DNA from: Bacteroidota bacterium
GTDB lineage: Bacteria > Bacteroidota > Bacteroidia > B-17B0 > Aurantibacillaceae
Assembly (NCBI GenBank): GCA_020162035.1
Contig: JAIUNM010000005.1
Coordinates: 124,001 to 188,000 of the forward strand
Length of the DNA stretch: 64,000 nt
Direction: 5' to 3'
This document shows, piece by piece, positions 1 through 64,000 of this stretch (the first letter of the stretch is position 1; the number at the start of each line of letters is the position of its first letter). The notes under the pieces are model-generated. The model had not been told where the DNA came from. It worked only from the letters and a program-made list of their open reading frames with translations, and did not search any database. Both the position numbers and the translations under genes were made by a program.

Positions 1-414
1 AATTACACTATTTCTACAACAGCGTTGGTAAACTAAATAATAGCTATACAAATTAGTGTTAAGTGTAATTGTGTTGGTGTAAATCCCCTCTTGAATGCAT
101 TTATTTGGGGCAGTAATACAGGGGTTATTAATAGATGATGGCACTTGTGTAACAACTGGTATGCCCATTGTTACAGTTGTATCTAACAATGGGTTAGTAA
201 TATTTTTAATTGATAAATAGCACGGCCCTCCATTTCCCAGCCCATCAAAATCAGCACCATTACCACTGCAATCTCTATAAATTTTTAATGTAATTCTATA
301 TTGACTATTGCCTAAATAATCGTAAATAATTTCGCCTCCAACTATATGAAATGCTTTTGCAGTAAAACAACAAATAGCAAAAAAAACAATAAAATATACT
401 TTTTTAATTGGCAC
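1..414 (-). CDS. Secreted surface protein, N-terminal 138 codons (cut by window edge)
   Basis: The minus-strand frame is open from a GTG at 414 to the window edge, so the 3' part is missing. The codon before GTG is TTC, preceded by a TAG, so GTG is the only usual start. A hydrophobic signal peptide (KKVYFIVFFAICCFTAKA) is followed by HIVGGEIIYDYLG, an IYRDC segment and YQRCCRN. From memory, this cysteine-containing module opens many very large Bacteroidota surface proteins that end in a gliding-associated (T9SS type B) domain. The rest is not visible, so that end is inference. It is divergent from the FG-GAP gene. Confidence 0.75.
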   Translation of the reverse strand, partial: MPIKKVYFIVFFAICCFTAKAFHIVGGEIIYDYLGNSQYRITLKIYRDCSGNGADFDGLGNGGPCYLSIKNITNPLLDTTVTMGIPVVTQVPSSINNPCITAPNKCIQEGIYTNTITLNTNLYSYYLVYQRCCRNSVI

Positions 415-520
415 GAACTACTAAGGTAATAAAACTAAACACATTGAGCAAATTGTTAAATAACTGGTTTAATTAGTTTTATAAGTGGGTTGTTTTACAA
501 AAAAATGACTAATTATTTAG

Positions 521-528
521 TAAATTTG
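521..528 (+). promoter_or_regulatory. TAnnTTTG -7 element
   Basis: TAAATTTG matches the Bacteroidota sigma-factor -7 consensus TAnnTTTG. Only five bases separate it from the ATG of the FG-GAP gene, so the transcript would begin at or next to the start codon. Confidence 0.6.
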
Positions 529-533
529 TAAAT

Positions 534-2762
534 ATGCGTTATTACTTTATTCTTTTTTGTTTATTCCTGTTTAAAGGTTTTGCACAATTGTCTGTTGCTT
601 TTGATACAATTAACGTAATAGAAAATGGCAAATCATTAAAATTAAGTTGGGCAGGAGGAATTAACTATTCTAATATTTCTAACATTGACTTAAATTTTGA
701 TGGTAAAAAAGATATTGTGGTATTTGACAGGAGCAACCAATTTGGATCGGCAATTTTTAAATGCTTTATTAATACTGGAAATGCGGGTGAAGTAAAATAC
801 ACACACGATATGTCGTTAAGTGGTAAATTCCCTTCTGCAAAAGATTGGGCTATACTATTAGATTATAACAACGATGGGAAAGAAGATGTTTTTACAAGCA
901 CAACTGGAGGAATAAAAGTATTTAAAAACACAAGCACAATTTCAGGAGGGATATCATTTACTCTTGCTAAAACAATGTTGGTGTCTGATTATAATCCAAG
1001 TGGCTCCCCAAGTATTTCGAATTTATATGCAAGTAATGTTGGTGTGCCCGGTTTAGGAGATATTGATAACGATAACGATATTGATGTTTTAACTTTTTCG
1101 CCTGCTGGTTTTTTAGTTGAATTTCACAAAAATATGAGCATGGAAACTTATGGCCATGCCGATTCATTAAATAAATATATTATTGGCGATTTGTGTTGGG
1201 GTAAAATGCAGGAAAGTAGTTGTGTGGTTTCATTTAGCCAATGCCCGCTTTTTAAACAATTAAATTTAAACATAAATGTAAATCAACAACCTTTGCATGC
1301 GGGCTCTTGTTTAACTTGTGTAGATATTGATGGTGATAATGATAAAGATTTAATTATGGGTGATATTTCTTGTGATGTTGTTCAGCTTGCTAAAAATAAC
1401 GGAACCTCATCAGTTGCACTTGTAACTGATACAACAAAGTTATTTCCAAATGCGGCTAATCAAATTAAATTTAATATTTTTCCATGCACCTATATTGTTG
1501 ATGTAAATGGCGATGGAAAAAAAGATTTATTAGCTACTCCAAATGCTTATGGTAGCGAAAATGTTAATTCAGTTTGGTATTACGAAAATGTAAGTTCTAC
1601 GCCAACCATGAGTTTTAATTTTAAACAAAAAAATTTATTTCAAGATGAAATGATTGATGTTGGACAAAACTCATTTCCTGTTTTGTTTGATTATAACGCT
1701 GATGGTGTTAAAGATTTGTTAATTGGAACTTACGGTTACTACAATGGAACAATGCTAAAATCTCAACTCACCTTATATAAAAATATTGGTTCTCAAACAG
1801 CACCAAGTTTTTCATTAATAACCAGAGATTATGCAGGAATAAGTTCATATTCTTTTACAAACATTGTTCCTACTGTTGGAGATATTGACGGTGATGGAGA
1901 TATTGATATTTTAGTTGGCACTTCATTTGGACAAATTCATTGGTTAAAAAACTCAGCAGGAAGTGGCTCACCCGCAACGTTTACTCAAGTTGCAATTAAT
2001 GCGTTTAGTTTTACAACTATTTCTTCTAACACCGCGCCGCATTTATTTGATTTAAATAACGATGGTTTGTTAGATTTATTAATTGGCATGAAAAACGGAA
2101 GAGTATCATATTATCAAAACAATGGTACTTCAAGTAATCCCTCTTTTACACTTATTACAAACACCTTAGGAAACATAAATGTACAAGGAGATGTTGCCGT
2201 TTATGGTATAGATGGTTTTGCCACGCCATATGCATATAAAGAAGGAACAGATACTAAAATTTTAGTGGGCTCTATTAGTGGGCAAATTTTTGAATATATT
2301 TTCCCAAGTGTATCCAGTCCAACCGTTAGTTACACTTTACTAAATAATTATGTAAACGGAATTAATGTGGGCGCACAAAGCTCTCCATATTTTGAAGATA
2401 TAAACAATGATGCTATGCGCGATTTGTTTGTTGGTAATGCCTCTGGCGGGTTAAGTTTTTATTCTTCTAAATCTCCAAATATAGGTTTTAATGAAAATAG
2501 TTTAAATAATTCAAATCTGTTTTCCATTTATCCAAATCCAACAAATCAAAACTTTTATATTAAAGCTGAAAATGGCGATCAACTAGTAAATGTATTTATT
2601 TATGATTTATTTGGTCAATTGGTTTTAACTAAAAAAAATCATCAAATAAATGAAATTATTCAAACCAATAATTTAACTAAAGGCTTATACTTGGTAAACA
2701 TACAATCGGCTAACTCAAACAGTACAGCACATATAAAATTTAATAAATTAATTATTAAGTAA
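534..2762 (+). CDS. FG-GAP/VCBS repeat secreted protein with T9SS type A sorting domain
   Basis: A 742-residue exported protein. Residues 1-18 form a signal peptide ending in FAQ. At least nine DxDxDGxxD-type calcium loops follow (for example DLNFDGKKD near 51, DIDGDNDKD near 264, DIDGDGDID near 454, DLNNDGLLD near 507), typical of an FG-GAP/VCBS beta-propeller. The last ~80 residues form a T9SS sorting domain: a FSIYPNPT start, then IYDLFGQLV and KGLYLVNI. T9SS would carry it across the outer membrane and anchor or release it. It overlaps the next gene by one base (TAATG), so the two are probably translationally coupled. The ligand is unknown. Confidence 0.85.
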   Translation: MRYYFILFCLFLFKGFAQLSVAFDTINVIENGKSLKLSWAGGINYSNISNIDLNFDGKKDIVVFDRSNQFGSAIFKCFINTGNAGEVKYTHDMSLSGKFPSAKDWAILLDYNNDGKEDVFTSTTGGIKVFKNTSTISGGISFTLAKTMLVSDYNPSGSPSISNLYASNVGVPGLGDIDNDNDIDVLTFSPAGFLVEFHKNMSMETYGHADSLNKYIIGDLCWGKMQESSCVVSFSQCPLFKQLNLNINVNQQPLHAGSCLTCVDIDGDNDKDLIMGDISCDVVQLAKNNGTSSVALVTDTTKLFPNAANQIKFNIFPCTYIVDVNGDGKKDLLATPNAYGSENVNSVWYYENVSSTPTMSFNFKQKNLFQDEMIDVGQNSFPVLFDYNADGVKDLLIGTYGYYNGTMLKSQLTLYKNIGSQTAPSFSLITRDYAGISSYSFTNIVPTVGDIDGDGDIDILVGTSFGQIHWLKNSAGSGSPATFTQVAINAFSFTTISSNTAPHLFDLNNDGLLDLLIGMKNGRVSYYQNNGTSSNPSFTLITNTLGNINVQGDVAVYGIDGFATPYAYKEGTDTKILVGSISGQIFEYIFPSVSSPTVSYTLLNNYVNGINVGAQSSPYFEDINNDAMRDLFVGNASGGLSFYSSKSPNIGFNENSLNNSNLFSIYPNPTNQNFYIKAENGDQLVNVFIYDLFGQLVLTKKNHQINEIIQTNNLTKGLYLVNIQSANSNSTAHIKFNKLIIK

Positions 2763-4237
2763 TGAGAATTATAAAACATCATTTTCTTGTTCCGTTTTAT
2801 ATGTTTTTAATTGCATTTGTTTTTCAAACATGTGCTAAGCAAAAAGGTAAAATAAACCATGGCGATTTTCCATCAGAAATTGGGACAATAATAGCAAATA
2901 AATGTGCCACAAGTGGTTGTCATAATTCTAAAAGTAGTGTTGCAACAAATAATTATAATTTAGATAGTTGGGATTTAATGTTTAAAGGTAGTAATAGTGG
3001 TTCGCCAGTTATTCCGTTTAATAGCGCATATTCAAGCTTATGTTTTTACATTAATACGTATGACGATTTAGGATTAAAAAATGAACCAACAATGCCATTA
3101 AACGCAAAAGCTTTAAGTTATGATGAGGTTAAGCTAATTAAAAACTGGATTGATGATGGAGCACCAAACATAAACGGCGATGTTAAATGGCAAGACCCTA
3201 ACAGTAAAAAATTATATGCCGTAAATCAAGGGTGCGATGTATTAACTGTATTTGATTCTGAAACACAACTACCAACTCGAGTAATTTCGGTTGGTACTAA
3301 AGCAGGGCCAGACACGCCACATAACATTAAAGTATCAAGCGATGGTAAGTATTTTTACATCATATTTATAAATAATAATATTATGCAAAAATACAGCACA
3401 GCAGATAATTCATTAATTGCAAACATTCCATTAAGTCCTTTAGCTGCAGGTACAGGTACTGCCGATGCTTACGATTGGAACACGTTAATTTTTACAAAAG
3501 ATAATAAAAAAGCATTTTGTGTGAGTTGGCAAAGCGCAGGAGTTGTAGCTTGTGTTGATTTAGAAAAACACAAATTAATTCACTACGTTGGCGGAATGTT
3601 TAATCCTCATGGCATTGCATTAACCAACGATGAAAAAAACATTTACATAACCGCTCAAATGGGAAATTGTTTATTTCAATTTGACACTGCGTTTACTGTT
3701 AGTAATAAATACACATTAGATGGTATGCCCGCAAACGAATCTAGTAACACAATTAATTCGCATGAAATTATCTCAGGTAAAAACCCTAACGAATTGATAA
3801 TTACTTGCCAACAAAGTAATGATATTAGAGTGTTTAATACAATTACAAATTCTGTTACAACAATAATTCCAACATCGCCAGACCCAAGAGAGTTAGTATA
3901 TTCAGCTCAAAACAATGCTTATTTTATTACTCATTCCGAGGATACAACTACTTTTGCAAACACAAGAGGGAGTGTTACAAAATTAAACGCAACAAATTAT
4001 ACAATAACAAAACTTAAATGTGGCTACCAACCTCATGGTTTAGCGGTTGATAATAAAACTAATTTGTTATACATACTTTCAAGAAACAGAAACACAGCCG
4101 GTCCAGCTCCCCATCATACTAGTAACTGTGTTGGGCGAAATGGTTTTGTTAATTTTATAAACGCACAAACGTTTACTTTGCTTAATAAAAAATACGAAAT
4201 GAGTGTTGACCCCTATATGATTTTTGCACAACCTTAA
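2762..4237 (+). CDS. Propeller lipoprotein with CX4CH haem-type motif
   Basis: A 491-residue exported protein. The N-terminus is hydrophobic and ends at a cysteine near residue 24 (FQTC), a weak lipobox. A cytochrome-like domain follows, with C48-ATSG-C53-H54 (CX4CH rather than CX2CH) and a Met near 111 in EPTMPLN that could be the second haem ligand. Residues ~140-490 form a YVTN/SMP-30-like beta-propeller with repeated NIKVSSDGKYFY and HGIALTNDEKNIY blades. It shares one base with each neighbour (TAATG at both ends). Electron transfer or substrate oxidation outside the cytoplasm is inference; the substrate is unknown. Confidence 0.7.
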   Translation: MRIIKHHFLVPFYMFLIAFVFQTCAKQKGKINHGDFPSEIGTIIANKCATSGCHNSKSSVATNNYNLDSWDLMFKGSNSGSPVIPFNSAYSSLCFYINTYDDLGLKNEPTMPLNAKALSYDEVKLIKNWIDDGAPNINGDVKWQDPNSKKLYAVNQGCDVLTVFDSETQLPTRVISVGTKAGPDTPHNIKVSSDGKYFYIIFINNNIMQKYSTADNSLIANIPLSPLAAGTGTADAYDWNTLIFTKDNKKAFCVSWQSAGVVACVDLEKHKLIHYVGGMFNPHGIALTNDEKNIYITAQMGNCLFQFDTAFTVSNKYTLDGMPANESSNTINSHEIISGKNPNELIITCQQSNDIRVFNTITNSVTTIIPTSPDPRELVYSAQNNAYFITHSEDTTTFANTRGSVTKLNATNYTITKLKCGYQPHGLAVDNKTNLLYILSRNRNTAGPAPHHTSNCVGRNGFVNFINAQTFTLLNKKYEMSVDPYMIFAQP

Positions 4238-4656
4238 TGGAAACTAATACCCTACTTAATAAGCAACCTATTTTATTGTATGATGGAGATTGTGGTTTTT
4301 GCAATAAAGCCATTTTGTTTTTTTTAAAAAAAGAAAAAAATAACAAAATGTATTTTGCTTCATTACAATCTGAAGTGGGTTTGTTGTTGAAAAATCATTT
4401 TGAATTAGATTCAAAAATAGATAGCATGATTTTAATAAAAGATTATTCTGCCCATATAAAATCTTGTGCGGCATTGCGATTAACTTTATACATGAAAGGT
4501 TTATGGCCTTTGCTTATTATTTTTGTAGTTATACCTCCTTTTATTAGAAATTATTTTTACGATTATATTGCAAAAAAACGCAAAACATTAGCAAATTCGG
4601 TTATTGCATGTGAAATAATTAATGAAAAAACTAAAACAAGATTTTTAGATTTATAA
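4237..4656 (+). CDS. DCC family thiol-disulfide oxidoreductase (DUF393, YuxK-like)
   Basis: A 139-residue protein opening with PILLYDGDCGFCNKA; the D-G-D-C19-x-x-C22 motif is diagnostic of the DCC family, a thioredoxin-fold group with a presumed redox CxxC. A hydrophobic stretch near 85-105 suggests membrane association. Its start overlaps the stop of the CX4CH lipoprotein by one base, so the two are likely co-translated. A redox role alongside that haem-motif protein is attractive but inferred. Confidence 0.85.
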   Translation: METNTLLNKQPILLYDGDCGFCNKAILFFLKKEKNNKMYFASLQSEVGLLLKNHFELDSKIDSMILIKDYSAHIKSCAALRLTLYMKGLWPLLIIFVVIPPFIRNYFYDYIAKKRKTLANSVIACEIINEKTKTRFLDL

Positions 4657-4741
4657 CATTTGTCAAAATTTAACAAAAAAGCAATTGTTAAACTTACATA
4701 CAACAAAAATAATATATACCTTTCTCTTTCAAATTTTTAAC

Positions 4742-6355
4742 ATGAAAAAAATACTTATCACCGTTGCATTACTTTCGTTTACAACCTTTTATTCTCAAAC
4801 AGAAAAAAGACCTGATAATTGGTTTAATCTTGACCCAACACTTGATAAAGTTAATGGTGTTAGCACTAATAGGACTTACGATGAGTTATTAAAAAACAAA
4901 ACAGCAACACCTATTATTGTTGGCGTGTTAGATAGTGGCGTAGATTATGAACACGAAGATTTAAAAGATGTAATGTGGACAAACCCTGGAGAAATTGCAG
5001 GTAATGGTATTGATGATGATAAAAACGGGTATATTGATGATATACACGGTTGGAATTTTATAGGGGGGAAAGATGGACAAAATGTTAATGGAGATAATTT
5101 AGAAGTTACGCGGTTATATAGAGTTTTAAAACCAAAATATTCTGGCAAACAAGAAACTGATTTTACAGATAAAAAAGAAAAAGAAGAATTTGTTTATTTT
5201 AAAAAGGTAGAAAAAGAATACCTTAAAATGAAGGAAGAGTTCGAGTCGGCTTACAAACAATTAAGCTTTTTATATAATGGGTTAACCGATTTAAATAATA
5301 AAGCTAAAACCCAATTTAATATTACCGAAGTTACAAAAGAAGATATTTCAAAATTTGAAGCTGCTGATAAAAGAGAAAAACAATTTAAACAAATAGCACT
5401 TGGTTTAATTGGTAATGATAAAAGTTTAGATAAAACTCTTGAAAACAAAATTACTCCGGGCTATGAGCAATTTAAACAATTTATTGAGTGTGGTGTTAAT
5501 TTAGATTTTGATCCTCGCTTAACAATTGTAAAAGATGATTACAACAACAATACGGATTTTAATTACGGAAACCCAGATTGCAAAGGCCCTAACAGTCATC
5601 ATGGCACACACGTTGCTGGTATTATAGCTGCAAAGCGTGGCAACGGAATTGGAATGGATGGCGTTGCAAACAATGTAAAAATAATGGCAGTTCGTTTAGT
5701 TCCTGGTGGAGATGAACGAGATAAAGACGTAGCTGCTGCAATTAGATACGCAACAGATAACGGAGCTAAAATTTTAAACATGAGTTTTGGTAAAGGTTTT
5801 TCGTGGAATAAAAAAGTGGTAGATGATGCTGTTAAGTATGCTGAAAGCAAAGGTGTTTTATTAATACATGCAGCTGGCAACTCTCATTTAGATATTGATA
5901 CCGAAATTCACTATCCAACTAAAGTATTTGAAAACGGAAAATTAGCAAATAACTTTATTGATGTAGGCGCATTGAATTGGAAACCAGAAAAAGATATTCC
6001 TGCAACGTTTACCAATTATGGTAAAAAAACAGTTGATGTGTTTTCTCCTGGTGTAGATATTTACTCTACAATTCCAGGCAACAAATACAAAGACGAAAAC
6101 GGAACAAGTATGGCAGCTCCAGTTGTAGCTGGTGTTGCAGCTGTAATAAAATCTTATTATCCAGATTTAACTGCCGTTCAAATTAAAAAAATTATTATAA
6201 AAAGCAGTAATAAAGCCTACAAAAAAACTAAAGTTGTTAAACCAGGTAGTAAAGATGAATTAGTAAAATTTACAGCTTTAGGTAAAAATGGTGGTATTGT
6301 TAATTTATACGAAGCTATTAAATTAGCACAAAAAACATCAAAAATTAAAAGCTAG
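4742..6355 (+). CDS. S8 family (subtilisin-like) serine peptidase
   Basis: An exported subtilase. The ATG at 4742 gives a clean signal peptide (MKKILITVALLSFTTFYSQ); an upstream in-frame ATG at 4685 would put 19 residues before it and is rejected. The catalytic triad is Asp64 (VLDSGVDYE), His287 (HHGTHVAG) and Ser456 (NGTSMAAP), with oxyanion Asn380 (HAAGNSH). About 220 residues separate Asp and His, far more than in a core subtilase; the insert is Lys/Glu-rich. No T9SS domain is visible, so a periplasmic or outer-membrane location is likely. Its TAG and the stop of the convergent ABC gene share the palindrome CTAG. Confidence 0.9.
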   Translation: MKKILITVALLSFTTFYSQTEKRPDNWFNLDPTLDKVNGVSTNRTYDELLKNKTATPIIVGVLDSGVDYEHEDLKDVMWTNPGEIAGNGIDDDKNGYIDDIHGWNFIGGKDGQNVNGDNLEVTRLYRVLKPKYSGKQETDFTDKKEKEEFVYFKKVEKEYLKMKEEFESAYKQLSFLYNGLTDLNNKAKTQFNITEVTKEDISKFEAADKREKQFKQIALGLIGNDKSLDKTLENKITPGYEQFKQFIECGVNLDFDPRLTIVKDDYNNNTDFNYGNPDCKGPNSHHGTHVAGIIAAKRGNGIGMDGVANNVKIMAVRLVPGGDERDKDVAAAIRYATDNGAKILNMSFGKGFSWNKKVVDDAVKYAESKGVLLIHAAGNSHLDIDTEIHYPTKVFENGKLANNFIDVGALNWKPEKDIPATFTNYGKKTVDVFSPGVDIYSTIPGNKYKDENGTSMAAPVVAGVAAVIKSYYPDLTAVQIKKIIIKSSNKAYKKTKVVKPGSKDELVKFTALGKNGGIVNLYEAIKLAQKTSKIKS

Positions 6356-6978
6356 TTTTTAAACGCCATAAGGTTTAAACTTTTATCGCAACAAAAAAAC
6401 TCTTGTTTAATATTATTTGAGCAAACAATTATTGTTCTGTTATTAGACAACATTGCTAATTGATTTTGATACCAATCAATAGAGCGTTCATCTAAATTAC
6501 TAATTGGCTCATCAAGCAATAACAAAGGCGTATCGGCATATAAAGCTAACCCTAGCTTAACACGTTGTTTCATTCCGCTGCTAAATTGCTTTATTAATTT
6601 ATCAGATGATGTTTTTAAATCAATTGCTTCAATAAAAGATTGAGTACTTAAGTTTTGTTTAAAAGGTTTAGAAACTTTACAATGTTCAACTAACTCGCTA
6701 AGTGTTAACTCTTCAATTAATTGTAAATAAGGCGATGCAAAGCTTAATTTTTCATGTAATAAATCTTCTGAAATAATTTGGTTTTGATGCTTGTAAACTA
6801 TTTCGCCTTCATTAACACTAACAAATCCGCTTATTATTTGAAGTAAAGTAGATTTACCAGAACCATTATTACCTAAAATAACCAGTTTATCGTTTTCGTT
6901 AATGGTAAAGTTTAGTTTTCTAAATACCCACTCCGTTTTAAATTTTTTTCCTAAATTATTTAATGTTATCGATACCAA
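6352..6978 (-). CDS. ABC transporter ATP-binding protein without visible permease
   Basis: A 208-residue single ABC ATPase. Walker A is GNNGSGKST at 36-44, the signature is SSGMKQR at 133-139, and Walker B is LLLLDEP at 152-158 followed by a D-loop SNLDE. No membrane partner lies nearby. The gene begins two bases after lpxA ends, so it belongs to the lipid A operon. A role in moving a lipid or envelope precursor is inferred from position only. Short ATPases of this kind also resemble CcmA-type exporters. Confidence 0.8.
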   Translation of the reverse strand: MVSITLNNLGKKFKTEWVFRKLNFTINENDKLVILGNNGSGKSTLLQIISGFVSVNEGEIVYKHQNQIISEDLLHEKLSFASPYLQLIEELTLSELVEHCKVSKPFKQNLSTQSFIEAIDLKTSSDKLIKQFSSGMKQRVKLGLALYADTPLLLLDEPISNLDERSIDWYQNQLAMLSNNRTIIVCSNNIKQEFFCCDKSLNLMAFKN

Positions 6979-6980
6979 AA

Positions 6981-7754
6981 TTAAATTCCTTTTATGATAC
7001 CATCTTTTTGTGCTTTAATAAAATTAATTATTTGATGCCTTACATCAGACTCTGGAATTTCATTTTCAACAATTTCAAGGGCATTAGTAATATTATGCCC
7101 ACGCACAAAAATAATTCTATAAATATCTTCTATTTGCTTAATTACTTCTTTATCAAAACCTCTTCTCCCTAAACCAATTGTGTTTACGCCTATAAATTGT
7201 AGTGGCTCTCGCGCTACGCGAATATATGGCGGTATACTTTTTCTAACTAATGATGCCCCTGCAACAAAACTGTGTGCACCAATTGTTACAAACTGTTGCG
7301 CAGCAACAACTCCCTCAATTATTACAAAGTCCTCAACCGTTATATGCCCTGCTAAACTTCCGTTGTTTGCAATAATTACATTGTTACCAATAATGCAGTC
7401 GTGCCCTAAGTGCGTATAAGCCATAATTAAACAGTTGTTACCAACTTTGGTTGTCATACGATCTGCAGTGCCTTTGTGAATTGTTGCATACTCTCTAATT
7501 ACAGTATTATTTCCAATAACAGTATTAGATTTTTCTCCTTTATATTTTAAATCTTGATTAACAATGCCAATTATTGCTCCAGGAAAAATTTGACAATTAT
7601 CACCAATTATTGTGTCTGGATAAATAACTGCATTTGGATGTATGTAACAATTATCGCCTATTACAACATTTTCATAAATTGTAGCAAACGAGGAAACGGT
7701 AACGTTATTGCCAAGTTGAGCTTTAGAACTTATACTAGCTAAATTTGAAATCAT
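6981..7754 (-). CDS. lpxA: Acyl-[ACP]--UDP-N-acetylglucosamine O-acyltransferase
   Basis: The first enzyme of lipid A synthesis: it transfers a 3-hydroxyacyl chain from ACP to UDP-GlcNAc in the cytoplasm. The 257 residues (usual length) are mostly left-handed beta-helix hexapeptide repeats (IGDNCYIHP, IGNNTVI, VGNNCLI). MAYTHLGHDC holds His118, aligned with the catalytic His125 of E. coli LpxA, and LAGHITVEDF follows as in the family. It lies two bases downstream of lpxC-fabZ and two upstream of the ABC ATPase. Confidence 0.95.
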   Translation of the reverse strand: MISNLASISSKAQLGNNVTVSSFATIYENVVIGDNCYIHPNAVIYPDTIIGDNCQIFPGAIIGIVNQDLKYKGEKSNTVIGNNTVIREYATIHKGTADRMTTKVGNNCLIMAYTHLGHDCIIGNNVIIANNGSLAGHITVEDFVIIEGVVAAQQFVTIGAHSFVAGASLVRKSIPPYIRVAREPLQFIGVNTIGLGRRGFDKEVIKQIEDIYRIIFVRGHNITNALEIVENEIPESDVRHQIINFIKAQKDGIIKGI

Positions 7755-7756
7755 TT

Positions 7757-9175
7757 TTATGCTTCAACAGGTTTTTCTATTCCTTTAACTTTTACAATTT
7801 GTGCCATCATTTCAGCCTCCATTACAGGTTTGTTGTTTACATAGGCAACCCCTCTCATGTGGCATATTCCTCTTCTAATTGGTGTTACTAAATTTAAGCT
7901 AAACACTACAGTATCACCCGGAATAACTTTTTGTTTAAATTTTACACCATCTATTTTCATAAAATAAGTTAGGTAATTTTCAGGGTCTGGTACAGTTTTT
8001 AAAACTAATACACCTCCGCATTGTGCCATTGCTTCAATTAACATTACTCCTGGCATTACGGGTTCGCCAGGGAAATGGCCTTTAAAAAACTCTTCGTTTA
8101 ATGTAACGTTTTTAACCCCTATTACATGTTCTAATGATAATTCCATAATTTTATCTACCAACAACATAGGTTGACGGTGAGGTAAAATTTTCATTATGTC
8201 ATTAATGTTTAATAACGGCGGTTTATTTAAATCAACCTTAGGATAATCTTTTTCTATTTTTTGTTTTTTAATAGCGGCTTTAATTATTTTGGCAAAAGCA
8301 ATGTTACCATTATGCCCTGGGCGCGCAGCTAAAACATGTATTTTTAAAGGTTTTCCTACTAAAGCTAAATCTCCAATAATATCTAATAATTTATGGCGTG
8401 CTGGCTCATTATAAAAATGCAAAGCTGTATTATTTAAAACACCTTTTCCTTTAACCTCAACATGTTCTTTATTAAACACCTTTTTTAAATGATCTAGTTT
8501 ATCTTTTGGTAATTCTTTGTCAACTAAAACTATTGCGTTATCTAAATCGCCTCCTTTTATAAGGTTGTGTTGTAATAACATTTCTAGTTCGTGCAAAAAC
8601 ACAAAAGTTCTACACTTACTAATTTCTTGTTTAAATTGAGTTATGTCGTATATTCCTGCATGTTGAGTGCCTAAAACATCGCTATTATAATCAACCATAA
8701 CTGTAATGCGATATGCATCTTGAGGCACAGCTAACATTTCTACTTTTTTAACAGGGTCTTCAAACGTTAAATTATCTGTTAACTCAAAGTATTCTCTTTC
8801 TGCATCTTGTTCCTCTATTTCTGCGGCTTCTAAGGCTTCAATAAATTTCCACGAACTGCCATCCATAATAGGCATTTCAGCTTCTGTCATTTGAATTAAG
8901 CAATTATCAATACCTAAGCCTACTAATGCAGCAAGTACATGTTCTGTTGTATATACTCGTACGCCATTTTTTTCGAGTGTTGTTCCTCGGCTTGTATCAA
9001 CTACCAAATCAGCATCTGCATCAATTATGGGTTGACCTTCAACATCCATGCGTTGAAATTTATACCAATGATTAACGGGTGCGGGATTAAAAGTTATTGT
9101 AACACTTTTACCTGTGTGTAATCCTTTACCCGAAATAGAAACCGCTTGTTTTATTGTTCTTTGCTTATCACTCAT
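7757..9175 (-). CDS. lpxC/fabZ: Bifunctional LpxC deacetylase / FabZ 3-hydroxyacyl-ACP dehydratase
   Basis: A 472-residue fusion known from Bacteroidota. The N-terminal ~305 residues are LpxC, the committed zinc deacetylase of lipid A synthesis: zinc ligands His79 (TEHVLAAL), His261 and Asp265 (RHKLLDIIGD), and catalytic-region His288 (RPGHNG). The C-terminal ~150 residues are FabZ, the fatty-acid dehydratase: LPHRQPMLLVD, the catalytic His367 in FKGHFPG and Glu381 in MLIEAMAQ. The fusion joins the lipid A and fatty-acid branches that compete for 3-hydroxyacyl-ACP. TATATTTA just upstream (9193-9200) is a likely promoter. Confidence 0.97.
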   Translation of the reverse strand: MSDKQRTIKQAVSISGKGLHTGKSVTITFNPAPVNHWYKFQRMDVEGQPIIDADADLVVDTSRGTTLEKNGVRVYTTEHVLAALVGLGIDNCLIQMTEAEMPIMDGSSWKFIEALEAAEIEEQDAEREYFELTDNLTFEDPVKKVEMLAVPQDAYRITVMVDYNSDVLGTQHAGIYDITQFKQEISKCRTFVFLHELEMLLQHNLIKGGDLDNAIVLVDKELPKDKLDHLKKVFNKEHVEVKGKGVLNNTALHFYNEPARHKLLDIIGDLALVGKPLKIHVLAARPGHNGNIAFAKIIKAAIKKQKIEKDYPKVDLNKPPLLNINDIMKILPHRQPMLLVDKIMELSLEHVIGVKNVTLNEEFFKGHFPGEPVMPGVMLIEAMAQCGGVLVLKTVPDPENYLTYFMKIDGVKFKQKVIPGDTVVFSLNLVTPIRRGICHMRGVAYVNNKPVMEAEMMAQIVKVKGIEKPVEA

Positions 9176-9192
9176 TTTACTTGCTTAAAAAG

Positions 9193-9200
9193 TAAATATA
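9193..9200 (-). promoter_or_regulatory. TAnnTTTA -7 element of the lpxC/fabZ operon
   Basis: Read on the minus strand this is TATATTTA, close to TAnnTTTG, 17 bases before the lpxC/fabZ ATG and in the only real gap of the lipid A cluster. It would drive lpxC/fabZ, lpxA and the ABC ATPase. Confidence 0.5.
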
Positions 9201-9239
9201 AGTATTTTTTTGAAAATTTCTTTCGTAATTTATTGCTTT

Positions 9240-9920
9240 TTATGGTTTAAATAAATCGGGGCGTTTAATTTTTGTTCTAATTAAGCTTTGTTCGTGCCTC
9301 CATTGTTCAATTTTTGCAGTATGACCACTTAATAAAATTTCTGGAACTTCCCAGCCTTTGTAGTGTGCGGGCCTGGTGTAAACTGGTGGTGCTAATAAGT
9401 TGTCTTGAAAAGAATCACTTAATGCAGAAGTTTCGTCATTTAAAACGCCTGGAATTAACCTAATAATAGCATCGCTTAAAATTGCAGCCGGCAACTCGCC
9501 TCCACTTAAAACAAAATCACCTACACTAATTTCTTTTGTAATTAAATGTTCTCTTACGCGCTCATCTATGCCTTTATAATGGCCGCACAAAATAATAATG
9601 TTTTTAAGTAACGACAATTTATTGCATAAGTTTTGATTAAGCACTTCTCCATCTGGACTCATGTAAATAATTTCATCATAACTACATTTACTTTTTAAAT
9701 GGTTTATACATTTGTCTATAGGTTCTATCATTAAAACCATTCCTGCTCCACCACCAAATGGATAATCATCAATTTGTTTTTGTTTATTTTCTATTGCAAA
9801 ATCACGTAAATTAATTAAATTAATTTGAGCTAAATTTTTGTCTTGTGCTCTTTTTAAAATAGAATGATTAAATGCACTAAGCATTAATTCTGGAACTGCG
9901 CTTATAATATCTATTTTCAT
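9240..9920 (-). CDS. trmD: tRNA (guanine(37)-N1)-methyltransferase
   Basis: Methylates G37 next to the anticodon using S-adenosylmethionine, preventing +1 frameshifts. The 226-residue length is normal. Family motifs are [11 protein letters not shown] at 51-61, [11 protein letters not shown] at 86-96, [12 protein letters not shown] at 111-122 and [11 protein letters not shown] at 132-142, the trefoil-knot SAM site. It starts two bases after the metallophosphoesterase stop, so both are probably one transcript. It is not in the rpsP-rimM-rplS setting common elsewhere. Confidence 0.96.
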
Positions 9921-9922
9921 AA

Positions 9923-11170
9923 TTAAGCAGATTGTAATTCAATTACTGTTATTTCTGGCCAAATTCCTAATCGCCCCGGATAACCCAAAAATCCTAAGCC
10001 TCTGTTTACATATAAGTATTGTTCGCCATCTTTATATAAACCTGCCCAGTTTTTGTATAAAAATTTAACCGGGCTCCACTTTAAGTTTGGAATTTCAATA
10101 CCAAACTGCATACCATGTGTGTGCCCACTTAAGGTTAAATCAATATCTTTATAATCCTTAATAACTTGCATATCCCAATGGCTTGGGTCGTGGCTCATAA
10201 GGATTTTAAATGGATACTCTTCCGTATCAGCATGTGCTAAATTCATTTTACCATATTTAGGAAAATGCCCTTTGCCTCCCCAGTTTTCAATACCTAATAA
10301 AGCAATTTTACTATTTCCGCGTTCAATAGCAATATGCTCGTTCATTAGTAAACGCCAGCCGCATTTTTTTTGAATTTCTTTTAATTTTTCTAAATTTTTT
10401 TCTTTTTCTCCTTCGGACCATTGAACATAATCACCATAATCGTGATTACCTAGTACCGAAAAAACACCATGTGGGGCATTTAATTTAGAATATACATTTT
10501 CAAAACCTTCCGTTTCATCAGCTCTATTATTTACTAAGTCTCCTGTAAATAAAATTATATCTGCTTTTTGTTGCATAACTATGTCAAAAGCATGTTCAAG
10601 TGCGTTTGAGTTAAAAAAACTTCCTGTATGAATGTCGCTTATTTGAACTATTTTAAAGCCATTAAAATCAGCAGGTAATTTGTTTGATTTAACTTTAGCA
10701 TGATGAACTCTATATTTGTAGGCCCCTCTAATAATTCCGTAAACAAAACCTATTGCCGGCACAACCGCAAAGCCAACAGCAAGTTGACTAAAAAATTTTA
10801 TTCTGCTAATTTTTACAGCTTGCCCATTAACATCAACACCTGTACTTGTAATTAATTGGTATATCCATCTAATACCCCTGTAAAAATCATCTAAAATTAA
10901 AAAGGCACAGCCTAAAAGCTTGCACACCAATAAAATTAGGGCTATTGAAGAAACAAACCTAAACCAATCTGGCCATTTTGTTGGCGAATAAAACATTCCA
11001 ATTAAAGGAATAATTATATTAAAAGCCATTAAAAGATACTCGATTGTAAAAACTACATTTTTTGTTTTAGGATTAAAGTTTGACACAAAGCCTTTAACAG
11101 CTTGGTAAAAATACAATTCAACAATTGCTACAAAAAGAAAAAAAAGAAAAAATCTAAACGAGTCCCACAT
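9923..11170 (-). CDS. Membrane-anchored calcineurin-like metallophosphoesterase
   Basis: A 415-residue protein with about four N-terminal membrane helices (within residues 5-145) and a C-terminal metallophosphoesterase domain. Metal-ligand motifs appear in order: QISDIHTG at 176-183, FTGDLVNN at 208-215, LGNHDYG at 240-246, and [11 protein letters not shown] near 353. This layout matches the YkuE-like group; the substrate may be a phospholipid or nucleotide and cannot be read from sequence. It is the first gene of a two-gene unit with trmD. Confidence 0.87.
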
Positions 11171-11298
11171 TTTTATTTTTTTATTATTTAGTGCATTACA
11201 CTAAAAATTTATTTGCTAAAATTAATTAAATAATAAATGTGCTATTTACAGTGAGATGTTAATTATTTGCAAAATTGAATTACAATGTATTTGCTGTT

Positions 11299-11306
11299 TA
11301 TCTTTA
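11299..11306 (+). promoter_or_regulatory. TAnnTTTA -7 element of the double ddl gene
   Basis: TATCTTTA, a TAnnTTTR element ten bases before the ATG at 11317, in the gap shared with the divergent metallophosphoesterase gene. Confidence 0.45.
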
Positions 11307-11316
11307 CTTTTAAATC

Positions 11317-14049
11317 ATGGGTAAAATAAAAGTAGGCATTTTTTTTGGTGGTCGTTCAAAAGAACGAGAAATTTCTTTTGCAGGAGGTAGAACAGTTTAT
11401 GACAATTTGAATAAATCAATTTTTGAAGCTATTCCTTTGTTTGTTGATTCATTTGGTAATTTTGTTTTGTTAGACTGGAACTTTGTTTACAAAGGTACAA
11501 TAAGAGATTTTTATCCGCCTGTTGAATTTATTCCAGCAACAAATATAGATTTTCAATTTTACGCCGAAAATTTAGGAAATTTATCTGTTAAACAACAAGA
11601 TGAACTCATTTCAAAAATTGGCAAAAAAGTACAATTAACTGAACTACAAAATTTAATTGATTTTGCTTTTTTAGCATTGCATGGGCCTTATGGCGAAGAT
11701 GGTAGAATACAAGGATTATTAGAGTACGTAGGAATCCCTTATTCAGGAAGTGGGATTTTACCAAGCGCTATTGGTATTGATAAAAGCGTTCAAAAACGTT
11801 TAATGGTAAATGCAGGATTTAACAGTCCAAAATATTTTACCATAGATAGAGAAGATTGGATTAACGGAAATGTAAAAGGTGTTTGGCAAAAAGCTAAAAC
11901 AGAAATTGGTTTACCAATAGTAATTAAGCCAGCAAACCAAGGCTCATCAATTGGTATTTCAATATTTAATGAAGATAATGAAACCAATTTTATGGCTGCG
12001 GTTGAAAAAGCTTTTTTTACAAAATGGCTCGATTGCAATTATTGGAAAAAATTATCAGATAAAGAAAAAACAGAATTTGTTCGTAGTTTATCCGATATAC
12101 GTGAAGGAATAGGAATGCCATTAAAAATTAATGTAAATCTTGTCAATTCGAGCGAAGTCGAGAAAGAAAACGTATTAATATTTTACAATCCTTACGATTT
12201 AATTTCTTTTTTAAATAATAATTGTAACTCAACTGATGGCTTTGTGTTAGAAGCACTAGACGGCGAAAGTACTGTTATGATTGAAGGGTTTATTGATGGA
12301 AAAGAATTTTCTTGTATAGTTTTAGAAGATACAGATTCTAACGGTTTGGTAATTGCTTTACCTCCAACTGAAATAAGAAAAGGAAAAGAACTATTTGACT
12401 ATAGAAGCAAATATTTACCAGGATTGTCTCGTAAAATTACACCCATAGAAGTTGATGATAAACATATTAATGCTATTAGAACAGAATGCGAACGTTTATT
12501 TTCTGAATTATCTTTTGATGTGTATGCCCGTATTGATGGCTTTTTAGGAACAGACGGGAAAGTTTATTTAAACGATCCCAATACAACTTCTGGGATGATG
12601 CCATCTTCTTTCTTTTTTCATCAAGCGGCTGAAATTGGTTTAACCCCTTCTCAATTTTTAACGTATATCATTCGCACATCGTTAAGTAAACGTATTAAAA
12701 ATGCTAAAGGCGATTATTCGTTTGTTCCATTATTAAATAAACTCGACTCATTAATTATTAGTGATAAAAGCGCAACAAACACTAAAATTCCTGTTGCAGT
12801 AATACTAGGAGGTTACTCTTCAGAAAGACACATATCAGTTGAGAGTGGAAGAAATATTTTTGAAAAATTGGCTTCGTCAGAAAAATATGCTCCAATTCCT
12901 GTTTTTTTAACTGGCAAAAGTAATAATCATTTAATGTATCAGTTGCCTATTAATGCACTTTTAAAAGATAATGCAGATGACATTAATGATAAAATAAATA
13001 ATTGGAAAATTCATCCTGTTGTAAAAAACATCATTGATAAATGCAATGTAATTACAGAAAAATATGGATCATCAAATAATTTAAACGCACCTAAACAATT
13101 AAATTACGAAACTTTAGCAAAAGAAGTAAAACAAGTATTTATTGCCTTGCATGGTAGGCCAGGCGAAGATGGTGCAGTGCAAGAACAATTAGAAAAAGTG
13201 GGTTTATCTTACAATGGTTCTGGAAAAGAAAGCTCATCAATTACAATTGATAAATACACTACCAATGAAATTTTAAATAAAAATGGTTTTTTAGTTGCTA
13301 AGCATTGTTTAATTACAATTGATGATTGGAATGAAAACAAAGAAAAAATAAAACAAAAACTTCAAAACGATTTTTCGTACCCATTAATTTCAAAGCCGGT
13401 TGATGATGGTTGTAGTAGTGCTGTTAAAATGATAAAAAACTTTGAAGAGTTTGAGGCTTTTGCAACTTTAATGTTTAGAACTACTCAAGCATTCGACTCT
13501 AAAGCTGCAAGTTTATTACACATAAAAGACAAAGAAGAATTTCCGCAAAAGCAAGTTATTTTAGTTGAAGAGTTAATTAGTAAAAATGGCGCAAAACATT
13601 TTTTAGAAATTACAGGCGGAATGCTTACTAAATTTAATAGTAAAGGAGAAATTGAATATGAAGTATTTGAGGCCTCTGAAGCATTAGCAAGTGGAGAAAT
13701 TTTAAGTTTAGAGGAAAAATTTTTAGCAGGACAAGGTCAAAACATTACTCCAGCAAGATATTCGAGAAACGAAACTGAAAGACAACTCATTTCAAATAAA
13801 GTAAAAGAAACACTTGGATCTGCTGCAAAAGTTTTAAATATTGTGGGTTATTGTAGGATAGATGCTTTTGTAAGAATTTTTGACGCCAATAAAGTTGAAG
13901 TAATTTTTATAGAAGTTAATTCTTTACCAGGAATGACACCAGCCACATGTATTTATCATCAAGCAGCAATTAACGGTTATAAACCTTATAATTTTATTGA
14001 TAGTATTTTAGATTTTGGGTTTAAACGAAACACAGTTTCGGTAAATTAA
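11317..14049 (+). CDS. Tandem (two-unit) D-alanine--D-alanine ligase
   Basis: A 910-residue protein holding two complete Ddl-type ATP-grasp units; ordinary Ddl has about 310-360 residues. Unit A (~1-480) has GGRSKEREIS (Glu16), ALHGPYGEDG, GSSIG (Ser210), DYRSKYL (Tyr366) and DPNTTSGM (Asp420, Asn422). Unit B (~490-910) has GGYSSERHIS (Glu503), ALHGRPGEDG, GCSSAV (Cys699), EEKFLAG (Phe802) and EVNSLPGM (Glu866, Asn868). Unit A also carries an insert of ~60 residues after the GSSIG strand. The product D-Ala-D-Ala is needed for peptidoglycan. Unit A has the normal specificity triad but Asp for the usual Mg-binding Glu; unit B the reverse. No other cell-wall gene is adjacent. Confidence 0.9.
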   Translation: MGKIKVGIFFGGRSKEREISFAGGRTVYDNLNKSIFEAIPLFVDSFGNFVLLDWNFVYKGTIRDFYPPVEFIPATNIDFQFYAENLGNLSVKQQDELISKIGKKVQLTELQNLIDFAFLALHGPYGEDGRIQGLLEYVGIPYSGSGILPSAIGIDKSVQKRLMVNAGFNSPKYFTIDREDWINGNVKGVWQKAKTEIGLPIVIKPANQGSSIGISIFNEDNETNFMAAVEKAFFTKWLDCNYWKKLSDKEKTEFVRSLSDIREGIGMPLKINVNLVNSSEVEKENVLIFYNPYDLISFLNNNCNSTDGFVLEALDGESTVMIEGFIDGKEFSCIVLEDTDSNGLVIALPPTEIRKGKELFDYRSKYLPGLSRKITPIEVDDKHINAIRTECERLFSELSFDVYARIDGFLGTDGKVYLNDPNTTSGMMPSSFFFHQAAEIGLTPSQFLTYIIRTSLSKRIKNAKGDYSFVPLLNKLDSLIISDKSATNTKIPVAVILGGYSSERHISVESGRNIFEKLASSEKYAPIPVFLTGKSNNHLMYQLPINALLKDNADDINDKINNWKIHPVVKNIIDKCNVITEKYGSSNNLNAPKQLNYETLAKEVKQVFIALHGRPGEDGAVQEQLEKVGLSYNGSGKESSSITIDKYTTNEILNKNGFLVAKHCLITIDDWNENKEKIKQKLQNDFSYPLISKPVDDGCSSAVKMIKNFEEFEAFATLMFRTTQAFDSKAASLLHIKDKEEFPQKQVILVEELISKNGAKHFLEITGGMLTKFNSKGEIEYEVFEASEALASGEILSLEEKFLAGQGQNITPARYSRNETERQLISNKVKETLGSAAKVLNIVGYCRIDAFVRIFDANKVEVIFIEVNSLPGMTPATCIYHQAAINGYKPYNFIDSILDFGFKRNTVSVN

Positions 14050-14651
14050 CGGTGAAATGTAATACCTAAACCAATAACATCTTGTAAGTTATCAGGGCTG
14101 TTAAAAACATTTCCGTTTGATAAGTGTAAAACGTTTAAACTTATCTCTATTTTTTTATTAATAAAATAGCTTAAACTTATTTGATGATGAAATGCTGCGC
14201 CCATTCCCACAAATCCATCATTTAATTTTTTATTTACAACTTCGCACCAAGCAATCCCTATTTGATAATTAAAATAAGTGTTTTTAAATAATAAAAAGGA
14301 GTTTCTAAATCCACCGCCAATTGCATAATTACCATAATTTGAATGGTGTAAAAAAAGCACCACATTTGTTTTTAAAAGTTTATCGTGTGCAATATTATTT
14401 AAATAGTTTAAAGCGATTTCAAAGGGTAGATAAATGTTATAAGTTAAATTAAAAGGGCTAAAAGATTGTGTAAGGTCTCTGTTTCTATAAGCACCGCCTA
14501 TAAACTCTCCTCTAAATTTTTTAATATATAAATTAAATGCGCCTCTGTTACTACAATTAGATAAATTTATACTATCTAAGCTATTACTTTGAGCAAAACA
14601 ATTGTAATTAATTAAAATTAATGTAACTAATATTTTAAGTTTTTGCTGCAT
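14046..14651 (-). CDS. PagL-like outer-membrane barrel (probable lipid A deacylase)
   Basis: About 201 residues from the ATG at 14651, which puts a signal peptide (KILVTLILINYNCFAQ) at the N-terminus; an ATG at 14666 is possible. Alternating aromatic/hydrophobic strands suggest an outer-membrane beta-barrel. H176-L-S178-NGN near the C-terminus matches the His-x-Ser-Asn active-site motif of PagL, which removes the 3-O acyl chain of lipid A. The Glu expected about 12 residues later is not evident (Gln190, Asp191), so activity is uncertain. It overlaps comF by 17 bases and the convergent ddl stop by three (TTAA). Confidence 0.55.
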   Translation of the reverse strand: MQQKLKILVTLILINYNCFAQSNSLDSINLSNCSNRGAFNLYIKKFRGEFIGGAYRNRDLTQSFSPFNLTYNIYLPFEIALNYLNNIAHDKLLKTNVVLFLHHSNYGNYAIGGGFRNSFLLFKNTYFNYQIGIAWCEVVNKKLNDGFVGMGAAFHHQISLSYFINKKIEISLNVLHLSNGNVFNSPDNLQDVIGLGITFHR

Positions 14652-15315
14652 AGGCAATACTTCCAATGGTTATTTTTATGCCTTCAACAGCTTTTAAATG
14701 TTGCCAGGCAGCTTCTATTGTTGCGCCGGTTGTAATTACATCATCAACCAACAACACATGTTTGTTTATTAATTCATTTGGATTTGTTAATGAAAAAACA
14801 CCTTCTACATTTTGCCAACGCTCGTATTTTCTTTTTTTTGTTTGAGTGCGTGTGTTTGTTTCTCTAATTAAATTATTTGATATTATTGGTAAATTAGACT
14901 GTTTACTAATTCCTTTAGCAAAAATCTCGCTTTGGTTAAATCCTCTCTGTTTTAATTTTTTAGCGTGTAAAGGAATTGGAATTATACAATCCAAATCATT
15001 TAAATCATTTTTAAACTTTAATGCAAATTGGTTACCAATAAATTCAGCTAACTCATTTTGTTCTTGATATTTTATTGAGTGTAGTAGTTTTTGTACTTTT
15101 CCATCTTTTAAAAACACATATAAACAAAACGTGTTTTTAACAGGTATTCGTCCTGCAAAAATTAAATTTATTTTGCTCTTATGTTGATTTACGCTGTTAG
15201 GTAAGTTAATTAGGCATTTATTACACATAAACTGTTCGTGCTTATAAAGAACATCTAAACAAGCTTCGCAATTTCTTGGAAATATTAATGACAAAAAATC
15301 GTTAATAAAACTCAT
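14635..15315 (-). CDS. ComF family amidophosphoribosyltransferase-like protein
   Basis: 226 residues. The N-terminal zinc finger has Cys16, Cys19, Cys31 and Cys34. The C-terminal phosphoribosyltransferase fold has the PRPP loop LLVDDVITTGAT at 188-199. ComF helps DNA uptake in naturally competent bacteria, where it acts on the incoming single strand; in Bacteroidota it is widespread and often unlinked to other com genes, as here. The PagL-like gene starts inside its 3' end. Confidence 0.9.
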   Translation of the reverse strand: MSFINDFLSLIFPRNCEACLDVLYKHEQFMCNKCLINLPNSVNQHKSKINLIFAGRIPVKNTFCLYVFLKDGKVQKLLHSIKYQEQNELAEFIGNQFALKFKNDLNDLDCIIPIPLHAKKLKQRGFNQSEIFAKGISKQSNLPIISNNLIRETNTRTQTKKRKYERWQNVEGVFSLTNPNELINKHVLLVDDVITTGATIEAAWQHLKAVEGIKITIGSIAYAAKT

Positions 15316-15347
15316 AACACTCTTTCAAAAATACAATTAAAGATTTG

Positions 15348-15355
15348 TAATTTTG
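15348..15355 (+). promoter_or_regulatory. TAnnTTTG -7 element
   Basis: TAATTTTG, 18 bases before the ATG of the coiled-coil protein. A TTTC about 22 bases further upstream could be the -33 element. Confidence 0.5.
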
Positions 15356-15373
15356 TGTTAAATTAATCACACA

Positions 15374-16291
15374 ATGTCAGAACAACAAAAAGATAAAAAA
15401 AACAGGTTAGTTTTTTTATGGATTTTAATTATATTCTTACTAATTACTAACGGTATAACGGGTTGGTTATTATTTACAGAAAAAAATAAAATTGTAGAAC
15501 AAAAAATTGTAACCGAAAAAATCATTATAGAACGTGATAATGTGAAAAATGATTTATTAGCATTAAAAACAGATTTTGATGGTTTAAAAACCAATAATGC
15601 TGCAATGCAAGCAGATATTGATGAAAAAAAGGCTAGAATTGAAGAGTTAATTAAAGAAGCCGAAAAACATAAAGGCGATGCTTATATTATTGCTAAACTC
15701 AGAAAAGAAACTGAAACATTACGCGAAATAATGAAAGGTTATGTTAAAACAATTGATTCGTTAAATACATTAAATCAAAATTTAGTTGCTGAAAAGAAAA
15801 CAGTTTTAAAACAATTAGATGAACAAAAAGAAAAAGAAAGTACTTTAATTAAAGAGAAAGAAGAGCTAAAAACAACAATTGCAAAAGGAAGTATTTTAAC
15901 CTGTTTTAATATTACAGCAAAAGGTGTTCAATTAAAACGTGGTGGTAAAAAAGAAGTAGAAACTAGCAAAGCAAGAAAAGCAGAAAAAATAAAAGTTACT
16001 TTTTCTTTAGGCGAAAATAAAATAGCAAAAGCTGGCGAAAAAACAGTTTACATTAGAATTATTACTCCCGATGGTAAAGAAATGGCAAAAAGTTACGACG
16101 ATGGCTATAAATTTACTTTTAATAAAAGTAGTGGCTATTATGCTGGTAAAGAAACATTAAATTATGCAAATGTTGAAATTACAGGTGTTACATACTGCGA
16201 AGGGCAAGGAGAAATGGTTAGTGGTAATTACATAATTGAAGTTACTTGTGATGGTGTAGTAATTGGAAGCTCTAATTTAAAACTTGATTAG
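15374..16291 (+). CDS. Membrane-anchored coiled-coil protein, function unknown
   Basis: 305 residues: a short charged cytoplasmic tail, one membrane helix at about 13-35 (LVFLWILIIFLLITNGITG), a heptad-rich coiled coil at about 40-165, and a C-terminal domain (~170-305) predicted beta-rich with a Lys-rich stretch (KRGGKKEVETSKARKAEK). The topology puts the coiled coil outside the cytoplasm. From memory, proteins of this shape are common conserved unknowns in Bacteroidota. The YqgE gene starts three bases after its stop. Confidence 0.8.
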   Translation: MSEQQKDKKNRLVFLWILIIFLLITNGITGWLLFTEKNKIVEQKIVTEKIIIERDNVKNDLLALKTDFDGLKTNNAAMQADIDEKKARIEELIKEAEKHKGDAYIIAKLRKETETLREIMKGYVKTIDSLNTLNQNLVAEKKTVLKQLDEQKEKESTLIKEKEELKTTIAKGSILTCFNITAKGVQLKRGGKKEVETSKARKAEKIKVTFSLGENKIAKAGEKTVYIRIITPDGKEMAKSYDDGYKFTFNKSSGYYAGKETLNYANVEITGVTYCEGQGEMVSGNYIIEVTCDGVVIGSSNLKLD

Positions 16292-16294
16292 GTT

Positions 16295-16834
16295 TTGAAT
16301 TTTAATTTTTTAATAGCACACCCTTTATCTTTTGATAGTTTTTTTAATAAATCTGTTGTATTAATTACAAGCCATTCAAACGAAGAGAGTTTTGGTTTTG
16401 TTATTAACTTTAAAACACTGTTTAAACTACGCGATTTAAGGCCACAAATAAAAAACGGAAACATTCCAATATTTGATGGAGGGCCTGTTGGAAGAAATCA
16501 ATTATTTTATATTCATTCATTAGGTGAAACTATCCCAAACTCTCAACTAATTTCTCAAAACATATATATTGGTGGAGATTTTGATGAAATTTTAAACGCT
16601 GTAGAAACAGGCGCCGCAAACGAAAACAATCTTAAATTAATTATGGGTTATAGCGGTTGGGGGCAATTACAGCTACAAAACGAAATTGAAAAAAAACATT
16701 GGTTTATCAACAAAGCAAACTCCAAACAAATTTTTGAAATAAATGTTGAATCTATTTGGAAAAAACAATTAGAAAAAATTAAACCGTCTTACACCATTTT
16801 TGGCGATTTTAGCACACAACCTTCTATTAATTAA
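16295..16834 (+). CDS. YqgE/AlgH family protein
   Basis: 179 residues with the family's opening FLIAHPLSFDSFFNKSVVLI, the ESFGFVIN segment, the FDGGPVGRNQLFYIH core and GYSGWGQLQLQNEI. Function in the family is poorly defined. The gene has no ATG at the family's usual start; TTG at 16295, three bases after the previous stop, gives the right N-terminus. It is co-directional with the coiled-coil gene and faces the M1 peptidase. Confidence 0.9.
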   Translation: MNFNFLIAHPLSFDSFFNKSVVLITSHSNEESFGFVINFKTLFKLRDLRPQIKNGNIPIFDGGPVGRNQLFYIHSLGETIPNSQLISQNIYIGGDFDEILNAVETGAANENNLKLIMGYSGWGQLQLQNEIEKKHWFINKANSKQIFEINVESIWKKQLEKIKPSYTIFGDFSTQPSIN

Positions 16835-16845
16835 ACCCTGTGTTC

Positions 16846-18834
16846 TTATTCTTTTATTAACTTAGAAATTTTTAGGATTTGATTTTGTTTGTTTTTTATT
16901 GAAACAAAACAAATGCCTGTTTTTAAATTTATACTTAACGTTTGTTGAGTGCCTATAACTGTGTGTTTTGAAATTAATTTTCCGTTTACATCAAGTAACT
17001 CTATACAATCTGCATCGTTAGTTAAATTGCTAATTTGAATTTCGTTTTTAAAAGGGTTTGGGCCAACTGTAATTAATAAGTTTTTAATTTGATTTTCAGA
17101 AACTCCAACAATTAAGTTTGGATCAAAAGTTGGGCCTACAACTTTATTAATTACAAAATTATTAGGGTCGCAAACAACACTTGTAACAGTCCCTTGCAAT
17201 GCAACAGTATAAGTTTCAATATTTACATTATGGTTTACTCTAATTATAGTATCAGACATTGAAGTTCTTGAAATTTTATATTCCATTGGTGTAATAAAAA
17301 CAGGAACACTACTAGGCATGCTTGTGGTTTGGTTACTCTTTAACACAAATGTATTTCCAATTTTATTATAAGTAACATTAAATGTAGGGTAACCCTCGCC
17401 ATAATACCATTGATTAAAAAACTGTGTAGCGCTTATGCCTGTTTGTGTTTGATAATAATTTTTAAAATCAACAGCACTTGCGGTATTAAATTTATATGTA
17501 TTTAAAAATCCCCTTAAAGTATTAAACCACAAACTATCATTATTGGTTACAAATTGTAATGTTCTAATAATTGAGCCTCCTTTATCATAAGTTAATCTGC
17601 TATCAAAAATTCTGTTAGCGTCCATTGTATCATTACCTGTAAAAAAAATACTTCCTCCATTTTGACTCATTACATTACTATGTGCTGTACTTAAATTTGG
17701 TTGTAGGTTTGATGGGTCTAAATATTGTGCGGTTAAATGCTCGCTATAACTTGCAAATCCCTCATTTATCCATATATCTCCCCAAGTTTTACAAGTAACA
17801 TAATCTCCCCACCATTGGTGCCCTAACTCATGCGCATCTACATAATAATCAAAAAAACCTAAACTTGTCATTGTTTGATGCTCCATTCCTCCTCCAAAAG
17901 GCGCCATACAATGTCCGTATTTCTCTTTGTAAAAAGGATACATGCCAAAAAGTTTAGAAAATAAATTTACCACTTGTGGCATTTTATTTAATATGTTTTT
18001 TTGGCTAACAAACCCAACATTATTTATAGCATTATCGTAAATATAATTTTGAATTAAAATAGAGTCTCCTATTAAATATTGAGGTTTTGCATATAAGTTA
18101 TACTCTTTATATTTAGCAATTGCTACTGATATTAAATAATAATCAATTGGGTAATTGCTTTTCCACTCGTAACGTTTTTTGTTTCCAATTGTTACAACAT
18201 TTTTTAATAAACCGTTCGAGCCTACTTTGTTTGCAGAATCTGTTGTTACAAAAACCCAACTACTATCAATTTTATCAGTTAAAATTTGTTTACAAGGCCA
18301 CCAATGGTATGCCGCAATACTTTCGCTTAAACTCCATGTAACTTGGTTTCCCCAACTTCCACTTGTTCCATTACTAAAACCATTACCAATTGCTGCTCCC
18401 CCAACAGGGGCTATTCCGTGGTAATAAACAGAAACTGTAAATGTTGTGCCATTAACTAACGGTGTGGGCGCTTTTATTTTAAGCGAGCTGTCTTGCCTAA
18501 CAAACGGTAAAAACAAACCATTAAATCTAACCGAATCAACTGTGTGATTTTGATGAAGCACAACCATAAAAGTATCCATACTTGAAACGGTTACAGTTGC
18601 AATAGTTTTAACTCCTCCGCTTACATTTTTATTTGTTCTTTCTAAATTTAAATTTAAATGCACAAATTTTACATCATACTTTAACTCATGCGAAATTTGT
18701 GTAGATAAATTTGCTGTTAATTTAGAGTGCTGAATTTGTGATGAAACTGAGGTTTGTTTGTGTTTTGCGCAAAAGTGTATTTGCGCAAAATTATTTAACG
18801 AAAGCAATAAGAATAAAAATGTAATGTTTTTCAT
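16846..18834 (-). CDS. M1 family (gluzincin) aminopeptidase with T9SS type A domain
   Basis: About 662 residues from the ATG at 18834, which begins the signal peptide KNITFLFLLLSLNNFAQ; an ATG at 18867 would add 11 residues before it. The zinc site is H335-ELG-H339 with Glu358 19 residues later in INEGFASY, and GGGMEHQT is the exopeptidase (GxMEN-like) motif. The C-terminal ~80 residues form a T9SS sorting domain (VGPNPFKNEIQI, LLDVNGKLI). It is a secreted or surface peptidase acting on peptide N-termini. Confidence 0.92.
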   Translation of the reverse strand: MKNITFLFLLLSLNNFAQIHFCAKHKQTSVSSQIQHSKLTANLSTQISHELKYDVKFVHLNLNLERTNKNVSGGVKTIATVTVSSMDTFMVVLHQNHTVDSVRFNGLFLPFVRQDSSLKIKAPTPLVNGTTFTVSVYYHGIAPVGGAAIGNGFSNGTSGSWGNQVTWSLSESIAAYHWWPCKQILTDKIDSSWVFVTTDSANKVGSNGLLKNVVTIGNKKRYEWKSNYPIDYYLISVAIAKYKEYNLYAKPQYLIGDSILIQNYIYDNAINNVGFVSQKNILNKMPQVVNLFSKLFGMYPFYKEKYGHCMAPFGGGMEHQTMTSLGFFDYYVDAHELGHQWWGDYVTCKTWGDIWINEGFASYSEHLTAQYLDPSNLQPNLSTAHSNVMSQNGGSIFFTGNDTMDANRIFDSRLTYDKGGSIIRTLQFVTNNDSLWFNTLRGFLNTYKFNTASAVDFKNYYQTQTGISATQFFNQWYYGEGYPTFNVTYNKIGNTFVLKSNQTTSMPSSVPVFITPMEYKISRTSMSDTIIRVNHNVNIETYTVALQGTVTSVVCDPNNFVINKVVGPTFDPNLIVGVSENQIKNLLITVGPNPFKNEIQISNLTNDADCIELLDVNGKLISKHTVIGTQQTLSINLKTGICFVSIKNKQNQILKISKLIKE

Positions 18835-18909
18835 AAAAGATATTTTGCAAATATCAAAAAAATTCAACTAAAATACTTTGCCATTCGTGTATTTTTAGAG
18901 ATTTAGCTT

Positions 18910-18917
18910 TACCTTTA
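18910..18917 (+). promoter_or_regulatory. TAnnTTTA -7 element of hemE
   Basis: TACCTTTA, six bases before the hemE ATG; the short spacing predicts a leaderless or nearly leaderless mRNA. Confidence 0.5.
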
Positions 18918-18923
18918 TACATT

Positions 18924-19946
18924 ATGTTGAAGAACGATTTATTACTAAAAGCTTCGTTAGGGAAAGATGTAGAACGAGCTCCTGTTTGGTTGATGCGACA
19001 AGCCGGAAGGGTTTTGCCAGAATATAGAGCTACAAGAGCAAAAGCAAAAAATTTTATTGAATTTGTTAAAACCCCCGAATTAGCCGCAGAAGTTACTATT
19101 CAACCAGTTGATATTTTAGGAGTAGATGCTGCAATTATTTTTAGCGACATACTTGTAATACCAGAAGCAATGGGCTTGCCTTATGAAATGATTGAGGCAA
19201 AAGGGCCATTTTTTCCAACAACAATTAAAACAAAAAATGATATTGATAAACTAAAAATTGCTCAAGTCGAAGATTTAGATTATGTTATAAAAGCCATTCA
19301 ACTCACAAAAAAAGAACTAAATAATAGAGTACCCTTAATTGGTTTTGCAGGTGCGCCATTTACAATTTTAGCTTATATGATTGAAGGTTCAGGAAGTAAA
19401 ACATTTAGTAAAGCAAAACAATTTTTATACACCGAACCTAAACTTGCGCATTTGTTATTGCAAAAAATAACAAATTCAACTATTAACTATTTAAAAGGGC
19501 AAGTTGCAAACGGGGCAGATATAATTCAACTTTTTGATTCGTGGGCTGGTGTTTTAAGTGAAAAAATGTTTTACGAATTTAGTTTAAAATATATGGCTCA
19601 AATTGCTGAAGAAATTGGGGCGCATGTACCCGTTACTATTTTTGCAAAAGATGCACATTATGCCATTGAAAAAATTTCTCAAACTAAATGCAATAACATA
19701 GGATTAGATTGGACTATTAATCCATTGTTAGCAAAAAAATTAAGTAATGGCAAAACATTACAAGGAAATGCAGACCCTTGTTTATTGTACGCAGATGACG
19801 AAACCATTGTTAACGAAACACAGGCAATGCTTTTAGCTTTTGGAAAACAAAACTACATTTGTAATTTAGGCCATGGTTTATACCCAGATATAGAAAAAAG
19901 TAAAGTAAAATTGTTTGTTGATACCGTTAAAGCTTTTACTTATTAA
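18924..19946 (+). CDS. hemE: Uroporphyrinogen decarboxylase
   Basis: Converts uroporphyrinogen III to coproporphyrinogen III by removing four carboxyl groups, in the cytoplasmic haem pathway. 340 residues, the normal size. Motifs are [19 protein letters not shown] near the N-terminus (substrate-binding Arg residues), [29 protein letters not shown] and FDSWAG. It stands alone between an M1 peptidase and the DUF1573 cluster, with no other haem gene in the window. Confidence 0.97.
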
Positions 19947-19950
19947 TTTT

Positions 19951-20361
19951 TCACTTATTTAAAACAACGCCTTTATACCTTAATTTTATTGGGGTTTTAC
20001 TACCGTTACTGTGTAAAAGTGCCGTTCTATCTTGCCTATCGTATGTAGTAGTTGTATTAAAAATTAATGTTACACTTTGTGTAGTATTTGGCAAAATTGG
20101 CTTTTTATTATATTCACTAGTTGTACAACTGCAACTTACTTCAACACTATCTATTAACAGAGGCGCATTTCCTATGTTTTTTACCTCATAAATAATTTTT
20201 ACAATTTCTCCTTTTTTTACAAAACCAAAGTTTTTTTTAGCATCAACAATTTCAATTTTTGCTTGAGCATTTAATACATTTGAAAAAAGAAAAAGTATAA
20301 AAAAAATCCCACAAATTTTTATTGTGGGATTTTCATATTTAAATCTTAAATTATTTTGCAT
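19951..20361 (-). CDS. DUF1573 domain protein (third of a tandem set)
   Basis: About 136 residues from the ATG at 20361; an ATG at 20388 is also open. A hydrophobic signal (IKICGIFFILFLFSNVLNAQ) leads into a DUF1573 domain (FGFVKKGEIVKIIYEVKNIGNAPLL, CSCTTSEY), an Ig-like periplasmic fold of unknown role. It overlaps the upstream paralogue by 11 bases. A strong terminator hairpin of that paralogue lies inside the signal-peptide codons, so the true start or the level of read-through is uncertain. Confidence 0.75.
   Translation of the reverse strand: MQNNLRFKYENPTIKICGIFFILFLFSNVLNAQAKIEIVDAKKNFGFVKKGEIVKIIYEVKNIGNAPLLIDSVEVSCSCTTSEYNKKPILPNTTQSVTLIFNTTTTYDRQDRTALLHSNGSKTPIKLRYKGVVLNK
20303..20333 (-). 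terminator. Rho-independent terminator inside a coding sequence
   Basis: A perfect 12-base inverted repeat (AAAATCCCACAA / TTGTGGGATTTT) with a 7-base loop and a T-run on the minus strand. It lies 18-48 bases beyond the stop of the DUF1573 gene at 20351-20767 but also inside the 5' codons of the next DUF1573 gene. It would act as a terminator for the first two genes or an attenuator for the third. Confidence 0.8.
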
Positions 20362-20767
20362 CTTCCATAGGCTTAGCTTTAATTTCACCTTTAATCCTTA
20401 TCTTAATAGTTGCAATTTTTGCATTGCTACTTACAGTTACATTTTTATCAAACCTTCCTTCACGTTTAGTGTCGTACTTTACCTTAATTACACCACTTTT
20501 ACCAGGTAAAATTGGTTCTTGTGGCCAGCCCGGCTTACCATCTATTGTTGTGGCCGTACACCCACACTCACCTGTAACCGAACTAATTGTTAAAGGCGAT
20601 TTGCCAACGTTTGTAAATTTAAACTCTCTAATTCCGTTTGCATCATAATCAATTGATCCATAATCTAAAATTTCAGAATCAAATTTAATGTCTGGCGCAT
20701 TGGCATCTGTTTGCGCAATTACAAAACTTCCAAAAAATGTAAGTAATACTACTATTAACTTTTTCAT
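20351..20767 (-). CDS. DUF1573 domain protein (second of a tandem set)
   Basis: 138 residues: a signal peptide (KKLIVVLLTFFGSFVIAQ) and one DUF1573 domain with GSIDYDANGIREFKFTNVG, a GECGCTATT cysteine segment and PGKSGVIKVKYDTKREG. It closely resembles the 20784-21287 gene, 16 bases upstream, so a tandem duplication is likely. Family function is unknown; the domain is Ig-like and extracytoplasmic. Confidence 0.88.
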   Translation of the reverse strand: MKKLIVVLLTFFGSFVIAQTDANAPDIKFDSEILDYGSIDYDANGIREFKFTNVGKSPLTISSVTGECGCTATTIDGKPGWPQEPILPGKSGVIKVKYDTKREGRFDKNVTVSSNAKIATIKIRIKGEIKAKPMEDAK

Positions 20768-20783
20768 TTTATTTACTTTTTAA

Positions 20784-21287
20784 TTAGCTTTTTTTCTCAA
20801 CAGGGGCTCCTTGCGAAGTTTTATTTTCTGGGAAAGGAGTTTCAACTGGTTTTGCCTCAACATTACCTTTAATAGTTAAGGTCATAACTCCACTTTTTGC
20901 ATTACTGTTTACTGTAACTGTTTTGTAAATACCACCTACTCTGTTTGTGTCGTATTTTACTTTAATCTCTCCTGATTTTCCAGGTAAAATTGGTTGTGTT
21001 GGACATTGAGGTACTGTACAACCACAACTTCCCATACAACTTGTAATTACTAATGGTTCTTTACCATTATTTGTAAATTTAAAAATGCAATCACCATTAT
21101 CACCTTGTTTAATATTGCCATAATCGTGTGTAAGTTTATCTAATTTAATATCTGCTAAACTTGTTGGTGCAGCACTTGCGGTAGGGGTTGCTCCGTGGTT
21201 GTGACCATCGTTTGCACTATGTTCTTGCGCAAAGCCAAAAGTAGATAAACCAATAACTAATCCTAAAGTGTAAATTAATTTTTTCAT
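20784..21287 (-). CDS. DUF1573 domain protein with His-rich linker (first of a tandem set)
   Basis: 167 residues: signal peptide (KKLIYTLGLVIGLSTFGFAQ), a short His-rich linker (EHSANDGHNHGA), then a DUF1573 domain with four cysteines in CMGSCGCTVPQC and PGKSGEIKVKYDTNRVGG. The extra cysteines and histidines could bind a metal, which the paralogues lack; that is inference. It is first in a three-gene set and divergent from valS. Confidence 0.88.
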   Translation of the reverse strand: MKKLIYTLGLVIGLSTFGFAQEHSANDGHNHGATPTASAAPTSLADIKLDKLTHDYGNIKQGDNGDCIFKFTNNGKEPLVITSCMGSCGCTVPQCPTQPILPGKSGEIKVKYDTNRVGGIYKTVTVNSNAKSGVMTLTIKGNVEAKPVETPFPENKTSQGAPVEKKS

Positions 21288-21371
21288 AATGTTCTGTTTT
21301 TAATTTTAAAATATTTTGTTATAATACTAATATCGTGCCATAAAGATAGTTTACACCTCGTAATCTTTATG

Positions 21372-21379
21372 TATTTTTG
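21372..21379 (+). promoter_or_regulatory. TAnnTTTG -7 element of valS
   Basis: TATTTTTG, 37 bases before the valS ATG at 21417. TTTA at 21350, 18 bases upstream, is a possible -33 element. Confidence 0.5.
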
Positions 21380-21416
21380 CGAAATTTAACAGAATTTTTT
21401 GCCGAATTTAACAAAC

Positions 21417-24059
21417 ATGGAAATAGCAAAGACATATAACCCAAAAGAAGCCGAACTTAAATGGTATCCACATTGGTTAAAACAACAATTTTTTAAATCT
21501 ACTCCAGATAGTAGAACTCCATACACTATTGTTATTCCTCCTCCTAATGTTACAGGCGTTTTACACATGGGGCACATGCTTAATAACACTATTCAAGATG
21601 TGTTAATTAGACGTGCACGTATGCTTGGTTTTAATGCGTGTTGGGTACCGGGTACCGACCATGCCAGTATTGCAACAGAAGCAAAAGTGGTTGCCTTATT
21701 AAAAGAGAAAGGGATTAATAAAAAAGACTTATCGCGCGAAGATTTTTTAAAACATGCATGGGATTGGAAAGAAAAATATGGTGGCATTATATTAGAACAA
21801 TTAAAAAAATTAGGAGCAAGTTGCGATTGGGACCGCACAAAATTTACAATGGACGAACCACTTAGCGAAGCAGTTATTGATGTTTTTATTGATTTATATA
21901 ATAAAGGACAAATATACCGTGGCGTTAGAATGGTAAATTGGGACCCCCAAGGTTTAACTGCCGTAAGCGACGAAGAAGTAATTTATAAAGAAAAAGATTC
22001 ACAATTAGTTTATATTAATTATAAAATTGAAGGTGAAGATGGGCATATAACAATTGCAACTACCCGCCCCGAAACCATAATGGCAGATACTGCTGTTTGT
22101 GTAAACCCAAACGATGAAAGATACACTCATTTAAAAGGAAAAAAAGTAATTATTCCTTTAATTAATAAAGCTATTCCAATAATTTTTGATGAATATGTTG
22201 ACGCAACTTTTGGCACAGGTGCTTTAAAGGTTACACCAGCTCACGATATTAACGATTTTAATTTAGGACAAAAACATAACCTCCCTACAATAGATGGCTT
22301 AACACAAGATGGTAAAATTAGCGAAGCGTGTACAATTTATGTTGGCATGGATAGATTTGCTTGTCGTAAACAAATTATTAAAGATTTACAAGAACAAGGT
22401 TTTGTTACAAAAATTGAAACCATAAAAAACAAAGTAGGACACAGCGAGCGCACCGAAGCAGTTATTGAGCCGCGTTTAAGTATGCAATGGTTTTTAAAAA
22501 TGGATAAAGTAAGCAAACCTGCTTTAGATTCTGTTTTAAATGGCGATGTAAAACTAATTCCTGAAAAATTTATTAATACCTATAAACATTGGATGGAAAA
22601 CGTACACGATTGGTGTATTAGCCGCCAATTGTGGTGGGGGCAACGCATTCCGGCTTGGTACGATAATAATGGAAACACTGTTGTATGTAAAACAAAACAA
22701 GATGCTTTTGATTTATTAAAAACTAAAAACTCAACATTAAACATTAACGAAGTTAAACAAGACGAGGATGTTCTCGATACTTGGTTCTCATCGTGGCTTT
22801 GGCCGTTAACTGTATTTGATGCCAACATTATTAAAAACGGTTGGGATAAAGCAAACGCCGATTTAAAATATTATTACCCAACAAACGATTTAGTTACAGC
22901 ACCCGAAATTTTATTTTTTTGGGTTGCTCGTATGATTATTGCCGGTAAAGAATACACCAACTTAAAACCATTTACCAATGTTTATTTAACAGGAATTGTT
23001 AGAGATAAATTAGGGCGTAAAATGAGTAAAAGTTTAGGCAATAGTCCCGACCCATTAGAGTTAATTGAAAAATATGGAGCAGATGGTGTGCGTGTTGGTA
23101 TGTTATTGTGTTCGCCAGCCGGTAACGATTTAATGTTTGACGAAAGTTATTGCGAACAAGGACGAAATTTTGCAAATAAAGTGTGGAATGCTTTTCGTTT
23201 AATAAAAGGATTTACGGTTGATGAAGCAATAGAAACACCACAATCATCTAAAGCTGCTATAACTTGGTTCGAAAATAAATTATCTGAACAATTAGAAATT
23301 ATAAACGATCATTACGCAAAATATAGAATGAGCGATGCGTTAATGACAACTTATAAATTAGTTTGGGACGATTTTTGTGCTTGGTATTTAGAAGCTATTA
23401 AACCCGAATTTGTTGATGGCAAGGCGCAACCAATTGATAAAAAAACCTATGATACAACATTAAATTTTTTAGAAAGTTTATTAAAAGTAATGCACCCTTG
23501 GATGCCATTTATTACAGAAGAAATTTGGCATTTAATTGCAACACGAACCGAAAAAGATTGCATAATTGTTGCTAATTGGCCTAAAACAAACAATACAGAT
23601 AATAATTTATTAGCTGAGTTTGAAATTGCCAAAGAATTAGTGGCAACCGTTAGAAATGTGCGTGCACAAAAACAATTATCGCCAAAAGAAAAATTAATTG
23701 TGTTTGAAAAATCTGACGCTGAAAGAAGTTTTTTTGATAGTACAATTATTAAACTTGCCAACTTATCAGCATTTAATTATACTAAAGATAAAGTAGATGG
23801 TGCTTTTTCGTTTCAAATTAAAACAACCGAATTTTTTATTCCGCTTTCGACTAATATAAATATTGGCGAAGAACGCGCACGTTTAGAAAAAGAATTAAAT
23901 TATAACATTGGTTTTTTAGAAAGCGTAATGAAAAAATTATCAAACGAAAAATTTGTTGCAAATGCTAAACCCGAAATTTTAGCTTCAGAAAATAAAAAGA
24001 AAACAGATGCTGAAACAAAAATTAACGCAATAAAAGAACAATTAGCAGCTTTAGCATAA
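21417..24059 (+). CDS. valS: Valine--tRNA ligase
   Basis: 880 residues, the family size. The class I signatures are HMGH at 50-53 (PPNVTGVLHMGHML) and KMSKS at 535-539. An editing domain (TTRPETIMADTAV) and a C-terminal coiled-coil arm (ERARLEKELNYNI) are present. The ATG at 21417 gives the typical MEIAKTYNPKE start; an in-frame TTG at 21399 is rejected. The alkylation-repair gene follows after four bases, so they share a transcript. Confidence 0.97.
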   Translation: MEIAKTYNPKEAELKWYPHWLKQQFFKSTPDSRTPYTIVIPPPNVTGVLHMGHMLNNTIQDVLIRRARMLGFNACWVPGTDHASIATEAKVVALLKEKGINKKDLSREDFLKHAWDWKEKYGGIILEQLKKLGASCDWDRTKFTMDEPLSEAVIDVFIDLYNKGQIYRGVRMVNWDPQGLTAVSDEEVIYKEKDSQLVYINYKIEGEDGHITIATTRPETIMADTAVCVNPNDERYTHLKGKKVIIPLINKAIPIIFDEYVDATFGTGALKVTPAHDINDFNLGQKHNLPTIDGLTQDGKISEACTIYVGMDRFACRKQIIKDLQEQGFVTKIETIKNKVGHSERTEAVIEPRLSMQWFLKMDKVSKPALDSVLNGDVKLIPEKFINTYKHWMENVHDWCISRQLWWGQRIPAWYDNNGNTVVCKTKQDAFDLLKTKNSTLNINEVKQDEDVLDTWFSSWLWPLTVFDANIIKNGWDKANADLKYYYPTNDLVTAPEILFFWVARMIIAGKEYTNLKPFTNVYLTGIVRDKLGRKMSKSLGNSPDPLELIEKYGADGVRVGMLLCSPAGNDLMFDESYCEQGRNFANKVWNAFRLIKGFTVDEAIETPQSSKAAITWFENKLSEQLEIINDHYAKYRMSDALMTTYKLVWDDFCAWYLEAIKPEFVDGKAQPIDKKTYDTTLNFLESLLKVMHPWMPFITEEIWHLIATRTEKDCIIVANWPKTNNTDNNLLAEFEIAKELVATVRNVRAQKQLSPKEKLIVFEKSDAERSFFDSTIIKLANLSAFNYTKDKVDGAFSFQIKTTEFFIPLSTNINIGEERARLEKELNYNIGFLESVMKKLSNEKFVANAKPEILASENKKKTDAETKINAIKEQLAALA

Positions 24060-24063
24060 CAAT

Positions 24064-25152
24064 ATGGAACCTTTAAAAGAATTGTTTAATAAAGCCTACT
24101 ATTTAATTCTTGCAAAAGAAGTAAAAAGTGTTTTTAAAAACTTTAACGATAAAGGTTTTTTAAACGATGTATTAAAAGGTATTGAAAGCAGGGAGTTAAA
24201 CGCAAGATTGCGACACACAAGTGTAACATTAAATACGTATTTGCCAAAAAATTATAGAGAAAGCATTTCCATTTTAAAACAAGTAACACCAAAGTTTAAA
24301 AATGGGTACACTAATTTAATTTTTCCAGATTATGTTGCCTTGTATGGTTTAGATGATTTTAATTTTTCGCTTGAAGCTTTAAGTTATTTTACACAATTTG
24401 GAAGCTCGGAATTTGCAATACGAGTTTTTTTAAAGAAAGATTTTTCCTCTACATTAAAAGTTATGAAAGCTTGGGCAAAAAACGAAAATGTACATATTCG
24501 TCGTTTAGCCAGCGAGGGTTGCAGGCCACGTTTGCCATGGTCGTTTAAGTTAGATGAGGTAATTAAAAATCCAATTCTAACTTTACCAATTCTTGAAAGT
24601 TTAAAAGAAGATAATGAATTGTATGTAAAAAAATCGGTTGCTAATCATATAAATGATTTTTCAAAAGAACATCCTGATTTGGTTTTAAAAATTTTAAAAA
24701 ATTGGAAAAATAACAACTCTAACACACAATGGATTTTAAAACATGGCGCGCGCACCCTTTTAAAACAAGGCAATCAAAAAGCATTACAACACTTTGGAGT
24801 TAAAGAAAATAAACAAATAGAGTTAACATCAATTAAACTAAAAAATAAACAAATTAAAATTGGAGATAATCTTGGGTTTGACTTTCAAATTACAAACAAC
24901 TCTTTAAAAACCATTAATATTCGTGTTGAATATGCTATATATTTTAAAATTTCTAACAATAAACATAACAAAAAAGTTTTTAAAATAAGCGAGCGACAAA
25001 TAAATCCAAAAGAGAAAATAAATTTTAATAAAAAACATAGTTTTAAACCTTTAAGTACTCGCCGATATTACGAGGGAACGCATTTTATTGCACCTATAAT
25101 TAATGGTAAAGAATTTGAAAAACAAAAATTTAATTGTATATTTATTATTTAG
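24064..25152 (+). CDS. AlkC/AlkD-type DNA alkylation repair glycosylase
   Basis: 362 residues. The N-terminal ~245 residues are HEAT-like helical repeats, including RRLASEGCRPRLPW, a hallmark of the AlkC/AlkD superfamily, which removes alkylated bases such as 3-methyladenine without flipping them. The remaining ~115 residues look like an Ig-like beta domain (LGFDFQITNNSLKTINIRVEYAIYF split over strands), an addition known in the AlkC group. It lies between valS and the SpoIIE sensor gene with gaps of four and seven bases. Confidence 0.82.
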   Translation: MEPLKELFNKAYYLILAKEVKSVFKNFNDKGFLNDVLKGIESRELNARLRHTSVTLNTYLPKNYRESISILKQVTPKFKNGYTNLIFPDYVALYGLDDFNFSLEALSYFTQFGSSEFAIRVFLKKDFSSTLKVMKAWAKNENVHIRRLASEGCRPRLPWSFKLDEVIKNPILTLPILESLKEDNELYVKKSVANHINDFSKEHPDLVLKILKNWKNNNSNTQWILKHGARTLLKQGNQKALQHFGVKENKQIELTSIKLKNKQIKIGDNLGFDFQITNNSLKTINIRVEYAIYFKISNNKHNKKVFKISERQINPKEKINFNKKHSFKPLSTRRYYEGTHFIAPIINGKEFEKQKFNCIFII

Positions 25153-25159
25153 TTAAAAA

Positions 25160-28100
25160 ATGAAATTTTACAATTTAATATTCTTATTATTACTTACACT
25201 TAATTTTTCTTGTATAAAAGAAAATAAAAAAGAACCCATAACTGAAGGGCAAGACAACACTAAAGCCGTTATAAAAATACGAAGAGCAAAATTAGATTTT
25301 AAAACTGCGGGTAAACCAATTGTTACTAAAGCCTCTAATCCATTAAATTTTATTGCTAACTCTAACGTTATACCTGTTACTGAGCTTACTACATTTGATG
25401 TTTTAACAGATTTGTATATAACAACTCCAGGAGAAGATACTTTAAAAAAATTAACTCCTTTTAAAGTAAATCCAGAAGTAAAATTATGCAAACAGCCTCA
25501 TCCAATAAAAGCTTTACCTTCAAGATTTAAAGATGCCTCTTCATATAATATTCAATACATTGATGTTGACCAAGGTTTATTAGCTTCAAGATTAAAAAGT
25601 GTAATTGTTGATAAAAAAGGTAATGTGTGGATTGGCTCTAACGGTTCTGGGGTTTGCAAATATGACGGGGAAAGTTTTTTAAATTATACCATAAAAAATG
25701 GCTTAAGTAACAATACAATTTTAACCATATTTGAAGACAGCAAAGGTACCATTTGGTTTGGCACAGAAGGCGGTGGTGTTTGTTGGTTTGATGGTAAAAA
25801 CTTTTATAACTTAACATCAGATAATGGCTTAGGCGATAATACCGTATTAGCTATTACAGAAGATAATAAAGGAAATATTTGGTTTGGAACAAATGGTGGA
25901 GGGGCTTTTTGTTTTGATGGCTCAAACTTAACGCCATATACCGAAAACGAAGGCTTAAGCAACAACATGGTTCGTTGCATAAAACAAGATAAAAAAGGAA
26001 ATATTTGGTTTGGAACAACAGGCTCTGGGGCATGTAAGTTTAATGGAAAATCATTTGAGTATTTTACCGAAAGAATAGGATTAAGTAGTAGTATAATTCA
26101 TGCAATTGCAGAAGACGAAAACGGCACAATATATTTTGGTACAGAAGATGGAGGAGTAAATGTGTTTGATGGAAAAACAATTAAGTATATTACTGAAAAA
26201 CGAGGATTAACAAGTAATTGTGTGGTTTCTTTATTAGCAGATAAAGGAGCCTTATGGATTGGAACATATGATAAAGGTTTATGTAAATACTCTAATTCTG
26301 AAATTACAACTTATACTAACGAGCAAGGTTTAACTAATAATTATATATTAAGTATTGCCAAAGATTTATCAAATAATATATGGATGGCAACTTATGGTGG
26401 AGGTTTATGCAAATTAAACTCAAACTCTTTTATTCATTACACAAAAAACGAAGGTTTTGTAAATAATACAGTTAGAAGTATTGCTTTAGACAACAAAAAC
26501 AATCTAATTTTTGGAACATTTGGCGATGGTTTAATTTATCATGATGGAAAATCGTTTTTACATTTTACAGAAAAAGAAGGTTTGCCAAGTAATAGAATAA
26601 TGTCTATTGTAAATGATAGTAATTCGGTTTGGTTAGGTACAGAACAAAACGGAATTGTGAAATTTAACGGCACCAACTTTGAATTATACACAACAGAGCA
26701 AGGCTTATCAAGTGATTATATTAAATGCTCGTTTAAAGATAAAAATGGTTTAATATGGTTTGGTACCGATGAAGGTGGTGTGTGCGGCTTTAATGGCACA
26801 CAATTTATAACTTTTAACGACGATGAAGACTTAACCTCAGCTATTGTTAATAGTATTACACAAGACAATAACGGCCATATTTGGATGGCCACAGAAGGTT
26901 CAGGCGCATGTTGTTATGATGGCGATTTTTTAAAATGGTACACAACTAAGTCAGGCCTTTCTGATAATAAAATTAATTGTGTATATAAAGATAATGAAGG
27001 TAACATATGGCTAGGTGGTAACACCAACGGAATAAGTATTATTGATGCTAAAACTTTAGGTACAGCTAATCCAAAAATTACAATAATTGATACTAAAAAT
27101 TATTTAAGTAATAACTCAATAAAATCAATTATTCAAGATAAAGAAAATAAATTTTGGATTGCAACAGAGTTTGGCTTAAATCTATTAATTAAGGAAAAAA
27201 ATACTTTTAAAAGTTTTATTTATAACACAGAAGAAGGGTTAAAAGCTAATGACTTTATGAAAAGTAGTGTAGCTTTAGATAATAATAATACTATTTGGTG
27301 GGGTACAGGTAAAGCATTAACCAAATTAAATATAAACAACTTTAATGTTCCAAATACTGTTCCTAAAATACAATTAACATCTATTGAACTAGAAAAAACA
27401 TTTGTAGATTTTTTAAAATTAAGAGACACTACAATTAAACACAATCAAACAATTGTAGGAGTAAAAGATAAAAAAGATTTAAAAAGTTTAATTTTTGATT
27501 CGGTTTCTTTATTTTATAATTATCCAACAAAATTAAACTTGCCTCATAATTTAAATCAAATAGATTTTGTATTTAGTGCAATAAACTGGGAAGCAAAAGA
27601 TAAAATACAATATCAATTTAAATTAGAAGGTGATAATTTAGAAGCTGATTGGAGCCCTCTTGTTAAAGAAAACAAAGCATTTTACAACAATTTAAATAAC
27701 GATAATTATGTTTTTAAAGTTAAAGCAGTAGGACTTTCAGGGAAATGGAGTGAAGTTTTTGAATATCCATTTACAATTAGAGCTCCGTGGTATAAAACGA
27801 TGTGGGCATATCTATTATATATAGTTGCTTTTATAACAATTGTAATGGGTTTTAATAATATTAGAACAAGACAGCTTAAAGCAAAACAAATTGAACTAGA
27901 AAAAGTAGTTGCAGAAAGAACTGCTGAAATTGTAGAACAAAAAGAATTAATAGAAGAAAAACAAAAAGAAATAGTTGATAGTATAAATTACGCTAAAAGA
28001 ATACAAAGTGCAATGCTTGCAAGCGATCAACTTTTTTCTAAAAATTTAAAAAATTATTTTGTGTTATTTGAACCAAAAGATATTGTTAGTGGAGATTTTT

Positions 28101-28750
28101 ATTGGGCATCAGCAACTCAAAATAATAAATTTGTGTTAGTTACCGCAGATAGTACAGGACATGGTGTGCCTGGTGCAATGATGAGTATGTTAAATATTTC
28201 TTGTTTAAATGAAGCAATTAACGAAAGAAGAATAACTAGCCCGTCAGAAATATTAAATTATGCCAGACAAAGAATTATAACCTCACTGTCAGAAGACGGA
28301 AGCGAAGAAGGAGGTAAAGATGGTATGGATTGTAGCGTTGTTGTTTTTGATTTTGATAATAAACAAATAAATTATGCTGCTGCTAATAATCCTATTTGGA
28401 TAATTAGAAATGTAAAAGAGGCAAACATAGAGCAATTACAGTTAATAGAATTAAAACCTGATAGGATGCCAGTAGGTAAACACATTAAAGATTCTATTTC
28501 GTTTACAGAATCTGTTTTTAATTTACAAACAAACGATATTGTATTTACATTAACCGATGGTTTTGCCGATCAGTTTGGTGGGCCAAAGCAAAAAAAATAC
28601 ACCTATAAAAAATTAAAAGAGTTGTTATTAAAAATTTATGATTTACCTGTTAATGAACAACAAATTAAATTAAAAAATGAATTTATTCGCTGGAAAGGAA
28701 CCGAAGAACAAGTAGATGATGTGTTATTAATTGGGGTAAAAATAGTTTAG
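25160..28750 (+). CDS. Two-component-type propeller sensor with SpoIIE (PP2C) phosphatase output
   Basis: 1196 residues. A lipoprotein-like signal (LLLLTLNFSC) leads into 14 Reg_prop repeats (~140-720; pattern GLSNN-x-IL...GNIWFGT-x-GGG), enough for two seven-bladed propellers. A Y_Y_Y-type beta domain follows (~790-875), then one membrane helix at ~881-900, a coiled coil (~905-945), and a SpoIIE domain (~960-1190) with GDFYW, DSTGHGVPGAMM, TDGFADQFGG and DDVLLIG. A periplasmic signal would control a cytoplasmic Ser/Thr phosphatase. No anti-sigma antagonist target is visible here. It converges with the receiver/kinase genes. Confidence 0.9.
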   Translation: MKFYNLIFLLLLTLNFSCIKENKKEPITEGQDNTKAVIKIRRAKLDFKTAGKPIVTKASNPLNFIANSNVIPVTELTTFDVLTDLYITTPGEDTLKKLTPFKVNPEVKLCKQPHPIKALPSRFKDASSYNIQYIDVDQGLLASRLKSVIVDKKGNVWIGSNGSGVCKYDGESFLNYTIKNGLSNNTILTIFEDSKGTIWFGTEGGGVCWFDGKNFYNLTSDNGLGDNTVLAITEDNKGNIWFGTNGGGAFCFDGSNLTPYTENEGLSNNMVRCIKQDKKGNIWFGTTGSGACKFNGKSFEYFTERIGLSSSIIHAIAEDENGTIYFGTEDGGVNVFDGKTIKYITEKRGLTSNCVVSLLADKGALWIGTYDKGLCKYSNSEITTYTNEQGLTNNYILSIAKDLSNNIWMATYGGGLCKLNSNSFIHYTKNEGFVNNTVRSIALDNKNNLIFGTFGDGLIYHDGKSFLHFTEKEGLPSNRIMSIVNDSNSVWLGTEQNGIVKFNGTNFELYTTEQGLSSDYIKCSFKDKNGLIWFGTDEGGVCGFNGTQFITFNDDEDLTSAIVNSITQDNNGHIWMATEGSGACCYDGDFLKWYTTKSGLSDNKINCVYKDNEGNIWLGGNTNGISIIDAKTLGTANPKITIIDTKNYLSNNSIKSIIQDKENKFWIATEFGLNLLIKEKNTFKSFIYNTEEGLKANDFMKSSVALDNNNTIWWGTGKALTKLNINNFNVPNTVPKIQLTSIELEKTFVDFLKLRDTTIKHNQTIVGVKDKKDLKSLIFDSVSLFYNYPTKLNLPHNLNQIDFVFSAINWEAKDKIQYQFKLEGDNLEADWSPLVKENKAFYNNLNNDNYVFKVKAVGLSGKWSEVFEYPFTIRAPWYKTMWAYLLYIVAFITIVMGFNNIRTRQLKAKQIELEKVVAERTAEIVEQKELIEEKQKEIVDSINYAKRIQSAMLASDQLFSKNLKNYFVLFEPKDIVSGDFYWASATQNNKFVLVTADSTGHGVPGAMMSMLNISCLNEAINERRITSPSEILNYARQRIITSLSEDGSEEGGKDGMDCSVVVFDFDNKQINYAAANNPIWIIRNVKEANIEQLQLIELKPDRMPVGKHIKDSISFTESVFNLQTNDIVFTLTDGFADQFGGPKQKKYTYKKLKELLLKIYDLPVNEQQIKLKNEFIRWKGTEEQVDDVLLIGVKIV
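25580..27320 (+). repeat. 14 Reg_prop beta-propeller repeats
   Basis: Protein-level repeats of about 41 residues, each with a turn like GLSNNTIL then an aromatic strand like GNIWFGT. The 14 turns begin GLLAS, GLSNN, GLGDN, GLSNN, GLSSS, GLTSN, GLTNN, GFVNN, GLPSN, GLSSD, DLTSA, GLSDN, YLSNN and GLKAN. Fourteen fits two seven-bladed propellers. Confidence 0.8.
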
Positions 28751-28772
28751 CGCTATTTAATAAAATTTACTT

Positions 28773-29189
28773 TCAATTAAAAAATCTTTTGAAAAAATTT
28801 GTGTTTTTAGCTGGTTTATATTCAAGTATAACTTGTTTTATTTCATTATAAACATTTGTATTTTTATGAATATAATTTACATTGGCTAATGCTTTAATTT
28901 CATTTATCAAATTAACGTTTGTGCTTGAAGAAATTAAAGTGAGTTTTGAATTTGGAAGTAAAACCTTAAAACTATTAATTATCCTAAATCCATTTTCTGC
29001 ATCAGGAAATTTAGAATCTAAATAATAATCTACAAAAACTAAATCTGGTTTTTTGTAGGCCTCAAGCAAAGCTTGCTCGCCAGAGTTAAAATAAAAAAAT
29101 GTATAATTAGATAATTTAGAAAATTTTTCTTTTATAGAATTTAAAAAAATAGGGTCGTCATCTATTACAAAAATTTTTAGCGAGCTCAT
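28773..29189 (-). CDS. Stand-alone response regulator receiver protein
   Basis: 138 residues, a CheY-like receiver only. The acidic pocket is IDDDP at 9-13, the phosphoacceptor is Asp54 (FVDYYLD), the Ser/Thr switch is in LISSS, and the conserved Lys is in YIHKN. No DNA-binding or enzymatic output is attached. It lies four bases after the hybrid kinase stop and is presumably phosphorylated by it. Confidence 0.88.
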   Translation of the reverse strand: MSSLKIFVIDDDPIFLNSIKEKFSKLSNYTFFYFNSGEQALLEAYKKPDLVFVDYYLDSKFPDAENGFRIINSFKVLLPNSKLTLISSSTNVNLINEIKALANVNYIHKNTNVYNEIKQVILEYKPAKNTNFFKRFFN

Positions 29190-29193
29190 GTTT

Positions 29194-31086
29194 TTATAAT
29201 TGTAATAATCCTTGTTTTAATTCAATTTGTGCCAATTTGCATTCGTTAATTAAATCATCAATTATTTTTTTAATTTCAGAAAAATTAGTTTTATTTAAAC
29301 ACCACTCTTCTACTTGCTTTAATTCTTTAAGTATATTTTCATCAAAACCTATAAATCCTAAAGATGTTTGTAATCTGTGAATAATAGATTTTATCGTATC
29401 AAAATCATAATTTTCAACAGCAACATTAAGTCTATCTATATCGTTTGGAGATTGTTCTAAAAACAACTCAATCATTTCTTTAATAAACAATTTATTTCCT
29501 TTAGAAAATTCGTATAAATATTTTAAACTTGTATGTTGTTTGTTGTTAGATGTTTTGTTGTTAAATTCTTCTTTATCTATTAAATTGCTATTAGCAATGT
29601 GTTTATTAATAATTTTAATTAAATCATTTGCGCTAAATGGCTTGCTTATATAGTCGTTCATGCCGCTTTTTAAACAAACTTTTTTTTCGCCGGTTATAAC
29701 ATTTGCCGTCATTGCTATTATTGGCGTAACACAATTAAGTTCTTTTCTTATTATTAATGATGTGGATATACCATCAAGCACAGGCATTTGAATATCCATT
29801 AAAATTAAATCATAAGTTAAATTTTGTAATAATTGTAGTGCTATTTCGCCATTGTGCGCAATTGTAACTTTTGCTCCTTCTAAACTTAAAATTGTAGAAG
29901 TAAGTTTTTGATTTATTTCATTGTCTTCAACTAATAATATTTTTTTATTATTTAAAAAATTAGTGTTTGTTTGTGTAACTTCAATTGTAAAATCATTTTG
30001 ATGAGTTAAATTAAATGGGATATAAAAATTAAATGTTGAACCTATGTTTTTTTCGCTTGAAACATTAATGTTTCCTTTATGTAGCTCAATTAATTTTTTT
30101 ACAATAGATAAGCCTAATCCACTTCCCCCATAATTTCGTGTGGTTGAACTATCTCCTTGAATAAATTTTTCGAAAATAGATTCGATTTTATCTTTTTCAA
30201 TTCCAATTCCATTATCAACAACACTAAATTTAATTACACAATTTGAGTTGTTTTTTTGAGCAACAGATGCGTTAATTGTAACTGAGCCATTTATTTTAGA
30301 AAACCGTAATGCGTTATTAACTAAATTGCTAATTATTTGAAACAACCTTGTTGGATCGCCATAAACAATTTCGGGCAAATTACTTTCTATATTAGCGTTA
30401 ATTTGTATGTTTTTTGAAAGCGCTTGAGGAATAAATGTTTTTATAGTTTCCTTAATTGTTGTTGCAATGTTAAATGCGATATTTTCTAATTCAATTAAGC
30501 CCGCTTCAATTTTAGTTGAATCTAAAATATCATTTACAATTTTTATTAAATTATTTCCCGAAATTTTTATAGAGTGTAAATAATCTAATTGTTCGTGAGT
30601 TAATTTTGTGTTGTTTAAAAGTTCTGTAAACCCTAGTATTCCATTAATTGGGGTTCTAATTTCGTGGCTAATGTTTGCTAAAAACATTGCTTGAAGGTTA
30701 AGTGCGTTTTCTGCGGTTTGTTTAGATTTTTCGAGTTGTAACTCCAAATTATGAAGTTGAGTAATGTCGTGAAAATAAATAAAATATTTATTGTCTTGTA
30801 ATTGAATTTCTTTTTGAACGGTTACTAAACATGCAAGCATTTCATCTTTGCTAGTTAAGCAAAACATTTTTTCATCATTAAATTCTCCTTCTCTTAATAA
30901 TTTTTCTTTTATATGTTTTATTCCATTGGGATTAAAAATATTAAGTTCATTTAATGATTTTCCAATTACTTTATCTGAAGAATTAAATTTAAATAGTTTA
31001 ATAAAAGATGTATTTACTTCGGCAACACAAGTAAAGTTGTCGTTAATAATTAGTTCAGCAATAGGTGTGTTTTTATTTGAAAACAT
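29194..31086 (-). CDS. Hybrid histidine kinase: PAS, HisKA, HATPase, receiver, Hpt
   Basis: 630 residues without membrane helices, so cytoplasmic. A PAS-like domain (~5-115) is followed by HisKA with His141 (ANISHEIRTP), HATPase with NLVNNALRF, DNGIGI and GGSGLGL, a receiver with Asp431 (LMDIQMP), and an Hpt-like domain with His570 (IIHRLQTSLGF). It can run a full internal phosphorelay and pass phosphate to a separate receiver. Single-receiver proteins lie on both sides in the same orientation. Confidence 0.92.
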   Translation of the reverse strand: MFSNKNTPIAELIINDNFTCVAEVNTSFIKLFKFNSSDKVIGKSLNELNIFNPNGIKHIKEKLLREGEFNDEKMFCLTSKDEMLACLVTVQKEIQLQDNKYFIYFHDITQLHNLELQLEKSKQTAENALNLQAMFLANISHEIRTPINGILGFTELLNNTKLTHEQLDYLHSIKISGNNLIKIVNDILDSTKIEAGLIELENIAFNIATTIKETIKTFIPQALSKNIQINANIESNLPEIVYGDPTRLFQIISNLVNNALRFSKINGSVTINASVAQKNNSNCVIKFSVVDNGIGIEKDKIESIFEKFIQGDSSTTRNYGGSGLGLSIVKKLIELHKGNINVSSEKNIGSTFNFYIPFNLTHQNDFTIEVTQTNTNFLNNKKILLVEDNEINQKLTSTILSLEGAKVTIAHNGEIALQLLQNLTYDLILMDIQMPVLDGISTSLIIRKELNCVTPIIAMTANVITGEKKVCLKSGMNDYISKPFSANDLIKIINKHIANSNLIDKEEFNNKTSNNKQHTSLKYLYEFSKGNKLFIKEMIELFLEQSPNDIDRLNVAVENYDFDTIKSIIHRLQTSLGFIGFDENILKELKQVEEWCLNKTNFSEIKKIIDDLINECKLAQIELKQGLLQL

Positions 31087-31115
31087 TTCTGAAAACCAAT
31101 TTATCTTTATTAAAA

Positions 31116-31481
31116 TTATTTTTTAGTTAGAGATTCTATAACCTCAACAATTTCCTCAAACACTTTTGACTTATGGATGAAAGAAACATTTATAAGCCCT
31201 AAATCATCAATAACTTTTTTTCCGTAATCTAAACTCGAAACAACAATTATTGGAATGTTTTCGGAAACATTTTGTTTAATTGCCCTTATTAAATCTACAC
31301 CTGTTAAATCATCAATCATTAAATCACATATAACAATATCAAATTTTTTATTTGTAATTTTTACATAAGCATCATTAACTTTACTTGTAGTTATTAAATT
31401 ATAATTAGCATCTAAAAGTTTTTGCCCTAAAGCGCGTAGGAATAATTTATCGTCATCTACAATTAAGATATTCTTTTCCAT
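31116..31481 (-). CDS. Stand-alone response regulator receiver protein
   Basis: 121 residues, a CheY-like receiver only: IVDDDK at 7-12, Asp53 (ICDLMIDD), VVSSLD switch region and FIHKSK with the conserved Lys. It is the first gene of a three-gene signalling unit, 29 bases before the hybrid kinase. A TATCTTTA promoter-like element lies five bases upstream of its ATG (31487-31494, minus strand). Confidence 0.88.
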   Translation of the reverse strand: MEKNILIVDDDKLFLRALGQKLLDANYNLITTSKVNDAYVKITNKKFDIVICDLMIDDLTGVDLIRAIKQNVSENIPIIVVSSLDYGKKVIDDLGLINVSFIHKSKVFEEIVEVIESLTKK

Positions 31482-31486
31482 AGTAT

Positions 31487-31494
31487 TAAAGATA
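31487..31494 (-). promoter_or_regulatory. TAnnTTTA -7 element of the receiver/kinase unit
   Basis: TATCTTTA on the minus strand, five bases before the ATG at 31481; spacing predicts a leaderless message. Confidence 0.45.
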
Positions 31495-31568
31495 GTGCTA
31501 AATTATAATTTTGTACTTTTTAATAAAAAAAACAAAGTAAATATTAGTCTAAATAAGTAATTAAACCG

Positions 31569-31576
31569 TAAATTTA
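31569..31576 (+). promoter_or_regulatory. TAnnTTTA -7 element of tatC
   Basis: TAAATTTA, eight bases before the probable TTG start of tatC. Confidence 0.4.
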
Positions 31577-31584
31577 TCCTCGTT

Positions 31585-32424
31585 TTGGCACTTTTTGGTA
31601 TAAAAAACAATAATAATCCTAACGAATTAAGTTTTTTAGGGCACCTTGAGGCTTTAAGGTGGCACTTATTTAGATGTGCAATTGCTGTTGTGCTTTTTGC
31701 AACATTAGCTTTTGTATATAATAATATTTTATTTGATGAGATTATTTTTGGCCCATTAAAACAAGATTTTTTTAGTTATCGTGCCTTATGTAGCTTGGGT
31801 CATAAAATAGGAGTTGGAGATGCAATGTGTATAACTGTAAAGGCACAAAAATTACAAACTTTAAGTGCGAGCGAGCAGTTTTTTAATCACATGTGGATAG
31901 CGTTTTTAACTGGTTTAATTTTAGGTTTTCCGGTTATTTTATGGGAATTATGGAAGTTTGTAAAACCTGCTTTAAAAGACAAAGAAGTAGGGCCAGTTAA
32001 AGTATTTATTGCCATAGCCACCCTTTTATTTTTAATTGGTGTATTGTTTGGTTACTTTTTATTATTTCCAATGAGTTATAATTTTTTAATTAATTACTCC
32101 GTTTCGGATAGTGGTATTGTACAAACCAACAATACTTTTGATGATTATATTTCATTAATTTCAACCATGACTTTAGTTGCGGGGATAATTTTTGAATTAC
32201 CTGTTTTAGTTTATTTTTTAACTAAACTTACACTGCTTAGCCCACAATTTATGCGCAAATATCGTAAACACGCAGTTGTAATTATTTTAATTGTTGGGGC
32301 AATTATTACGCCAAGTCCTGATGTAACTAGCCAAATGGTGGTTTCTGTGCCAATGTATTTGTTATACGAACTTAGTGTATTTGTAAGTGCGTGGGTTATT
32401 AAAAAAGAAAAAATTGCTACTTAA
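31585..32424 (+). CDS. tatC: Sec-independent protein translocase TatC
   Basis: The multi-spanning receptor of the twin-arginine pathway, which exports folded proteins. 279 residues with LSFLGHLEALRWHLFR (the conserved N-terminal cytoplasmic segment), FVKPALKDKE and six hydrophobic helices. No ATG fits the N-terminus; TTG at 31585 is the likely start, just downstream of a TAnnTTTA element. No tatA or tatB gene is adjacent. Confidence 0.95.
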   Translation: MALFGIKNNNNPNELSFLGHLEALRWHLFRCAIAVVLFATLAFVYNNILFDEIIFGPLKQDFFSYRALCSLGHKIGVGDAMCITVKAQKLQTLSASEQFFNHMWIAFLTGLILGFPVILWELWKFVKPALKDKEVGPVKVFIAIATLLFLIGVLFGYFLLFPMSYNFLINYSVSDSGIVQTNNTFDDYISLISTMTLVAGIIFELPVLVYFLTKLTLLSPQFMRKYRKHAVVIILIVGAIITPSPDVTSQMVVSVPMYLLYELSVFVSAWVIKKEKIAT

Positions 32425-32437
32425 TAAAAACAACTTT

Positions 32438-33178
32438 TTACTTTCTGTCAAACTCTTTGTGGCTATTCCAAATAGTGTTGCTTAAGTTTTTACTAAAAGC
32501 CATTATGTAATAAACCGAAACGCCAAATCCAACAATTAATAAATGTAAAAAAGCAACAAATCTAAACACATTCCAATATGGTAAATTTTGTGTTTTGTTT
32601 GTTAACCAATTATTAGGTAATGTAAGCGTAATTAGTGCTGAAATAATTAATAATGATATAAAAAGGGTTTCAAAATTTTTTAATGGCCAAATTATTAATT
32701 TGTGAACTTGTTTAAATTGATTTCCCCAATTATGAATTAAATAAAAATTACCATAATTTGTTTCAGAAAAAAGCAAACAATTATTTTGAGAATTTTTAAT
32801 TTTAAAAGACGAGTATGGCGCTAAAACAAAAAAGTTAGATAATTGTTTTAATTGTTTTTTTTCAATGTCTAAAATTTTAAGTTTTGCCTCATATGGCAAA
32901 TTGTTTTTAAAATATTTTCTTTCTAAAAATCTTAACCTATTATTAATTGCAACTTCTTTAATTTCGTTTATAGAAAAAATTAAATTTGTATCGCACTCTT
33001 CTTCTGAAACTACAGTTAAAAGCTTGTTATAATAAGGTAAATGATTTAAAATTTTTGTTGTGTAAATAATATCGTTTTGAAGAATTTTTTTTGTTTGTAC
33101 TATTAATTCATCTTCGGTGTTATTATTTTTTTGTTTAATAATTTTAAGTTCATTTGTTAAGTTTAATTTTTTAAACAT
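32438..33178 (-). CDS. Hypothetical membrane protein
   Basis: 246 residues, family not recognised. The N-terminal ~165 residues are polar and partly helical. Two membrane helices follow, at about 171-187 and 205-227, and a short polar tail. No signal peptide is seen, so the N-terminal domain is probably cytoplasmic. Its start lies one base after the stop of the barrel gene at 33180, so both form one unit. Confidence 0.7.
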   Translation of the reverse strand: MFKKLNLTNELKIIKQKNNNTEDELIVQTKKILQNDIIYTTKILNHLPYYNKLLTVVSEEECDTNLIFSINEIKEVAINNRLRFLERKYFKNNLPYEAKLKILDIEKKQLKQLSNFFVLAPYSSFKIKNSQNNCLLFSETNYGNFYLIHNWGNQFKQVHKLIIWPLKNFETLFISLLIISALITLTLPNNWLTNKTQNLPYWNVFRFVAFLHLLIVGFGVSVYYIMAFSKNLSNTIWNSHKEFDRK

Positions 33179-33179
33179 T

Positions 33180-33911
33180 TTAATATGGTATAATAGCTAA
33201 ACCTATTGTGTATGGTGTTATTCCTGTTGGGCCATTTGAAGTAAAAACTTCGCTTAAATAATACGTTGCGGTTAAACAAAATTGTTCGTAACCAATTCTA
33301 AAATTTACACCATACCTTAGCTTATTTACATTTTTAATATGATATAATCTTACCTTTCCGTCATTATCTTTTATAGATCTAAAATCATTAACCACATAGC
33401 CAATTTTTCCTCCCAAATGTATTTTAAACTGTTTATCGGTTTTTGTTCTAAACCTAAATTCTAATGGCACTTCTAATATTTTTTGAGCAAATCTATTTAA
33501 TGTATAAGGTCTCTCAAAAGGTTTTAACGTGGTTAGTAATCCGGTTTTTATGCTGTCTTTTACATAAATAAAATCTGCGTTACTATGAAAATTATGGCTT
33601 AATAGTCCTAATCCATAAGCAAAACTAAAATTAGAATTGCCAAGTGGTTTATCAAACATAAATGCAAAATTAAATCCAATAGATTTTAAATTATCTTGTT
33701 TAATAGTAGGAGGTAAATTTAAAAAACCTGTATGATTTAACTCAAAAATTAATCTGTCGTGGGGGTCTGATTTATAATTTTTAATGTCAAATTCGCTTTC
33801 TAACTTCTTTTTTAATAAATTTACTTTTTGTAAAGTATCTTTGTTTTTTTGTGCAATTAAAAAGTTACAGCAAAAGATAAAAAGAAAAATTATATGTAAA
33901 ACATACCGCAT
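33180..33911 (-). CDS. Probable outer-membrane beta-barrel protein
   Basis: 243 residues with a signal peptide (VLHIIFLFIFCCNFLIAQ) and alternating amphipathic strands with repeated glycines and aromatics (GFNFAFMFDKP, FSFAYGLGLLSHNF, IHLGGKIGYVV, YGVNFRIGYEQF), ending in an aromatic residue (IPY), as is usual for barrels. It resembles the small PorT-like or outer-membrane barrel proteins common in this phylum. Its role is unknown. Confidence 0.7.
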   Translation of the reverse strand: MRYVLHIIFLFIFCCNFLIAQKNKDTLQKVNLLKKKLESEFDIKNYKSDPHDRLIFELNHTGFLNLPPTIKQDNLKSIGFNFAFMFDKPLGNSNFSFAYGLGLLSHNFHSNADFIYVKDSIKTGLLTTLKPFERPYTLNRFAQKILEVPLEFRFRTKTDKQFKIHLGGKIGYVVNDFRSIKDNDGKVRLYHIKNVNKLRYGVNFRIGYEQFCLTATYYLSEVFTSNGPTGITPYTIGLAIIPY

Positions 33912-33922
33912 TTTAAGAGATA

Positions 33923-33930
33923 CAAAGATA
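33923..33930 (-). promoter_or_regulatory. TAnnTTTG -7 element of the barrel gene
   Basis: TATCTTTG on the minus strand, 11 bases before the ATG at 33911; an exact TAnnTTTG match. Confidence 0.55.
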
Positions 33931-33978
33931 CTAAATTTATCATTTTTAATTTAAATAATATTTGTATTTTGCATTACT

Positions 33979-34857
33979 ATGGTAACTTATAACCCAAAAG
34001 ACTGGCTAAAGTTAATTTTAAAATTTCATAAAAGTGATTCGTTAAGGCAATTAGCCCCCGCATTAATTTTAATGGCAATATTTACTGCTTTAATTTCTTA
34101 TATTGAACAAACATATTTAAAAAATAAACTTCCAAATTCTTTAACATTATTTCATCAAATAGCTGGTTTTGTTATTTCTTTAACCTTGGTTTTTAGAATT
34201 AATACAGCTTATGATAGATGGTGGGAAGGTAGAAAAGCTTGGGGTAGTTTATTAAATAATTGCAGAAATTTATTAATAAAACTAAATACTTTTATTCCAG
34301 AAAATGAAATAGAAAAGCGGAAAAACATTGTGTTTTTAATTAGTAATTATGCTTTTGTATTAAAAGAACATTTGCGAGACAATAAGCCAATAAGTATAGA
34401 AGATGGATGTTCTTTATTTTCAAAAAAAGAATTTGAAAGTGCTGTACACAAGCCAAATTTTATTGCAAGCCAATTAACAAAATACATTTACAAACAGTGT
34501 TTACAATCAAAAATTACAAACAATGAAGATGTTTTAATTAATAAAAACATTGATGAATTAACTGAAATATGTGGGGCATGTGAAAGAATTAAAAACACTC
34601 CAATTCCTTTTTCTTATAGTATTTTTATTAAAAAAATTGTTTTTATTTATATTGTTACTATGCCTTTTACCTTTGGTTTAACAACTGGTTATTGGAGTGT
34701 GTTAATTGTTACCATAATGTTTTATGCTTTTGCATCATTAGAATTAATAAGTGAAGAGATTGAAGATCCTTTTGGTACTGATGATAATGATTTGCCTCTT
34801 GATGAAATTGCTGATAAAATAAAAAATAATGCTAATGAAATTTTATTACATTCTTAA
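33979..34857 (+). CDS. Bestrophin family ion channel-like protein
   Basis: 292 residues. The family core is visible as LVFRINTAYDRWWEGRKAWG and NNCRNLL, with hydrophobic helices near 25-45, 60-80 and 210-250, and IPFSYSIFIKKIVFIYI. Bacterial bestrophins form pentameric channels, conducting cations in the best-studied bacterial case; the ion here cannot be told. It is divergent from the barrel gene and convergent with the ABC ATPase gene, two bases away. Confidence 0.88.
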   Translation: MVTYNPKDWLKLILKFHKSDSLRQLAPALILMAIFTALISYIEQTYLKNKLPNSLTLFHQIAGFVISLTLVFRINTAYDRWWEGRKAWGSLLNNCRNLLIKLNTFIPENEIEKRKNIVFLISNYAFVLKEHLRDNKPISIEDGCSLFSKKEFESAVHKPNFIASQLTKYIYKQCLQSKITNNEDVLINKNIDELTEICGACERIKNTPIPFSYSIFIKKIVFIYIVTMPFTFGLTTGYWSVLIVTIMFYAFASLELISEEIEDPFGTDDNDLPLDEIADKIKNNANEILLHS

Positions 34858-34859
34858 TA

Positions 34860-36668
34860 TTAAACTTCAAGCATTGTGCTGTTTTTTTTCTCTTGTAATC
34901 GTTTAATGTCCTCTAAACTACCTTTTGGAATGGAATGAATTAATTTTTTAGTGTACTCGCTTTTAGGATTAAAATAAATTTCATCTGCATCACCAATTTC
35001 TTCTATTTTACCTTTTTGCATTACAACCATTCTATCACTCATAAATTTTACTACACTTAAATCGTGGCTAATAAAAATGTATGTGAACTTAAATTCTTTT
35101 TTTAAATCGTTTAATAAATTTAATACCTGTGCTTGCACACTAACATCTAATGCGCTTACACTTTCGTCACAAATAATAAATTGTGGATTTAAGCCTAATG
35201 CTCTTGCAATGCAAACACGCTGTCTTTGTCCTCCACTAAACTCATGTGGATATCTATTAAAATGTTTTTCTTCTAGTCCCACTTTTTTCAACAACTCGTA
35301 CACTTTATCTTTTCGCTCTTTATTTGAATTAAATATTTGATGCACTTGCATTGGTTCCATAATAGCATCTCCAATTGTAATTCTTGGGTTTAAAGAAGAG
35401 TAAGGGTCTTGAAAAATAATTTGCATGTTTTTTCGCAACTCTCTAAAATCAACTTCTTTCATTCTTATTAACTCTTGCCTTTTGTAAAATATTTTACCTT
35501 CATGGGCATCAACTAATTTTAAAATTGTTCTTCCTAAAGTTGTTTTGCCACAACCGCTCTCGCCCACTAAGCCTAGCGTTTCTCCTTCATAAACATCAAA
35601 TGTAACATCATCAACAGCTTTTGTGTACTCTAATACTTTTCCAAACAAAGTTTTTTTAGCAGGAAACCAAGTTTTTACATTTTGAATTTCTAAAACTTTA
35701 TCTCTTTGATATAATTCAATATGTTGTTGTTGTCTTTCTTGTTGTGTAATTATAACAGAGTTTATGGTTTCTTTTATGTTTGAGTTTACTTCAATTATTT
35801 CGCCTTGTTCTGTTCTCGTCATAAAATCACTTACTACTGGTAAGCGTTTTAATCGTTTATCTAATGGAGGGCGGCAAGCTAATAAACTTTTTGTATAAGG
35901 GTGTTGTGGTTGACTAAAAATTTGAAGTACAGGACCTTTTTCTACAATTTTACCCTTATACATAACTACAACTGTATCTGCTAACTCGGCTATTACACCT
36001 AAATCGTGGGTAATAAATAAAATTCCCATATTGTGTTGTGCTTGTAGTTTTTGCATTAACTCTAATATGGTTTTTTGAACTGTTACATCTAAAGCTGTTG
36101 TTGGTTCATCTGCAATTAAAACATTTGGATTACAACTCATAGCCATTGCAATCATTACCCTTTGTTTTTGGCCACCTGATAATTGATGAGGATAACTATT
36201 ATATATACGTTCTGGCGTTGGTAACTGAACTTCGTTAAAAAGTTGAATTACTTTTTCTTTAGCTTGTTGTTTTGAAATTTTTTGGTGTAATAAAATTGAT
36301 TCTAGAACTTGATTTCCGCATGTAATTACAGGGTTTAACGAAGTCATAGGTTCTTGAAAAATCATTGCTATTTCATTACCGCGGTAATGGCGCATGTTTT
36401 CTTTATCAATTTTTACTAAATCAACTGTTTGATTGTTTTTGGTGTGATAAATTATTTCTCCTCCTGTAATTTTTCCAGGAGGGTTAGGAATTAATTGCAT
36501 AATAGATAAAGAAGTTACTGATTTACCAGAGCCACTTTCTCCAACAATTCCAATAGTTTCGCCTTGATGTAATGTAAATGAAATGTCATCAACAGCTTTA
36601 ACAAATTCGTCTTCCGACCTAAATTGGGTTACTAAGTTTTTTACTTCTAATATAGGTTTATCTATCAT
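34860..36668 (-). CDS. Fused dipeptide/oligopeptide ABC transporter ATPase (two ATP-binding domains)
   Basis: 602 residues with two full ABC domains. Domain 1 has GESGSGKS near 41-48, LSGGQKQRV near 163-171, and Walker B LIADEPT. Domain 2 has GESGCGKTT near 367, FSGGQRQRV near 483, and IICDESVSALD. Each ends in the oligopeptide-type C-terminal extension (HPYTKSLLACRPP; SEYTKKLIHSIP). This is the DppD-DppF fusion type (as YejF or GsiA). Permease and binding-protein genes are absent here. The substrate is probably peptides. Confidence 0.93.
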   Translation of the reverse strand: MIDKPILEVKNLVTQFRSEDEFVKAVDDISFTLHQGETIGIVGESGSGKSVTSLSIMQLIPNPPGKITGGEIIYHTKNNQTVDLVKIDKENMRHYRGNEIAMIFQEPMTSLNPVITCGNQVLESILLHQKISKQQAKEKVIQLFNEVQLPTPERIYNSYPHQLSGGQKQRVMIAMAMSCNPNVLIADEPTTALDVTVQKTILELMQKLQAQHNMGILFITHDLGVIAELADTVVVMYKGKIVEKGPVLQIFSQPQHPYTKSLLACRPPLDKRLKRLPVVSDFMTRTEQGEIIEVNSNIKETINSVIITQQERQQQHIELYQRDKVLEIQNVKTWFPAKKTLFGKVLEYTKAVDDVTFDVYEGETLGLVGESGCGKTTLGRTILKLVDAHEGKIFYKRQELIRMKEVDFRELRKNMQIIFQDPYSSLNPRITIGDAIMEPMQVHQIFNSNKERKDKVYELLKKVGLEEKHFNRYPHEFSGGQRQRVCIARALGLNPQFIICDESVSALDVSVQAQVLNLLNDLKKEFKFTYIFISHDLSVVKFMSDRMVVMQKGKIEEIGDADEIYFNPKSEYTKKLIHSIPKGSLEDIKRLQEKKNSTMLEV

Positions 36669-36717
36669 TTTTAAAGAATACTAATTTAATCATTTTAGTA
36701 TATTATTGCAATAAAAA

Positions 36718-36744
36718 AGACCTTTCAACAGAGTTAAAAGGTCT
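36718..36744 (-). terminator. Rho-independent terminator of the M12B-like protease gene
   Basis: An inverted repeat with 12-base arms (AGACCTTTTAAC / GTTGAAAGGTCT on the minus strand, one G-T pair) and a 3-base loop, followed by a T-run. It begins about 28 bases after the stop at 36772. Confidence 0.85.
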
Positions 36745-36771
36745 AAACTAATAAATTGTTCGATAAAATAA

Positions 36772-39066
36772 TTATTCTTTAATAATTTTTGATACTGATT
36801 TTTTGTTATTATTCTCAACAGTAATAAAATAAATCCCTTTATTTAAATTACTTGTTTCAATAATTTCATTTAACACCGCTTTATTTTGATACTCAATTTG
36901 TTTAATTAATTTTCCTAAAACATCGGTTATTTTTATTGTAGTTGGATAAATAGAATTAAGATTCCCCGCAATAATTGTAAGTTGAGTATTAAATGGGTTA
37001 GGGAAAGCACTTAAGCCTACTTGGTTTAAGCTGTTAACTTTAATTCCTGCAGCAGGAGAGCTACTAATAGTAAAATTATTATTACTTATGTCATAAAATA
37101 TATTCCCTTTAGCTTCTACCTTTATTCTGCAAGTTGTTATTGTGCTTGCTACAGTTGGAGAAGAAACAGTCTCTATACCATCATTAGGCGTAGAGTTTTT
37201 TAGTACTGAATATGTTGTTCCACCATCTAACGAAATTAATATTCTTACCGTGTCACAAAAAATAGGTGTGGTGTTTGTTAAACCAACATCCCATGTAACT
37301 GTTTCATAACTTCCATTATACCATGTTACACCAGTTGCATTAGGAACCGTTACACTAAAAGCTCCGCCAGCTACTACACTAACATTTGTATTTGCATAAC
37401 ATACTCCTCCGCCGCCCATTTTATTATCTCTGGCAGTAAATCTAAATGATAAATTTTGTGCAGTACTTGGCATAAACTCGCCTTTAACTCCTGTAAAATT
37501 ACCTGATAAGGCAAGGTTTTGTTGAGGAAAATATCTTGTAACGGTTGTTGTTGGCGTGTAAGATCTAAAATACGGTTTTACGTTTGAGTTCCAGTTTCCA
37601 GATGTTCCAACAGTTGTTTCTTCCCATGAATAGGTTAATGGGTCGCCATTTGGGTCGGTAGCTGAGCCCGTTAAATAAAACGGTGTAGAAACCGGTACTG
37701 CAAAAGTAGATAAGCTACTAACGGTTGGTGGGTTATTACCAGTTGTAGATGTTACTGCACAACTATTTCCTCCACCTGAATTAGTAAAATTTACGATTTC
37801 ATCGTAACTAATTGCGTGAAAATACGCAATGCTGTTTGCTGCTAAGTCGTTTGTGCCACAAATACCTGCATATGCCATTATGGTTATACCACTACCAGGT
37901 TCAACAGCTGTAGCGGCATTTCTGTTGCCTCCGCCACAACTTCCTGTTGTAGAGTTAAATGTATGGTTACCTCCAAACTGATGTCCCATTTCGTGTGCAA
38001 CATAATCAATATCGTAGGGGTCGCCAACCGGGCTAGGGCTTCCCGTAATGCCACTTGCTTTTTGTGAATTAGAACATACTACTCCTAAACCAGCCAAGCC
38101 TCCGCCTCCAGTGCTAAACGTATGGCCAATGTCAAAATTAGCTGTTCCAATTGTATTGGTAATAATAGATTGGCTTTCTCCTATTAAAGTTCCAGCATTG
38201 TTATTTCCGTTAAATGGGTCGGTGCTTGCGTTTGTAAAAATAACCATTGTTTCTGTTGGTACTAAAACCAACCTAACAGAAACTTCTTTTTCATATACAC
38301 CATCAACTCTATTTACGCTTGTAACAATTTTAGCTAATGTTTGAGGAACTGTTGGGGTTGCAGAGCCCGTAGCAGCAACTGCGTACTCTCCAGTGCAAGC
38401 AACGGCTAATCTGTAAGTTCTTAATTGAGTTCCTACACATATTGCTGGTGGGGAGTTTAAGTTTTTTTGATTTGGATTTAATGGGGTTGTGTTTTGTGAA
38501 GTTTTTGGTTTTTCTGTGTTTTCTAAAACTCCTGCTTCAGGTAAAATTAAGTGGCTAGGTTTAACAAAATCAGCTGTAAAATAAGTTATATAATCTTCGG
38601 TGTTTTGTAAACAATAGGGGTCAATAAAATAATCTCCACTTGCAGTTAAAACCATTGCATGGAAGCCGAATTCTGTTACATCAATTTTGCCATTAGCATA
38701 AATATCATCTATTCCTTTTATGCTGTATGTTTTAATATCAGGAAATTGAGCTGCCAAATCTGGGTGCATTATTGGGGCTTCAACAACTTTAAATTTTTGT
38801 ATTTGTCCGCTAGGTGTTGGTAGTGTTATTTCACAGGCACTTTTATGTATTGGTGTGTTTTTTTCATTTGGTGCTACAGCCAAATTGTTTTTTAAATCGT
38901 TAATATTTAATTTAAATGTTAAATATTTTTGTGGTATTATTTGTCTAAGGCCAGATTTAGAGATGTTAGATTCTTGTACAGAAGACCAGGTTTTTGAAGT
39001 GTTGATTTGAGCATTAATTTGCAACAAACAAATTGTTAAACAAATTGAAGTAATAGTTTTTTTCAT
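36772..39066 (-). CDS. Secreted reprolysin-like zinc metalloprotease with T9SS type A domain
   Basis: 764 residues. A signal peptide (KKTITSICLTICLLQINAQ) and a propeptide-like region (~20-205) precede a metzincin domain with H358-EMG-H362-QFGGN-H368 and the Met-turn IMAYAGICG. An Ig/PKD-like region (~440-680) follows, then a T9SS sorting domain (LSAFPNPFNTQLTI, ITDVLGKLI, KGIYFITV). It is predicted to be released or anchored at the surface and to degrade protein. A strong terminator ends the gene; a TATATTTA element precedes it. Confidence 0.93.
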   Translation of the reverse strand: MKKTITSICLTICLLQINAQINTSKTWSSVQESNISKSGLRQIIPQKYLTFKLNINDLKNNLAVAPNEKNTPIHKSACEITLPTPSGQIQKFKVVEAPIMHPDLAAQFPDIKTYSIKGIDDIYANGKIDVTEFGFHAMVLTASGDYFIDPYCLQNTEDYITYFTADFVKPSHLILPEAGVLENTEKPKTSQNTTPLNPNQKNLNSPPAICVGTQLRTYRLAVACTGEYAVAATGSATPTVPQTLAKIVTSVNRVDGVYEKEVSVRLVLVPTETMVIFTNASTDPFNGNNNAGTLIGESQSIITNTIGTANFDIGHTFSTGGGGLAGLGVVCSNSQKASGITGSPSPVGDPYDIDYVAHEMGHQFGGNHTFNSTTGSCGGGNRNAATAVEPGSGITIMAYAGICGTNDLAANSIAYFHAISYDEIVNFTNSGGGNSCAVTSTTGNNPPTVSSLSTFAVPVSTPFYLTGSATDPNGDPLTYSWEETTVGTSGNWNSNVKPYFRSYTPTTTVTRYFPQQNLALSGNFTGVKGEFMPSTAQNLSFRFTARDNKMGGGGVCYANTNVSVVAGGAFSVTVPNATGVTWYNGSYETVTWDVGLTNTTPIFCDTVRILISLDGGTTYSVLKNSTPNDGIETVSSPTVASTITTCRIKVEAKGNIFYDISNNNFTISSSPAAGIKVNSLNQVGLSAFPNPFNTQLTIIAGNLNSIYPTTIKITDVLGKLIKQIEYQNKAVLNEIIETSNLNKGIYFITVENNNKKSVSKIIKE

Positions 39067-39084
39067 TATTTAATAATAGAACAG

Positions 39085-39092
39085 TAAATATA
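39085..39092 (-). promoter_or_regulatory. TAnnTTTA -7 element of the M12B-like protease gene
   Basis: TATATTTA on the minus strand, 18 bases upstream of the ATG at 39066. Confidence 0.45.
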
Positions 39093-39130
39093 ATCCTAAA
39101 CAACTTTAGGCTAAAATTTTTTAAATAGGA

Positions 39131-40009
39131 TTATTGCCTTTTGTCAATTCCCCACATTAATTTATTTCTGAGGGTTGTAAAAAAATGTTGCCCTTCTAAA
39201 TTTACAAGGTTAAATCTAAAATCTGCTTTTTTTAATTTAATTACAGAATCAGCCTTAATTTTAGCGCTTTTAGAATCTAAAGAAAGGTTATAAAAATCAC
39301 TTCTGCCACTAACTTTTAACTCTATTGTTTTGTTGTTTGAAATAACAATAGGCCTTACATTTAAGTTATGAGGTGCAATTGGTGTTAAAATAAAGTTTTC
39401 AGAATCGGGCACCATAATAGGCCCTCCGCAACTTAACGAATAAGCAGTTGAGCCTGTGGTAGTGCTAACAATTAAACCATCAGCAAAATATGAGTTTAAA
39501 AAAACACCATCCACATAAACCTCAATGTTTATCATAGCTCCACTATCTTTTTTATGAATAGTAAATTCATTTAAAGCATAATTAATTTCTCCAAAACATT
39601 TACTTCCATCTTTTAGTTCAATAAGTTCGCGTTTATCTAATGTAAATTTCTCTTTTATTAAAAGCTGTAAGGCTTTTTGTAAATCGTTTTTGTTTACAGA
39701 GGCTAAAAAACCTAACCTTCCGGTGTTTACACCTAAAACAGGTATTCCAGAATTTCTAACTAAATCTAAGGTTTCGAGCATAGTACCATCACCACCTAAA
39801 GAAATTACATAATCTGCTTTAGATATAAGTTCTTCGCTAGTGGTGTAAGTATTTATTGGCGTTGAAAAAGAAAATTGAGTTTTTAAAAACTCTAAATAAG
39901 GTAAATAAACAACTAGCTTAACATTTTCTTGAATAAGCGTGTTATTTATTAACTCTAGGTATTGAGGAACATTGTCGTTAGTAGAACGAGCGTAAACCGC
40001 AACAGTCAT
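39131..40009 (-). CDS. nadK: NAD kinase
   Basis: Makes NADP from NAD and ATP (or polyphosphate) in the cytoplasm. 292 residues, normal size. GGDGTM at 72-77 is the diagnostic nucleotide/phosphate motif, followed by GVNTGRLGFLAS, ADGLIVSTTTGSTAYSLSCGG and the C-terminal LSLDSK. It is divergent from the orphan histidine kinase gene. Confidence 0.96.
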   Translation of the reverse strand: MTVAVYARSTNDNVPQYLELINNTLIQENVKLVVYLPYLEFLKTQFSFSTPINTYTTSEELISKADYVISLGGDGTMLETLDLVRNSGIPVLGVNTGRLGFLASVNKNDLQKALQLLIKEKFTLDKRELIELKDGSKCFGEINYALNEFTIHKKDSGAMINIEVYVDGVFLNSYFADGLIVSTTTGSTAYSLSCGGPIMVPDSENFILTPIAPHNLNVRPIVISNNKTIELKVSGRSDFYNLSLDSKSAKIKADSVIKLKKADFRFNLVNLEGQHFFTTLRNKLMWGIDKRQ

Positions 40010-40018
40010 AATTAACTA

Positions 40019-40026
40019 CAAAGATA
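40019..40026 (-). promoter_or_regulatory. TAnnTTTG -7 element of nadK
   Basis: TATCTTTG on the minus strand, nine bases before the ATG at 40009; an exact consensus match. Confidence 0.55.
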
Positions 40027-40064
40027 AAAATGTTTTTGAATTTAGAATAATTTATCAATATGTG

Positions 40065-40072
40065 TACCTTTG
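40065..40072 (+). promoter_or_regulatory. TAnnTTTG -7 element of the orphan histidine kinase gene
   Basis: TACCTTTG, six bases before the ATG at 40079; an exact consensus match. An in-frame TTG at 40070 lies inside this element and would be upstream of the transcript start. Confidence 0.6.
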
Positions 40073-40078
40073 TTTTTT

Positions 40079-41128
40079 ATGAATAGGTTTAATATAGGCA
40101 ATATCTTATTTAAATTTAGTTCTATTGGAGCTATAACAATTACATTGTTTGTGTTTGTAATTGATTTGTTTTTTAAAAGAGGGTTTGAATTTGCTATTTA
40201 TTTACTTATTTTATTTTTAAGTTTTTTAGCCGTATTTGCATTGTTGTACCTGTTTTACATTTTAAATATTAGCAAACGTATAGAAAATTTAAATGAAAGG
40301 ATTAAACAAAAGTTATTTACAAACGAAATTCCAAAAAGTATAAACCAATTAGAGGAGCCAGATGCTATAACAACTTTAAACAGTAGGGTTGAAAGTTTAA
40401 TTTCTTTAAAAGAAACCGAAAATGAATATTACAAAAATTTAGATAGTTACAGAAAAGAGTATTTAGGCAATGTTTCGCATGAATTAAAAACACCTATTTT
40501 TAATATTCAAGGATATGTGGACACTTTAATTAACGGTGGGTTAAATGATGAAACCATAAATTTAAATTACTTAAAAAGGGTTGAAAAAAGTACTGAAAGG
40601 TTAATTCAAATTATTGACGATTTAGAAACAATAACTCAATTAGAAACAGGCGAATTAATTTTAGATATTGATGTTTTTGACATAGCTCAATTAATTAAAG
40701 ATGTTTACATATCTCTTGAAATTCAAGCGAGTAAAAAAAATATAAAATTAGAATTAGCAAAAAAATACGAAAAACCCATTTTGGTTAATGCGGATAAATA
40801 TAGAATTAGACAAGTGCTTGTAAATTTAATTACCAATAGTATTAAATACGGAAAAGAAAACGGAAAAACAATTACTGAATTTAATTATTTAAATGATGAT
40901 GTTTTAGTTGAGATAAAAGATAATGGAGATGGTATTGAGGCTAGTCATTTGCCGCGTTTGTTTGAACGTTTTTACAGGGTAGATAAAGGAAGAAGCCGAG
41001 AGCAAGGAGGAACAGGCTTAGGGCTTTCTATAGTTAAGCACATTATTGATGCACATAATAAATCTATAGTTGTAGAAAGTGAAATTGGAAAAGGAACTAA
41101 ATTTATATTTTCGTTAACAGCAGCTTAA
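40079..41128 (+). CDS. Membrane sensor histidine kinase without adjacent regulator
   Basis: 349 residues. Two membrane helices (~12-32 and ~38-62) have almost no periplasmic loop, so the signal is probably sensed in the membrane or cytoplasm. HisKA has His134 (GNVSHELKTP) and the HATPase has NLITNSIKYG, KDNGDGI and GGTGLGLSIVKHI. It is PhoR/ArlS-like in layout. No response regulator lies next to it. I chose ATG 40079 over TTG 40070 because the TTG is part of the promoter element. Confidence 0.92.
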   Translation: MNRFNIGNILFKFSSIGAITITLFVFVIDLFFKRGFEFAIYLLILFLSFLAVFALLYLFYILNISKRIENLNERIKQKLFTNEIPKSINQLEEPDAITTLNSRVESLISLKETENEYYKNLDSYRKEYLGNVSHELKTPIFNIQGYVDTLINGGLNDETINLNYLKRVEKSTERLIQIIDDLETITQLETGELILDIDVFDIAQLIKDVYISLEIQASKKNIKLELAKKYEKPILVNADKYRIRQVLVNLITNSIKYGKENGKTITEFNYLNDDVLVEIKDNGDGIEASHLPRLFERFYRVDKGRSREQGGTGLGLSIVKHIIDAHNKSIVVESEIGKGTKFIFSLTAA

Positions 41129-41481
41129 TTTTGATCTTCTTTTTTAACCCCTAATATCATATTTAATATTCCTGTAATAAAAGATAATATTATACTAAAA
41201 AATAAAGCTGTCCAAAAACCATTTACACTAAAACCACTAACTATTTTATCTGCAAATAAAATTATTATAGCATTTATAGCTAATAAAAACAACCCTAAAG
41301 TAACAACTGTAACAGGTATTGTTAATATTGTTAATATTGGTTTTACAACCGCATTTAAAAACGCTAATACAATTGCAACTAAAAGGGCAGAAACGTAATT
41401 AGTTAAACTAACCCCAGGTAAAATATGGGCTACTATAAAAACCGCTAATGCCGAAACTATTAATTTAATTATAAAATTCAT
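41125..41481 (-). CDS. Phage holin family / YvlD-like membrane protein (PF04020 type)
   Basis: 118 residues with four hydrophobic helices and the family pattern LVAIVLAFLNAVVKPIL, LTIPVTVVTLGLFLLAINA, ADKIVSGFSVNGFWTAL split across helices. The holin name comes from family annotation only; there is no phage context. Its stop overlaps the stop of the kinase gene (TTAA), and its start lies one base after the rsmA stop, so it is the last gene of the prfB-rsmA unit. Confidence 0.85.
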   Translation of the reverse strand: MNFIIKLIVSALAVFIVAHILPGVSLTNYVSALLVAIVLAFLNAVVKPILTILTIPVTVVTLGLFLLAINAIIILFADKIVSGFSVNGFWTALFFSIILSFITGILNMILGVKKEDQN

Positions 41482-41482
41482 G

Positions 41483-42265
41483 TTATTTATTTAATGTGTT
41501 TTGTTCAACAAAATTAGTTAATTCTACAAATTGAGGCACGCTTAATTGCTCTGGTCTTAATGTAAAAAGTTCATGCTGAATGCTTTTGTTTTGAAGTAGA
41601 GATTGAACAGAGTTACGAATCATTTTACGACGTTGATTAAAACATGCTTTTACTACTTTTACAAAAAGCTCCTCATTACAATTTAATTTATTTGTATTGT
41701 TACGTATTAATTTTATTACAGCGCTTTTTACCTTTGGAGGAGGTGTAAATAAATTTTCGTTTACAGTAAATAAATATTCAATATTGTAATAAGCTTGTAA
41801 TAAAACGCTTAATATACCATAGGTTTTACTTCCCGGTTTTTCAGCAATTCTTTCTGCCACTTCTTTTTGAAACATTCCTACAACACAATCTATATTGTTT
41901 TTATTTTCTAAAACTTTAAACATAATTTGACTGGAAATATTGTAAGGAAAATTTCCTATTAAATTAAATTTACCACTAACGTGTTTAGTTGTGTTTTGAG
42001 ATAAAAAATCTTGTAATAAAAATTTACTTGAATGCTCAGGATAATTTTGTTTTAGGTAAATAATGCTTTCTTCGTCAACATCAAAGGCAATAAAATTTGC
42101 ATTTAACTTAATTAAATGTTTGGTTAAAACGCCCATTCCAGGGCCAACTTCAACAATAATCGTGTCGGAGTTTTCGTTAATTAAAGCATCTACAATTGAT
42201 TTAGCAATTGTTTCGTCATTTAAAAAATGTTGGCCTAAATGTTTTTTTGCTTTAACCGTTTGCAT
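41483..42265 (-). CDS. rsmA: 16S rRNA (adenine(1518)/(1519)-N6)-dimethyltransferase
   Basis: Dimethylates two adjacent adenines near the 3' end of 16S rRNA. 260 residues with KKHLGQHFLND at 7-17, the SAM-binding VEVGPGMG at 38-45, and catalytic N105-F-P-Y108 (GNFPYNIS). The ATG overlaps the prfB stop by one base (TAATG). Confidence 0.96.
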   Translation of the reverse strand: MQTVKAKKHLGQHFLNDETIAKSIVDALINENSDTIIVEVGPGMGVLTKHLIKLNANFIAFDVDEESIIYLKQNYPEHSSKFLLQDFLSQNTTKHVSGKFNLIGNFPYNISSQIMFKVLENKNNIDCVVGMFQKEVAERIAEKPGSKTYGILSVLLQAYYNIEYLFTVNENLFTPPPKVKSAVIKLIRNNTNKLNCNEELFVKVVKACFNQRRKMIRNSVQSLLQNKSIQHELFTLRPEQLSVPQFVELTNFVEQNTLNK

Positions 42266-43369
42266 TAATTTTTATTTGTTTGTTTTCCTCCAAGCGCCAT
42301 TAAATAAGATTTTATTAATTCATCTAAATTTCCATCTAACACGCCTTCGGCATTTGTAATTTTTAATTCCGTTCTGTGGTCGTTTACCATTTTGTAGGGA
42401 TGTAAGACATAACTACGAATTTGTGAGCCCCATTCTATTTTCATTTTTCCTTCTTCAATAGCGTTTTTGGCTTCGTTGCGTTTTCGCATTTCTAATTCAT
42501 AAAGTTGCGATTTTAACATTTGCATTGCCCGTTCTCTATTTCCTAATTGCGATCGTTCTACCTGACAAACTACAACAATTCCTGTTGGCTTATGTAATAA
42601 TTGTACTTTTGATTCTACTTTGTTTACATTTTGTCCGCCTGCTCCGCCACTTCGAGAGGTGCTCATTTCAATATCGCTTGGATGAATGTTAATTTCTATA
42701 CTATCATCAACTACAGGATAAACATAAACAGAAGCAAAACTTGTATGTCTTTTAGCATTACTATCAAATGGACTTATGCGAACTAAACGGTGTACGCCAT
42801 TTTCGCCTTTTAAATACCCATAAGCAAAGTTTCCATCAATTTGTATTGAAACAGATTTAATTCCTGCTACATCTCCAGCATTATAATCTAATTCACTTAC
42901 TTTAAAGCCTTGTTTTTCGGCCCACATTAAATACATACGCATTAAAATCCCCGCCCAATCACAACTTTCTGTTCCTCCTGCTCCTGCATTAATTTGTAAT
43001 ACGCAACTCAATTTATCTTCTTCGCCACGCAACATGTTTTTAAATTCTATGTCTTCAAGCGCAACAAAGGTTTTATCGTATTCTAATTGAGTTTCTTGCT
43101 CTGTAGCATCGCCACTTTTATAAAACTCATAAAGGGTATTTAAATCTTCTACTTGTGCTTTAAGCGCATCGTAACTTTGTGTCCAACTTTTTAATAGTTT
43201 AACTTCGTTTAAAATTTTTTCGGCATTTTTTGAATCGTTCCAAAAATTAGGATCTAAAGTTTTTTCTTCTAATAACTCTAAATCATGTTTCTTTTTATCA
43301 TAGTCAAAGAAACCCCCTTAACTCGCCACTGCGATCATTCAAGTCTTTTAATTGTTCAAATGTAAACAT
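42265..43369 (-). CDS. prfB: Peptide chain release factor 2, with programmed +1 frameshift
   Basis: RF2 recognises UGA and UAA and triggers peptide release. The ATG at 43369 opens a short frame of 21 codons that ends at UGA (43304-43306); a +1 shift at CTT-TGA-C continues into the long frame at GAC (43305), giving 367 residues. Stop-recognition SPF falls at 199-201 and catalytic GGQ at 244-246, close to E. coli positions. The N-terminus ([18 protein letters not shown] then DYDKKK) is typical. An exact TACCTTTG promoter lies three bases upstream of the ATG. It is the first gene of a unit with rsmA and the YvlD-like gene. Confidence 0.97.
43303..43318 (-). other. prfB programmed +1 ribosomal frameshift site
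   Basis: Minus strand AGG GGG TTT CTT TGA C. It has the classic RF2 parts: an SD-like AGGGGG, the slippery CTT, the in-frame stop TGA at codon 22 and the following C. When RF2 is scarce the ribosome slips one base and makes more RF2. Confidence 0.95.
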
Positions 43370-43372
43370 ATA

Positions 43373-43380
43373 CAAAGGTA
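43373..43380 (-). promoter_or_regulatory. TAnnTTTG -7 element of prfB
   Basis: TACCTTTG on the minus strand, only three bases before the prfB ATG. Transcription would begin at or just inside the start codon region. Confidence 0.6.
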
Positions 43381-43390
43381 CTATTATATT

Positions 43391-45082
43391 TTATAGTTTT
43401 AGATATTCTTCTTTTAAAAACTGCATTAATTCATTTATATATGTTGCACTAAAATCAAATTTTATTCCGGCCGCATTATATATTTGAGGAATTGTTGCTG
43501 TATATCCTAAACTTAAAGCGTTTTTGTAATTTTCGATAGCTTGTTTAGGGTTTTGTTTATATTGCCTCCACATTGCAATAGCACCAAGTTGAGCAAAGCC
43601 ATATTCAATGTAATAAAAAGGCACTTCAAACAAATGTAGTTGCACTTGCCATTTACGAGCTAAATTGCTTTCTAATCCCGTGTAATCAATTACACTTGCA
43701 CTAAATTCATTTGCAATTTTTAACCAATTTTCTTTTCTTTCAATTAAAGTATGGTTTGGATTTGTATAAACCCAATGTTGAAATTTATCAATAGTAGCAA
43801 TCCAAGGTAATGTATCTATTACACTTTCTAATTGTTGTTTTTTAGCACGTCGTAAATCTTCTTTATCATTAAAAAAAACATCCCAATGTTCCATACTAAT
43901 TAATTCCATGCTCATGCTCGCTAACTCTGCTACTTCACTTGGAGGCGATTTAAAATCTATTAATTCTTGCTTTTCATACAAAAAAGAGTGTATAGCATGT
44001 CCGCCTTCATGAACCATAGTAGTTAAATCACGCAACAAACCAACAGAGTTCATAAAAATAAAAGGAACTTCTGTTTCGTATAGAGGGTATTGATATCCGC
44101 CAGGAGCTTTACCAATACGACTTTCTAAATCCAACCTATTCATTTTTTGCATTGTTAAAATGCATTGGCCAAAATAGGGGTCAATTTTATTAAAGCATTT
44201 TATAGTTTTTTCTATTAGTTCATTTGCTGTTTCAAAAGGTTTTAAAGGAGTTAACCCTTCTTCATCAACGCTTGTATCCCAGGGCTTATATGTTTCTAAT
44301 TTTAATTTTTCTTTTCTGTTTTTATGTAAGTCATTTAATAAATCAACGGCATGTTGTTGTACGGAATTATGAAAATTAAGGCAATCGTTAACCGTATAAT
44401 CAAATCTTCCTAAAGCTTGGTGTTTATAATCTCTAAAGTTTTTAAATCCGCAGTTAAGCGCAACTTTATTCCTTAATTGTATTAACTCCGAATATAAATT
44501 ATTTAAAGCTTCTTCATCTAACGCTCTGCGTATTTGCAGTTTATTATAAATGCTTTCGCGTATGTTTCTGTCTAAATTTTTCAAAAACACTCCTGCTTGC
44601 TGCATGGTAAGTGTTTTCTCATCATGTTCAATTGTTTGCGCTCCACTAATTTCACCAAACTTCTGTTCAAGCTCTTGTAATTTAGTGTTAAGTTCTATAT
44701 TTTCTTCTCTAAATAAATCTATACTGTTTTTAATTCCTTTAAAATAAATATTATATGCGCTTGTATTTAGCTCGTTTTTATAATTACAATTATTTATTTT
44801 AATGTTTAATTGATTGGTTATTGGGGCCATATGAGGCTCTATGTTTTGCACAAAATCATTAAAACTATTTCTTAAATCTGTATTACTTGTGTCACACGTC
44901 ATTTTTATATAACGCCAAGCCATGTTTTCGCTTATTACTGCCCCAAGTTCGCTTGAGTTAAGAAGTAATTGTTTTAAATCTGAAACAGAATTTAATTCTC
45001 TGCTTAGTAAATTATCAAAGTATGGTTTTAAATTTTCCCAAGTTGTAATTGTAAAATTTTTATCAATAAAGTTTCTTTGCAT
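43391..45082 (-). CDS. M3 family oligoendopeptidase
   Basis: A zinc metallopeptidase that cleaves oligopeptides in the cytoplasm. 563 residues, the family size, with H358-EGG-H362 (MVHEGGHAIHSF) and the helical C-terminal region (ALSLGYTATIPQIYNAAGI). No signal peptide is visible. Its start is three bases after the patatin gene stop, so both share a transcript. Confidence 0.93.
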   Translation of the reverse strand: MQRNFIDKNFTITTWENLKPYFDNLLSRELNSVSDLKQLLLNSSELGAVISENMAWRYIKMTCDTSNTDLRNSFNDFVQNIEPHMAPITNQLNIKINNCNYKNELNTSAYNIYFKGIKNSIDLFREENIELNTKLQELEQKFGEISGAQTIEHDEKTLTMQQAGVFLKNLDRNIRESIYNKLQIRRALDEEALNNLYSELIQLRNKVALNCGFKNFRDYKHQALGRFDYTVNDCLNFHNSVQQHAVDLLNDLHKNRKEKLKLETYKPWDTSVDEEGLTPLKPFETANELIEKTIKCFNKIDPYFGQCILTMQKMNRLDLESRIGKAPGGYQYPLYETEVPFIFMNSVGLLRDLTTMVHEGGHAIHSFLYEKQELIDFKSPPSEVAELASMSMELISMEHWDVFFNDKEDLRRAKKQQLESVIDTLPWIATIDKFQHWVYTNPNHTLIERKENWLKIANEFSASVIDYTGLESNLARKWQVQLHLFEVPFYYIEYGFAQLGAIAMWRQYKQNPKQAIENYKNALSLGYTATIPQIYNAAGIKFDFSATYINELMQFLKEEYLKL

Positions 45083-45085
45083 AAA

Positions 45086-46090
45086 TTAAATTGTGTAAGT
45101 AGATTGTTTGCCAATGTTTTCATAATTTTTTGAAATCCATTTGTCGCATGCCTCGTAGCCTTTATTTTTAAGGTGCATTAAAAAATCCCATGTCGTATTT
45201 AATTTACTCGATAAATTTAAATTAGATAATGTGTTATCTGCACTTAAACTATGTAATTGTATTTTTTTTAATTGGCCGTTTAAGTTTACTCCTTTATCAA
45301 TTAAATTATTTATAAATTCTAAATGTTCAATTTCAAGTGCTAATGATGAATTAAAACTTATTTCGTTAACTCTATCTTTAATTTCTTCGCTGTTAGAAGG
45401 GACTTCATCAATTTTAAACGGATTAATTTTTACTAATAAAATATCGTCTGTCCCAACGGTTCCTTTAGTTAAAGGCCATAAAGGAGGGTTACCCATATAT
45501 CCACCATCCCAATAATATTCGCCATTAATTTTTACAGCATCAAATAAATAAGGTAAACATGCGCTTGCTAATACTGCTTTACAAGTAATTTCTGTTGGAC
45601 CAAAAACTTTAGCTTTACATGTTTTTACATTTGTTGCACAAACAAATAATTTTGGTGGTGAAATTTTTTGTAATTCTTCAAAATCAATTAACTCATTTAA
45701 TATTTTTTCTAAAGGATTAAAGCCTAAAGGATTGTATTGTTGTGGTGCAATATTTTCAGAAGTAACCGAGAATAGTTTATACAAAGGGCTGTAATCCATA
45801 TTACCCGGACTTAACATTTTATCAAACCAAGTTGGTTGTAAGGGCGATAATTTTCCTGCTTCTGAAATTTTATGCCAAAATTTAACTAATGTATGTTTAG
45901 CTAAGTTTCTTCCTCCTTTGCTTAAGCCATATATTGTGCAAACACCATTCATTGCTCCTGCGCTTGTGCCACAAATACCATCAATTTCAATTTTGGGTTC
46001 GTCTAACAATCTGTCAATAACACCCCAACTATAAGCGCCATGTGCGCCACCACCCTGTAATGCTAAATCAATTTTTTTAATTTGAGTCAT
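45086..46090 (-). CDS. Patatin-like phospholipase
   Basis: 334 residues with the Ser-Asp dyad of patatins: an oxyanion loop LQGGGAHGAY at 11-20, the nucleophile Ser43 in GTSAG, and Asp195 in WDGGYMGN. It probably hydrolyses acyl esters of lipids. There is no signal peptide, so it is cytoplasmic or peripherally bound, unlike the surface type V patatins. The start overlaps the end of the upstream unknown gene by four bases. Confidence 0.9.
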   Translation of the reverse strand: MTQIKKIDLALQGGGAHGAYSWGVIDRLLDEPKIEIDGICGTSAGAMNGVCTIYGLSKGGRNLAKHTLVKFWHKISEAGKLSPLQPTWFDKMLSPGNMDYSPLYKLFSVTSENIAPQQYNPLGFNPLEKILNELIDFEELQKISPPKLFVCATNVKTCKAKVFGPTEITCKAVLASACLPYLFDAVKINGEYYWDGGYMGNPPLWPLTKGTVGTDDILLVKINPFKIDEVPSNSEEIKDRVNEISFNSSLALEIEHLEFINNLIDKGVNLNGQLKKIQLHSLSADNTLSNLNLSSKLNTTWDFLMHLKNKGYEACDKWISKNYENIGKQSTYTI

Positions 46091-46494
46091 AAAATACTAT
46101 AGTAAATTTTTTGTTCTTTTGTTTCAATGTTTTCTGTTACTAATATAACTTTTTTTATGCTTTTATTACTTAAATAATTTTTTAAAAAATGTAAAATTAA
46201 ATTAAAGTTGTTGTCATTTTTTACCTCTCCATTTTTAACGTTACAGTTTTGAGTAAAATAGTGTATTAAATTTGTTAAGGTTAATACATGTGCTTCGTTT
46301 CCTGCAAATCTGTTGTTTTGGTGTTTATTTACTAGGGTTGTTAAAACATCTTCAGTATGATTTTCTGATTCAACAATTAATTTAAAATTGTTTTTAGGGG
46401 GGTATGTAAAAAACTCCCAGTTTTGATGGAAATACGGATAAATATATACTCCAGCAATATATTTAAGTTTAGAGTTGCTATTGTATAAAAGCAA
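46087..46494 (-). CDS. Hypothetical protein with unclear start
   Basis: At least 135 residues from TTG 46494; no family recognised. The same frame stays open upstream of the TTG and encodes a helix typical of a signal anchor (KIIIFFLVLCIFVTHFTS), yet has no ATG, GTG or TTG before it. The true start may be a rare codon (ATA at 46584 gives IKVYLYKINKTSK) or the gene may have lost its start. It overlaps the patatin gene by four bases and is divergent from the S9 peptidase gene, whose ATG would overlap that ATA. Confidence 0.55.
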   Translation of the reverse strand: MLLYNSNSKLKYIAGVYIYPYFHQNWEFFTYPPKNNFKLIVESENHTEDVLTTLVNKHQNNRFAGNEAHVLTLTNLIHYFTQNCNVKNGEVKNDNNFNLILHFLKNYLSNKSIKKVILVTENIETKEQKIYYSIL

Positions 46495-46582
46495 GCTTGT
46501 AAAATGTGTTACAAAAATGCATAAAACTAAAAAGAAAATAATTATTTTAGATGTTTTATTAATTTTATAAAGATAAACTTTT

Positions 46583-48718
46583 ATGCGTAAATCCTTTATT
46601 TTTTCATTGTTTTTTGTGCCTTCAATTATACTGTTTTCTCAAAACAAATTACTAACTATAAAAGACGCCGTTTTAAAAGGAAGAAACTCATTAGCTCCAA
46701 AACGTCTTTTAAACATAGGGTTTACAAATAATAGCGAAAGTTATTTTTGTTTTGATAATAACGAAATTAAATTGGTTAATTGTAACACAAATAAATTAAT
46801 TAATACGCTAGACGTTAAAAAGCTTAACGAATTGCTTAAAAAAAACAATATTGATACTTTAGTAAGCATAGTTCCTTTTAAATTTGAAAACAACAATCAA
46901 TTGGTTTTAAGTTTAGCTGAATTTAAAGTTGTGATTGATTTAGTTAATAAAACAGCAACAAAAGAAATTTATAATTCGGCTTTAAGTAACGAAAACGCTG
47001 ATGAAGCGCCTAAAACTAAATTCGTAGCGTTTGTAAAAGATAATAATGTTTTTATAAACAATTTAAAAGAAAATATTCAAATTTCTAATGATGGTGGATA
47101 TACTATCGTTTACGGAAAATCTGTTCATCGCGATGAATTTGGAATTAGCAAAGGAACTTTTTGGAGTCCAAATGGTAATCTTTTAGCGTACTATAAAATG
47201 GATCAAACTGATGTTACAGATTATCCAATAATTGATTGGGCAAGCTATCCGGCAAAAAATAAAAACATAAAGTATCCAATGGCTGGTAATAAAAGTCATT
47301 ATGTTTCTATTGGTATTTATAATGTTGCAGATAAGCAAAATTTGTTTTTAAAAATTGAAGGGCCAAAAGATCAGTATCTAACTAACATTGCATGGAGTAA
47401 TGACGAAAAAACTATTTATGTTGTAGTTTTAAACAGAGAACAAAATCATTTTAAAGTAAATGCATACAACGCTACAACAGGAGAATTTATAACTACGCTT
47501 TTTGAAGAAAAAGATGAAAAATACGCAGAACCCTTGCATCCTATACAATTCTTAGCTTCTGGAAAACAATTTATTTGGCAAAGTAGGCGAGATGGTTATA
47601 ATCATATTTATTTATATGATATAACAGGAAAATTAAATGTTCAATTAACAAAAGGTAATTGGGAAGTTAAAAATGTAATTGGTTTTGATGAAAAAAACGA
47701 AAATTTATTTTTTGAAGCAAATGAGCAAAGTCCCATAAATCAAGATGTTTATAAAGTTAATTTAAAAAATAAAAAAATTACGCGTTTAACAGAGGGGAAT
47801 GGATATCATACAGGTATTTTTTCAAACAATAAAACAATATTTATAGATAATTATACAAGTTGCGATGTGCCCCGTCAAAACAAGTTAATAAACACAACAA
47901 CAGGTGTATCTACTTTAATTTTTGATGCTGAAAATCCTATTGCAGATTATAAATTAGGAAAATGGAAGTTACAAACTATTAAAAATAAAAATGGGTTAGA
48001 TTTATATAGCAGAATTTTTTTGCCAGTTGATTTTGATAGTACTAAAAAATATCCGGTTTTAATTTATTTATATAATGGGCCACACTCTCAAATGGTTACT
48101 AATACTTGGCTTGCGGGTGGCGAATTATGGTACCAATACATGGCTCAAAAAGGGTTTATTGTGTTTACTTTAGATGGAAGAGGAACAAGTTATAGAGGCA
48201 AGGCGTTTGAACAAGCTACACATCGTCAACTTGGTACAGTTGAAATGGAAGATCAACTTGCTGGTGTAGATTATTTAAAATCTTTACCTTATGTAGATGC
48301 CAATAGAATTGGTGTACACGGATGGAGCTATGGCGGATTTATGACAACAAGTTTAATGACAAGAAACCCTACTGTTTTTAAAGTTGGTTGTGCCGGAGGC
48401 CCAGTAATAGATTGGACATATTATGAAATTATGTACACCGAAAGGTATATGGATACACCTCAAGAAAATCCAGATGGTTATAAAAATAATAATTTGTTAA
48501 ATTATGTAGATAAACTGAATGGTAAGTTATTAATGATTCATGGTGCGCAAGATGATGTTGTTGTTTGGCAACACAGTGTATTGTATCAAAAAAAGGCGGT
48601 AGATTTAGGAGTTCAATTAGATTATTACATTTATCCAGGGCACTATCATAATGTTTTGGGTAAAGACAGAGCGCATTTAATGGAAAAAATTTGCAATTAC
48701 TTTATTGATAACCTATAA
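46583..48718 (+). CDS. S9 family dipeptidyl peptidase IV-like serine peptidase
   Basis: 711 residues. A signal peptide (KSFIFSLFFVPSIILFSQ) precedes a DPP IV-type beta-propeller (~40-455), then an alpha/beta hydrolase domain with Ser582 (GWSYGGF), Asp657/Asp658 (GAQDDVV) and a His in PGHYHNV (687 or 689). It removes N-terminal dipeptides from secreted or periplasmic peptides; in this phylum such enzymes supply dipeptides. No T9SS domain is present, so a periplasmic location is likely. Confidence 0.92.
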   Translation: MRKSFIFSLFFVPSIILFSQNKLLTIKDAVLKGRNSLAPKRLLNIGFTNNSESYFCFDNNEIKLVNCNTNKLINTLDVKKLNELLKKNNIDTLVSIVPFKFENNNQLVLSLAEFKVVIDLVNKTATKEIYNSALSNENADEAPKTKFVAFVKDNNVFINNLKENIQISNDGGYTIVYGKSVHRDEFGISKGTFWSPNGNLLAYYKMDQTDVTDYPIIDWASYPAKNKNIKYPMAGNKSHYVSIGIYNVADKQNLFLKIEGPKDQYLTNIAWSNDEKTIYVVVLNREQNHFKVNAYNATTGEFITTLFEEKDEKYAEPLHPIQFLASGKQFIWQSRRDGYNHIYLYDITGKLNVQLTKGNWEVKNVIGFDEKNENLFFEANEQSPINQDVYKVNLKNKKITRLTEGNGYHTGIFSNNKTIFIDNYTSCDVPRQNKLINTTTGVSTLIFDAENPIADYKLGKWKLQTIKNKNGLDLYSRIFLPVDFDSTKKYPVLIYLYNGPHSQMVTNTWLAGGELWYQYMAQKGFIVFTLDGRGTSYRGKAFEQATHRQLGTVEMEDQLAGVDYLKSLPYVDANRIGVHGWSYGGFMTTSLMTRNPTVFKVGCAGGPVIDWTYYEIMYTERYMDTPQENPDGYKNNNLLNYVDKLNGKLLMIHGAQDDVVVWQHSVLYQKKAVDLGVQLDYYIYPGHYHNVLGKDRAHLMEKICNYFIDNL

Positions 48719-48723
48719 GAGGT

Positions 48724-49017
48724 TTATAAATTTGTTTTAATTATTTTTTCGAGTTCGTTTGCTGATACAACACCAGATTGACGCCAAATAATTTCTCCTT
48801 TTTTAAATACTATTAAAGTTGGCACACTTCTAATTTGATAAGTTGATGAAGCTTGTTGATTTTTGTCCACATCAATTTTTATAATGCTTGCTGTATCCCC
48901 AACTCTATTTTTTAAATCTTCTAAAATTGGTGCCATTGTTTTACATGGGCCACACCATTCAGCAAAAAAATCTACTAAAACAGGTTTATTTTGATTTATA
49001 ATTTCCTTAAAACTCAT
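48724..49017 (-). CDS. Thioredoxin
   Basis: 97 residues with the active site W21-CGP-C25 and the cis-Pro segment [10 protein letters not shown]. No signal peptide is present, so it is cytoplasmic. Its ATG overlaps the stop of the DUF6132 gene by four bases (ATGA), making it the last gene of the five-gene rhodanese operon. A role in reducing a product of that operon is inference. Confidence 0.93.
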
Positions 49018-49223
49018 GTTGATTTTGTTTTTTTATCTTTTTGAAAAATAGAAAAAATTAATCCTCCTAATACAGCAAAATAAATTGTACTATTTAATGG
49101 TTTAGATGTAATAGCACAAGAGCCGCTACTACAACCAATAATAAACCAATACAAATAACCAATTAATGCACCTATTAAAATTCCAATTAGTGTTATTTTA
49201 TTTTTTTTAATAAATAATTTCAT
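49014..49223 (-). CDS. Small two-helix membrane protein with GCSSGSC motif (DUF6132-like)
   Basis: 69 residues: helix at ~10-28, a short loop [14 protein letters not shown], and a second helix at ~47-62, then a Lys-rich tail. This matches the DUF6132 pattern as I remember it, which has no assigned function. The two cysteines sit at the membrane surface. It lies between the YgaP-like and thioredoxin genes. Confidence 0.75.
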
Positions 49224-49229
49224 AGTTCT

Positions 49230-49463
49230 TTATTTAACTTCCTCATAAGAAACATCTTCGGTTTTGTTTTTATATTTAAAAACAGGCGTTGCACAAGCAG
49301 ATGAACTGCAACAACCAACATTAAATACAGGTAATAAAGTTAACCCAATACCCATTAATAAAAATAGCCACTCTTGCGTTTGAATGCTTTGTATTACAAT
49401 AAATAAACCTAAAGCAAACCTAATAACCCGCATGTAATTCCAACTTAAAAAATATTTTTTCAT
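49230..49463 (-). CDS. Small YgaP-like membrane protein with GCCSSSAC motif
   Basis: 77 residues. Two hydrophobic helices (~12-27 and ~31-47) precede NVGCCSSSACATPVFKY. The helices resemble the DUF2892 (YgaP-type) fold that in other bacteria is fused to rhodanese. Three cysteines follow the second helix. It lies six bases before DUF6132 and after the HMA gene. Confidence 0.65.
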   Translation of the reverse strand: MKKYFLSWNYMRVIRFALGLFIVIQSIQTQEWLFLLMGIGLTLLPVFNVGCCSSSACATPVFKYKNKTEDVSYEEVK

Positions 49464-49465
49464 AA

Positions 49466-49723
49466 TTATTTCATTTTACCAATTGCACAGCTTATGTATG
49501 ATTTTGTTTTTTTAATTAAATCATTGTTTCCTTTTTCTGGATAGCCCATAAGTGTTAGTTTATTAACTACCGCATCTTTATCTACATCGCCATTTATTGT
49601 AATTAATTCTTTTTCAATATTCACTTCAACGTGGGTTATGTTTTTTATTTTTAACAAAGCATCTTTAATGCTATTAACACAACCTGAGCATTTAATGTTT
49701 TCAACTATAAAAATTTGTTCCAT
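49466..49723 (-). CDS. Heavy-metal-associated (HMA) domain protein
   Basis: About 85 residues from ATG 49723, four bases after the rhodanese stop; an ATG at 49738 would overlap that gene. The ferredoxin-like HMA fold has Cys12 and Cys15 (IKCSGCVNSIK), the usual soft-metal site, and GDVDKDAVVNKLTLMGY. A third cysteine lies near the end (SCAIGK). In this context it could carry copper or a sulfur species; sequence does not decide. Confidence 0.85.
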   Translation of the reverse strand: MEQIFIVENIKCSGCVNSIKDALLKIKNITHVEVNIEKELITINGDVDKDAVVNKLTLMGYPEKGNNDLIKKTKSYISCAIGKMK

Positions 49724-49727
49724 TTTT

Positions 49728-50048
49728 TTAATTTTCAAATAAACAATTATTTACATTGTTTTTAGTTCCTCCGTTAACAACGTTTTTAAATCCGTTTTTT
49801 TCTAAAATACTTTTTGCCATTGCGCTTCTTGCTCCGCTTCTACAAAAAACAACAATATTATTTTTGTTTTTTATTTTATTAGTTTGTTTTTCAATACTAT
49901 CAACTGGTATGTTAATTGCGCCTTTAACACTTCCATCTGCAAACTCTGATGGGGTTCTAACATCAATTAACAAAGCGCCATTTTTAATTATGTTTTTTAA
50001 CTCTTCGTTGTTTGAACCACCAAACATATTTTTTATTAATCCTAACAT
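49728..50048 (-). CDS. Rhodanese-like sulfurtransferase
   Basis: 106 residues, one rhodanese domain with the nucleophile Cys69 in VVFCRSGARSAMAK and the LLIDVRTPSEFADG segment. Rhodaneses move sulfane sulfur through a Cys persulfide. It is the first gene of a five-gene operon, with a TAACTTTG promoter and an upstream GTAAC-N4-GTAAC element. Confidence 0.92.
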   Translation of the reverse strand: MLGLIKNMFGGSNNEELKNIIKNGALLIDVRTPSEFADGSVKGAINIPVDSIEKQTNKIKNKNNIVVFCRSGARSAMAKSILEKNGFKNVVNGGTKNNVNNCLFEN

Positions 50049-50065
50049 ATTTATTTTGTTTTATG

Positions 50066-50073
50066 CAAAGTTA
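50066..50073 (-). promoter_or_regulatory. TAnnTTTG -7 element of the rhodanese operon
   Basis: TAACTTTG on the minus strand, 17 bases before the ATG at 50048. The same eight bases form the divergent promoter at 50211. Confidence 0.65.
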
Positions 50074-50095
50074 CAAAGAGATATAGTGTTAGTTG

Positions 50096-50109
50096 GTTAC
50101 TAATGTTAC
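50096..50109 (-). promoter_or_regulatory. Candidate activator site GTAAC-N4-GTAAC
   Basis: Minus strand GTAAC ATTA GTAAC, preceded by TGT. It ends exactly 22 bases upstream of the TAACTTTG element, which centres it about 42 bases before the predicted transcript start, the place of a class II Crp/Fnr site. Confidence 0.55.
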
Positions 50110-50174
50110 ACAAGATGATTAAATTTTGATTTTTGTGTTTTTTTCACAATCATTTTTGTTTTTCTGCATTGTGT

Positions 50175-50188
50175 GTAACAAATGTATC
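50175..50188 (+). promoter_or_regulatory. Candidate activator site GTAAC-N4-GTATC
   Basis: GTAAC AAAT GTATC, also preceded by TGT and also ending exactly 22 bases before TAACTTTG. It is the partner of the site at 50096-50109 on the other strand. Confidence 0.55.
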
Positions 50189-50210
50189 AATTCAATTAAA
50201 CCGTAAATTT

Positions 50211-50218
50211 TAACTTTG
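50211..50218 (+). promoter_or_regulatory. TAnnTTTG -7 element of the small unknown gene
   Basis: TAACTTTG, seven bases before the ATG at 50226; identical to the divergent rhodanese promoter. Confidence 0.6.
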
Positions 50219-50225
50219 CATAGTT

Positions 50226-50609
50226 ATGTTTGTAACCGGAAAATACGCATCATCAAACACATTTTATAAGCAAGAAGTAATTTTAGATTTAAATCAAAAA
50301 TGTTTGCGTCAAAATAATACTTTTTTATGGTTTTTTGTTTTTAAAGCAAAATGTACGCCTTTACCCTTAATAGATTATGTTTTAATTTTTAGAACATTAT
50401 ATGCAAAATGTGAAACTTGTTCAATCGAAGATTTTAACAACTCCTCTTTATTGCAATTATCTTTAGTATATAATAAAAATAGGCGTATTATAATTCACGA
50501 ATCTCAAAATCAAACCGAAATATTTAATAAAGCAAAATTAATTGCTGAGTCTTTAAACTTAAAAATACGCGACAGCGCATCGCAAAGAAATAAATCTATT
50601 TGGATTTAA
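50226..50609 (+). CDS. Hypothetical protein, probably co-regulated with the rhodanese operon
   Basis: 127 residues, family not recognised. There is no signal peptide or clear membrane helix. Features are four cysteines (KCLRQ, KCTPL, KCETC), a hydrophobic FLWFFVF segment, and a basic C-terminus. Its 3' end overlaps the convergent Crp/Fnr gene by four bases. The shared promoter motifs are the only clue to function. Confidence 0.65.
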   Translation: MFVTGKYASSNTFYKQEVILDLNQKCLRQNNTFLWFFVFKAKCTPLPLIDYVLIFRTLYAKCETCSIEDFNNSSLLQLSLVYNKNRRIIIHESQNQTEIFNKAKLIAESLNLKIRDSASQRNKSIWI

Positions 50610-51232
50610 TTTAAAATTGTAATTTTATTTCTTCCTAATTCCAGTTTTTTACTCTCTTCAAGTTGTTTTAATAATCTGGATACCACAACTCTGGCGGTTC
50701 CTAATTCGTTAGCAATTTGTTCGTGTGTAATATAAATTATGTTGCTTTGTGTTAATTCGTTTTTTTTATTTAATAAGTCTAAAATTCTTTCATCAATTTT
50801 TTTAAATGCAATATCATTTATAATTTCTAAAAGTTCTTCAAATCTTTTATGATATAATTTAAAAATATACTCTAGCCATTCGGGGTATTCTTTAATTAAT
50901 AAAACAGCTTTTTCAATTGGTAAAAATAAAATTTCCGAATCTTCTTCAACTTCGGCTTTTACTTTACTTGTATCATTATGCAAACCGCCAAGTAATGACA
51001 TTATACAGCTTTCGCCAGTTTTTATATAATACAACAAAATCTCTCTCCCGTCTTCTTCTGTTCTAATTACTTTTAAACTTCCTTTAGTAACAATAGGAAT
51101 AGAACGAATATTTGTGTGTTCTGCAAGAACGGTTTCTCCTGGTTTATATTCTTTTTTTAAACTGTAATTATAAATTTTACCAACTAATTCGGGCGCTGCG
51201 TTAAATTCTTTAATTAATTGTAATTCGGGCAT
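50606..51232 (-). CDS. Crp/Fnr family transcriptional regulator
   Basis: 208 residues: an N-terminal cNMP-binding-type beta-roll (~20-125, KPGETVLAEHTNIRSIPIV), a dimer helix, and a C-terminal winged helix (THEQIANELGTARVVVSRLLKQLEE). No N-terminal cysteine cluster is present, so it is not an FeS-type FNR. Bacteroidota members of this fold often bind no cAMP. Its closeness to the rhodanese operon, and the duplicated GTAAC sites there, make it the best candidate regulator; that is inference. Confidence 0.9.
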   Translation of the reverse strand: MPELQLIKEFNAAPELVGKIYNYSLKKEYKPGETVLAEHTNIRSIPIVTKGSLKVIRTEEDGREILLYYIKTGESCIMSLLGGLHNDTSKVKAEVEEDSEILFLPIEKAVLLIKEYPEWLEYIFKLYHKRFEELLEIINDIAFKKIDERILDLLNKKNELTQSNIIYITHEQIANELGTARVVVSRLLKQLEESKKLELGRNKITILN

Positions 51233-51269
51233 AAAAAGATTTATAAAATTAATTAATTGTAAATTAAAA

Positions 51270-52046
51270 TCAAATTGGTTTAACTAATAAAGTGTCGTTA
51301 AATCCTAAGTATTGTAGTCCGTTTTTATATTGAACTTGCGTGGGTATTTTGTTGAATTTTTGTTGTGTTTCGTTAAATAATTTAGTGTTATAACTAATTA
51401 AAACGCTGTCTTTTTGATACAATAAAAATTCGTTACTTATTTGAAACTGTGTTAAACTTTTAATGCCAATAGTTTTGCTAAATGTTCCATAAATATCAAA
51501 AACATTAATGCCCGAGTCAAAACAATTTAAATACACGTATCCGTTTTGTTCAACTAAATAATTTGGTGTAATTTTTTTATTAAAAATTAAATTTAAATTT
51601 CCTGTTCGATTTACAATTTTAGATTGTTCGTTAAATCTAATTAATTCAGAATTTCTTTTGTCAAATATCCAAAAACTATTATTTACACTTGTACAAACTA
51701 AATCTGTTTGTTCAAAGCCAAGTTCTTCAAGATTTATAATGTCGCTATTAGTTGAGAGTTGATTATCAATAAAAACAATTTGTTGAAAATCTTTATAATA
51801 AACAATCATTTTTAGAGGGTTTGTAACATCAAGCGTAGTTATGTTGCCTAATTGTAAATTACTATATCTGTTAATTAATTTTCCTTGTTGATTGTATTTA
51901 ATTACTTCATCGTTATTTACAAAATAAATATTACCTAAATTATCTACTTTAAAAGATTGATGTTTTTGTATTATTTTAAAAGAATTGTTTTGTATAAAAG
52001 CAGAACAAAATAAAAGCAAAAAAATATGTAGTAATTTGTTTTTCAA
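51270..52046 (-). CDS. Hypothetical exported propeller-like protein
   Basis: 258 residues with a signal peptide (KNKLLHIFLLLFCSAFIQ) and repeats such as NLGNIYFVNNDEVIKYNQQG and NGYVYLNCFDSGINVFDIYG, which suggest a beta-propeller of about five to six weak blades. No family is certain. It begins one base after the DUF4294 gene stop, so the two are an operon. Location is periplasmic or outer membrane. Confidence 0.7.
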   Translation of the reverse strand: MKNKLLHIFLLLFCSAFIQNNSFKIIQKHQSFKVDNLGNIYFVNNDEVIKYNQQGKLINRYSNLQLGNITTLDVTNPLKMIVYYKDFQQIVFIDNQLSTNSDIINLEELGFEQTDLVCTSVNNSFWIFDKRNSELIRFNEQSKIVNRTGNLNLIFNKKITPNYLVEQNGYVYLNCFDSGINVFDIYGTFSKTIGIKSLTQFQISNEFLLYQKDSVLISYNTKLFNETQQKFNKIPTQVQYKNGLQYLGFNDTLLVKPI

Positions 52047-52664
52047 TTAAAACTGTCCGGTTTCTACAAGTTTAACTGCTCTTTCAATCATTACGTCTTC
52101 TATTGGGTCGTATTGAACTTTCATACTATTTCCAAACAAACTGGCTAAAGCTTGCCAAAAACAAGCTTGGAAATTCCCTCTTAATTGTTTAACAATTTCA
52201 TAAGTAGTTTTACCTGTTTCTCTATCAATTAATTTCATTAAAACTCTTCCTTGCGTAACGCTTAATCCTTTTAATTCATCTTCAAATTCGTTTCTTAAAT
52301 CTTTTTCGCAAATTTTTAAAAATGCTTTTTTTGTGTTTTCATCATTTATAACAGAAAGTGCTTTGTCATATTCTTTTAATTTAGCTGCTGCAAGCAACGC
52401 ATAAGGATAAACTTTTTTAACATTATGTTTTGTTCTTGTCCAATATTCATAATGTCGATGATTTTTAAATTGAAAAGTAGTAACAACTTCAACATAATTG
52501 CAATAAAAAACAGGTATTGTATCGTCGTTTAAAATTTCTGCCTGACAACGAATGCCATTTGTTACGGGTTGTGTAATGTCTTGGTTAATTGTTTGAGCAT
52601 TAACAAAAGTTGTTAATGTTGTGCTTAATAAAAATACTAAATATTTAATTTTAAGCTTAATCAT
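52047..52664 (-). CDS. DUF4294 family exported protein
   Basis: 205 residues with a signal peptide (KYLVFLLSTTLTTFVNAQ). The pattern RTKHNVKKVYPYALLAAAKL, LSVTQGRVLMKLIDRETG and LRGNFQACFWQALASLFG followed by YDP matches the DUF4294 family, a conserved exported family of this phylum with no assigned function. It is the first gene of a pair with the propeller-like gene. Confidence 0.85.
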   Translation of the reverse strand: MIKLKIKYLVFLLSTTLTTFVNAQTINQDITQPVTNGIRCQAEILNDDTIPVFYCNYVEVVTTFQFKNHRHYEYWTRTKHNVKKVYPYALLAAAKLKEYDKALSVINDENTKKAFLKICEKDLRNEFEDELKGLSVTQGRVLMKLIDRETGKTTYEIVKQLRGNFQACFWQALASLFGNSMKVQYDPIEDVMIERAVKLVETGQF

Positions 52665-52719
52665 TCTTTTATAGTTAATAATTGTTTACGCAAAAAGTAA
52701 CCTACAAGTTGCGTACAAT

Positions 52720-54204
52720 TTATAATCTATTTGTTTTCCATTTGCTTTTTTTAACAAAATCTACAGGTTCATTTTTATTTGATGAAGATGTTTTTTTGTT
52801 AAAAATTATATTAGCGGCAATAGCTGCAATTTCTGAGCTTTGGTTAGTTTTTTCAATTAACATTTCGGGTTCAAAATAATTTTTTATAAATCCTGTATCA
52901 AAATCTCCCGAAACAAATTTTGGATGTGTTAAAACAAACTTACAAAAATCTAAAGTAGTTTCAACGCCTACAATTTTATAGTCGTTAATTGCGCGTAACA
53001 TTTTTTCAATTGCCTCGGTTCTGTTTTTGCCGTGTGTTATAAGTTTCGCAATCATACTATCATAGTAAATTGGAATATCCATTCCTTGTTCAAAACCATC
53101 ATCAACTCTAACGCCATTACCTTGAGGAGTTTTATATACAACTAAATTTCCTACTTCTGGTAAAAAATTATTCATAGGATCTTCGGCACATACTCTAACT
53201 TCAAAACTATGTCCATTTATTTTAATGTCTTCTTGTTTAAAGCTTAACTTTTCATTGCGGGCAACTTTTATTTGTTCTTTCACTAAATCCAAGCCCGTTA
53301 TCATTTCGCTTACAGTATGCTCTACTTGTAAGCGTGTATTCATTTCTAAAAAGTAAAAATTTAAGTCTGCATCAACTAAAAACTCAACTGTGCCTGCACC
53401 ACTATAATTACAAGCTTTAGCAACATCAACTGCACATTTGCCCATTTTTTCTCTTAATTCGGGTGTTAGCACTGAACTTGGCGCCTCTTCAATTACTTTT
53501 TGGTGGCGACGTTGTACACTACACTCGCGTTCAAATAAATAAACACAATTACCATGATTATCGGCAATTAATTGTATTTCAATGTGGCGAGGCCTGCTTG
53601 CATATTTTTCAATAAAAACCGCATCGTTGCCAAAAGCAGATTTTGCTTCGCTCATAGCTAGTTTCATTTGTTCTTCAATTTCGCTTTCTTTTTCAACTAA
53701 ACGCATACCTTTGCCTCCCCCTCCTGCACTTGCTTTTATTAATAAAGGAAATCCTGTTTCTTTGGCAATTTTAATGGCTTCTTTAACATCAGTAACTGCT
53801 CCATCGCTACCTGTTATCATTGGTACATTCATTTTTTTTGCGGTAGCTTTAGCGCTTAATTTATCCCCCATCATATCCATACTTTCGGGGCTTGGGCCAA
53901 TAAAAGTTATGCCTGCAGTTCTAACTTTTCGAGCAAAATCTGCATTTTCACTTAAAAAGCCATAACCTGGGTGAATACCATCTACATTTAAATTTTTACA
54001 AATCTCAATTATTTTATCGCCTAATAAATAAGATTGCGAACTAGGGGGCGGACCAATACAAACAGCTTCATCTGCGTATCTTACAAAAGGGGCGTTTCTA
54101 TCGGCCTCACTATATACAGCAACAGTTTTAATTCTCATTTCTTTTGCGCTTCGCATTACTCTAAGCGCTATTTCTCCTCTATTTGCTATTAATATTTTTT
54201 GCAT
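52720..54204 (-). CDS. accC: Biotin carboxylase subunit of acetyl/acyl-CoA carboxylase
   Basis: Carboxylates protein-bound biotin using ATP and bicarbonate. 494 residues: IANRGEIALRV near the start, GYGFLSENADF at 81-91, the ATP-binding GGGGKG at 161-166, ERECSVQRRHQKVIEEAPS, and EMNTRLQVEHTVSE. A ~40-residue tail follows the core. No biotin-carrier or carboxyltransferase gene is adjacent, so this could serve acetyl-CoA carboxylase or a propionyl-CoA carboxylase. Confidence 0.93.
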   Translation of the reverse strand: MQKILIANRGEIALRVMRSAKEMRIKTVAVYSEADRNAPFVRYADEAVCIGPPPSSQSYLLGDKIIEICKNLNVDGIHPGYGFLSENADFARKVRTAGITFIGPSPESMDMMGDKLSAKATAKKMNVPMITGSDGAVTDVKEAIKIAKETGFPLLIKASAGGGGKGMRLVEKESEIEEQMKLAMSEAKSAFGNDAVFIEKYASRPRHIEIQLIADNHGNCVYLFERECSVQRRHQKVIEEAPSSVLTPELREKMGKCAVDVAKACNYSGAGTVEFLVDADLNFYFLEMNTRLQVEHTVSEMITGLDLVKEQIKVARNEKLSFKQEDIKINGHSFEVRVCAEDPMNNFLPEVGNLVVYKTPQGNGVRVDDGFEQGMDIPIYYDSMIAKLITHGKNRTEAIEKMLRAINDYKIVGVETTLDFCKFVLTHPKFVSGDFDTGFIKNYFEPEMLIEKTNQSSEIAAIAANIIFNKKTSSSNKNEPVDFVKKSKWKTNRL

Positions 54205-54221
54205 ACATAATAATTAGACCT

Positions 54222-54229
54222 TAAATATA
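54222..54229 (-). promoter_or_regulatory. TAnnTTTA -7 element of accC
   Basis: TATATTTA on the minus strand, 17 bases before the ATG at 54204, right after the terminator of the upstream gene. Confidence 0.45.
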
Positions 54230-54236
54230 ACAAAAA

Positions 54237-54265
54237 AACCCTTTCTTTAGTGTAAAGAAAGGGTT
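54237..54265 (-). terminator. Rho-independent terminator of the M43 protease gene
   Basis: A perfect 13-base inverted repeat (AACCCTTTCTTTA / TAAAGAAAGGGTT) with a 3-base loop and a run of seven T on the minus strand. It begins 18 bases after the stop at 54284. Confidence 0.92.
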
Positions 54266-54283
54266 GATAGATGTTTGGGTTGG

Positions 54284-57200
54284 TTATTCTTTTATTATTT
54301 TTTTAGTTACATTAAACCCGTTTTCGGTTTTAACAGATAAATAATATACTCCTTTTGAAAAACTACTTAAATCTACTTTACTTACCGTTGTTTGTTCTTC
54401 ATTAACTAAAATAATTCTTCCTGTTATGTCAACCAACGAAATAATTTTTAAACCTTCTGTTGGAATACTAATAGTTAATACACCGTTTGTTGGGTTTGGA
54501 TAAACTACGATGTTTGAAATTAAATTGTTTTTTAACCCACTTGGTGTTTGCGATATAATACAAGCGTTATTGTTAGTTGTGCAACCATTTGCATCGGTAA
54601 CAATAACAGAATAACAACCAACAGGTAAATTGTTTACTATTGATGTTGTATAATTACCCGGAATCCAATTATATGTAAAAGGCGAAGCGCCAGTAGCGTT
54701 TACAGAAACCGCTCCATTTGAACAAGAAGGGCAAGTTGCCAAGGTTGTACTAGACGTTGAGCCAGGGAGTGCATTTACAATAATACTTACAACATTTGAG
54801 CCTGTACACACTCCCAAAGATCCATTTACCGTATAATTTGAATTACTTGTAGGTGATACACTTATTGATGAACTGTTTGACCCCGTTGACCAAGTGTAAC
54901 TTGATGCTCCTGTTGCACTTAAATTAACCGATGAGCCACTACAAATTGTAGAATTGTTTGCACTAATATTAACACTTAATCCACTACCAATTGTTACAGA
55001 TACAGTTTTAGAGTTAATGCAACCTGATATGTTTCCAACAACTGTATATGTTGTGTTTGATGAAGGCGAAACAACTAAATTAGAACTTGTTGCGCCTGTG
55101 TTCCAACTGTACGATGTTGCGCCAGATGCTGTTAATGTGGCTGTGCCCCCCGCACATATAGTTGCATTACTAACGCTTACTGTTGGAGTTGTATTAACTG
55201 TAACTGTTGCTGTTTTTACATTAGTACAACCTGATGAATTATTTCCTGTTACAGTATATACAGTTGTAGTTGAAGGATTAATGTTAATAGAAGAAGTAGT
55301 TGCTCCAGTGCTCCAAACATAATTTGATGCTCCAGTTGCAATTAAGTTTATAGAATTACCACTACAAATGGTAGTTGAATTAACAGTAACTGTTGGATTT
55401 GAAACCACTGTTACTGTAGCAGTTTTTACATTTATACAAGAACCATTATTGCCTGTTACCGTGTAAACTGTGTTTCCGGTTGGAGAAGGATTAATAATTG
55501 AAGTAGTTGCTCCCGTGTTCCAACTATATCCACTTGCTCCTGTAGCGGTTAGTGTTGCTGTGTTTCCTAAACAAATTGTTGAATTATTAACAGTAACTGT
55601 AGGTGTAATTGTTGCGTTTATTGTAATTGTTTTATTTGCCGTACATAAGCCAGTTTTACCTATTACTGTATAAGTTGTAGCAACCAAAGGGCTAACACTT
55701 ATACTCGTTGCATTGCTTCCGGTGTTCCATGTATAAGTAGTTGCGCCACCTGCAGTTAAGGTTGTTGTATTACCAGTACAAATATTTGTAGATGTTGCTG
55801 AAACACTAACATTTATAGCACCAGTAACACTAACTGTTGCAGTTTTAACGTTTGAGCAAACACCATTACTTCCTGTAACTGTATAAATAGTTGTAACTGT
55901 TGGAGATGGGTTAATATTAGATGATGTAGCACCAGTGTTCCAAGAATATGTTGAAGCTCCACTAGCGCTTAAAGTTGCTGTTCCGCCAGCACAAATACTT
56001 GCATTATTAACACTAACGGTTGGCGTAGTTGATACTGTTACGGTAGTAGTTTTACTGCCTGAACATGAACCGTTTGTGCCACTAACAGTATAAAATGTTG
56101 TAGAAAGTGGATTTACGGTTATGCTACTACTATTAGATCCTGTGTTCCATGTATAAGTAGTTGCCCCTGTTGCCGTTAGTGTTGCTGAATTTCCACTACA
56201 TATAGTTGCTGTGTTTACATTTATTGAAAGTGCGCCACTAACCGTAACATTTGTGGTTCTTGTATTAACACAAGTGCCTGTGTTGCCTGTTAAAGTGTAT
56301 ATTGTAGTTGTTGTAGGATTAACAACTACTTGTGTGCCTGTTGTGCTTCCTGGTGTCCATGTGTAGCCTGTGGCTCCACCTGTTGCCGTTAGGGTTGCGC
56401 TACTTCCTCCGCAAATAGTTGCGCTACTAGCAGATAATGTAAATGATCCTGTAACAGAAAAATTTTGCATATTGTTATTATTGCTGCTATTAGAATCAGA
56501 ACCTCCATTTACTGAAGATAAATTAACAGTAAAAGCTTTTACACCGTTAGTAATGTTAATTATTGGAGGTAAATTAATTGTTGATGTTGCTCCTACACCT
56601 AATGAACCCGTCCATGTATAAGTTTGAGTAGGTTTGCCAGTTACGCTATAATTAAAAACAGCAGAAGTTATTATGTTAGATCCTAAATTAGCTACACGAA
56701 TTGATGGGTTTAATGTGTTGTTACAATTGATAACCTGAGAGTATGTTGGAGATATAACATTAATTATTGCTAAGTCATTTGTTGTTGGAGGTAAATTACA
56801 TACTGTTGAGGTTAAAAGTGCTGCTCTCATAGGAGAATGTGTCATAATTAATTGGGCTCTATATTTTTGATCCATCGTAAACATATTCATACACGCATCA
56901 TACGTATAATCCATATAATTCATAAACATTTCTCCAGTTGTATTTCCTCCACAAACACCAAGTTTGTATGGGTGTGTAGGGCATCCTCCATTTGAAGTTT
57001 GTGCAGTTGGTGTATCATTACAATAATCTGTTGCGCATGTGGCATCTCCCCAAATATGTCGTAAACCAACCCAATGACCCATTTCGTGTACTACAGTTCT
57101 CCCTCCATTATATGGATAACTTGCCGCCGCAGTTCCTATGCTTCCAAAATAATTTGGAGGCATAACTAAACCATCCGTTGTTGCAGATCCATATGGTGCT

Positions 57201-57853
57201 GGAATTCCTGTAATTCCAGAAGTTCCAGGATTTGGAAAAGTAGCATATCCTAAAATTCCACCAGATAAAGGAACTGTCCACATATTTAAATATTTATTTG
57301 GATCCCATATACTATTTGGTTTTACCGTTGCATCAGTATAAGCCATAGAATAAGGAAAAGCATTCCATCCTTTGCTTACTCTGTTTACTCTATCTATCCC
57401 TGGTTCGGCTAAAACTCCGCCGGTTGGGTTAACCACCGCTAAACAAAAATTGAATTGAAATTTACCAAGTAGGGGTTTAAAAATTGCTGGAATTAAAGTG
57501 GTATCAGGGTTTAAACCATTAAAATCTCTATTAAGTATTGTAATTTGGTTTTGAATTTGTGCCGAATTTAAATTATTCCCTGAAGTTGCTCCAATTGTAT
57601 TAACTGCTTCGTTATTATGCACAACATGAACAATTACGGGTATATTAAAAACAGCCATTGTTGAGTTGTTTCCGCTACCAGAGCCTTTAGTTGTTGCTTG
57701 TGTTGGATATAATGAGTTTACCCAGTTTTCAAATTGATTGTTAGGAGCAGCAGTACCGCAATTGCGAGTTGTTGTTATTAACTGCGCTTTACTTAACTGC
57801 GTAAAAACTGTAAATAAAAGAACAATTAAAATTGAATTAAATGTTGATTTCAT
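54284..57853 (-). CDS. Secreted M43 (pappalysin-type) metalloprotease with Ig-like repeats and T9SS domain
   Basis: 1189 residues. A signal peptide (SILIVLLFTVFTQLSKAQ) precedes a metzincin domain with H256-EMG-H260-WVGLR-H266 and a Met-turn near MNYMDYTYDACM. A CARDB-like region (~370-470) leads into eight Ig-like repeats of about 70 residues, one SprB-like repeat (VGCYSVIVTDANGC) and a T9SS type A sorting domain (VYPNPTNGVLTI, LVDITGRII, KGVYYLSV). The repeats probably space the protease from the cell surface. The repeat region is Thr/Ser/Asn-rich. Confidence 0.93.
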   Translation of the reverse strand: MKSTFNSILIVLLFTVFTQLSKAQLITTTRNCGTAAPNNQFENWVNSLYPTQATTKGSGSGNNSTMAVFNIPVIVHVVHNNEAVNTIGATSGNNLNSAQIQNQITILNRDFNGLNPDTTLIPAIFKPLLGKFQFNFCLAVVNPTGGVLAEPGIDRVNRVSKGWNAFPYSMAYTDATVKPNSIWDPNKYLNMWTVPLSGGILGYATFPNPGTSGITGIPAPYGSATTDGLVMPPNYFGSIGTAAASYPYNGGRTVVHEMGHWVGLRHIWGDATCATDYCNDTPTAQTSNGGCPTHPYKLGVCGGNTTGEMFMNYMDYTYDACMNMFTMDQKYRAQLIMTHSPMRAALLTSTVCNLPPTTNDLAIINVISPTYSQVINCNNTLNPSIRVANLGSNIITSAVFNYSVTGKPTQTYTWTGSLGVGATSTINLPPIINITNGVKAFTVNLSSVNGGSDSNSSNNNNMQNFSVTGSFTLSASSATICGGSSATLTATGGATGYTWTPGSTTGTQVVVNPTTTTIYTLTGNTGTCVNTRTTNVTVSGALSINVNTATICSGNSATLTATGATTYTWNTGSNSSSITVNPLSTTFYTVSGTNGSCSGSKTTTVTVSTTPTVSVNNASICAGGTATLSASGASTYSWNTGATSSNINPSPTVTTIYTVTGSNGVCSNVKTATVSVTGAINVSVSATSTNICTGNTTTLTAGGATTYTWNTGSNATSISVSPLVATTYTVIGKTGLCTANKTITINATITPTVTVNNSTICLGNTATLTATGASGYSWNTGATTSIINPSPTGNTVYTVTGNNGSCINVKTATVTVVSNPTVTVNSTTICSGNSINLIATGASNYVWSTGATTSSININPSTTTVYTVTGNNSSGCTNVKTATVTVNTTPTVSVSNATICAGGTATLTASGATSYSWNTGATSSNLVVSPSSNTTYTVVGNISGCINSKTVSVTIGSGLSVNISANNSTICSGSSVNLSATGASSYTWSTGSNSSSISVSPTSNSNYTVNGSLGVCTGSNVVSIIVNALPGSTSSTTLATCPSCSNGAVSVNATGASPFTYNWIPGNYTTSIVNNLPVGCYSVIVTDANGCTTNNNACIISQTPSGLKNNLISNIVVYPNPTNGVLTISIPTEGLKIISLVDITGRIILVNEEQTTVSKVDLSSFSKGVYYLSVKTENGFNVTKKIIKE
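54780..56448 (-). repeat. Eight tandem Ig-like coding repeats
   Basis: Eight units of about 70 residues (~210 bases) in the M43 protease. Each has TICxGxSATLTATGA, a YxWNTGxxSSxI strand, then YTVTGxNGxC and TVTV. Units differ at many positions, so they diverged after expansion. Long open frames on the opposite strand are a by-product of this repeat composition. Confidence 0.85.
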
Positions 57854-58070
57854 GTCTTAATAATTTAACTACAAGATAACATATAGTTGAATTTTATTAA
57901 AACCACTAATAAAGTTTTTTAACCATTAAAACTTATTAAATCAATTTAAAGTTTTAGTTCGATAAAAATTAAACCATAATTGCTTTTAAAATTGAACATA
58001 TTTCTTAAATAATAAGCCGTTGTGTTTTTAGTAAAAATCAAAGTAACAAAAAACAATTTATGTCCTAAAA

Positions 58071-58622
58071 TTATTTATTTTCTTTGTTAATGAATTGTTT
58101 TAGTTCTCCAACTAATTGATAGGCATAATTATCTTCTATTTGCATTGCCATAAAAACTGTTTTTCCTTGATGTTGAAACGATATTCTTTCTCCTCCTTTT
58201 ATCCAAAAACTTTGGTTAATATTATCTGCCCAACTGGTATTTTTAATTTCAATAACTTTTATTTCATCAATTAAATGGCTATCAAAACTGTAAATTTTTC
58301 CTTTTTTATTAATTTCTCTTTGATAGTTTAATTGGCCATCTTGTAACCATATTTTTTCAGCTCCAAATTTTTTCCAAATAAAAGCTTTAATTATCTTATA
58401 TTCAAAATACAACCAAAAAGAGAGGTAAACAATAATAACTAGTTTTACGTCTTGGTTTGTGTTACTAAAGTAATTAAATAAAACAACCAAACCACAAACC
58501 GTCCATGCAAACAACCATAAAAACATCATGCCAAGTTTGCTTTTGCTTGAGTTAGCTAAAATTACAATACTTAAAAGGTTTTCTTTTTTTAATACACTTA
58601 TTCTTTCGCTTAGTACTTTCAT
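58071..58622 (-). CDS. Hypothetical membrane protein
   Basis: 183 residues, family not recognised. Two membrane helices (~32-52 and ~61-78) follow a polar N-terminus; the C-terminal ~100 residues are soluble and beta-rich (WLQDGQLNYQREI, QSFWIKGGERISFQHQG). The layout recalls PH-like (bPH) membrane proteins, but this is weak. It stands alone; a TACTTTTA element lies six bases upstream of the ATG. Confidence 0.65.
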   Translation of the reverse strand: MKVLSERISVLKKENLLSIVILANSSKSKLGMMFLWLFAWTVCGLVVLFNYFSNTNQDVKLVIIVYLSFWLYFEYKIIKAFIWKKFGAEKIWLQDGQLNYQREINKKGKIYSFDSHLIDEIKVIEIKNTSWADNINQSFWIKGGERISFQHQGKTVFMAMQIEDNYAYQLVGELKQFINKENK

Positions 58623-58628
58623 GGAATG

Positions 58629-58636
58629 TAAAAGTA
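58629..58636 (-). promoter_or_regulatory. TAnnTTTA -7 element
   Basis: TACTTTTA on the minus strand, six bases before the ATG at 58622. Confidence 0.4.
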
Positions 58637-58698
58637 CAATCTTTAACCTGTTTAATCAACACAAATTAGTTGTTATAGTTTTTACTTTTTAACATAAA

Positions 58699-58726
58699 AA
58701 TCCCACGGTACCTCTACCATGGGATT
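58699..58726 (-). terminator. Rho-independent terminator of recA
   Basis: Arms of 12 bases (AATCCCATGGTA / TACCGTGGGATT on the minus strand, one G-T pair), a 4-base loop and a short T-run. It begins 28 bases after the recA stop. Confidence 0.85.
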
Positions 58727-58753
58727 AAACCAAACCTCAATTAACAAAAGCAA

Positions 58754-59821
58754 TTACTCCGAAGGAGCAGCTTCAGCCATTAAAGCATCCTTAATTTTGT
58801 TTTCAATTTCTTCGGCTAAATCAGGGTTTTCTAAAAATAAAGATTTAACCGCATCTCTCCCTTGTCCTAGTTTTGTATCATCATAACTAAACCAAGAGCC
58901 TGCTTTTTTAATTATACCTTTATCAACACCTATATCAATAATTTCGCCTACTTTGCTAATGCCTTCTCCAAAAATTATATCAAACTCTGCTTGACGAAAA
59001 GGTGGTGCTACTTTGTTTTTAATTACTTTTACTCGTGCACGATTTCCACTTACAACATCACCTTCTTTTAACTGACTTACTCTTCTAATATCTAAACGAA
59101 CTGATGCATAAAATTTAAGTGCGTTTCCACCAGTTGTTGTTTCGGGGTTACCAAACATTACACCAATTTTTTCGCGTAATTGATTAATAAATATACAGCA
59201 ACATCCTGTTTTGTTTATTGTACCAGTTAGTTTACGTAACGCTTGACTCATTAAGCGTGCTTGTAAGCCCATGCGGCTATCGCCCATTTCTCCTTCAATT
59301 TCAGCTTTTGGAGTAAGTGCGGCAACCGAATCTATAACCACTAAATCAACCGCTCCGCTTCTAATTAAATTATCTGCAATTTCTAAAGCTTGTTCACCAT
59401 TATCTGGTTGAGATATTAATAAGCTTTCTGTATCAACGCCTAATTTTTCTGCATAAAATCTATCAAAAGCATGCTCTGCGTCAATAATTGCTGCAATACC
59501 TCCTGTTTTTTGTACACTTGCAATTGCATGAATAGCTAAAGTTGTTTTACCTGAACTTTCTGGTCCATAAATTTCAACTATACGGCCTTTAGGTAAACCC
59601 CCTATACCTAAAGCTATATCTAAACCAAGCGAACCAGTACTTATCGCTTCCATTTGCTCAACTTTACTATCACCTAGCTTCATAATTGTTCCTTTACCAT
59701 ATGTTTTTTCTAACTTATCTAAAGTTAATTGTAAAGCTTTAAGTTTTTCTGAGTTTACCGATTTTTTACTTGAAGAAGATTCCATTTCATCTAAAACTTC
59801 TTCTGCTGTTTTTCTTGCCAT
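58754..59821 (-). CDS. recA: Recombinase A
   Basis: The strand-exchange protein of homologous recombination and inducer of the SOS response. 355 residues: Walker [10 protein letters not shown] at 86-94, [35 protein letters not shown] (L2 region, split here as the family motif), and an acidic tail ([19 protein letters not shown]). A TACCTTTG promoter lies about 98 bases upstream, giving a long leader for this genome; I see no obvious LexA palindrome. Confidence 0.98.
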
Positions 59822-60149
59822 ATATATTTATTTTTATTTATTACTTCTTTATTTTAAAGTTAATTAAAGTATTTTTTAATTTTTGTTTTTTAATTAACAC
59901 TATCAATTAATTTCTCTACAAAGGTAACAACAAAAAAAAGCAATGTGTTGCTATACTTTGTAGCATCTTAAAAATTAGTTGATTTTACTAGTGTTTTAAA
60001 GGTAAATGGTTTTTTACAAAACATAAAATTTAAGTTAAAAAAGTTGTTTTGGTTAAACTTATTTTGGTTTTTTATGGTTTATAAAGTTTTTTGTAATTAG
60101 CAATTTGTAATTGTACTTTAGTTTAATTTTAATTTAACTATTTAAAAAT
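59822..60149. other. Divergent intergenic region between recA and the PEP-mutase-like gene
   Basis: 328 bases, very AT-rich, with no gene. It holds the recA promoter (59919-59926) and a short imperfect palindrome GCAATGTGTTGC near 59940. The right half has TTTG and TACTTTAG (near 60114) as a weak candidate promoter for the plus-strand gene. No RNA gene or riboswitch is evident. Confidence 0.6.
59919..59926 (-). promoter_or_regulatory. TAnnTTTG -7 element of recA
   Basis: TACCTTTG on the minus strand, an exact consensus match about 98 bases before the recA ATG. Confidence 0.6.
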
Positions 60150-61007
60150 ATGAGTGTACATAAAAACAGTCAAAAATCTCAAGCTGAAAAAGCTAATGAT
60201 TTTAAACAACTGCATCTTTCTAATAAACTTTTAATTCTTCCTAATATTTGGGATGTTTTAGGCGCAAGGCTTTTAGAAAGCATAGGGTATAAAGCAATAG
60301 CAACTGCAAGCGCATCTGTTGCTTTTTCTAATGGATATTATGATGGAGAAAATATTCCATTTCATTCCGTATTAAATAATTTAAAAAGTATTTGTGATAA
60401 CGTAAGTTTGCCCGTAACAGCTGATATTGAGTGTGCATATGCAAGTAACAAAAACGAATTAAAAGAAAATATTCGTTTAATAATAAACACTGGTGTGGTT
60501 GGTATTAATTTTGAAGATACCGATAAACAAAGTCAACAATTAAATGATATTTCTTATCAATGCGAGCTAATAAAAATTATTAGGAGTGTTGCTATCGAAA
60601 TGGGTGTTAACTTATTTATTAATGCGCGCACAGATGTTATGTTACATTCTTCATTGTTTTCTAATTTAGAGGCGCAACAAGTAGAGCTAGTTAAACGAGG
60701 GAAAGAATACATAAACGCTGGTGCAGATTGTTTTTTTCCGGTAGCATTAAAAAACGAAACGATGATTACTCAATTAGTGTCCTCTATAAATGTACCTATT
60801 AATATATTAGCTATACCCGGCATACCTCCATTTAATGTGTTAGAAAAGATAGGTGTTGCTAGGGTAAGTTTAGGTCCTGGATTTTTAAAAACTGCTATTA
60901 AATCAATGAAAGACCTTGCCGAAGATTTATTACAACAAAATGGCTACGATAAAATTATGGGAAACACTATTACAACCGATTATTTAAAAACTCTGATTAA
61001 ATCTTAA
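60150..61007 (+). CDS. Isocitrate lyase/PEP mutase superfamily protein
   Basis: 285 residues of the PEP mutase-type TIM barrel: LILPNIWDVLGARLLES near the N-terminus, ATASASVAFSNGYYDG, PVTADIECAYA (metal-binding Asp), INFEDT, FINARTDVML, and IPGIPPF. The KKCGH-type loop of true isocitrate lyase is absent, so that activity is unlikely. Relatives include phosphonopyruvate hydrolase, oxaloacetase and methylisocitrate lyase; the substrate is unclear. An AhpD-like gene follows six bases later. Confidence 0.85.
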   Translation: MSVHKNSQKSQAEKANDFKQLHLSNKLLILPNIWDVLGARLLESIGYKAIATASASVAFSNGYYDGENIPFHSVLNNLKSICDNVSLPVTADIECAYASNKNELKENIRLIINTGVVGINFEDTDKQSQQLNDISYQCELIKIIRSVAIEMGVNLFINARTDVMLHSSLFSNLEAQQVELVKRGKEYINAGADCFFPVALKNETMITQLVSSINVPINILAIPGIPPFNVLEKIGVARVSLGPGFLKTAIKSMKDLAEDLLQQNGYDKIMGNTITTDYLKTLIKS

Positions 61008-61013
61008 TTAGTT

Positions 61014-61460
61014 ATGGAAATCAATAAAAGAAAATCAATAAAAGAATTAGATTCAACTGCGTATGACGCAATGTTAAATTTAGAAAATTGGAGTAAAAAT
61101 TGCGAATTGCCTGCATTACAAAAAGAACTAATTAAAATAAGGGCTTCGCAAATTAATGGTTGTGCTTATTGCCTTGATATGCACACCGAAATAGCTGTAA
61201 AATTAGGAGAAACACCAAGAAGGCTTTTTGCAATTTCTGTATGGCACGAATCTCATTTATTTACAAGTGAAGAAAGAGTTTTATTAAAATTAACGGAAGA
61301 GATTACAACAATTAGCAATAAAGGGTTAACTGATGATACCTATTTAAGCAGTATAAATTGTTTTGGCGAAAAATTAACAGCGCAAATAATTATGATTATT
61401 ACAACTATTAATGCTTGGAATAGAATATTAGTTTCAACAAAACAAATCTATAAAAAATAA
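61014..61460 (+). CDS. Carboxymuconolactone decarboxylase/AhpD-like protein
   Basis: 148 residues, with the AhpD-type redox motif C50-AY-C53-xxx-H57 (QINGCAYCLDMHTE) and RRLFAISVWHES. In this family the CxxC pair reduces peroxidase partners; other members decarboxylate. It is six bases after the PEP-mutase-like gene and likely in the same transcript. Confidence 0.88.
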   Translation: MEINKRKSIKELDSTAYDAMLNLENWSKNCELPALQKELIKIRASQINGCAYCLDMHTEIAVKLGETPRRLFAISVWHESHLFTSEERVLLKLTEEITTISNKGLTDDTYLSSINCFGEKLTAQIIMIITTINAWNRILVSTKQIYKK

Positions 61461-61485
61461 ATTTGTTTTGTTGAGGTTTTAACTG

Positions 61486-64000
61486 TTATCTAAGAATCGA
61501 AACGTGCCCTGTTTTATTTACAACTTTGTTATCAATTCCCTTGTACGAAACTTTATAAATATAGGTATCGGCTTTGCAATCGTTTCCTTTGTACTTACCA
61601 TCCCAGCCTTTGTTTATGTCCTCTGAGCTAAACAACTTCTCGCCCCATCTGTCAAATATTTCCATCTTAACATCGGGTTGTACTGAGTATGCAAACACTT
61701 TAAATTCATCATTCTTGCCATCTCCATTTGGTGTAAATGTGTTTGGTATATATATACCATAATCATATGTTATCGTTACACACACCTCATCTTGTGACTT
61801 GCAACCAAACTCATTTACTGTTTGCACTACATAACAGCCACTACGTTTTGCTGTTAATTGTGTGGTTGGGCAATCTTTACAAACTATTTCTTCTCCGCTT
61901 ATCCATGTCATAGTGCCTGTTCCGGTTGCATTTAAAAATATTTGATCGTCAACATTAAAGGTCACATCTTCCCCTGCATTTACTTTTGGTAATGGATTAA
62001 CAGCTAACGATACCGTTGCTGTGTTTCCACAACTTCCTTTGTTTGATATATACACTGTGTAAATTTGGCTTGCTGTGGCTGTTGATACTACAGTTGCTGA
62101 ATTAGTATTGCTTAACGCTGTTGTTGGTCGCCATTCATAAGTGTCTCCGCCTGCTGCCGAAAAGGCTGCTTTTTCGCCTTTACAAATTGTTTTGTTTTGG
62201 CTTATTGTTGGGGTTACGTTTGGTACAACTACTATTGTTATCATTTTTTGTACCGAACATGCTACCGTTCCTGATGCGTTAGTTCCTACTAAGGTGTACT
62301 CTGTTGTTACTGGTGGGGTACCCACAACTGAGTTGTTAGTAGTGTTAGATAAATATACGCTTGGTGACCATAAATAATTTTGTGCGCCAGACCCTACTAA
62401 TATAGTTGATTTACCTTCGCAAATATATTGTTCTGCTGTTGTTAAGTTTAAATCTGGGTATTGTACTACTTGTACAAAGGCCGTTGTAGAGGCTTGGCAA
62501 AAAGCATTTGCTCCTACAATAGTATAGGTTGTGTTTGATGATGGGTTTACCCATGCCGACGAGCCTACTGTGTTTGATATAGCTATGTTGGGTGTCCAAG
62601 TATAACTGCTTGCGCCGTTAGCACTTAATGGCACTTGGGTTCCATAACACATGGCTCTATCTGCTACTATTACAACTGGGTTTGCAATAAATGTAACTGT
62701 GGTTACTGCGCTAGCTTTACAATTGTTAGCGTCTGCTGTGGTTACGGTATAACTGTATGCGCCGTTGTTGTTGTTTACCGAGGTTAAGCTTGTTGTTGCG
62801 TTATTGCTCCACGTGTAAGTATAGGCGCCTAATCCTCCACTGGAATTGGCTGTTAAGTTAATGCTATTGCCCACACATACCTGATTGGTGTTGGAGGTTA
62901 TGGATACTTGTACTTGTGTGGGTTGTGCTACAGTTGTGTTTATGCTTACACTACAACTATTAGCGTCTGTTACTGTTAAGGTGTAGCCGCCTGCTGGTAT
63001 ATTACTAATAGTCGCTGTGGCGTTCCCTAATGGTGTCCAATTGTAAACGTAGCCTCCTACGCCTCCGCTTGCTGATGTTGTTATTGCGCCGTTGGTTCCT
63101 GAAAAACAAGATACTGTTGTAACATTAACAACTGATGCTGTTAATACTGGTGGTTCTGTTATTGATACTGATGCTTTGGCTATACATGATCCGTTACTTA
63201 CCGAAACGGTATAACCTCCTGGAGCAAGGTTGTTAAGTGTTGTATTATTGCCTATGCCTGTGTTTCCAACGTTTGTCCATGTGTATGTGTATGGCCCAAA
63301 GCCGCTTTGTGCTGTTACTGTGGCTGCTCCATTTGCTGCTCCAAAACATGTTATTGAACTTGAGTTTGTTGCTAGTGTATATGGTGCCGATGCGTTTAAT
63401 GTTAAGGTTTGGTTAGGTGAACAAGTAACCGTTGGTTTACAAACTACTGTGTATGTTCCGCCTATGGTTGGTGTAAAGCATTGGGTTGATGCTACTACGC
63501 CTCCGCCTGGTGCCGTCCAGGTATATGATGCAAAACCTGCTGGAGCACACACCTGTGTGCCAGTACATACTGGTGGTAAAACCCCTAATAAAGAAGGGCC
63601 ACAATCTGCATCTAAATAAGCATAAGCCCAATCGCAATCATATAAACACCAATCAACTTGCGCGCGTAATGTTACATTTTGTCCATTATAGGGGCTTAAA
63701 TCAACGTTTACGGTTGTCCATGGTAATATTGAGGTACTGTTATTTCCTGTACAACCATTTGTTGAAGTTCCAATACTTGAGGTTAATCCGTTTAACCCAA
63801 CAAACGATGCGGGAACCGTATTTCCATCGTAATAAACTTTAAATGAAGGGCAAGGTATTGGATTACCATTTTGATCTAAAATATCAACCTTAATATACGC
63901 TGCATCATTAGCGCCATGAGGATAGTTTAAAACTACCATAGCTAAATGTACTTTTAATTGATTATTAAGAGCGTTTACATTTATTACTTTAGATGCGGAA
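61486..64000 (-). CDS. Gliding-associated T9SS type B surface protein with SprB-like repeats (5' end outside the window)
   Basis: At least 837 codons; the frame stays open through 64000 (ASKVINVNALNNQLKVHLAM precedes the first ATG), so the true start lies outside. The N-terminal visible part has carbohydrate-binding-like beta strands; SprB-like repeats (LNNLAPGGYTVSVSNG, IPAGGYTLTVTDANSC) follow, then Ig-like repeats (PVIVADRAMCYG...). The last ~90 residues are the gliding-associated C-terminal (type B) domain: IPNTFTPNGDGKNDEF, EIFDRWGEKLF, TGHVSILR. Such proteins are T9SS cargo attached at the surface, often adhesins. Confidence 0.92.
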   Translation of the reverse strand, partial: SASKVINVNALNNQLKVHLAMVVLNYPHGANDAAYIKVDILDQNGNPIPCPSFKVYYDGNTVPASFVGLNGLTSSIGTSTNGCTGNNSTSILPWTTVNVDLSPYNGQNVTLRAQVDWCLYDCDWAYAYLDADCGPSLLGVLPPVCTGTQVCAPAGFASYTWTAPGGGVVASTQCFTPTIGGTYTVVCKPTVTCSPNQTLTLNASAPYTLATNSSSITCFGAANGAATVTAQSGFGPYTYTWTNVGNTGIGNNTTLNNLAPGGYTVSVSNGSCIAKASVSITEPPVLTASVVNVTTVSCFSGTNGAITTSASGGVGGYVYNWTPLGNATATISNIPAGGYTLTVTDANSCSVSINTTVAQPTQVQVSITSNTNQVCVGNSINLTANSSGGLGAYTYTWSNNATTSLTSVNNNNGAYSYTVTTADANNCKASAVTTVTFIANPVVIVADRAMCYGTQVPLSANGASSYTWTPNIAISNTVGSSAWVNPSSNTTYTIVGANAFCQASTTAFVQVVQYPDLNLTTAEQYICEGKSTILVGSGAQNYLWSPSVYLSNTTNNSVVGTPPVTTEYTLVGTNASGTVACSVQKMITIVVVPNVTPTISQNKTICKGEKAAFSAAGGDTYEWRPTTALSNTNSATVVSTATASQIYTVYISNKGSCGNTATVSLAVNPLPKVNAGEDVTFNVDDQIFLNATGTGTMTWISGEEIVCKDCPTTQLTAKRSGCYVVQTVNEFGCKSQDEVCVTITYDYGIYIPNTFTPNGDGKNDEFKVFAYSVQPDVKMEIFDRWGEKLFSSEDINKGWDGKYKGNDCKADTYIYKVSYKGIDNKVVNKTGHVSILR

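Follow-up and report, generated by a model that had tools for sequence, protein, structure and literature searches.

The double Ddl gene and its surroundings

In the window analysed here, a stretch of 64,000 nucleotides of a Bacteroidota genome, positions 11317-14049 of the forward strand hold one open reading frame with an ATG start and no internal stop, encoding a chain of 910 residues (Table 1). D-Ala-D-Ala ligase (Ddl) is a near-universal and essential enzyme of peptidoglycan-containing bacteria and a target of D-cycloserine, and is described as a homodimer with one active site per subunit. Single-unit Ddl proteins have about 310-370 residues, whereas the chain described here carries two units. 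The original prediction, that two complete Ddl units lie in this chain, is borne out by the presence of both Pfam domains and a predicted Ddl fold in each half. The domains Dala_Dala_lig_N and Dala_Dala_lig_C score 90.5 and 122.5 bits in unit A and 77.6 and 70.3 bits in unit B, all above cut-off. The general Ddl models of NCBIfam are passed by the whole chain but by neither half on its own; for TIGR01205 (cut-off 245.65 bits) the whole chain scores 354.6 bits, unit A 220.9 and unit B 139.9. All structures matched by sequence to either half are Ddl or the closely related D-Ala-D-Lac and D-Ala-D-Ser ligases.

Table 1. Features of the fused ddl gene. Residue numbers in parentheses are those of the 910-residue chain; named ligase residues follow E. 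coli DdlB numbering. The alignment comprised 53 fused proteins and 19 ordinary Ddl, including E. coli DdlB.
Feature	Position	Strand	Basis
Fused Ddl-Ddl gene, 910 aa	11317-14049	+	ORF, Pfam, same-length homologues
Unit A (~1-465), near-canonical Ddl unit with Asp for Glu270	11317-12711	+	Pfam, alignment, fold match of residues 2-464 (Z ~33)
Unit A E16 (Glu15 of E. coli DdlB)	11362-11364	+	Alignment, 53/53
Unit A HG..GEDG loop (122-129)	11680-11703	+	Alignment
Unit A Lys144 and canonical serine loop KPANQGSSIG	11926-11955	+	Alignment
Unit A insert (~237-317) with conserved DIREGIG.P motif	12025-12267	+	Alignment
Unit A omega-loop FDYRSKYLPG; Lys215 and Tyr216 kept; low pLDDT	12385-12429	+	Alignment, AlphaFold model
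Unit A metal site D407, D420, N422; Asp for Glu270, motif NDPNTTSG	12535-12582	+	Alignment, 53/53
Linker (466-489), mostly one predicted helix (470-489)	12712-12783	+	AlphaFold model
Unit B (~490-910), diverged Ddl unit	12784-14046	+	Pfam, alignment, fold match of residues 490-910 (Z 34.9)
Unit B E503 (Glu15)	12823-12825	+	Alignment
Unit B HGRPGEDG loop (612-619)	13150-13173	+	Alignment
Unit B Lys144 and changed serine loop KPVDDGCSSAV; Cys for Ser150, Ala for Gly153	13393-13425	+	Alignment, 53/53
Unit B omega-loop LSLEEKFLAGQ; Lys215 kept, Phe for Tyr216; low pLDDT	13690-13740	+	Alignment, AlphaFold model
Unit B metal site D849, E866, N868, canonical	13861-13920	+	Alignment, 53/53

The two units differ in sequence and unit A contains an extra insert, as had been predicted, although its size is nearer 80 residues than the ~60 first proposed; the insert is partly specific to the source genome. 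Unit B has a conserved stretch of its own, LKDNADD, and judging from sequence conservation this stretch and the DIREGIG.P insert of unit A are candidate contacts between the halves.

At three other loci of the fused gene (L114, L117 and L104), a PASTA-domain gene follows it, and PASTA-like ORFs, recognised by sequence only, also lie beside the single ddl of other Bacteroidia (L150, L151 and L153). Because the single gene has this similar neighbour, the fused gene appears to occupy the ancestral ddl locus in the three former lineages. The neighbours in the window differ, comprising a metallophosphoesterase, a ComF-type phosphoribosyltransferase and an AlgH-like protein. A scan for promoters and terminators found these signals to be no richer than in shuffled sequences. 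On the opposite strand, a 206-residue ORF without a Pfam match (14046-14666) shares four bases with the end of the ddl gene.

Other apparent fusions and repeats were seen in the same genome. A 472-residue ORF on the reverse strand (7757-9175), lying between an lpxA-like (6981-7754) and a trmD-like (9240-9920) gene, reads as LpxC-FabZ, a fusion known from Bacteroidota. The supply of D-alanine is represented by an alanine racemase domain elsewhere in the source genome (C11:68510-69172, locus L120), situated inside an 817-residue frame such as the MurF-alanine racemase fusion of Bacteroidota is expected to give, and the steps flanking Ddl may also be fused. Further along the window, three adjacent look-alike ORFs on the reverse strand (19951-21287), with a repeated CxCT-type motif and possibly of the DUF1573 family, have apparently arisen by tandem duplication.

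Distribution and age of the fusion

The source genome is 99.98% complete, and all of its Ddl N-domain matches fall within the ORF at 11317-14049; no second ddl was found in it. Its other PF07478 matches fall in other open frames, which presumably encode other ATP-grasp enzymes. Homologues of the same length occur across the genus and the class. In the first search, all 24 genomes of the same genus matched. Almost every one of them has a single full-length chain, and in the others the chain is broken at contig ends. Within the order, nearly all of 61 genomes carry the fusion. A scan of genome contigs found relatives at no fewer than 569 loci, and most of the best 80 of these span the whole chain. 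In a census of the class (149 genomes), the gene was fused in 73 genomes from 32 families and single-unit in 72 genomes from 31 families, with none found in the remaining 4. The fusion was absent from all 46 genomes sampled from the phylum's other classes. Rhodocytophaga aerolata KACC 12507 (Cytophagales), an isolate with a genome of 9.1 Mb, again has the fused gene as its only ddl.

Only one family in the census was mixed. In family f44, one genome (G068) has the fused gene and another (G107, loci L148 and L154) has only an ordinary Bacteroidia-type ddl; the presence of both states implies replacement, loss or independent gain at least once. The fusion is the sole Ddl in every fused genome examined, with one doubtful exception, G230, where an extra ddl of ordinary length (C52:701-1000, locus L155) lies on a contig of 6,089 bases and is possibly a contamination or a recent acquisition. 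The three N-domain matches that each of G081 and G085 seemed to have look as if they came from a broken or frameshifted fusion gene, and in G043, G086 and G092 two separate matches fall on a single ordinary ddl.

Since the reading frame runs through this same junction in dozens of independent genomes, that of the isolate among them, a collapsed assembly is excluded. Nor is the gene a decaying duplicate, as the two halves are equally conserved: mean pairwise identity is 0.646 for unit A and 0.669 for unit B, and median dN is 0.322 and 0.290, respectively, with synonymous sites saturated between the fused genes. Unit B is conserved as well as unit A and evolves no faster, and it is therefore not decaying. 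With these observations, an explanation by assembly artefact or decay has practically no chance of being correct. The prediction of an old fusion rather than an assembly error thus stands, as neither a second ddl nor an artefact at the junction was found. In a phylogenetic tree each unit forms one clade with a long stem and a short crown, a shape that fits an early event after which constraint was strong. Two origins were weighed, a tandem duplication in which unit B is a copy of unit A and a fusion of two distinct Ddl. Units A and B are sisters in the tree (support 88/83), but their stems are long enough to warn of long-branch attraction, and when unit B is removed unit A shifts weakly to another place. 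The fusion is thus genuine, old and broadly distributed, and represents a variation on a familiar enzyme, not an enzyme of a new kind. No description of a fused, tandem or heterodimeric Ddl was found among the searchable papers, which cover few of the subscription journals.

Active sites and packing of the two halves

Each half has substitutions at some of its catalytic residues, but both largely keep the metal site and the lysine/arginine core. A Glu motif, an HG..GEDG loop and a C-terminal metal site had been predicted for each unit; all are present twice, the metal site in the form Asp...(Glu/Asp)-x-Asn, but the motifs of the two units are not equivalent. The positions compared are all invariant in the 19 ordinary Ddl except Tyr212 and Glu180. 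Unit A keeps Glu15, His63, Glu68, Lys97, Lys144, Ser150, Gly153, Glu180, Glu187, Lys215 and Tyr216, as well as Arg255, Asp257, Asn272, Gly276 and Ser281, and its sole change at an invariant residue is Asp in place of Glu270, found in all 53 fused proteins. Unit B retains the metal acids, the lysines, Arg255 and the Asn, and differs in all 53 by Cys for Ser150, Ala for Gly153, Leu for Tyr212, Phe for Tyr216 and Thr for Ser281. The full invariant set is present in neither unit, unit A being without Glu270 and unit B without Ser150, Gly153, Tyr216 and Ser281, and the protein should therefore be labelled a Ddl variant and not a standard Ddl.

These substitutions can be read in two directions. Unit A could be the impaired half, given that all 19 ordinary Ddl have Glu at the metal ligand changed in it, and unit B, with its fully canonical metal site, could be the main ligase. 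Judged by its serine-loop and omega-loop changes, however, it is unit B that is the less canonical ligase. The active ATP-grasp kinase Asp1 uses an Asp-x-Asn metal pair (Asp321, Asp333, Asn335; PMC9765450) at a similar metal site, so the loss of Glu270 need not inactivate unit A, which by this analogy is plausibly active.

The AlphaFold model of the 910 residues has a mean pLDDT of 84.3 and a pTM of 0.87, with both omega-loops among its low-confidence stretches. In this model, residues 2-464 match 7u9k (Z 33.2) and residues 490-910 match 1ehi (Z 34.9). An undefined orientation of the two halves should give a pTM well below 0.87, and we infer that a definite packing of A on B is predicted. Residues that recur at the interface of Ddl dimers are, in BpDdl, Gly77, Gly81, Val95, Ala99 and Asp103 (PMC6899670). 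In unit A all five positions are kept (Val95 mostly as Ile, Ala99 as Ala or Ser, Asp103 as Asp or Asn), and in unit B three of the five vary freely, with charged residues common. With three conserved contacts lost, packing of the halves as in the canonical dimer is not favoured, and the sequence argues indirectly that unit B does not use the canonical dimer face. Of the earlier suggestion of a built-in heterodimer, a definite packing of the halves is thus predicted, but use of the canonical contacts by both halves is less likely. Two chains might pair through the usual dimer face of unit A, with unit B packed on unit A by another face.

Proposed roles of the two halves and comparison with known systems

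The differing substitutions fixed in the two active sites suggest divided roles, with the dipeptide made by one half and a different function, strictly preserved in evolution, served by the other. The gene probably encodes the sole D-Ala-D-Ala ligase of the organism, an ancient tandem fusion in which unit A ligates and unit B is a second ATP and metal site with a different job. According to this proposal, unit A would bind ATP and two metals and make D-Ala-D-Ala by the usual route through D-alanyl phosphate, an acyl phosphate, with Asp420 in place of Glu270. Unit B would still bind Mg-ATP through its lysines, Arg255, both metal acids and the Asn, and the substitutions in its serine loop, at the omega-loop tyrosine and at Ser281 would equip it for the other job. 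This would most likely be control of unit A by binding of nucleotide or D-alanine, or a second ligation that is slower or differently specific; a regulatory role is suggested by the changed residues of unit B together with its conservation. To extend this to a major lineage in which an obligate two-site enzyme replaced the one-site homodimer, with one site making D-Ala-D-Ala and the other sensing or making something else, is tentative, with the chances slightly against it.

Three other readings deserve weighing. Both halves may make D-Ala-D-Ala, the fusion merely tying equal subunits together and their differences tuning kinetics. Glu15, His63, Lys97, Lys144, Glu180, Glu187, Lys215, Arg255, Asp257, Asn272 and Gly276 are indeed present in both halves of all 53 proteins, and both omega-loops are modelled with low confidence and are perhaps mobile. 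However, unit B of all 53 has Cys for Ser150 and Phe for Tyr216, two residues that do not vary among the 19 ordinary Ddl, and equal subunits should not keep different fixed states for so long. Usual dimer contacts are also lost in unit B, and together these points make this reading unlikely, if still the best of the three.

It is rather improbable that unit A is the D-Ala-D-Ala ligase and unit B a ligase with another acceptor (D-Ala-D-X), giving two products, as had also been suggested earlier. Such a product is conceivable since the Cys, Phe and Thr fixed in unit B replace residues at substrate-side positions (Ser150, Tyr216 and Ser281). In E. coli DdlB, the Y216F change shifts the choice of acceptor towards D-lactate. 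The structure of Y216F DdlB (PDB 1iow) is among the structure matches. But neither unit reaches an NCBIfam cut-off for D-Ala-D-Ser or D-Ala-D-Lac ligases, the neighbourhood of the gene showed no partners for making such a product, and the change in the Gly153/Ser150 loop suggests altered handling of the nucleotide rather than a simple switch of acceptor. Cooperation of the halves in a single reaction, each performing one step as in carbamoyl-phosphate synthetase, would agree with their having their own fixed substitutions at different catalytic positions and with the single definite particle predicted (pTM 0.87), but in ordinary Ddl one site does both steps, and we regard this reading as very unlikely.

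The interest of the finding hinges on the role of unit B. In about half of the sampled Bacteroidia families, the only ddl encodes a double Ddl whose two sites are not equivalent. The lineage-wide fixation of Asp for Glu270, Cys for Ser150 and Phe for Tyr216 amounts to a natural experiment on the catalytic residues that the enzyme really requires, and the double Ddl bears on annotation and on the action of inhibitors in these bacteria. To our knowledge, a two-site Ddl with divided labour would be the first of its sort.

Ordinary Ddl (PF01820 and PF07478, TIGR01205; E. coli DdlB, S. aureus Ddl) resembles the fusion in its domains, fold (Z ~33-35) and most catalytic residues, in being the sole ddl of the genome and, in some lineages, in its PASTA-gene neighbour. 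The fusion differs from it by having two units per chain, by the insert of ~80 residues and the Asp for Glu270 in unit A, and by the changes at Ser150, Gly153, Tyr216 and Ser281 and the dimer-face losses in unit B. In the chlamydial MurC-Ddl fusion (PRK14573), Ddl is likewise joined into a larger peptidoglycan enzyme, but the partner there is MurC and here a second Ddl; the chain scores 179 bits against a cut-off of 1015 for that model, and the Pfam search found no Mur domain in it. The D-Ala-D-Lac and D-Ala-D-Ser ligases (VanA, VanG, LmDdl2) share the fold, and LmDdl2 (1ehi) heads the structure matches of unit B, with others scoring almost as high; like unit B, LmDdl2 has Phe at the position of Tyr216. 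The scores for VanG (261 of a required 495 bits), D_ala_D_lac (197 of 550) and D_ala_D_ser (179 of 520) all stay below cut-off. The large subunit of carbamoyl-phosphate synthetase also carries two homologous ATP-grasp halves with divided roles in one chain, but it belongs to another family with another chemistry and serves as an analogy only.

Follow-up and report, generated by a model that had tools for sequence, protein, structure and literature searches.

The gene at 11317-14049 (+) of the window, the whole 64,000-nucleotide stretch of Bacteroidota DNA that was analysed, is a tandem (double) D-Ala-D-Ala ligase (Ddl). Sequence comparison gives about an even chance to the reading that we prefer, in which D-Ala-D-Ala comes from unit A while unit B remains an active ligase site that takes a different second substrate. 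Unit B has kept its ATP machinery, yet the residues that select the second substrate are replaced without exception, which suggests that an essential antibiotic target is joined to a second, undescribed ligase activity. Ddl is essential and is a target of D-cycloserine. Neither a tandem nor a fused Ddl turned up in the searchable literature, which lacks most subscription journals, and a tandem with a fixed second pocket is undescribed as far as that literature goes. The sole Ddl of many Bacteroidota is such a tandem with a fixed, non-standard second pocket, and if unit B is active, a second product of the form D-Ala-X would be made by these bacteria.

The tandem gene as the sole Ddl of its genomes

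The gene is an intact frame of 910 aa without internal stop, and in the encoded protein Pfam finds Dala_Dala_lig_N (PF01820) twice and Dala_Dala_lig_C (PF07478) twice. The protein belongs to the Ddl family by the presence of both domains, each in two copies, and by its PRK01372 score of 363.8 bits (cut-off 243). Family models score it as an ordinary D-alanine--D-alanine ligase and so hide a possible second product. The parts of the gene are given below; equivalent residues are numbered after E. coli DdlB from the MG1655 record, and their positions in the pocket are assigned by alignment.

11317-14049 (+): tandem (double) D-Ala-D-Ala ligase gene, 910 aa (frame; two PF01820 and two PF07478)
11317-12732 (+): unit A, residues 1-472, with the canonical triad of Glu16, Ser210 and Tyr366 (aligned to DdlB, DdlA and 45 single Ddls)
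12016-12255 (+): insert of about 80 residues in the ATP-grasp part of unit A (alignment)
12574-12576 (+): Asp420, at the metal ligand Glu270 of DdlB (Asp in 74/74 homologues and in the unit-A-only relatives)
12589-12591 (+): Ser425, at Pro275 of DdlB (alignment)
12778-14046 (+): unit B, residues 488-910, substrate pocket remodelled, ATP/Mg residues kept (domains, alignment)
12823-12825 (+): Glu503, at Glu15 of DdlB, kept (73/73 homologues)
13408-13422 (+): unit B loop Gly-Cys699-Ser-Ser-Ala702, at GSSVG of DdlB with Ser150 and Gly153 (alignment; Cys and Ala invariant)
13699-13725 (+): unit B omega loop ILSLEEKFL, with Leu796 (Tyr210), Lys801 (Lys215) and Phe802 (Tyr216) (alignment)
13912-13914 (+): Glu866, at Glu270 of DdlB, kept (alignment)
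13945-13950 (+): Thr877-Cys878, at Ser281-Leu282 of DdlB on the second-substrate side (Thr in 27/27 and Cys in 24/27 representatives)

PF01820 gave exactly two matches, both within one double frame, in 27/27 double-bearing genomes, among them the genome of the window (3.17 Mb, 99.98% complete). A second Ddl elsewhere in the genome was not found with PF01820. Other PF07478 matches have the lengths expected for biotin-carboxylase, CarB and PurK-type ATP-grasp proteins, length being the only property compared. All six genomes tested (five with the double and one with unit A only) had one alanine racemase domain each, in frames of 817-874 aa, about as long as the MurF-Alr fusion that Bacteroidota commonly have. 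As the sole Ddl in 27/27 genomes, and with one alanine racemase domain in each of the six genomes tested for it, the double presumably must supply D-Ala-D-Ala. No stand-alone unit B was seen among the genomes examined.

Conserved and replaced residues in the two pockets

For conservation, 75 homologues from genomes related to that of the window and from GTDB genomes were aligned and gaps were set aside; the survey took one genome per species and included many MAGs. The single-unit comparison set of 45 Ddls consisted of sequences from the phylum together with DdlA, DdlB, VanA and a VanG-type ligase.

Both units aligned to DdlB without gaps at the sites in question, and the residue assignments of the original prediction proved right. 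In unit B, Cys699 (codon 13411-13413, in the segment reading GCSSA) lies at Ser150 and Phe802 (codon 13720-13722) at Tyr216, while Glu503 is kept at Glu15; unit A retains Ser210 and Tyr366. At Glu270, unit A has Asp420 and unit B has Glu866. In the alignment, no other Tyr takes the place of Phe802 in the omega loop. The prediction counted two changes among the three triad residues of unit B, and both are there, but the remodelling goes further, with additional changes at 153, 210, 281 and 282.

The Cys/Phe pair was conserved in unit B when homologues were aligned (Cys150 in 73/73, Phe216 in 72/72), together with Glu15 (73/73), whereas unit A had Ser150 in 71/71, Tyr216 in 73/73 and Asp270 in 74/74. 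Cys and Phe of unit B and Asp420 of unit A show no exception in about 70 homologues, the most distant of them at about 50% identity. Single Ddls had Ser150 in 45/45, Tyr216 in 44/45, the exception being VanA, and Glu270 in 43/44; among the singles aligned, Asp at this last position occurred in one divergent sequence only. The dipeptide-type triad Glu15-Ser150-Tyr216 is complete in unit A (70/70), whereas all unit B sequences have Glu/Cys/Phe, with the Phe at Tyr216 that marks Phe-type depsipeptide ligases. Three further pocket positions never vary in unit B, with Ala for Gly153, Leu for Tyr210 and Thr for Ser281; Leu282 is usually replaced by Cys and in a few sequences by Ala. Since Cys and Phe are invariant in unit B against Ser and Tyr in the singles, the change most simply arose once, on the unit B stem, and was then retained.

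A loss of ATP-binding residues from unit B would have spoken against the original prediction, but every ATP/Mg residue checked is present. Unit B keeps Lys97, Lys144, Glu180, Glu187, Lys215, Arg255, Asp257, Glu270 and Asn272. Unit A keeps the same ATP/Mg and catalytic set as DdlB except for Glu270, which is Asp. Position 275 is Ser in unit A of all doubles, and Pro in unit B, in all single Ddls and in the unit-A-only relatives. The insert of about 80 residues is conserved in the doubles and the unit-A-only relatives, has no counterpart in unit B or in single Ddls, and matches no Pfam family.

From DdlB structures, we take Lys215, Tyr216, Ser281, Leu282 and Tyr210 to be the second-substrate side, and Glu15, His63 and Arg255 to be the first-substrate side. 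The first-substrate set is kept in unit B. With these and the ATP/Mg residues kept and the second-substrate side replaced, the pattern points to a changed second substrate in unit B and not to loss of catalysis.

The double resembles ordinary Ddls such as DdlA and DdlB of E. coli in having an N-domain and an ATP-grasp C-domain in both units, all ATP/Mg residues checked in unit B and all but one in unit A, and the Glu15/Ser150/Tyr216 triad in unit A, and in being the sole Ddl of its genomes. It differs from them in having two units per chain, in Asp270, Ser275 and the 80-residue insert of unit A, and in Cys150, Phe216, Ala153, Leu210 and Thr281 of unit B. The Van ligases (VanA and VanB for D-Ala-D-Lac, VanC and VanG for D-Ala-D-Ser) are also of the Ddl family, with a changed second substrate, and VanA is among the better PDB matches of unit B. 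However, the omega loop of VanA has Glu-Lys in place of Lys-Tyr, the VanG-type ligase, unlike unit B, keeps Ser150 and Tyr216, and Van ligases are located in vanHAX-type clusters, whereas the double lies outside any.

Internal duplication and the lineage that lost unit B

A tree of 102 units set unit A, unit B and the single Ddls apart, each group by a branch of its own (100/99, 100/100 and 98/89). Because units A and B each form one clade and jointly stand apart from the singles, with the root among the singles, the double goes back to a single D-Ala-D-Ala ligase that was duplicated internally once. The exact placement of the root is unsure because the branches are long; the stem of unit B has 3.24 changes per column and that of unit A 1.24. 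The large subunit of carbamoyl phosphate synthetase (CarB) likewise arose by internal duplication (PMC11915815), and its two ATP-grasp units have separate tasks, but it belongs to another family with other chemistry, and the likeness is one of architecture only.

After the duplication, unit B was kept under constraint. Its active-site positions were invariant in 19/22 cases, against 77/423 columns overall (hypergeometric p ~1e-12), where the 22 positions were chosen from knowledge of DdlB and include changed as well as kept positions. His63 is among the three non-invariant positions, yet it is invariant in 70 full-length unit B sequences. The mean pairwise distance of unit B was 0.92 of that of unit A in the same 21 species, and against the closest relatives dN was about 0.09-0.13 in both units, with dS about 1 or saturated. 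This rate and the low dN/dS indicate that unit B is not decaying. Unit B was retained in nearly all sampled species of the group.

Three relatives (Bernardetia, G245 and G304) have unit A followed by a mere stub of the N-terminal part of unit B. They form one clade nested among the doubles in the tree, so that the ATP-grasp part of unit B was lost in them. In these relatives (L082 2498-4369; L100; L101), the stub has lost the GG-x-S-x-E motif and kept a helical piece. In G304 (one contig, 99% complete) and G245, the two of these genomes that were searched, the unit-A-only protein is the sole protein with a Ddl N-domain; G245 additionally has a very divergent 310-residue relative of the C-domain. 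The unit-A-only relatives keep Asp270, which is therefore compatible with being the sole Ddl, and from the position of this protein in G304 and G245, a unit A with Asp270 can probably make D-Ala-D-Ala.

The loss of unit B went with a shift of unit A towards the ordinary Ddl state. Thr424-Ser425 became Ile/Leu-Pro and Phe432 became Leu, as is usual in Ddls: every double has Ser at 275 and Phe at 282 of unit A, and the unit-A-only relatives have Pro275 and Leu282. This one loss event suggests a mutual dependence of the two units. Because changes in unit A accompanied the loss, unit A of the double may not be a plain Ddl. For the same reason, reasoning from the unit-A-only species to the doubles is not airtight, and this is chiefly why our confidence in the role of unit A in the doubles is not higher. 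The unit-A-only lineage serves as a natural control.

Possible roles of unit B and the genomic setting

In the reading that we prefer, we infer three things: unit A does the work of a Ddl within the double, unit B is catalytic, and the second substrate of unit B differs. The protein would be a two-site ATP-grasp ligase derived from one internal duplication, with unit A as the D-Ala-D-Ala ligase feeding MurF. Unit B would bind ATP and Mg, activate a first D-amino acid as an acyl phosphate held by Glu15, His63 and Arg255, and join it to something other than D-Ala, either a hydroxy acid, for instance D-lactate, or some different small nucleophile. Such a substrate is proposed because Tyr216, Tyr210, Ser281, Leu282 and Ser150 are replaced. 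Unit B could also be a second dipeptide ligase, since DdlB carrying Y216F would be expected to retain D-Ala-D-Ala synthesis. It is conceivable, though we would not count on it, that the chain holds two chemically different sites, giving normal D-Ala-D-Ala and a D-Ala-X undescribed in Gram-negatives, and that the sites co-evolve, either one being re-tuned when its partner is lost.

In a narrower form of the preferred reading, unit B would make the depsipeptide D-Ala-D-lactate, like the ligases of Leuconostoc and most lactobacilli, and a fraction of precursors would end in D-lactate. It deserves consideration because Phe or Tyr at the omega-loop site decides between depsipeptide and dipeptide activity in lactic acid bacteria, where F261Y switches LmDdl (PMC5996685), and because Tyr216/Ser150 substitution gives DdlB weak D-Ala-D-Lac activity (PMC7691350); the published findings on which the original prediction drew are sound. 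Unit B, compared with LmDdl of Leuconostoc through its published description, shares the Phe (F261) at the omega-loop position. LmDdl is, however, a single-unit enzyme, and the host of the double is Gram-negative. In unit B four or more further pocket residues are altered, and these changes make a simple depsipeptide analogy unsafe. No vanH or vanX-type neighbours of the double were seen in the neighbourhoods or among the window ORFs, and an M15-peptidase match elsewhere in the genome was present in some double genomes and absent from others, regardless of the double. The NCBIfam model for D-Ala-(R)-lactate ligase, which describes Van-type enzymes, gave the whole protein 197 bits against a cut-off of 550, and that for D-Ser 179 against 520. 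The outer membrane also makes vancomycin an unlikely driver. We therefore regard D-lactate as rather improbable. Where the original prediction offered a depsipeptide or another second substrate, the latter is better supported, because several further pocket residues changed at once, because no van-type partner genes adjoin the double, and because Ser150 became Cys whereas the reported mutant has Ala.

Other explanations give unit B no changed second substrate. It might be a regulatory or structural half that does not ligate at all, but binds ATP and D-Ala, senses D-Ala or D-Ala-D-Ala, controls unit A and takes the place of the second subunit in the usual Ddl dimer. The triad kept by unit A, the stub of unit B retained in the unit-A-only lineage as if for contact, and the changes of unit A upon loss of unit B are consistent with such a half, but all catalytic residues checked (among them Lys215, Arg255, Asp257, Glu270 and Asn272) are kept in unit B, which would not be expected of a purely structural or sensing half, and we consider this role unlikely. 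The labour could instead be reversed or shared, with unit B making D-Ala-D-Ala, unit A (Asp270, Ser275) doing something else or helping, and unit A reverting after the loss. Thr424-Ser425 and Phe432 indeed revert to usual Ddl residues only where unit B was lost, Glu270 and Pro275 are kept in unit B, and Asp at Glu270 is otherwise confined to the one divergent single. However, Ser150, Tyr216, Ser281 and Gly153 are lost in unit B and kept in unit A and in the singles checked (of which VanA alone lacks Tyr216), the unit-A-only sole ligases retain Asp270, which is therefore compatible with function, and there was a single loss event only; this arrangement seems quite unlikely to us. Decay of unit B into a copy without function would agree with its long stem (3.24 against 1.24), but its later rate equals that of unit A, the active site is invariant, dN/dS is low and nearly all sampled species of the group keep it, so that rates and conservation leave next to no room for a decayed unit B in the doubles, and we hold this reading to be highly improbable.

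The double had no conserved operon partner in 31 neighbourhoods and the window, and no neighbours there suggested a second substrate; without a conserved neighbour, the context gives no function. A van-type cluster around the double was sought and not found, and PADLOC gave no match for a role in a defence system. The commonest neighbour, in 12/32 neighbourhoods and absent from the window, was a protein of 145-158 aa without Pfam family, which lies downstream of the double in L040, L042, L044, L048, L062, L064, L066 and others. In G233 (L098), a frame of 1200 aa holds the double followed by a transmembrane stretch and PASTA domains (PF03793, E 1.7e-21), a fusion that fits a cell-wall role. The double of G221 (L099) carries about 30 extra residues in frame (EELKIENSSAAAETPGTEHQALSTKHQAPST), near positions 413-418 of the window protein and directly before the metal-binding strand of unit A; this insert looks like a read-through DNA repeat. 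In the window, the frame adjoining the double at 14046-14666 (-) had a weak, sub-threshold match to the lipid A deacylase PagL (E 0.0016), and the 472 aa frame at 7757-9175 (-) combines PF03331 and PF07977 as an LpxC-FabZ fusion, which is known in Bacteroidota.
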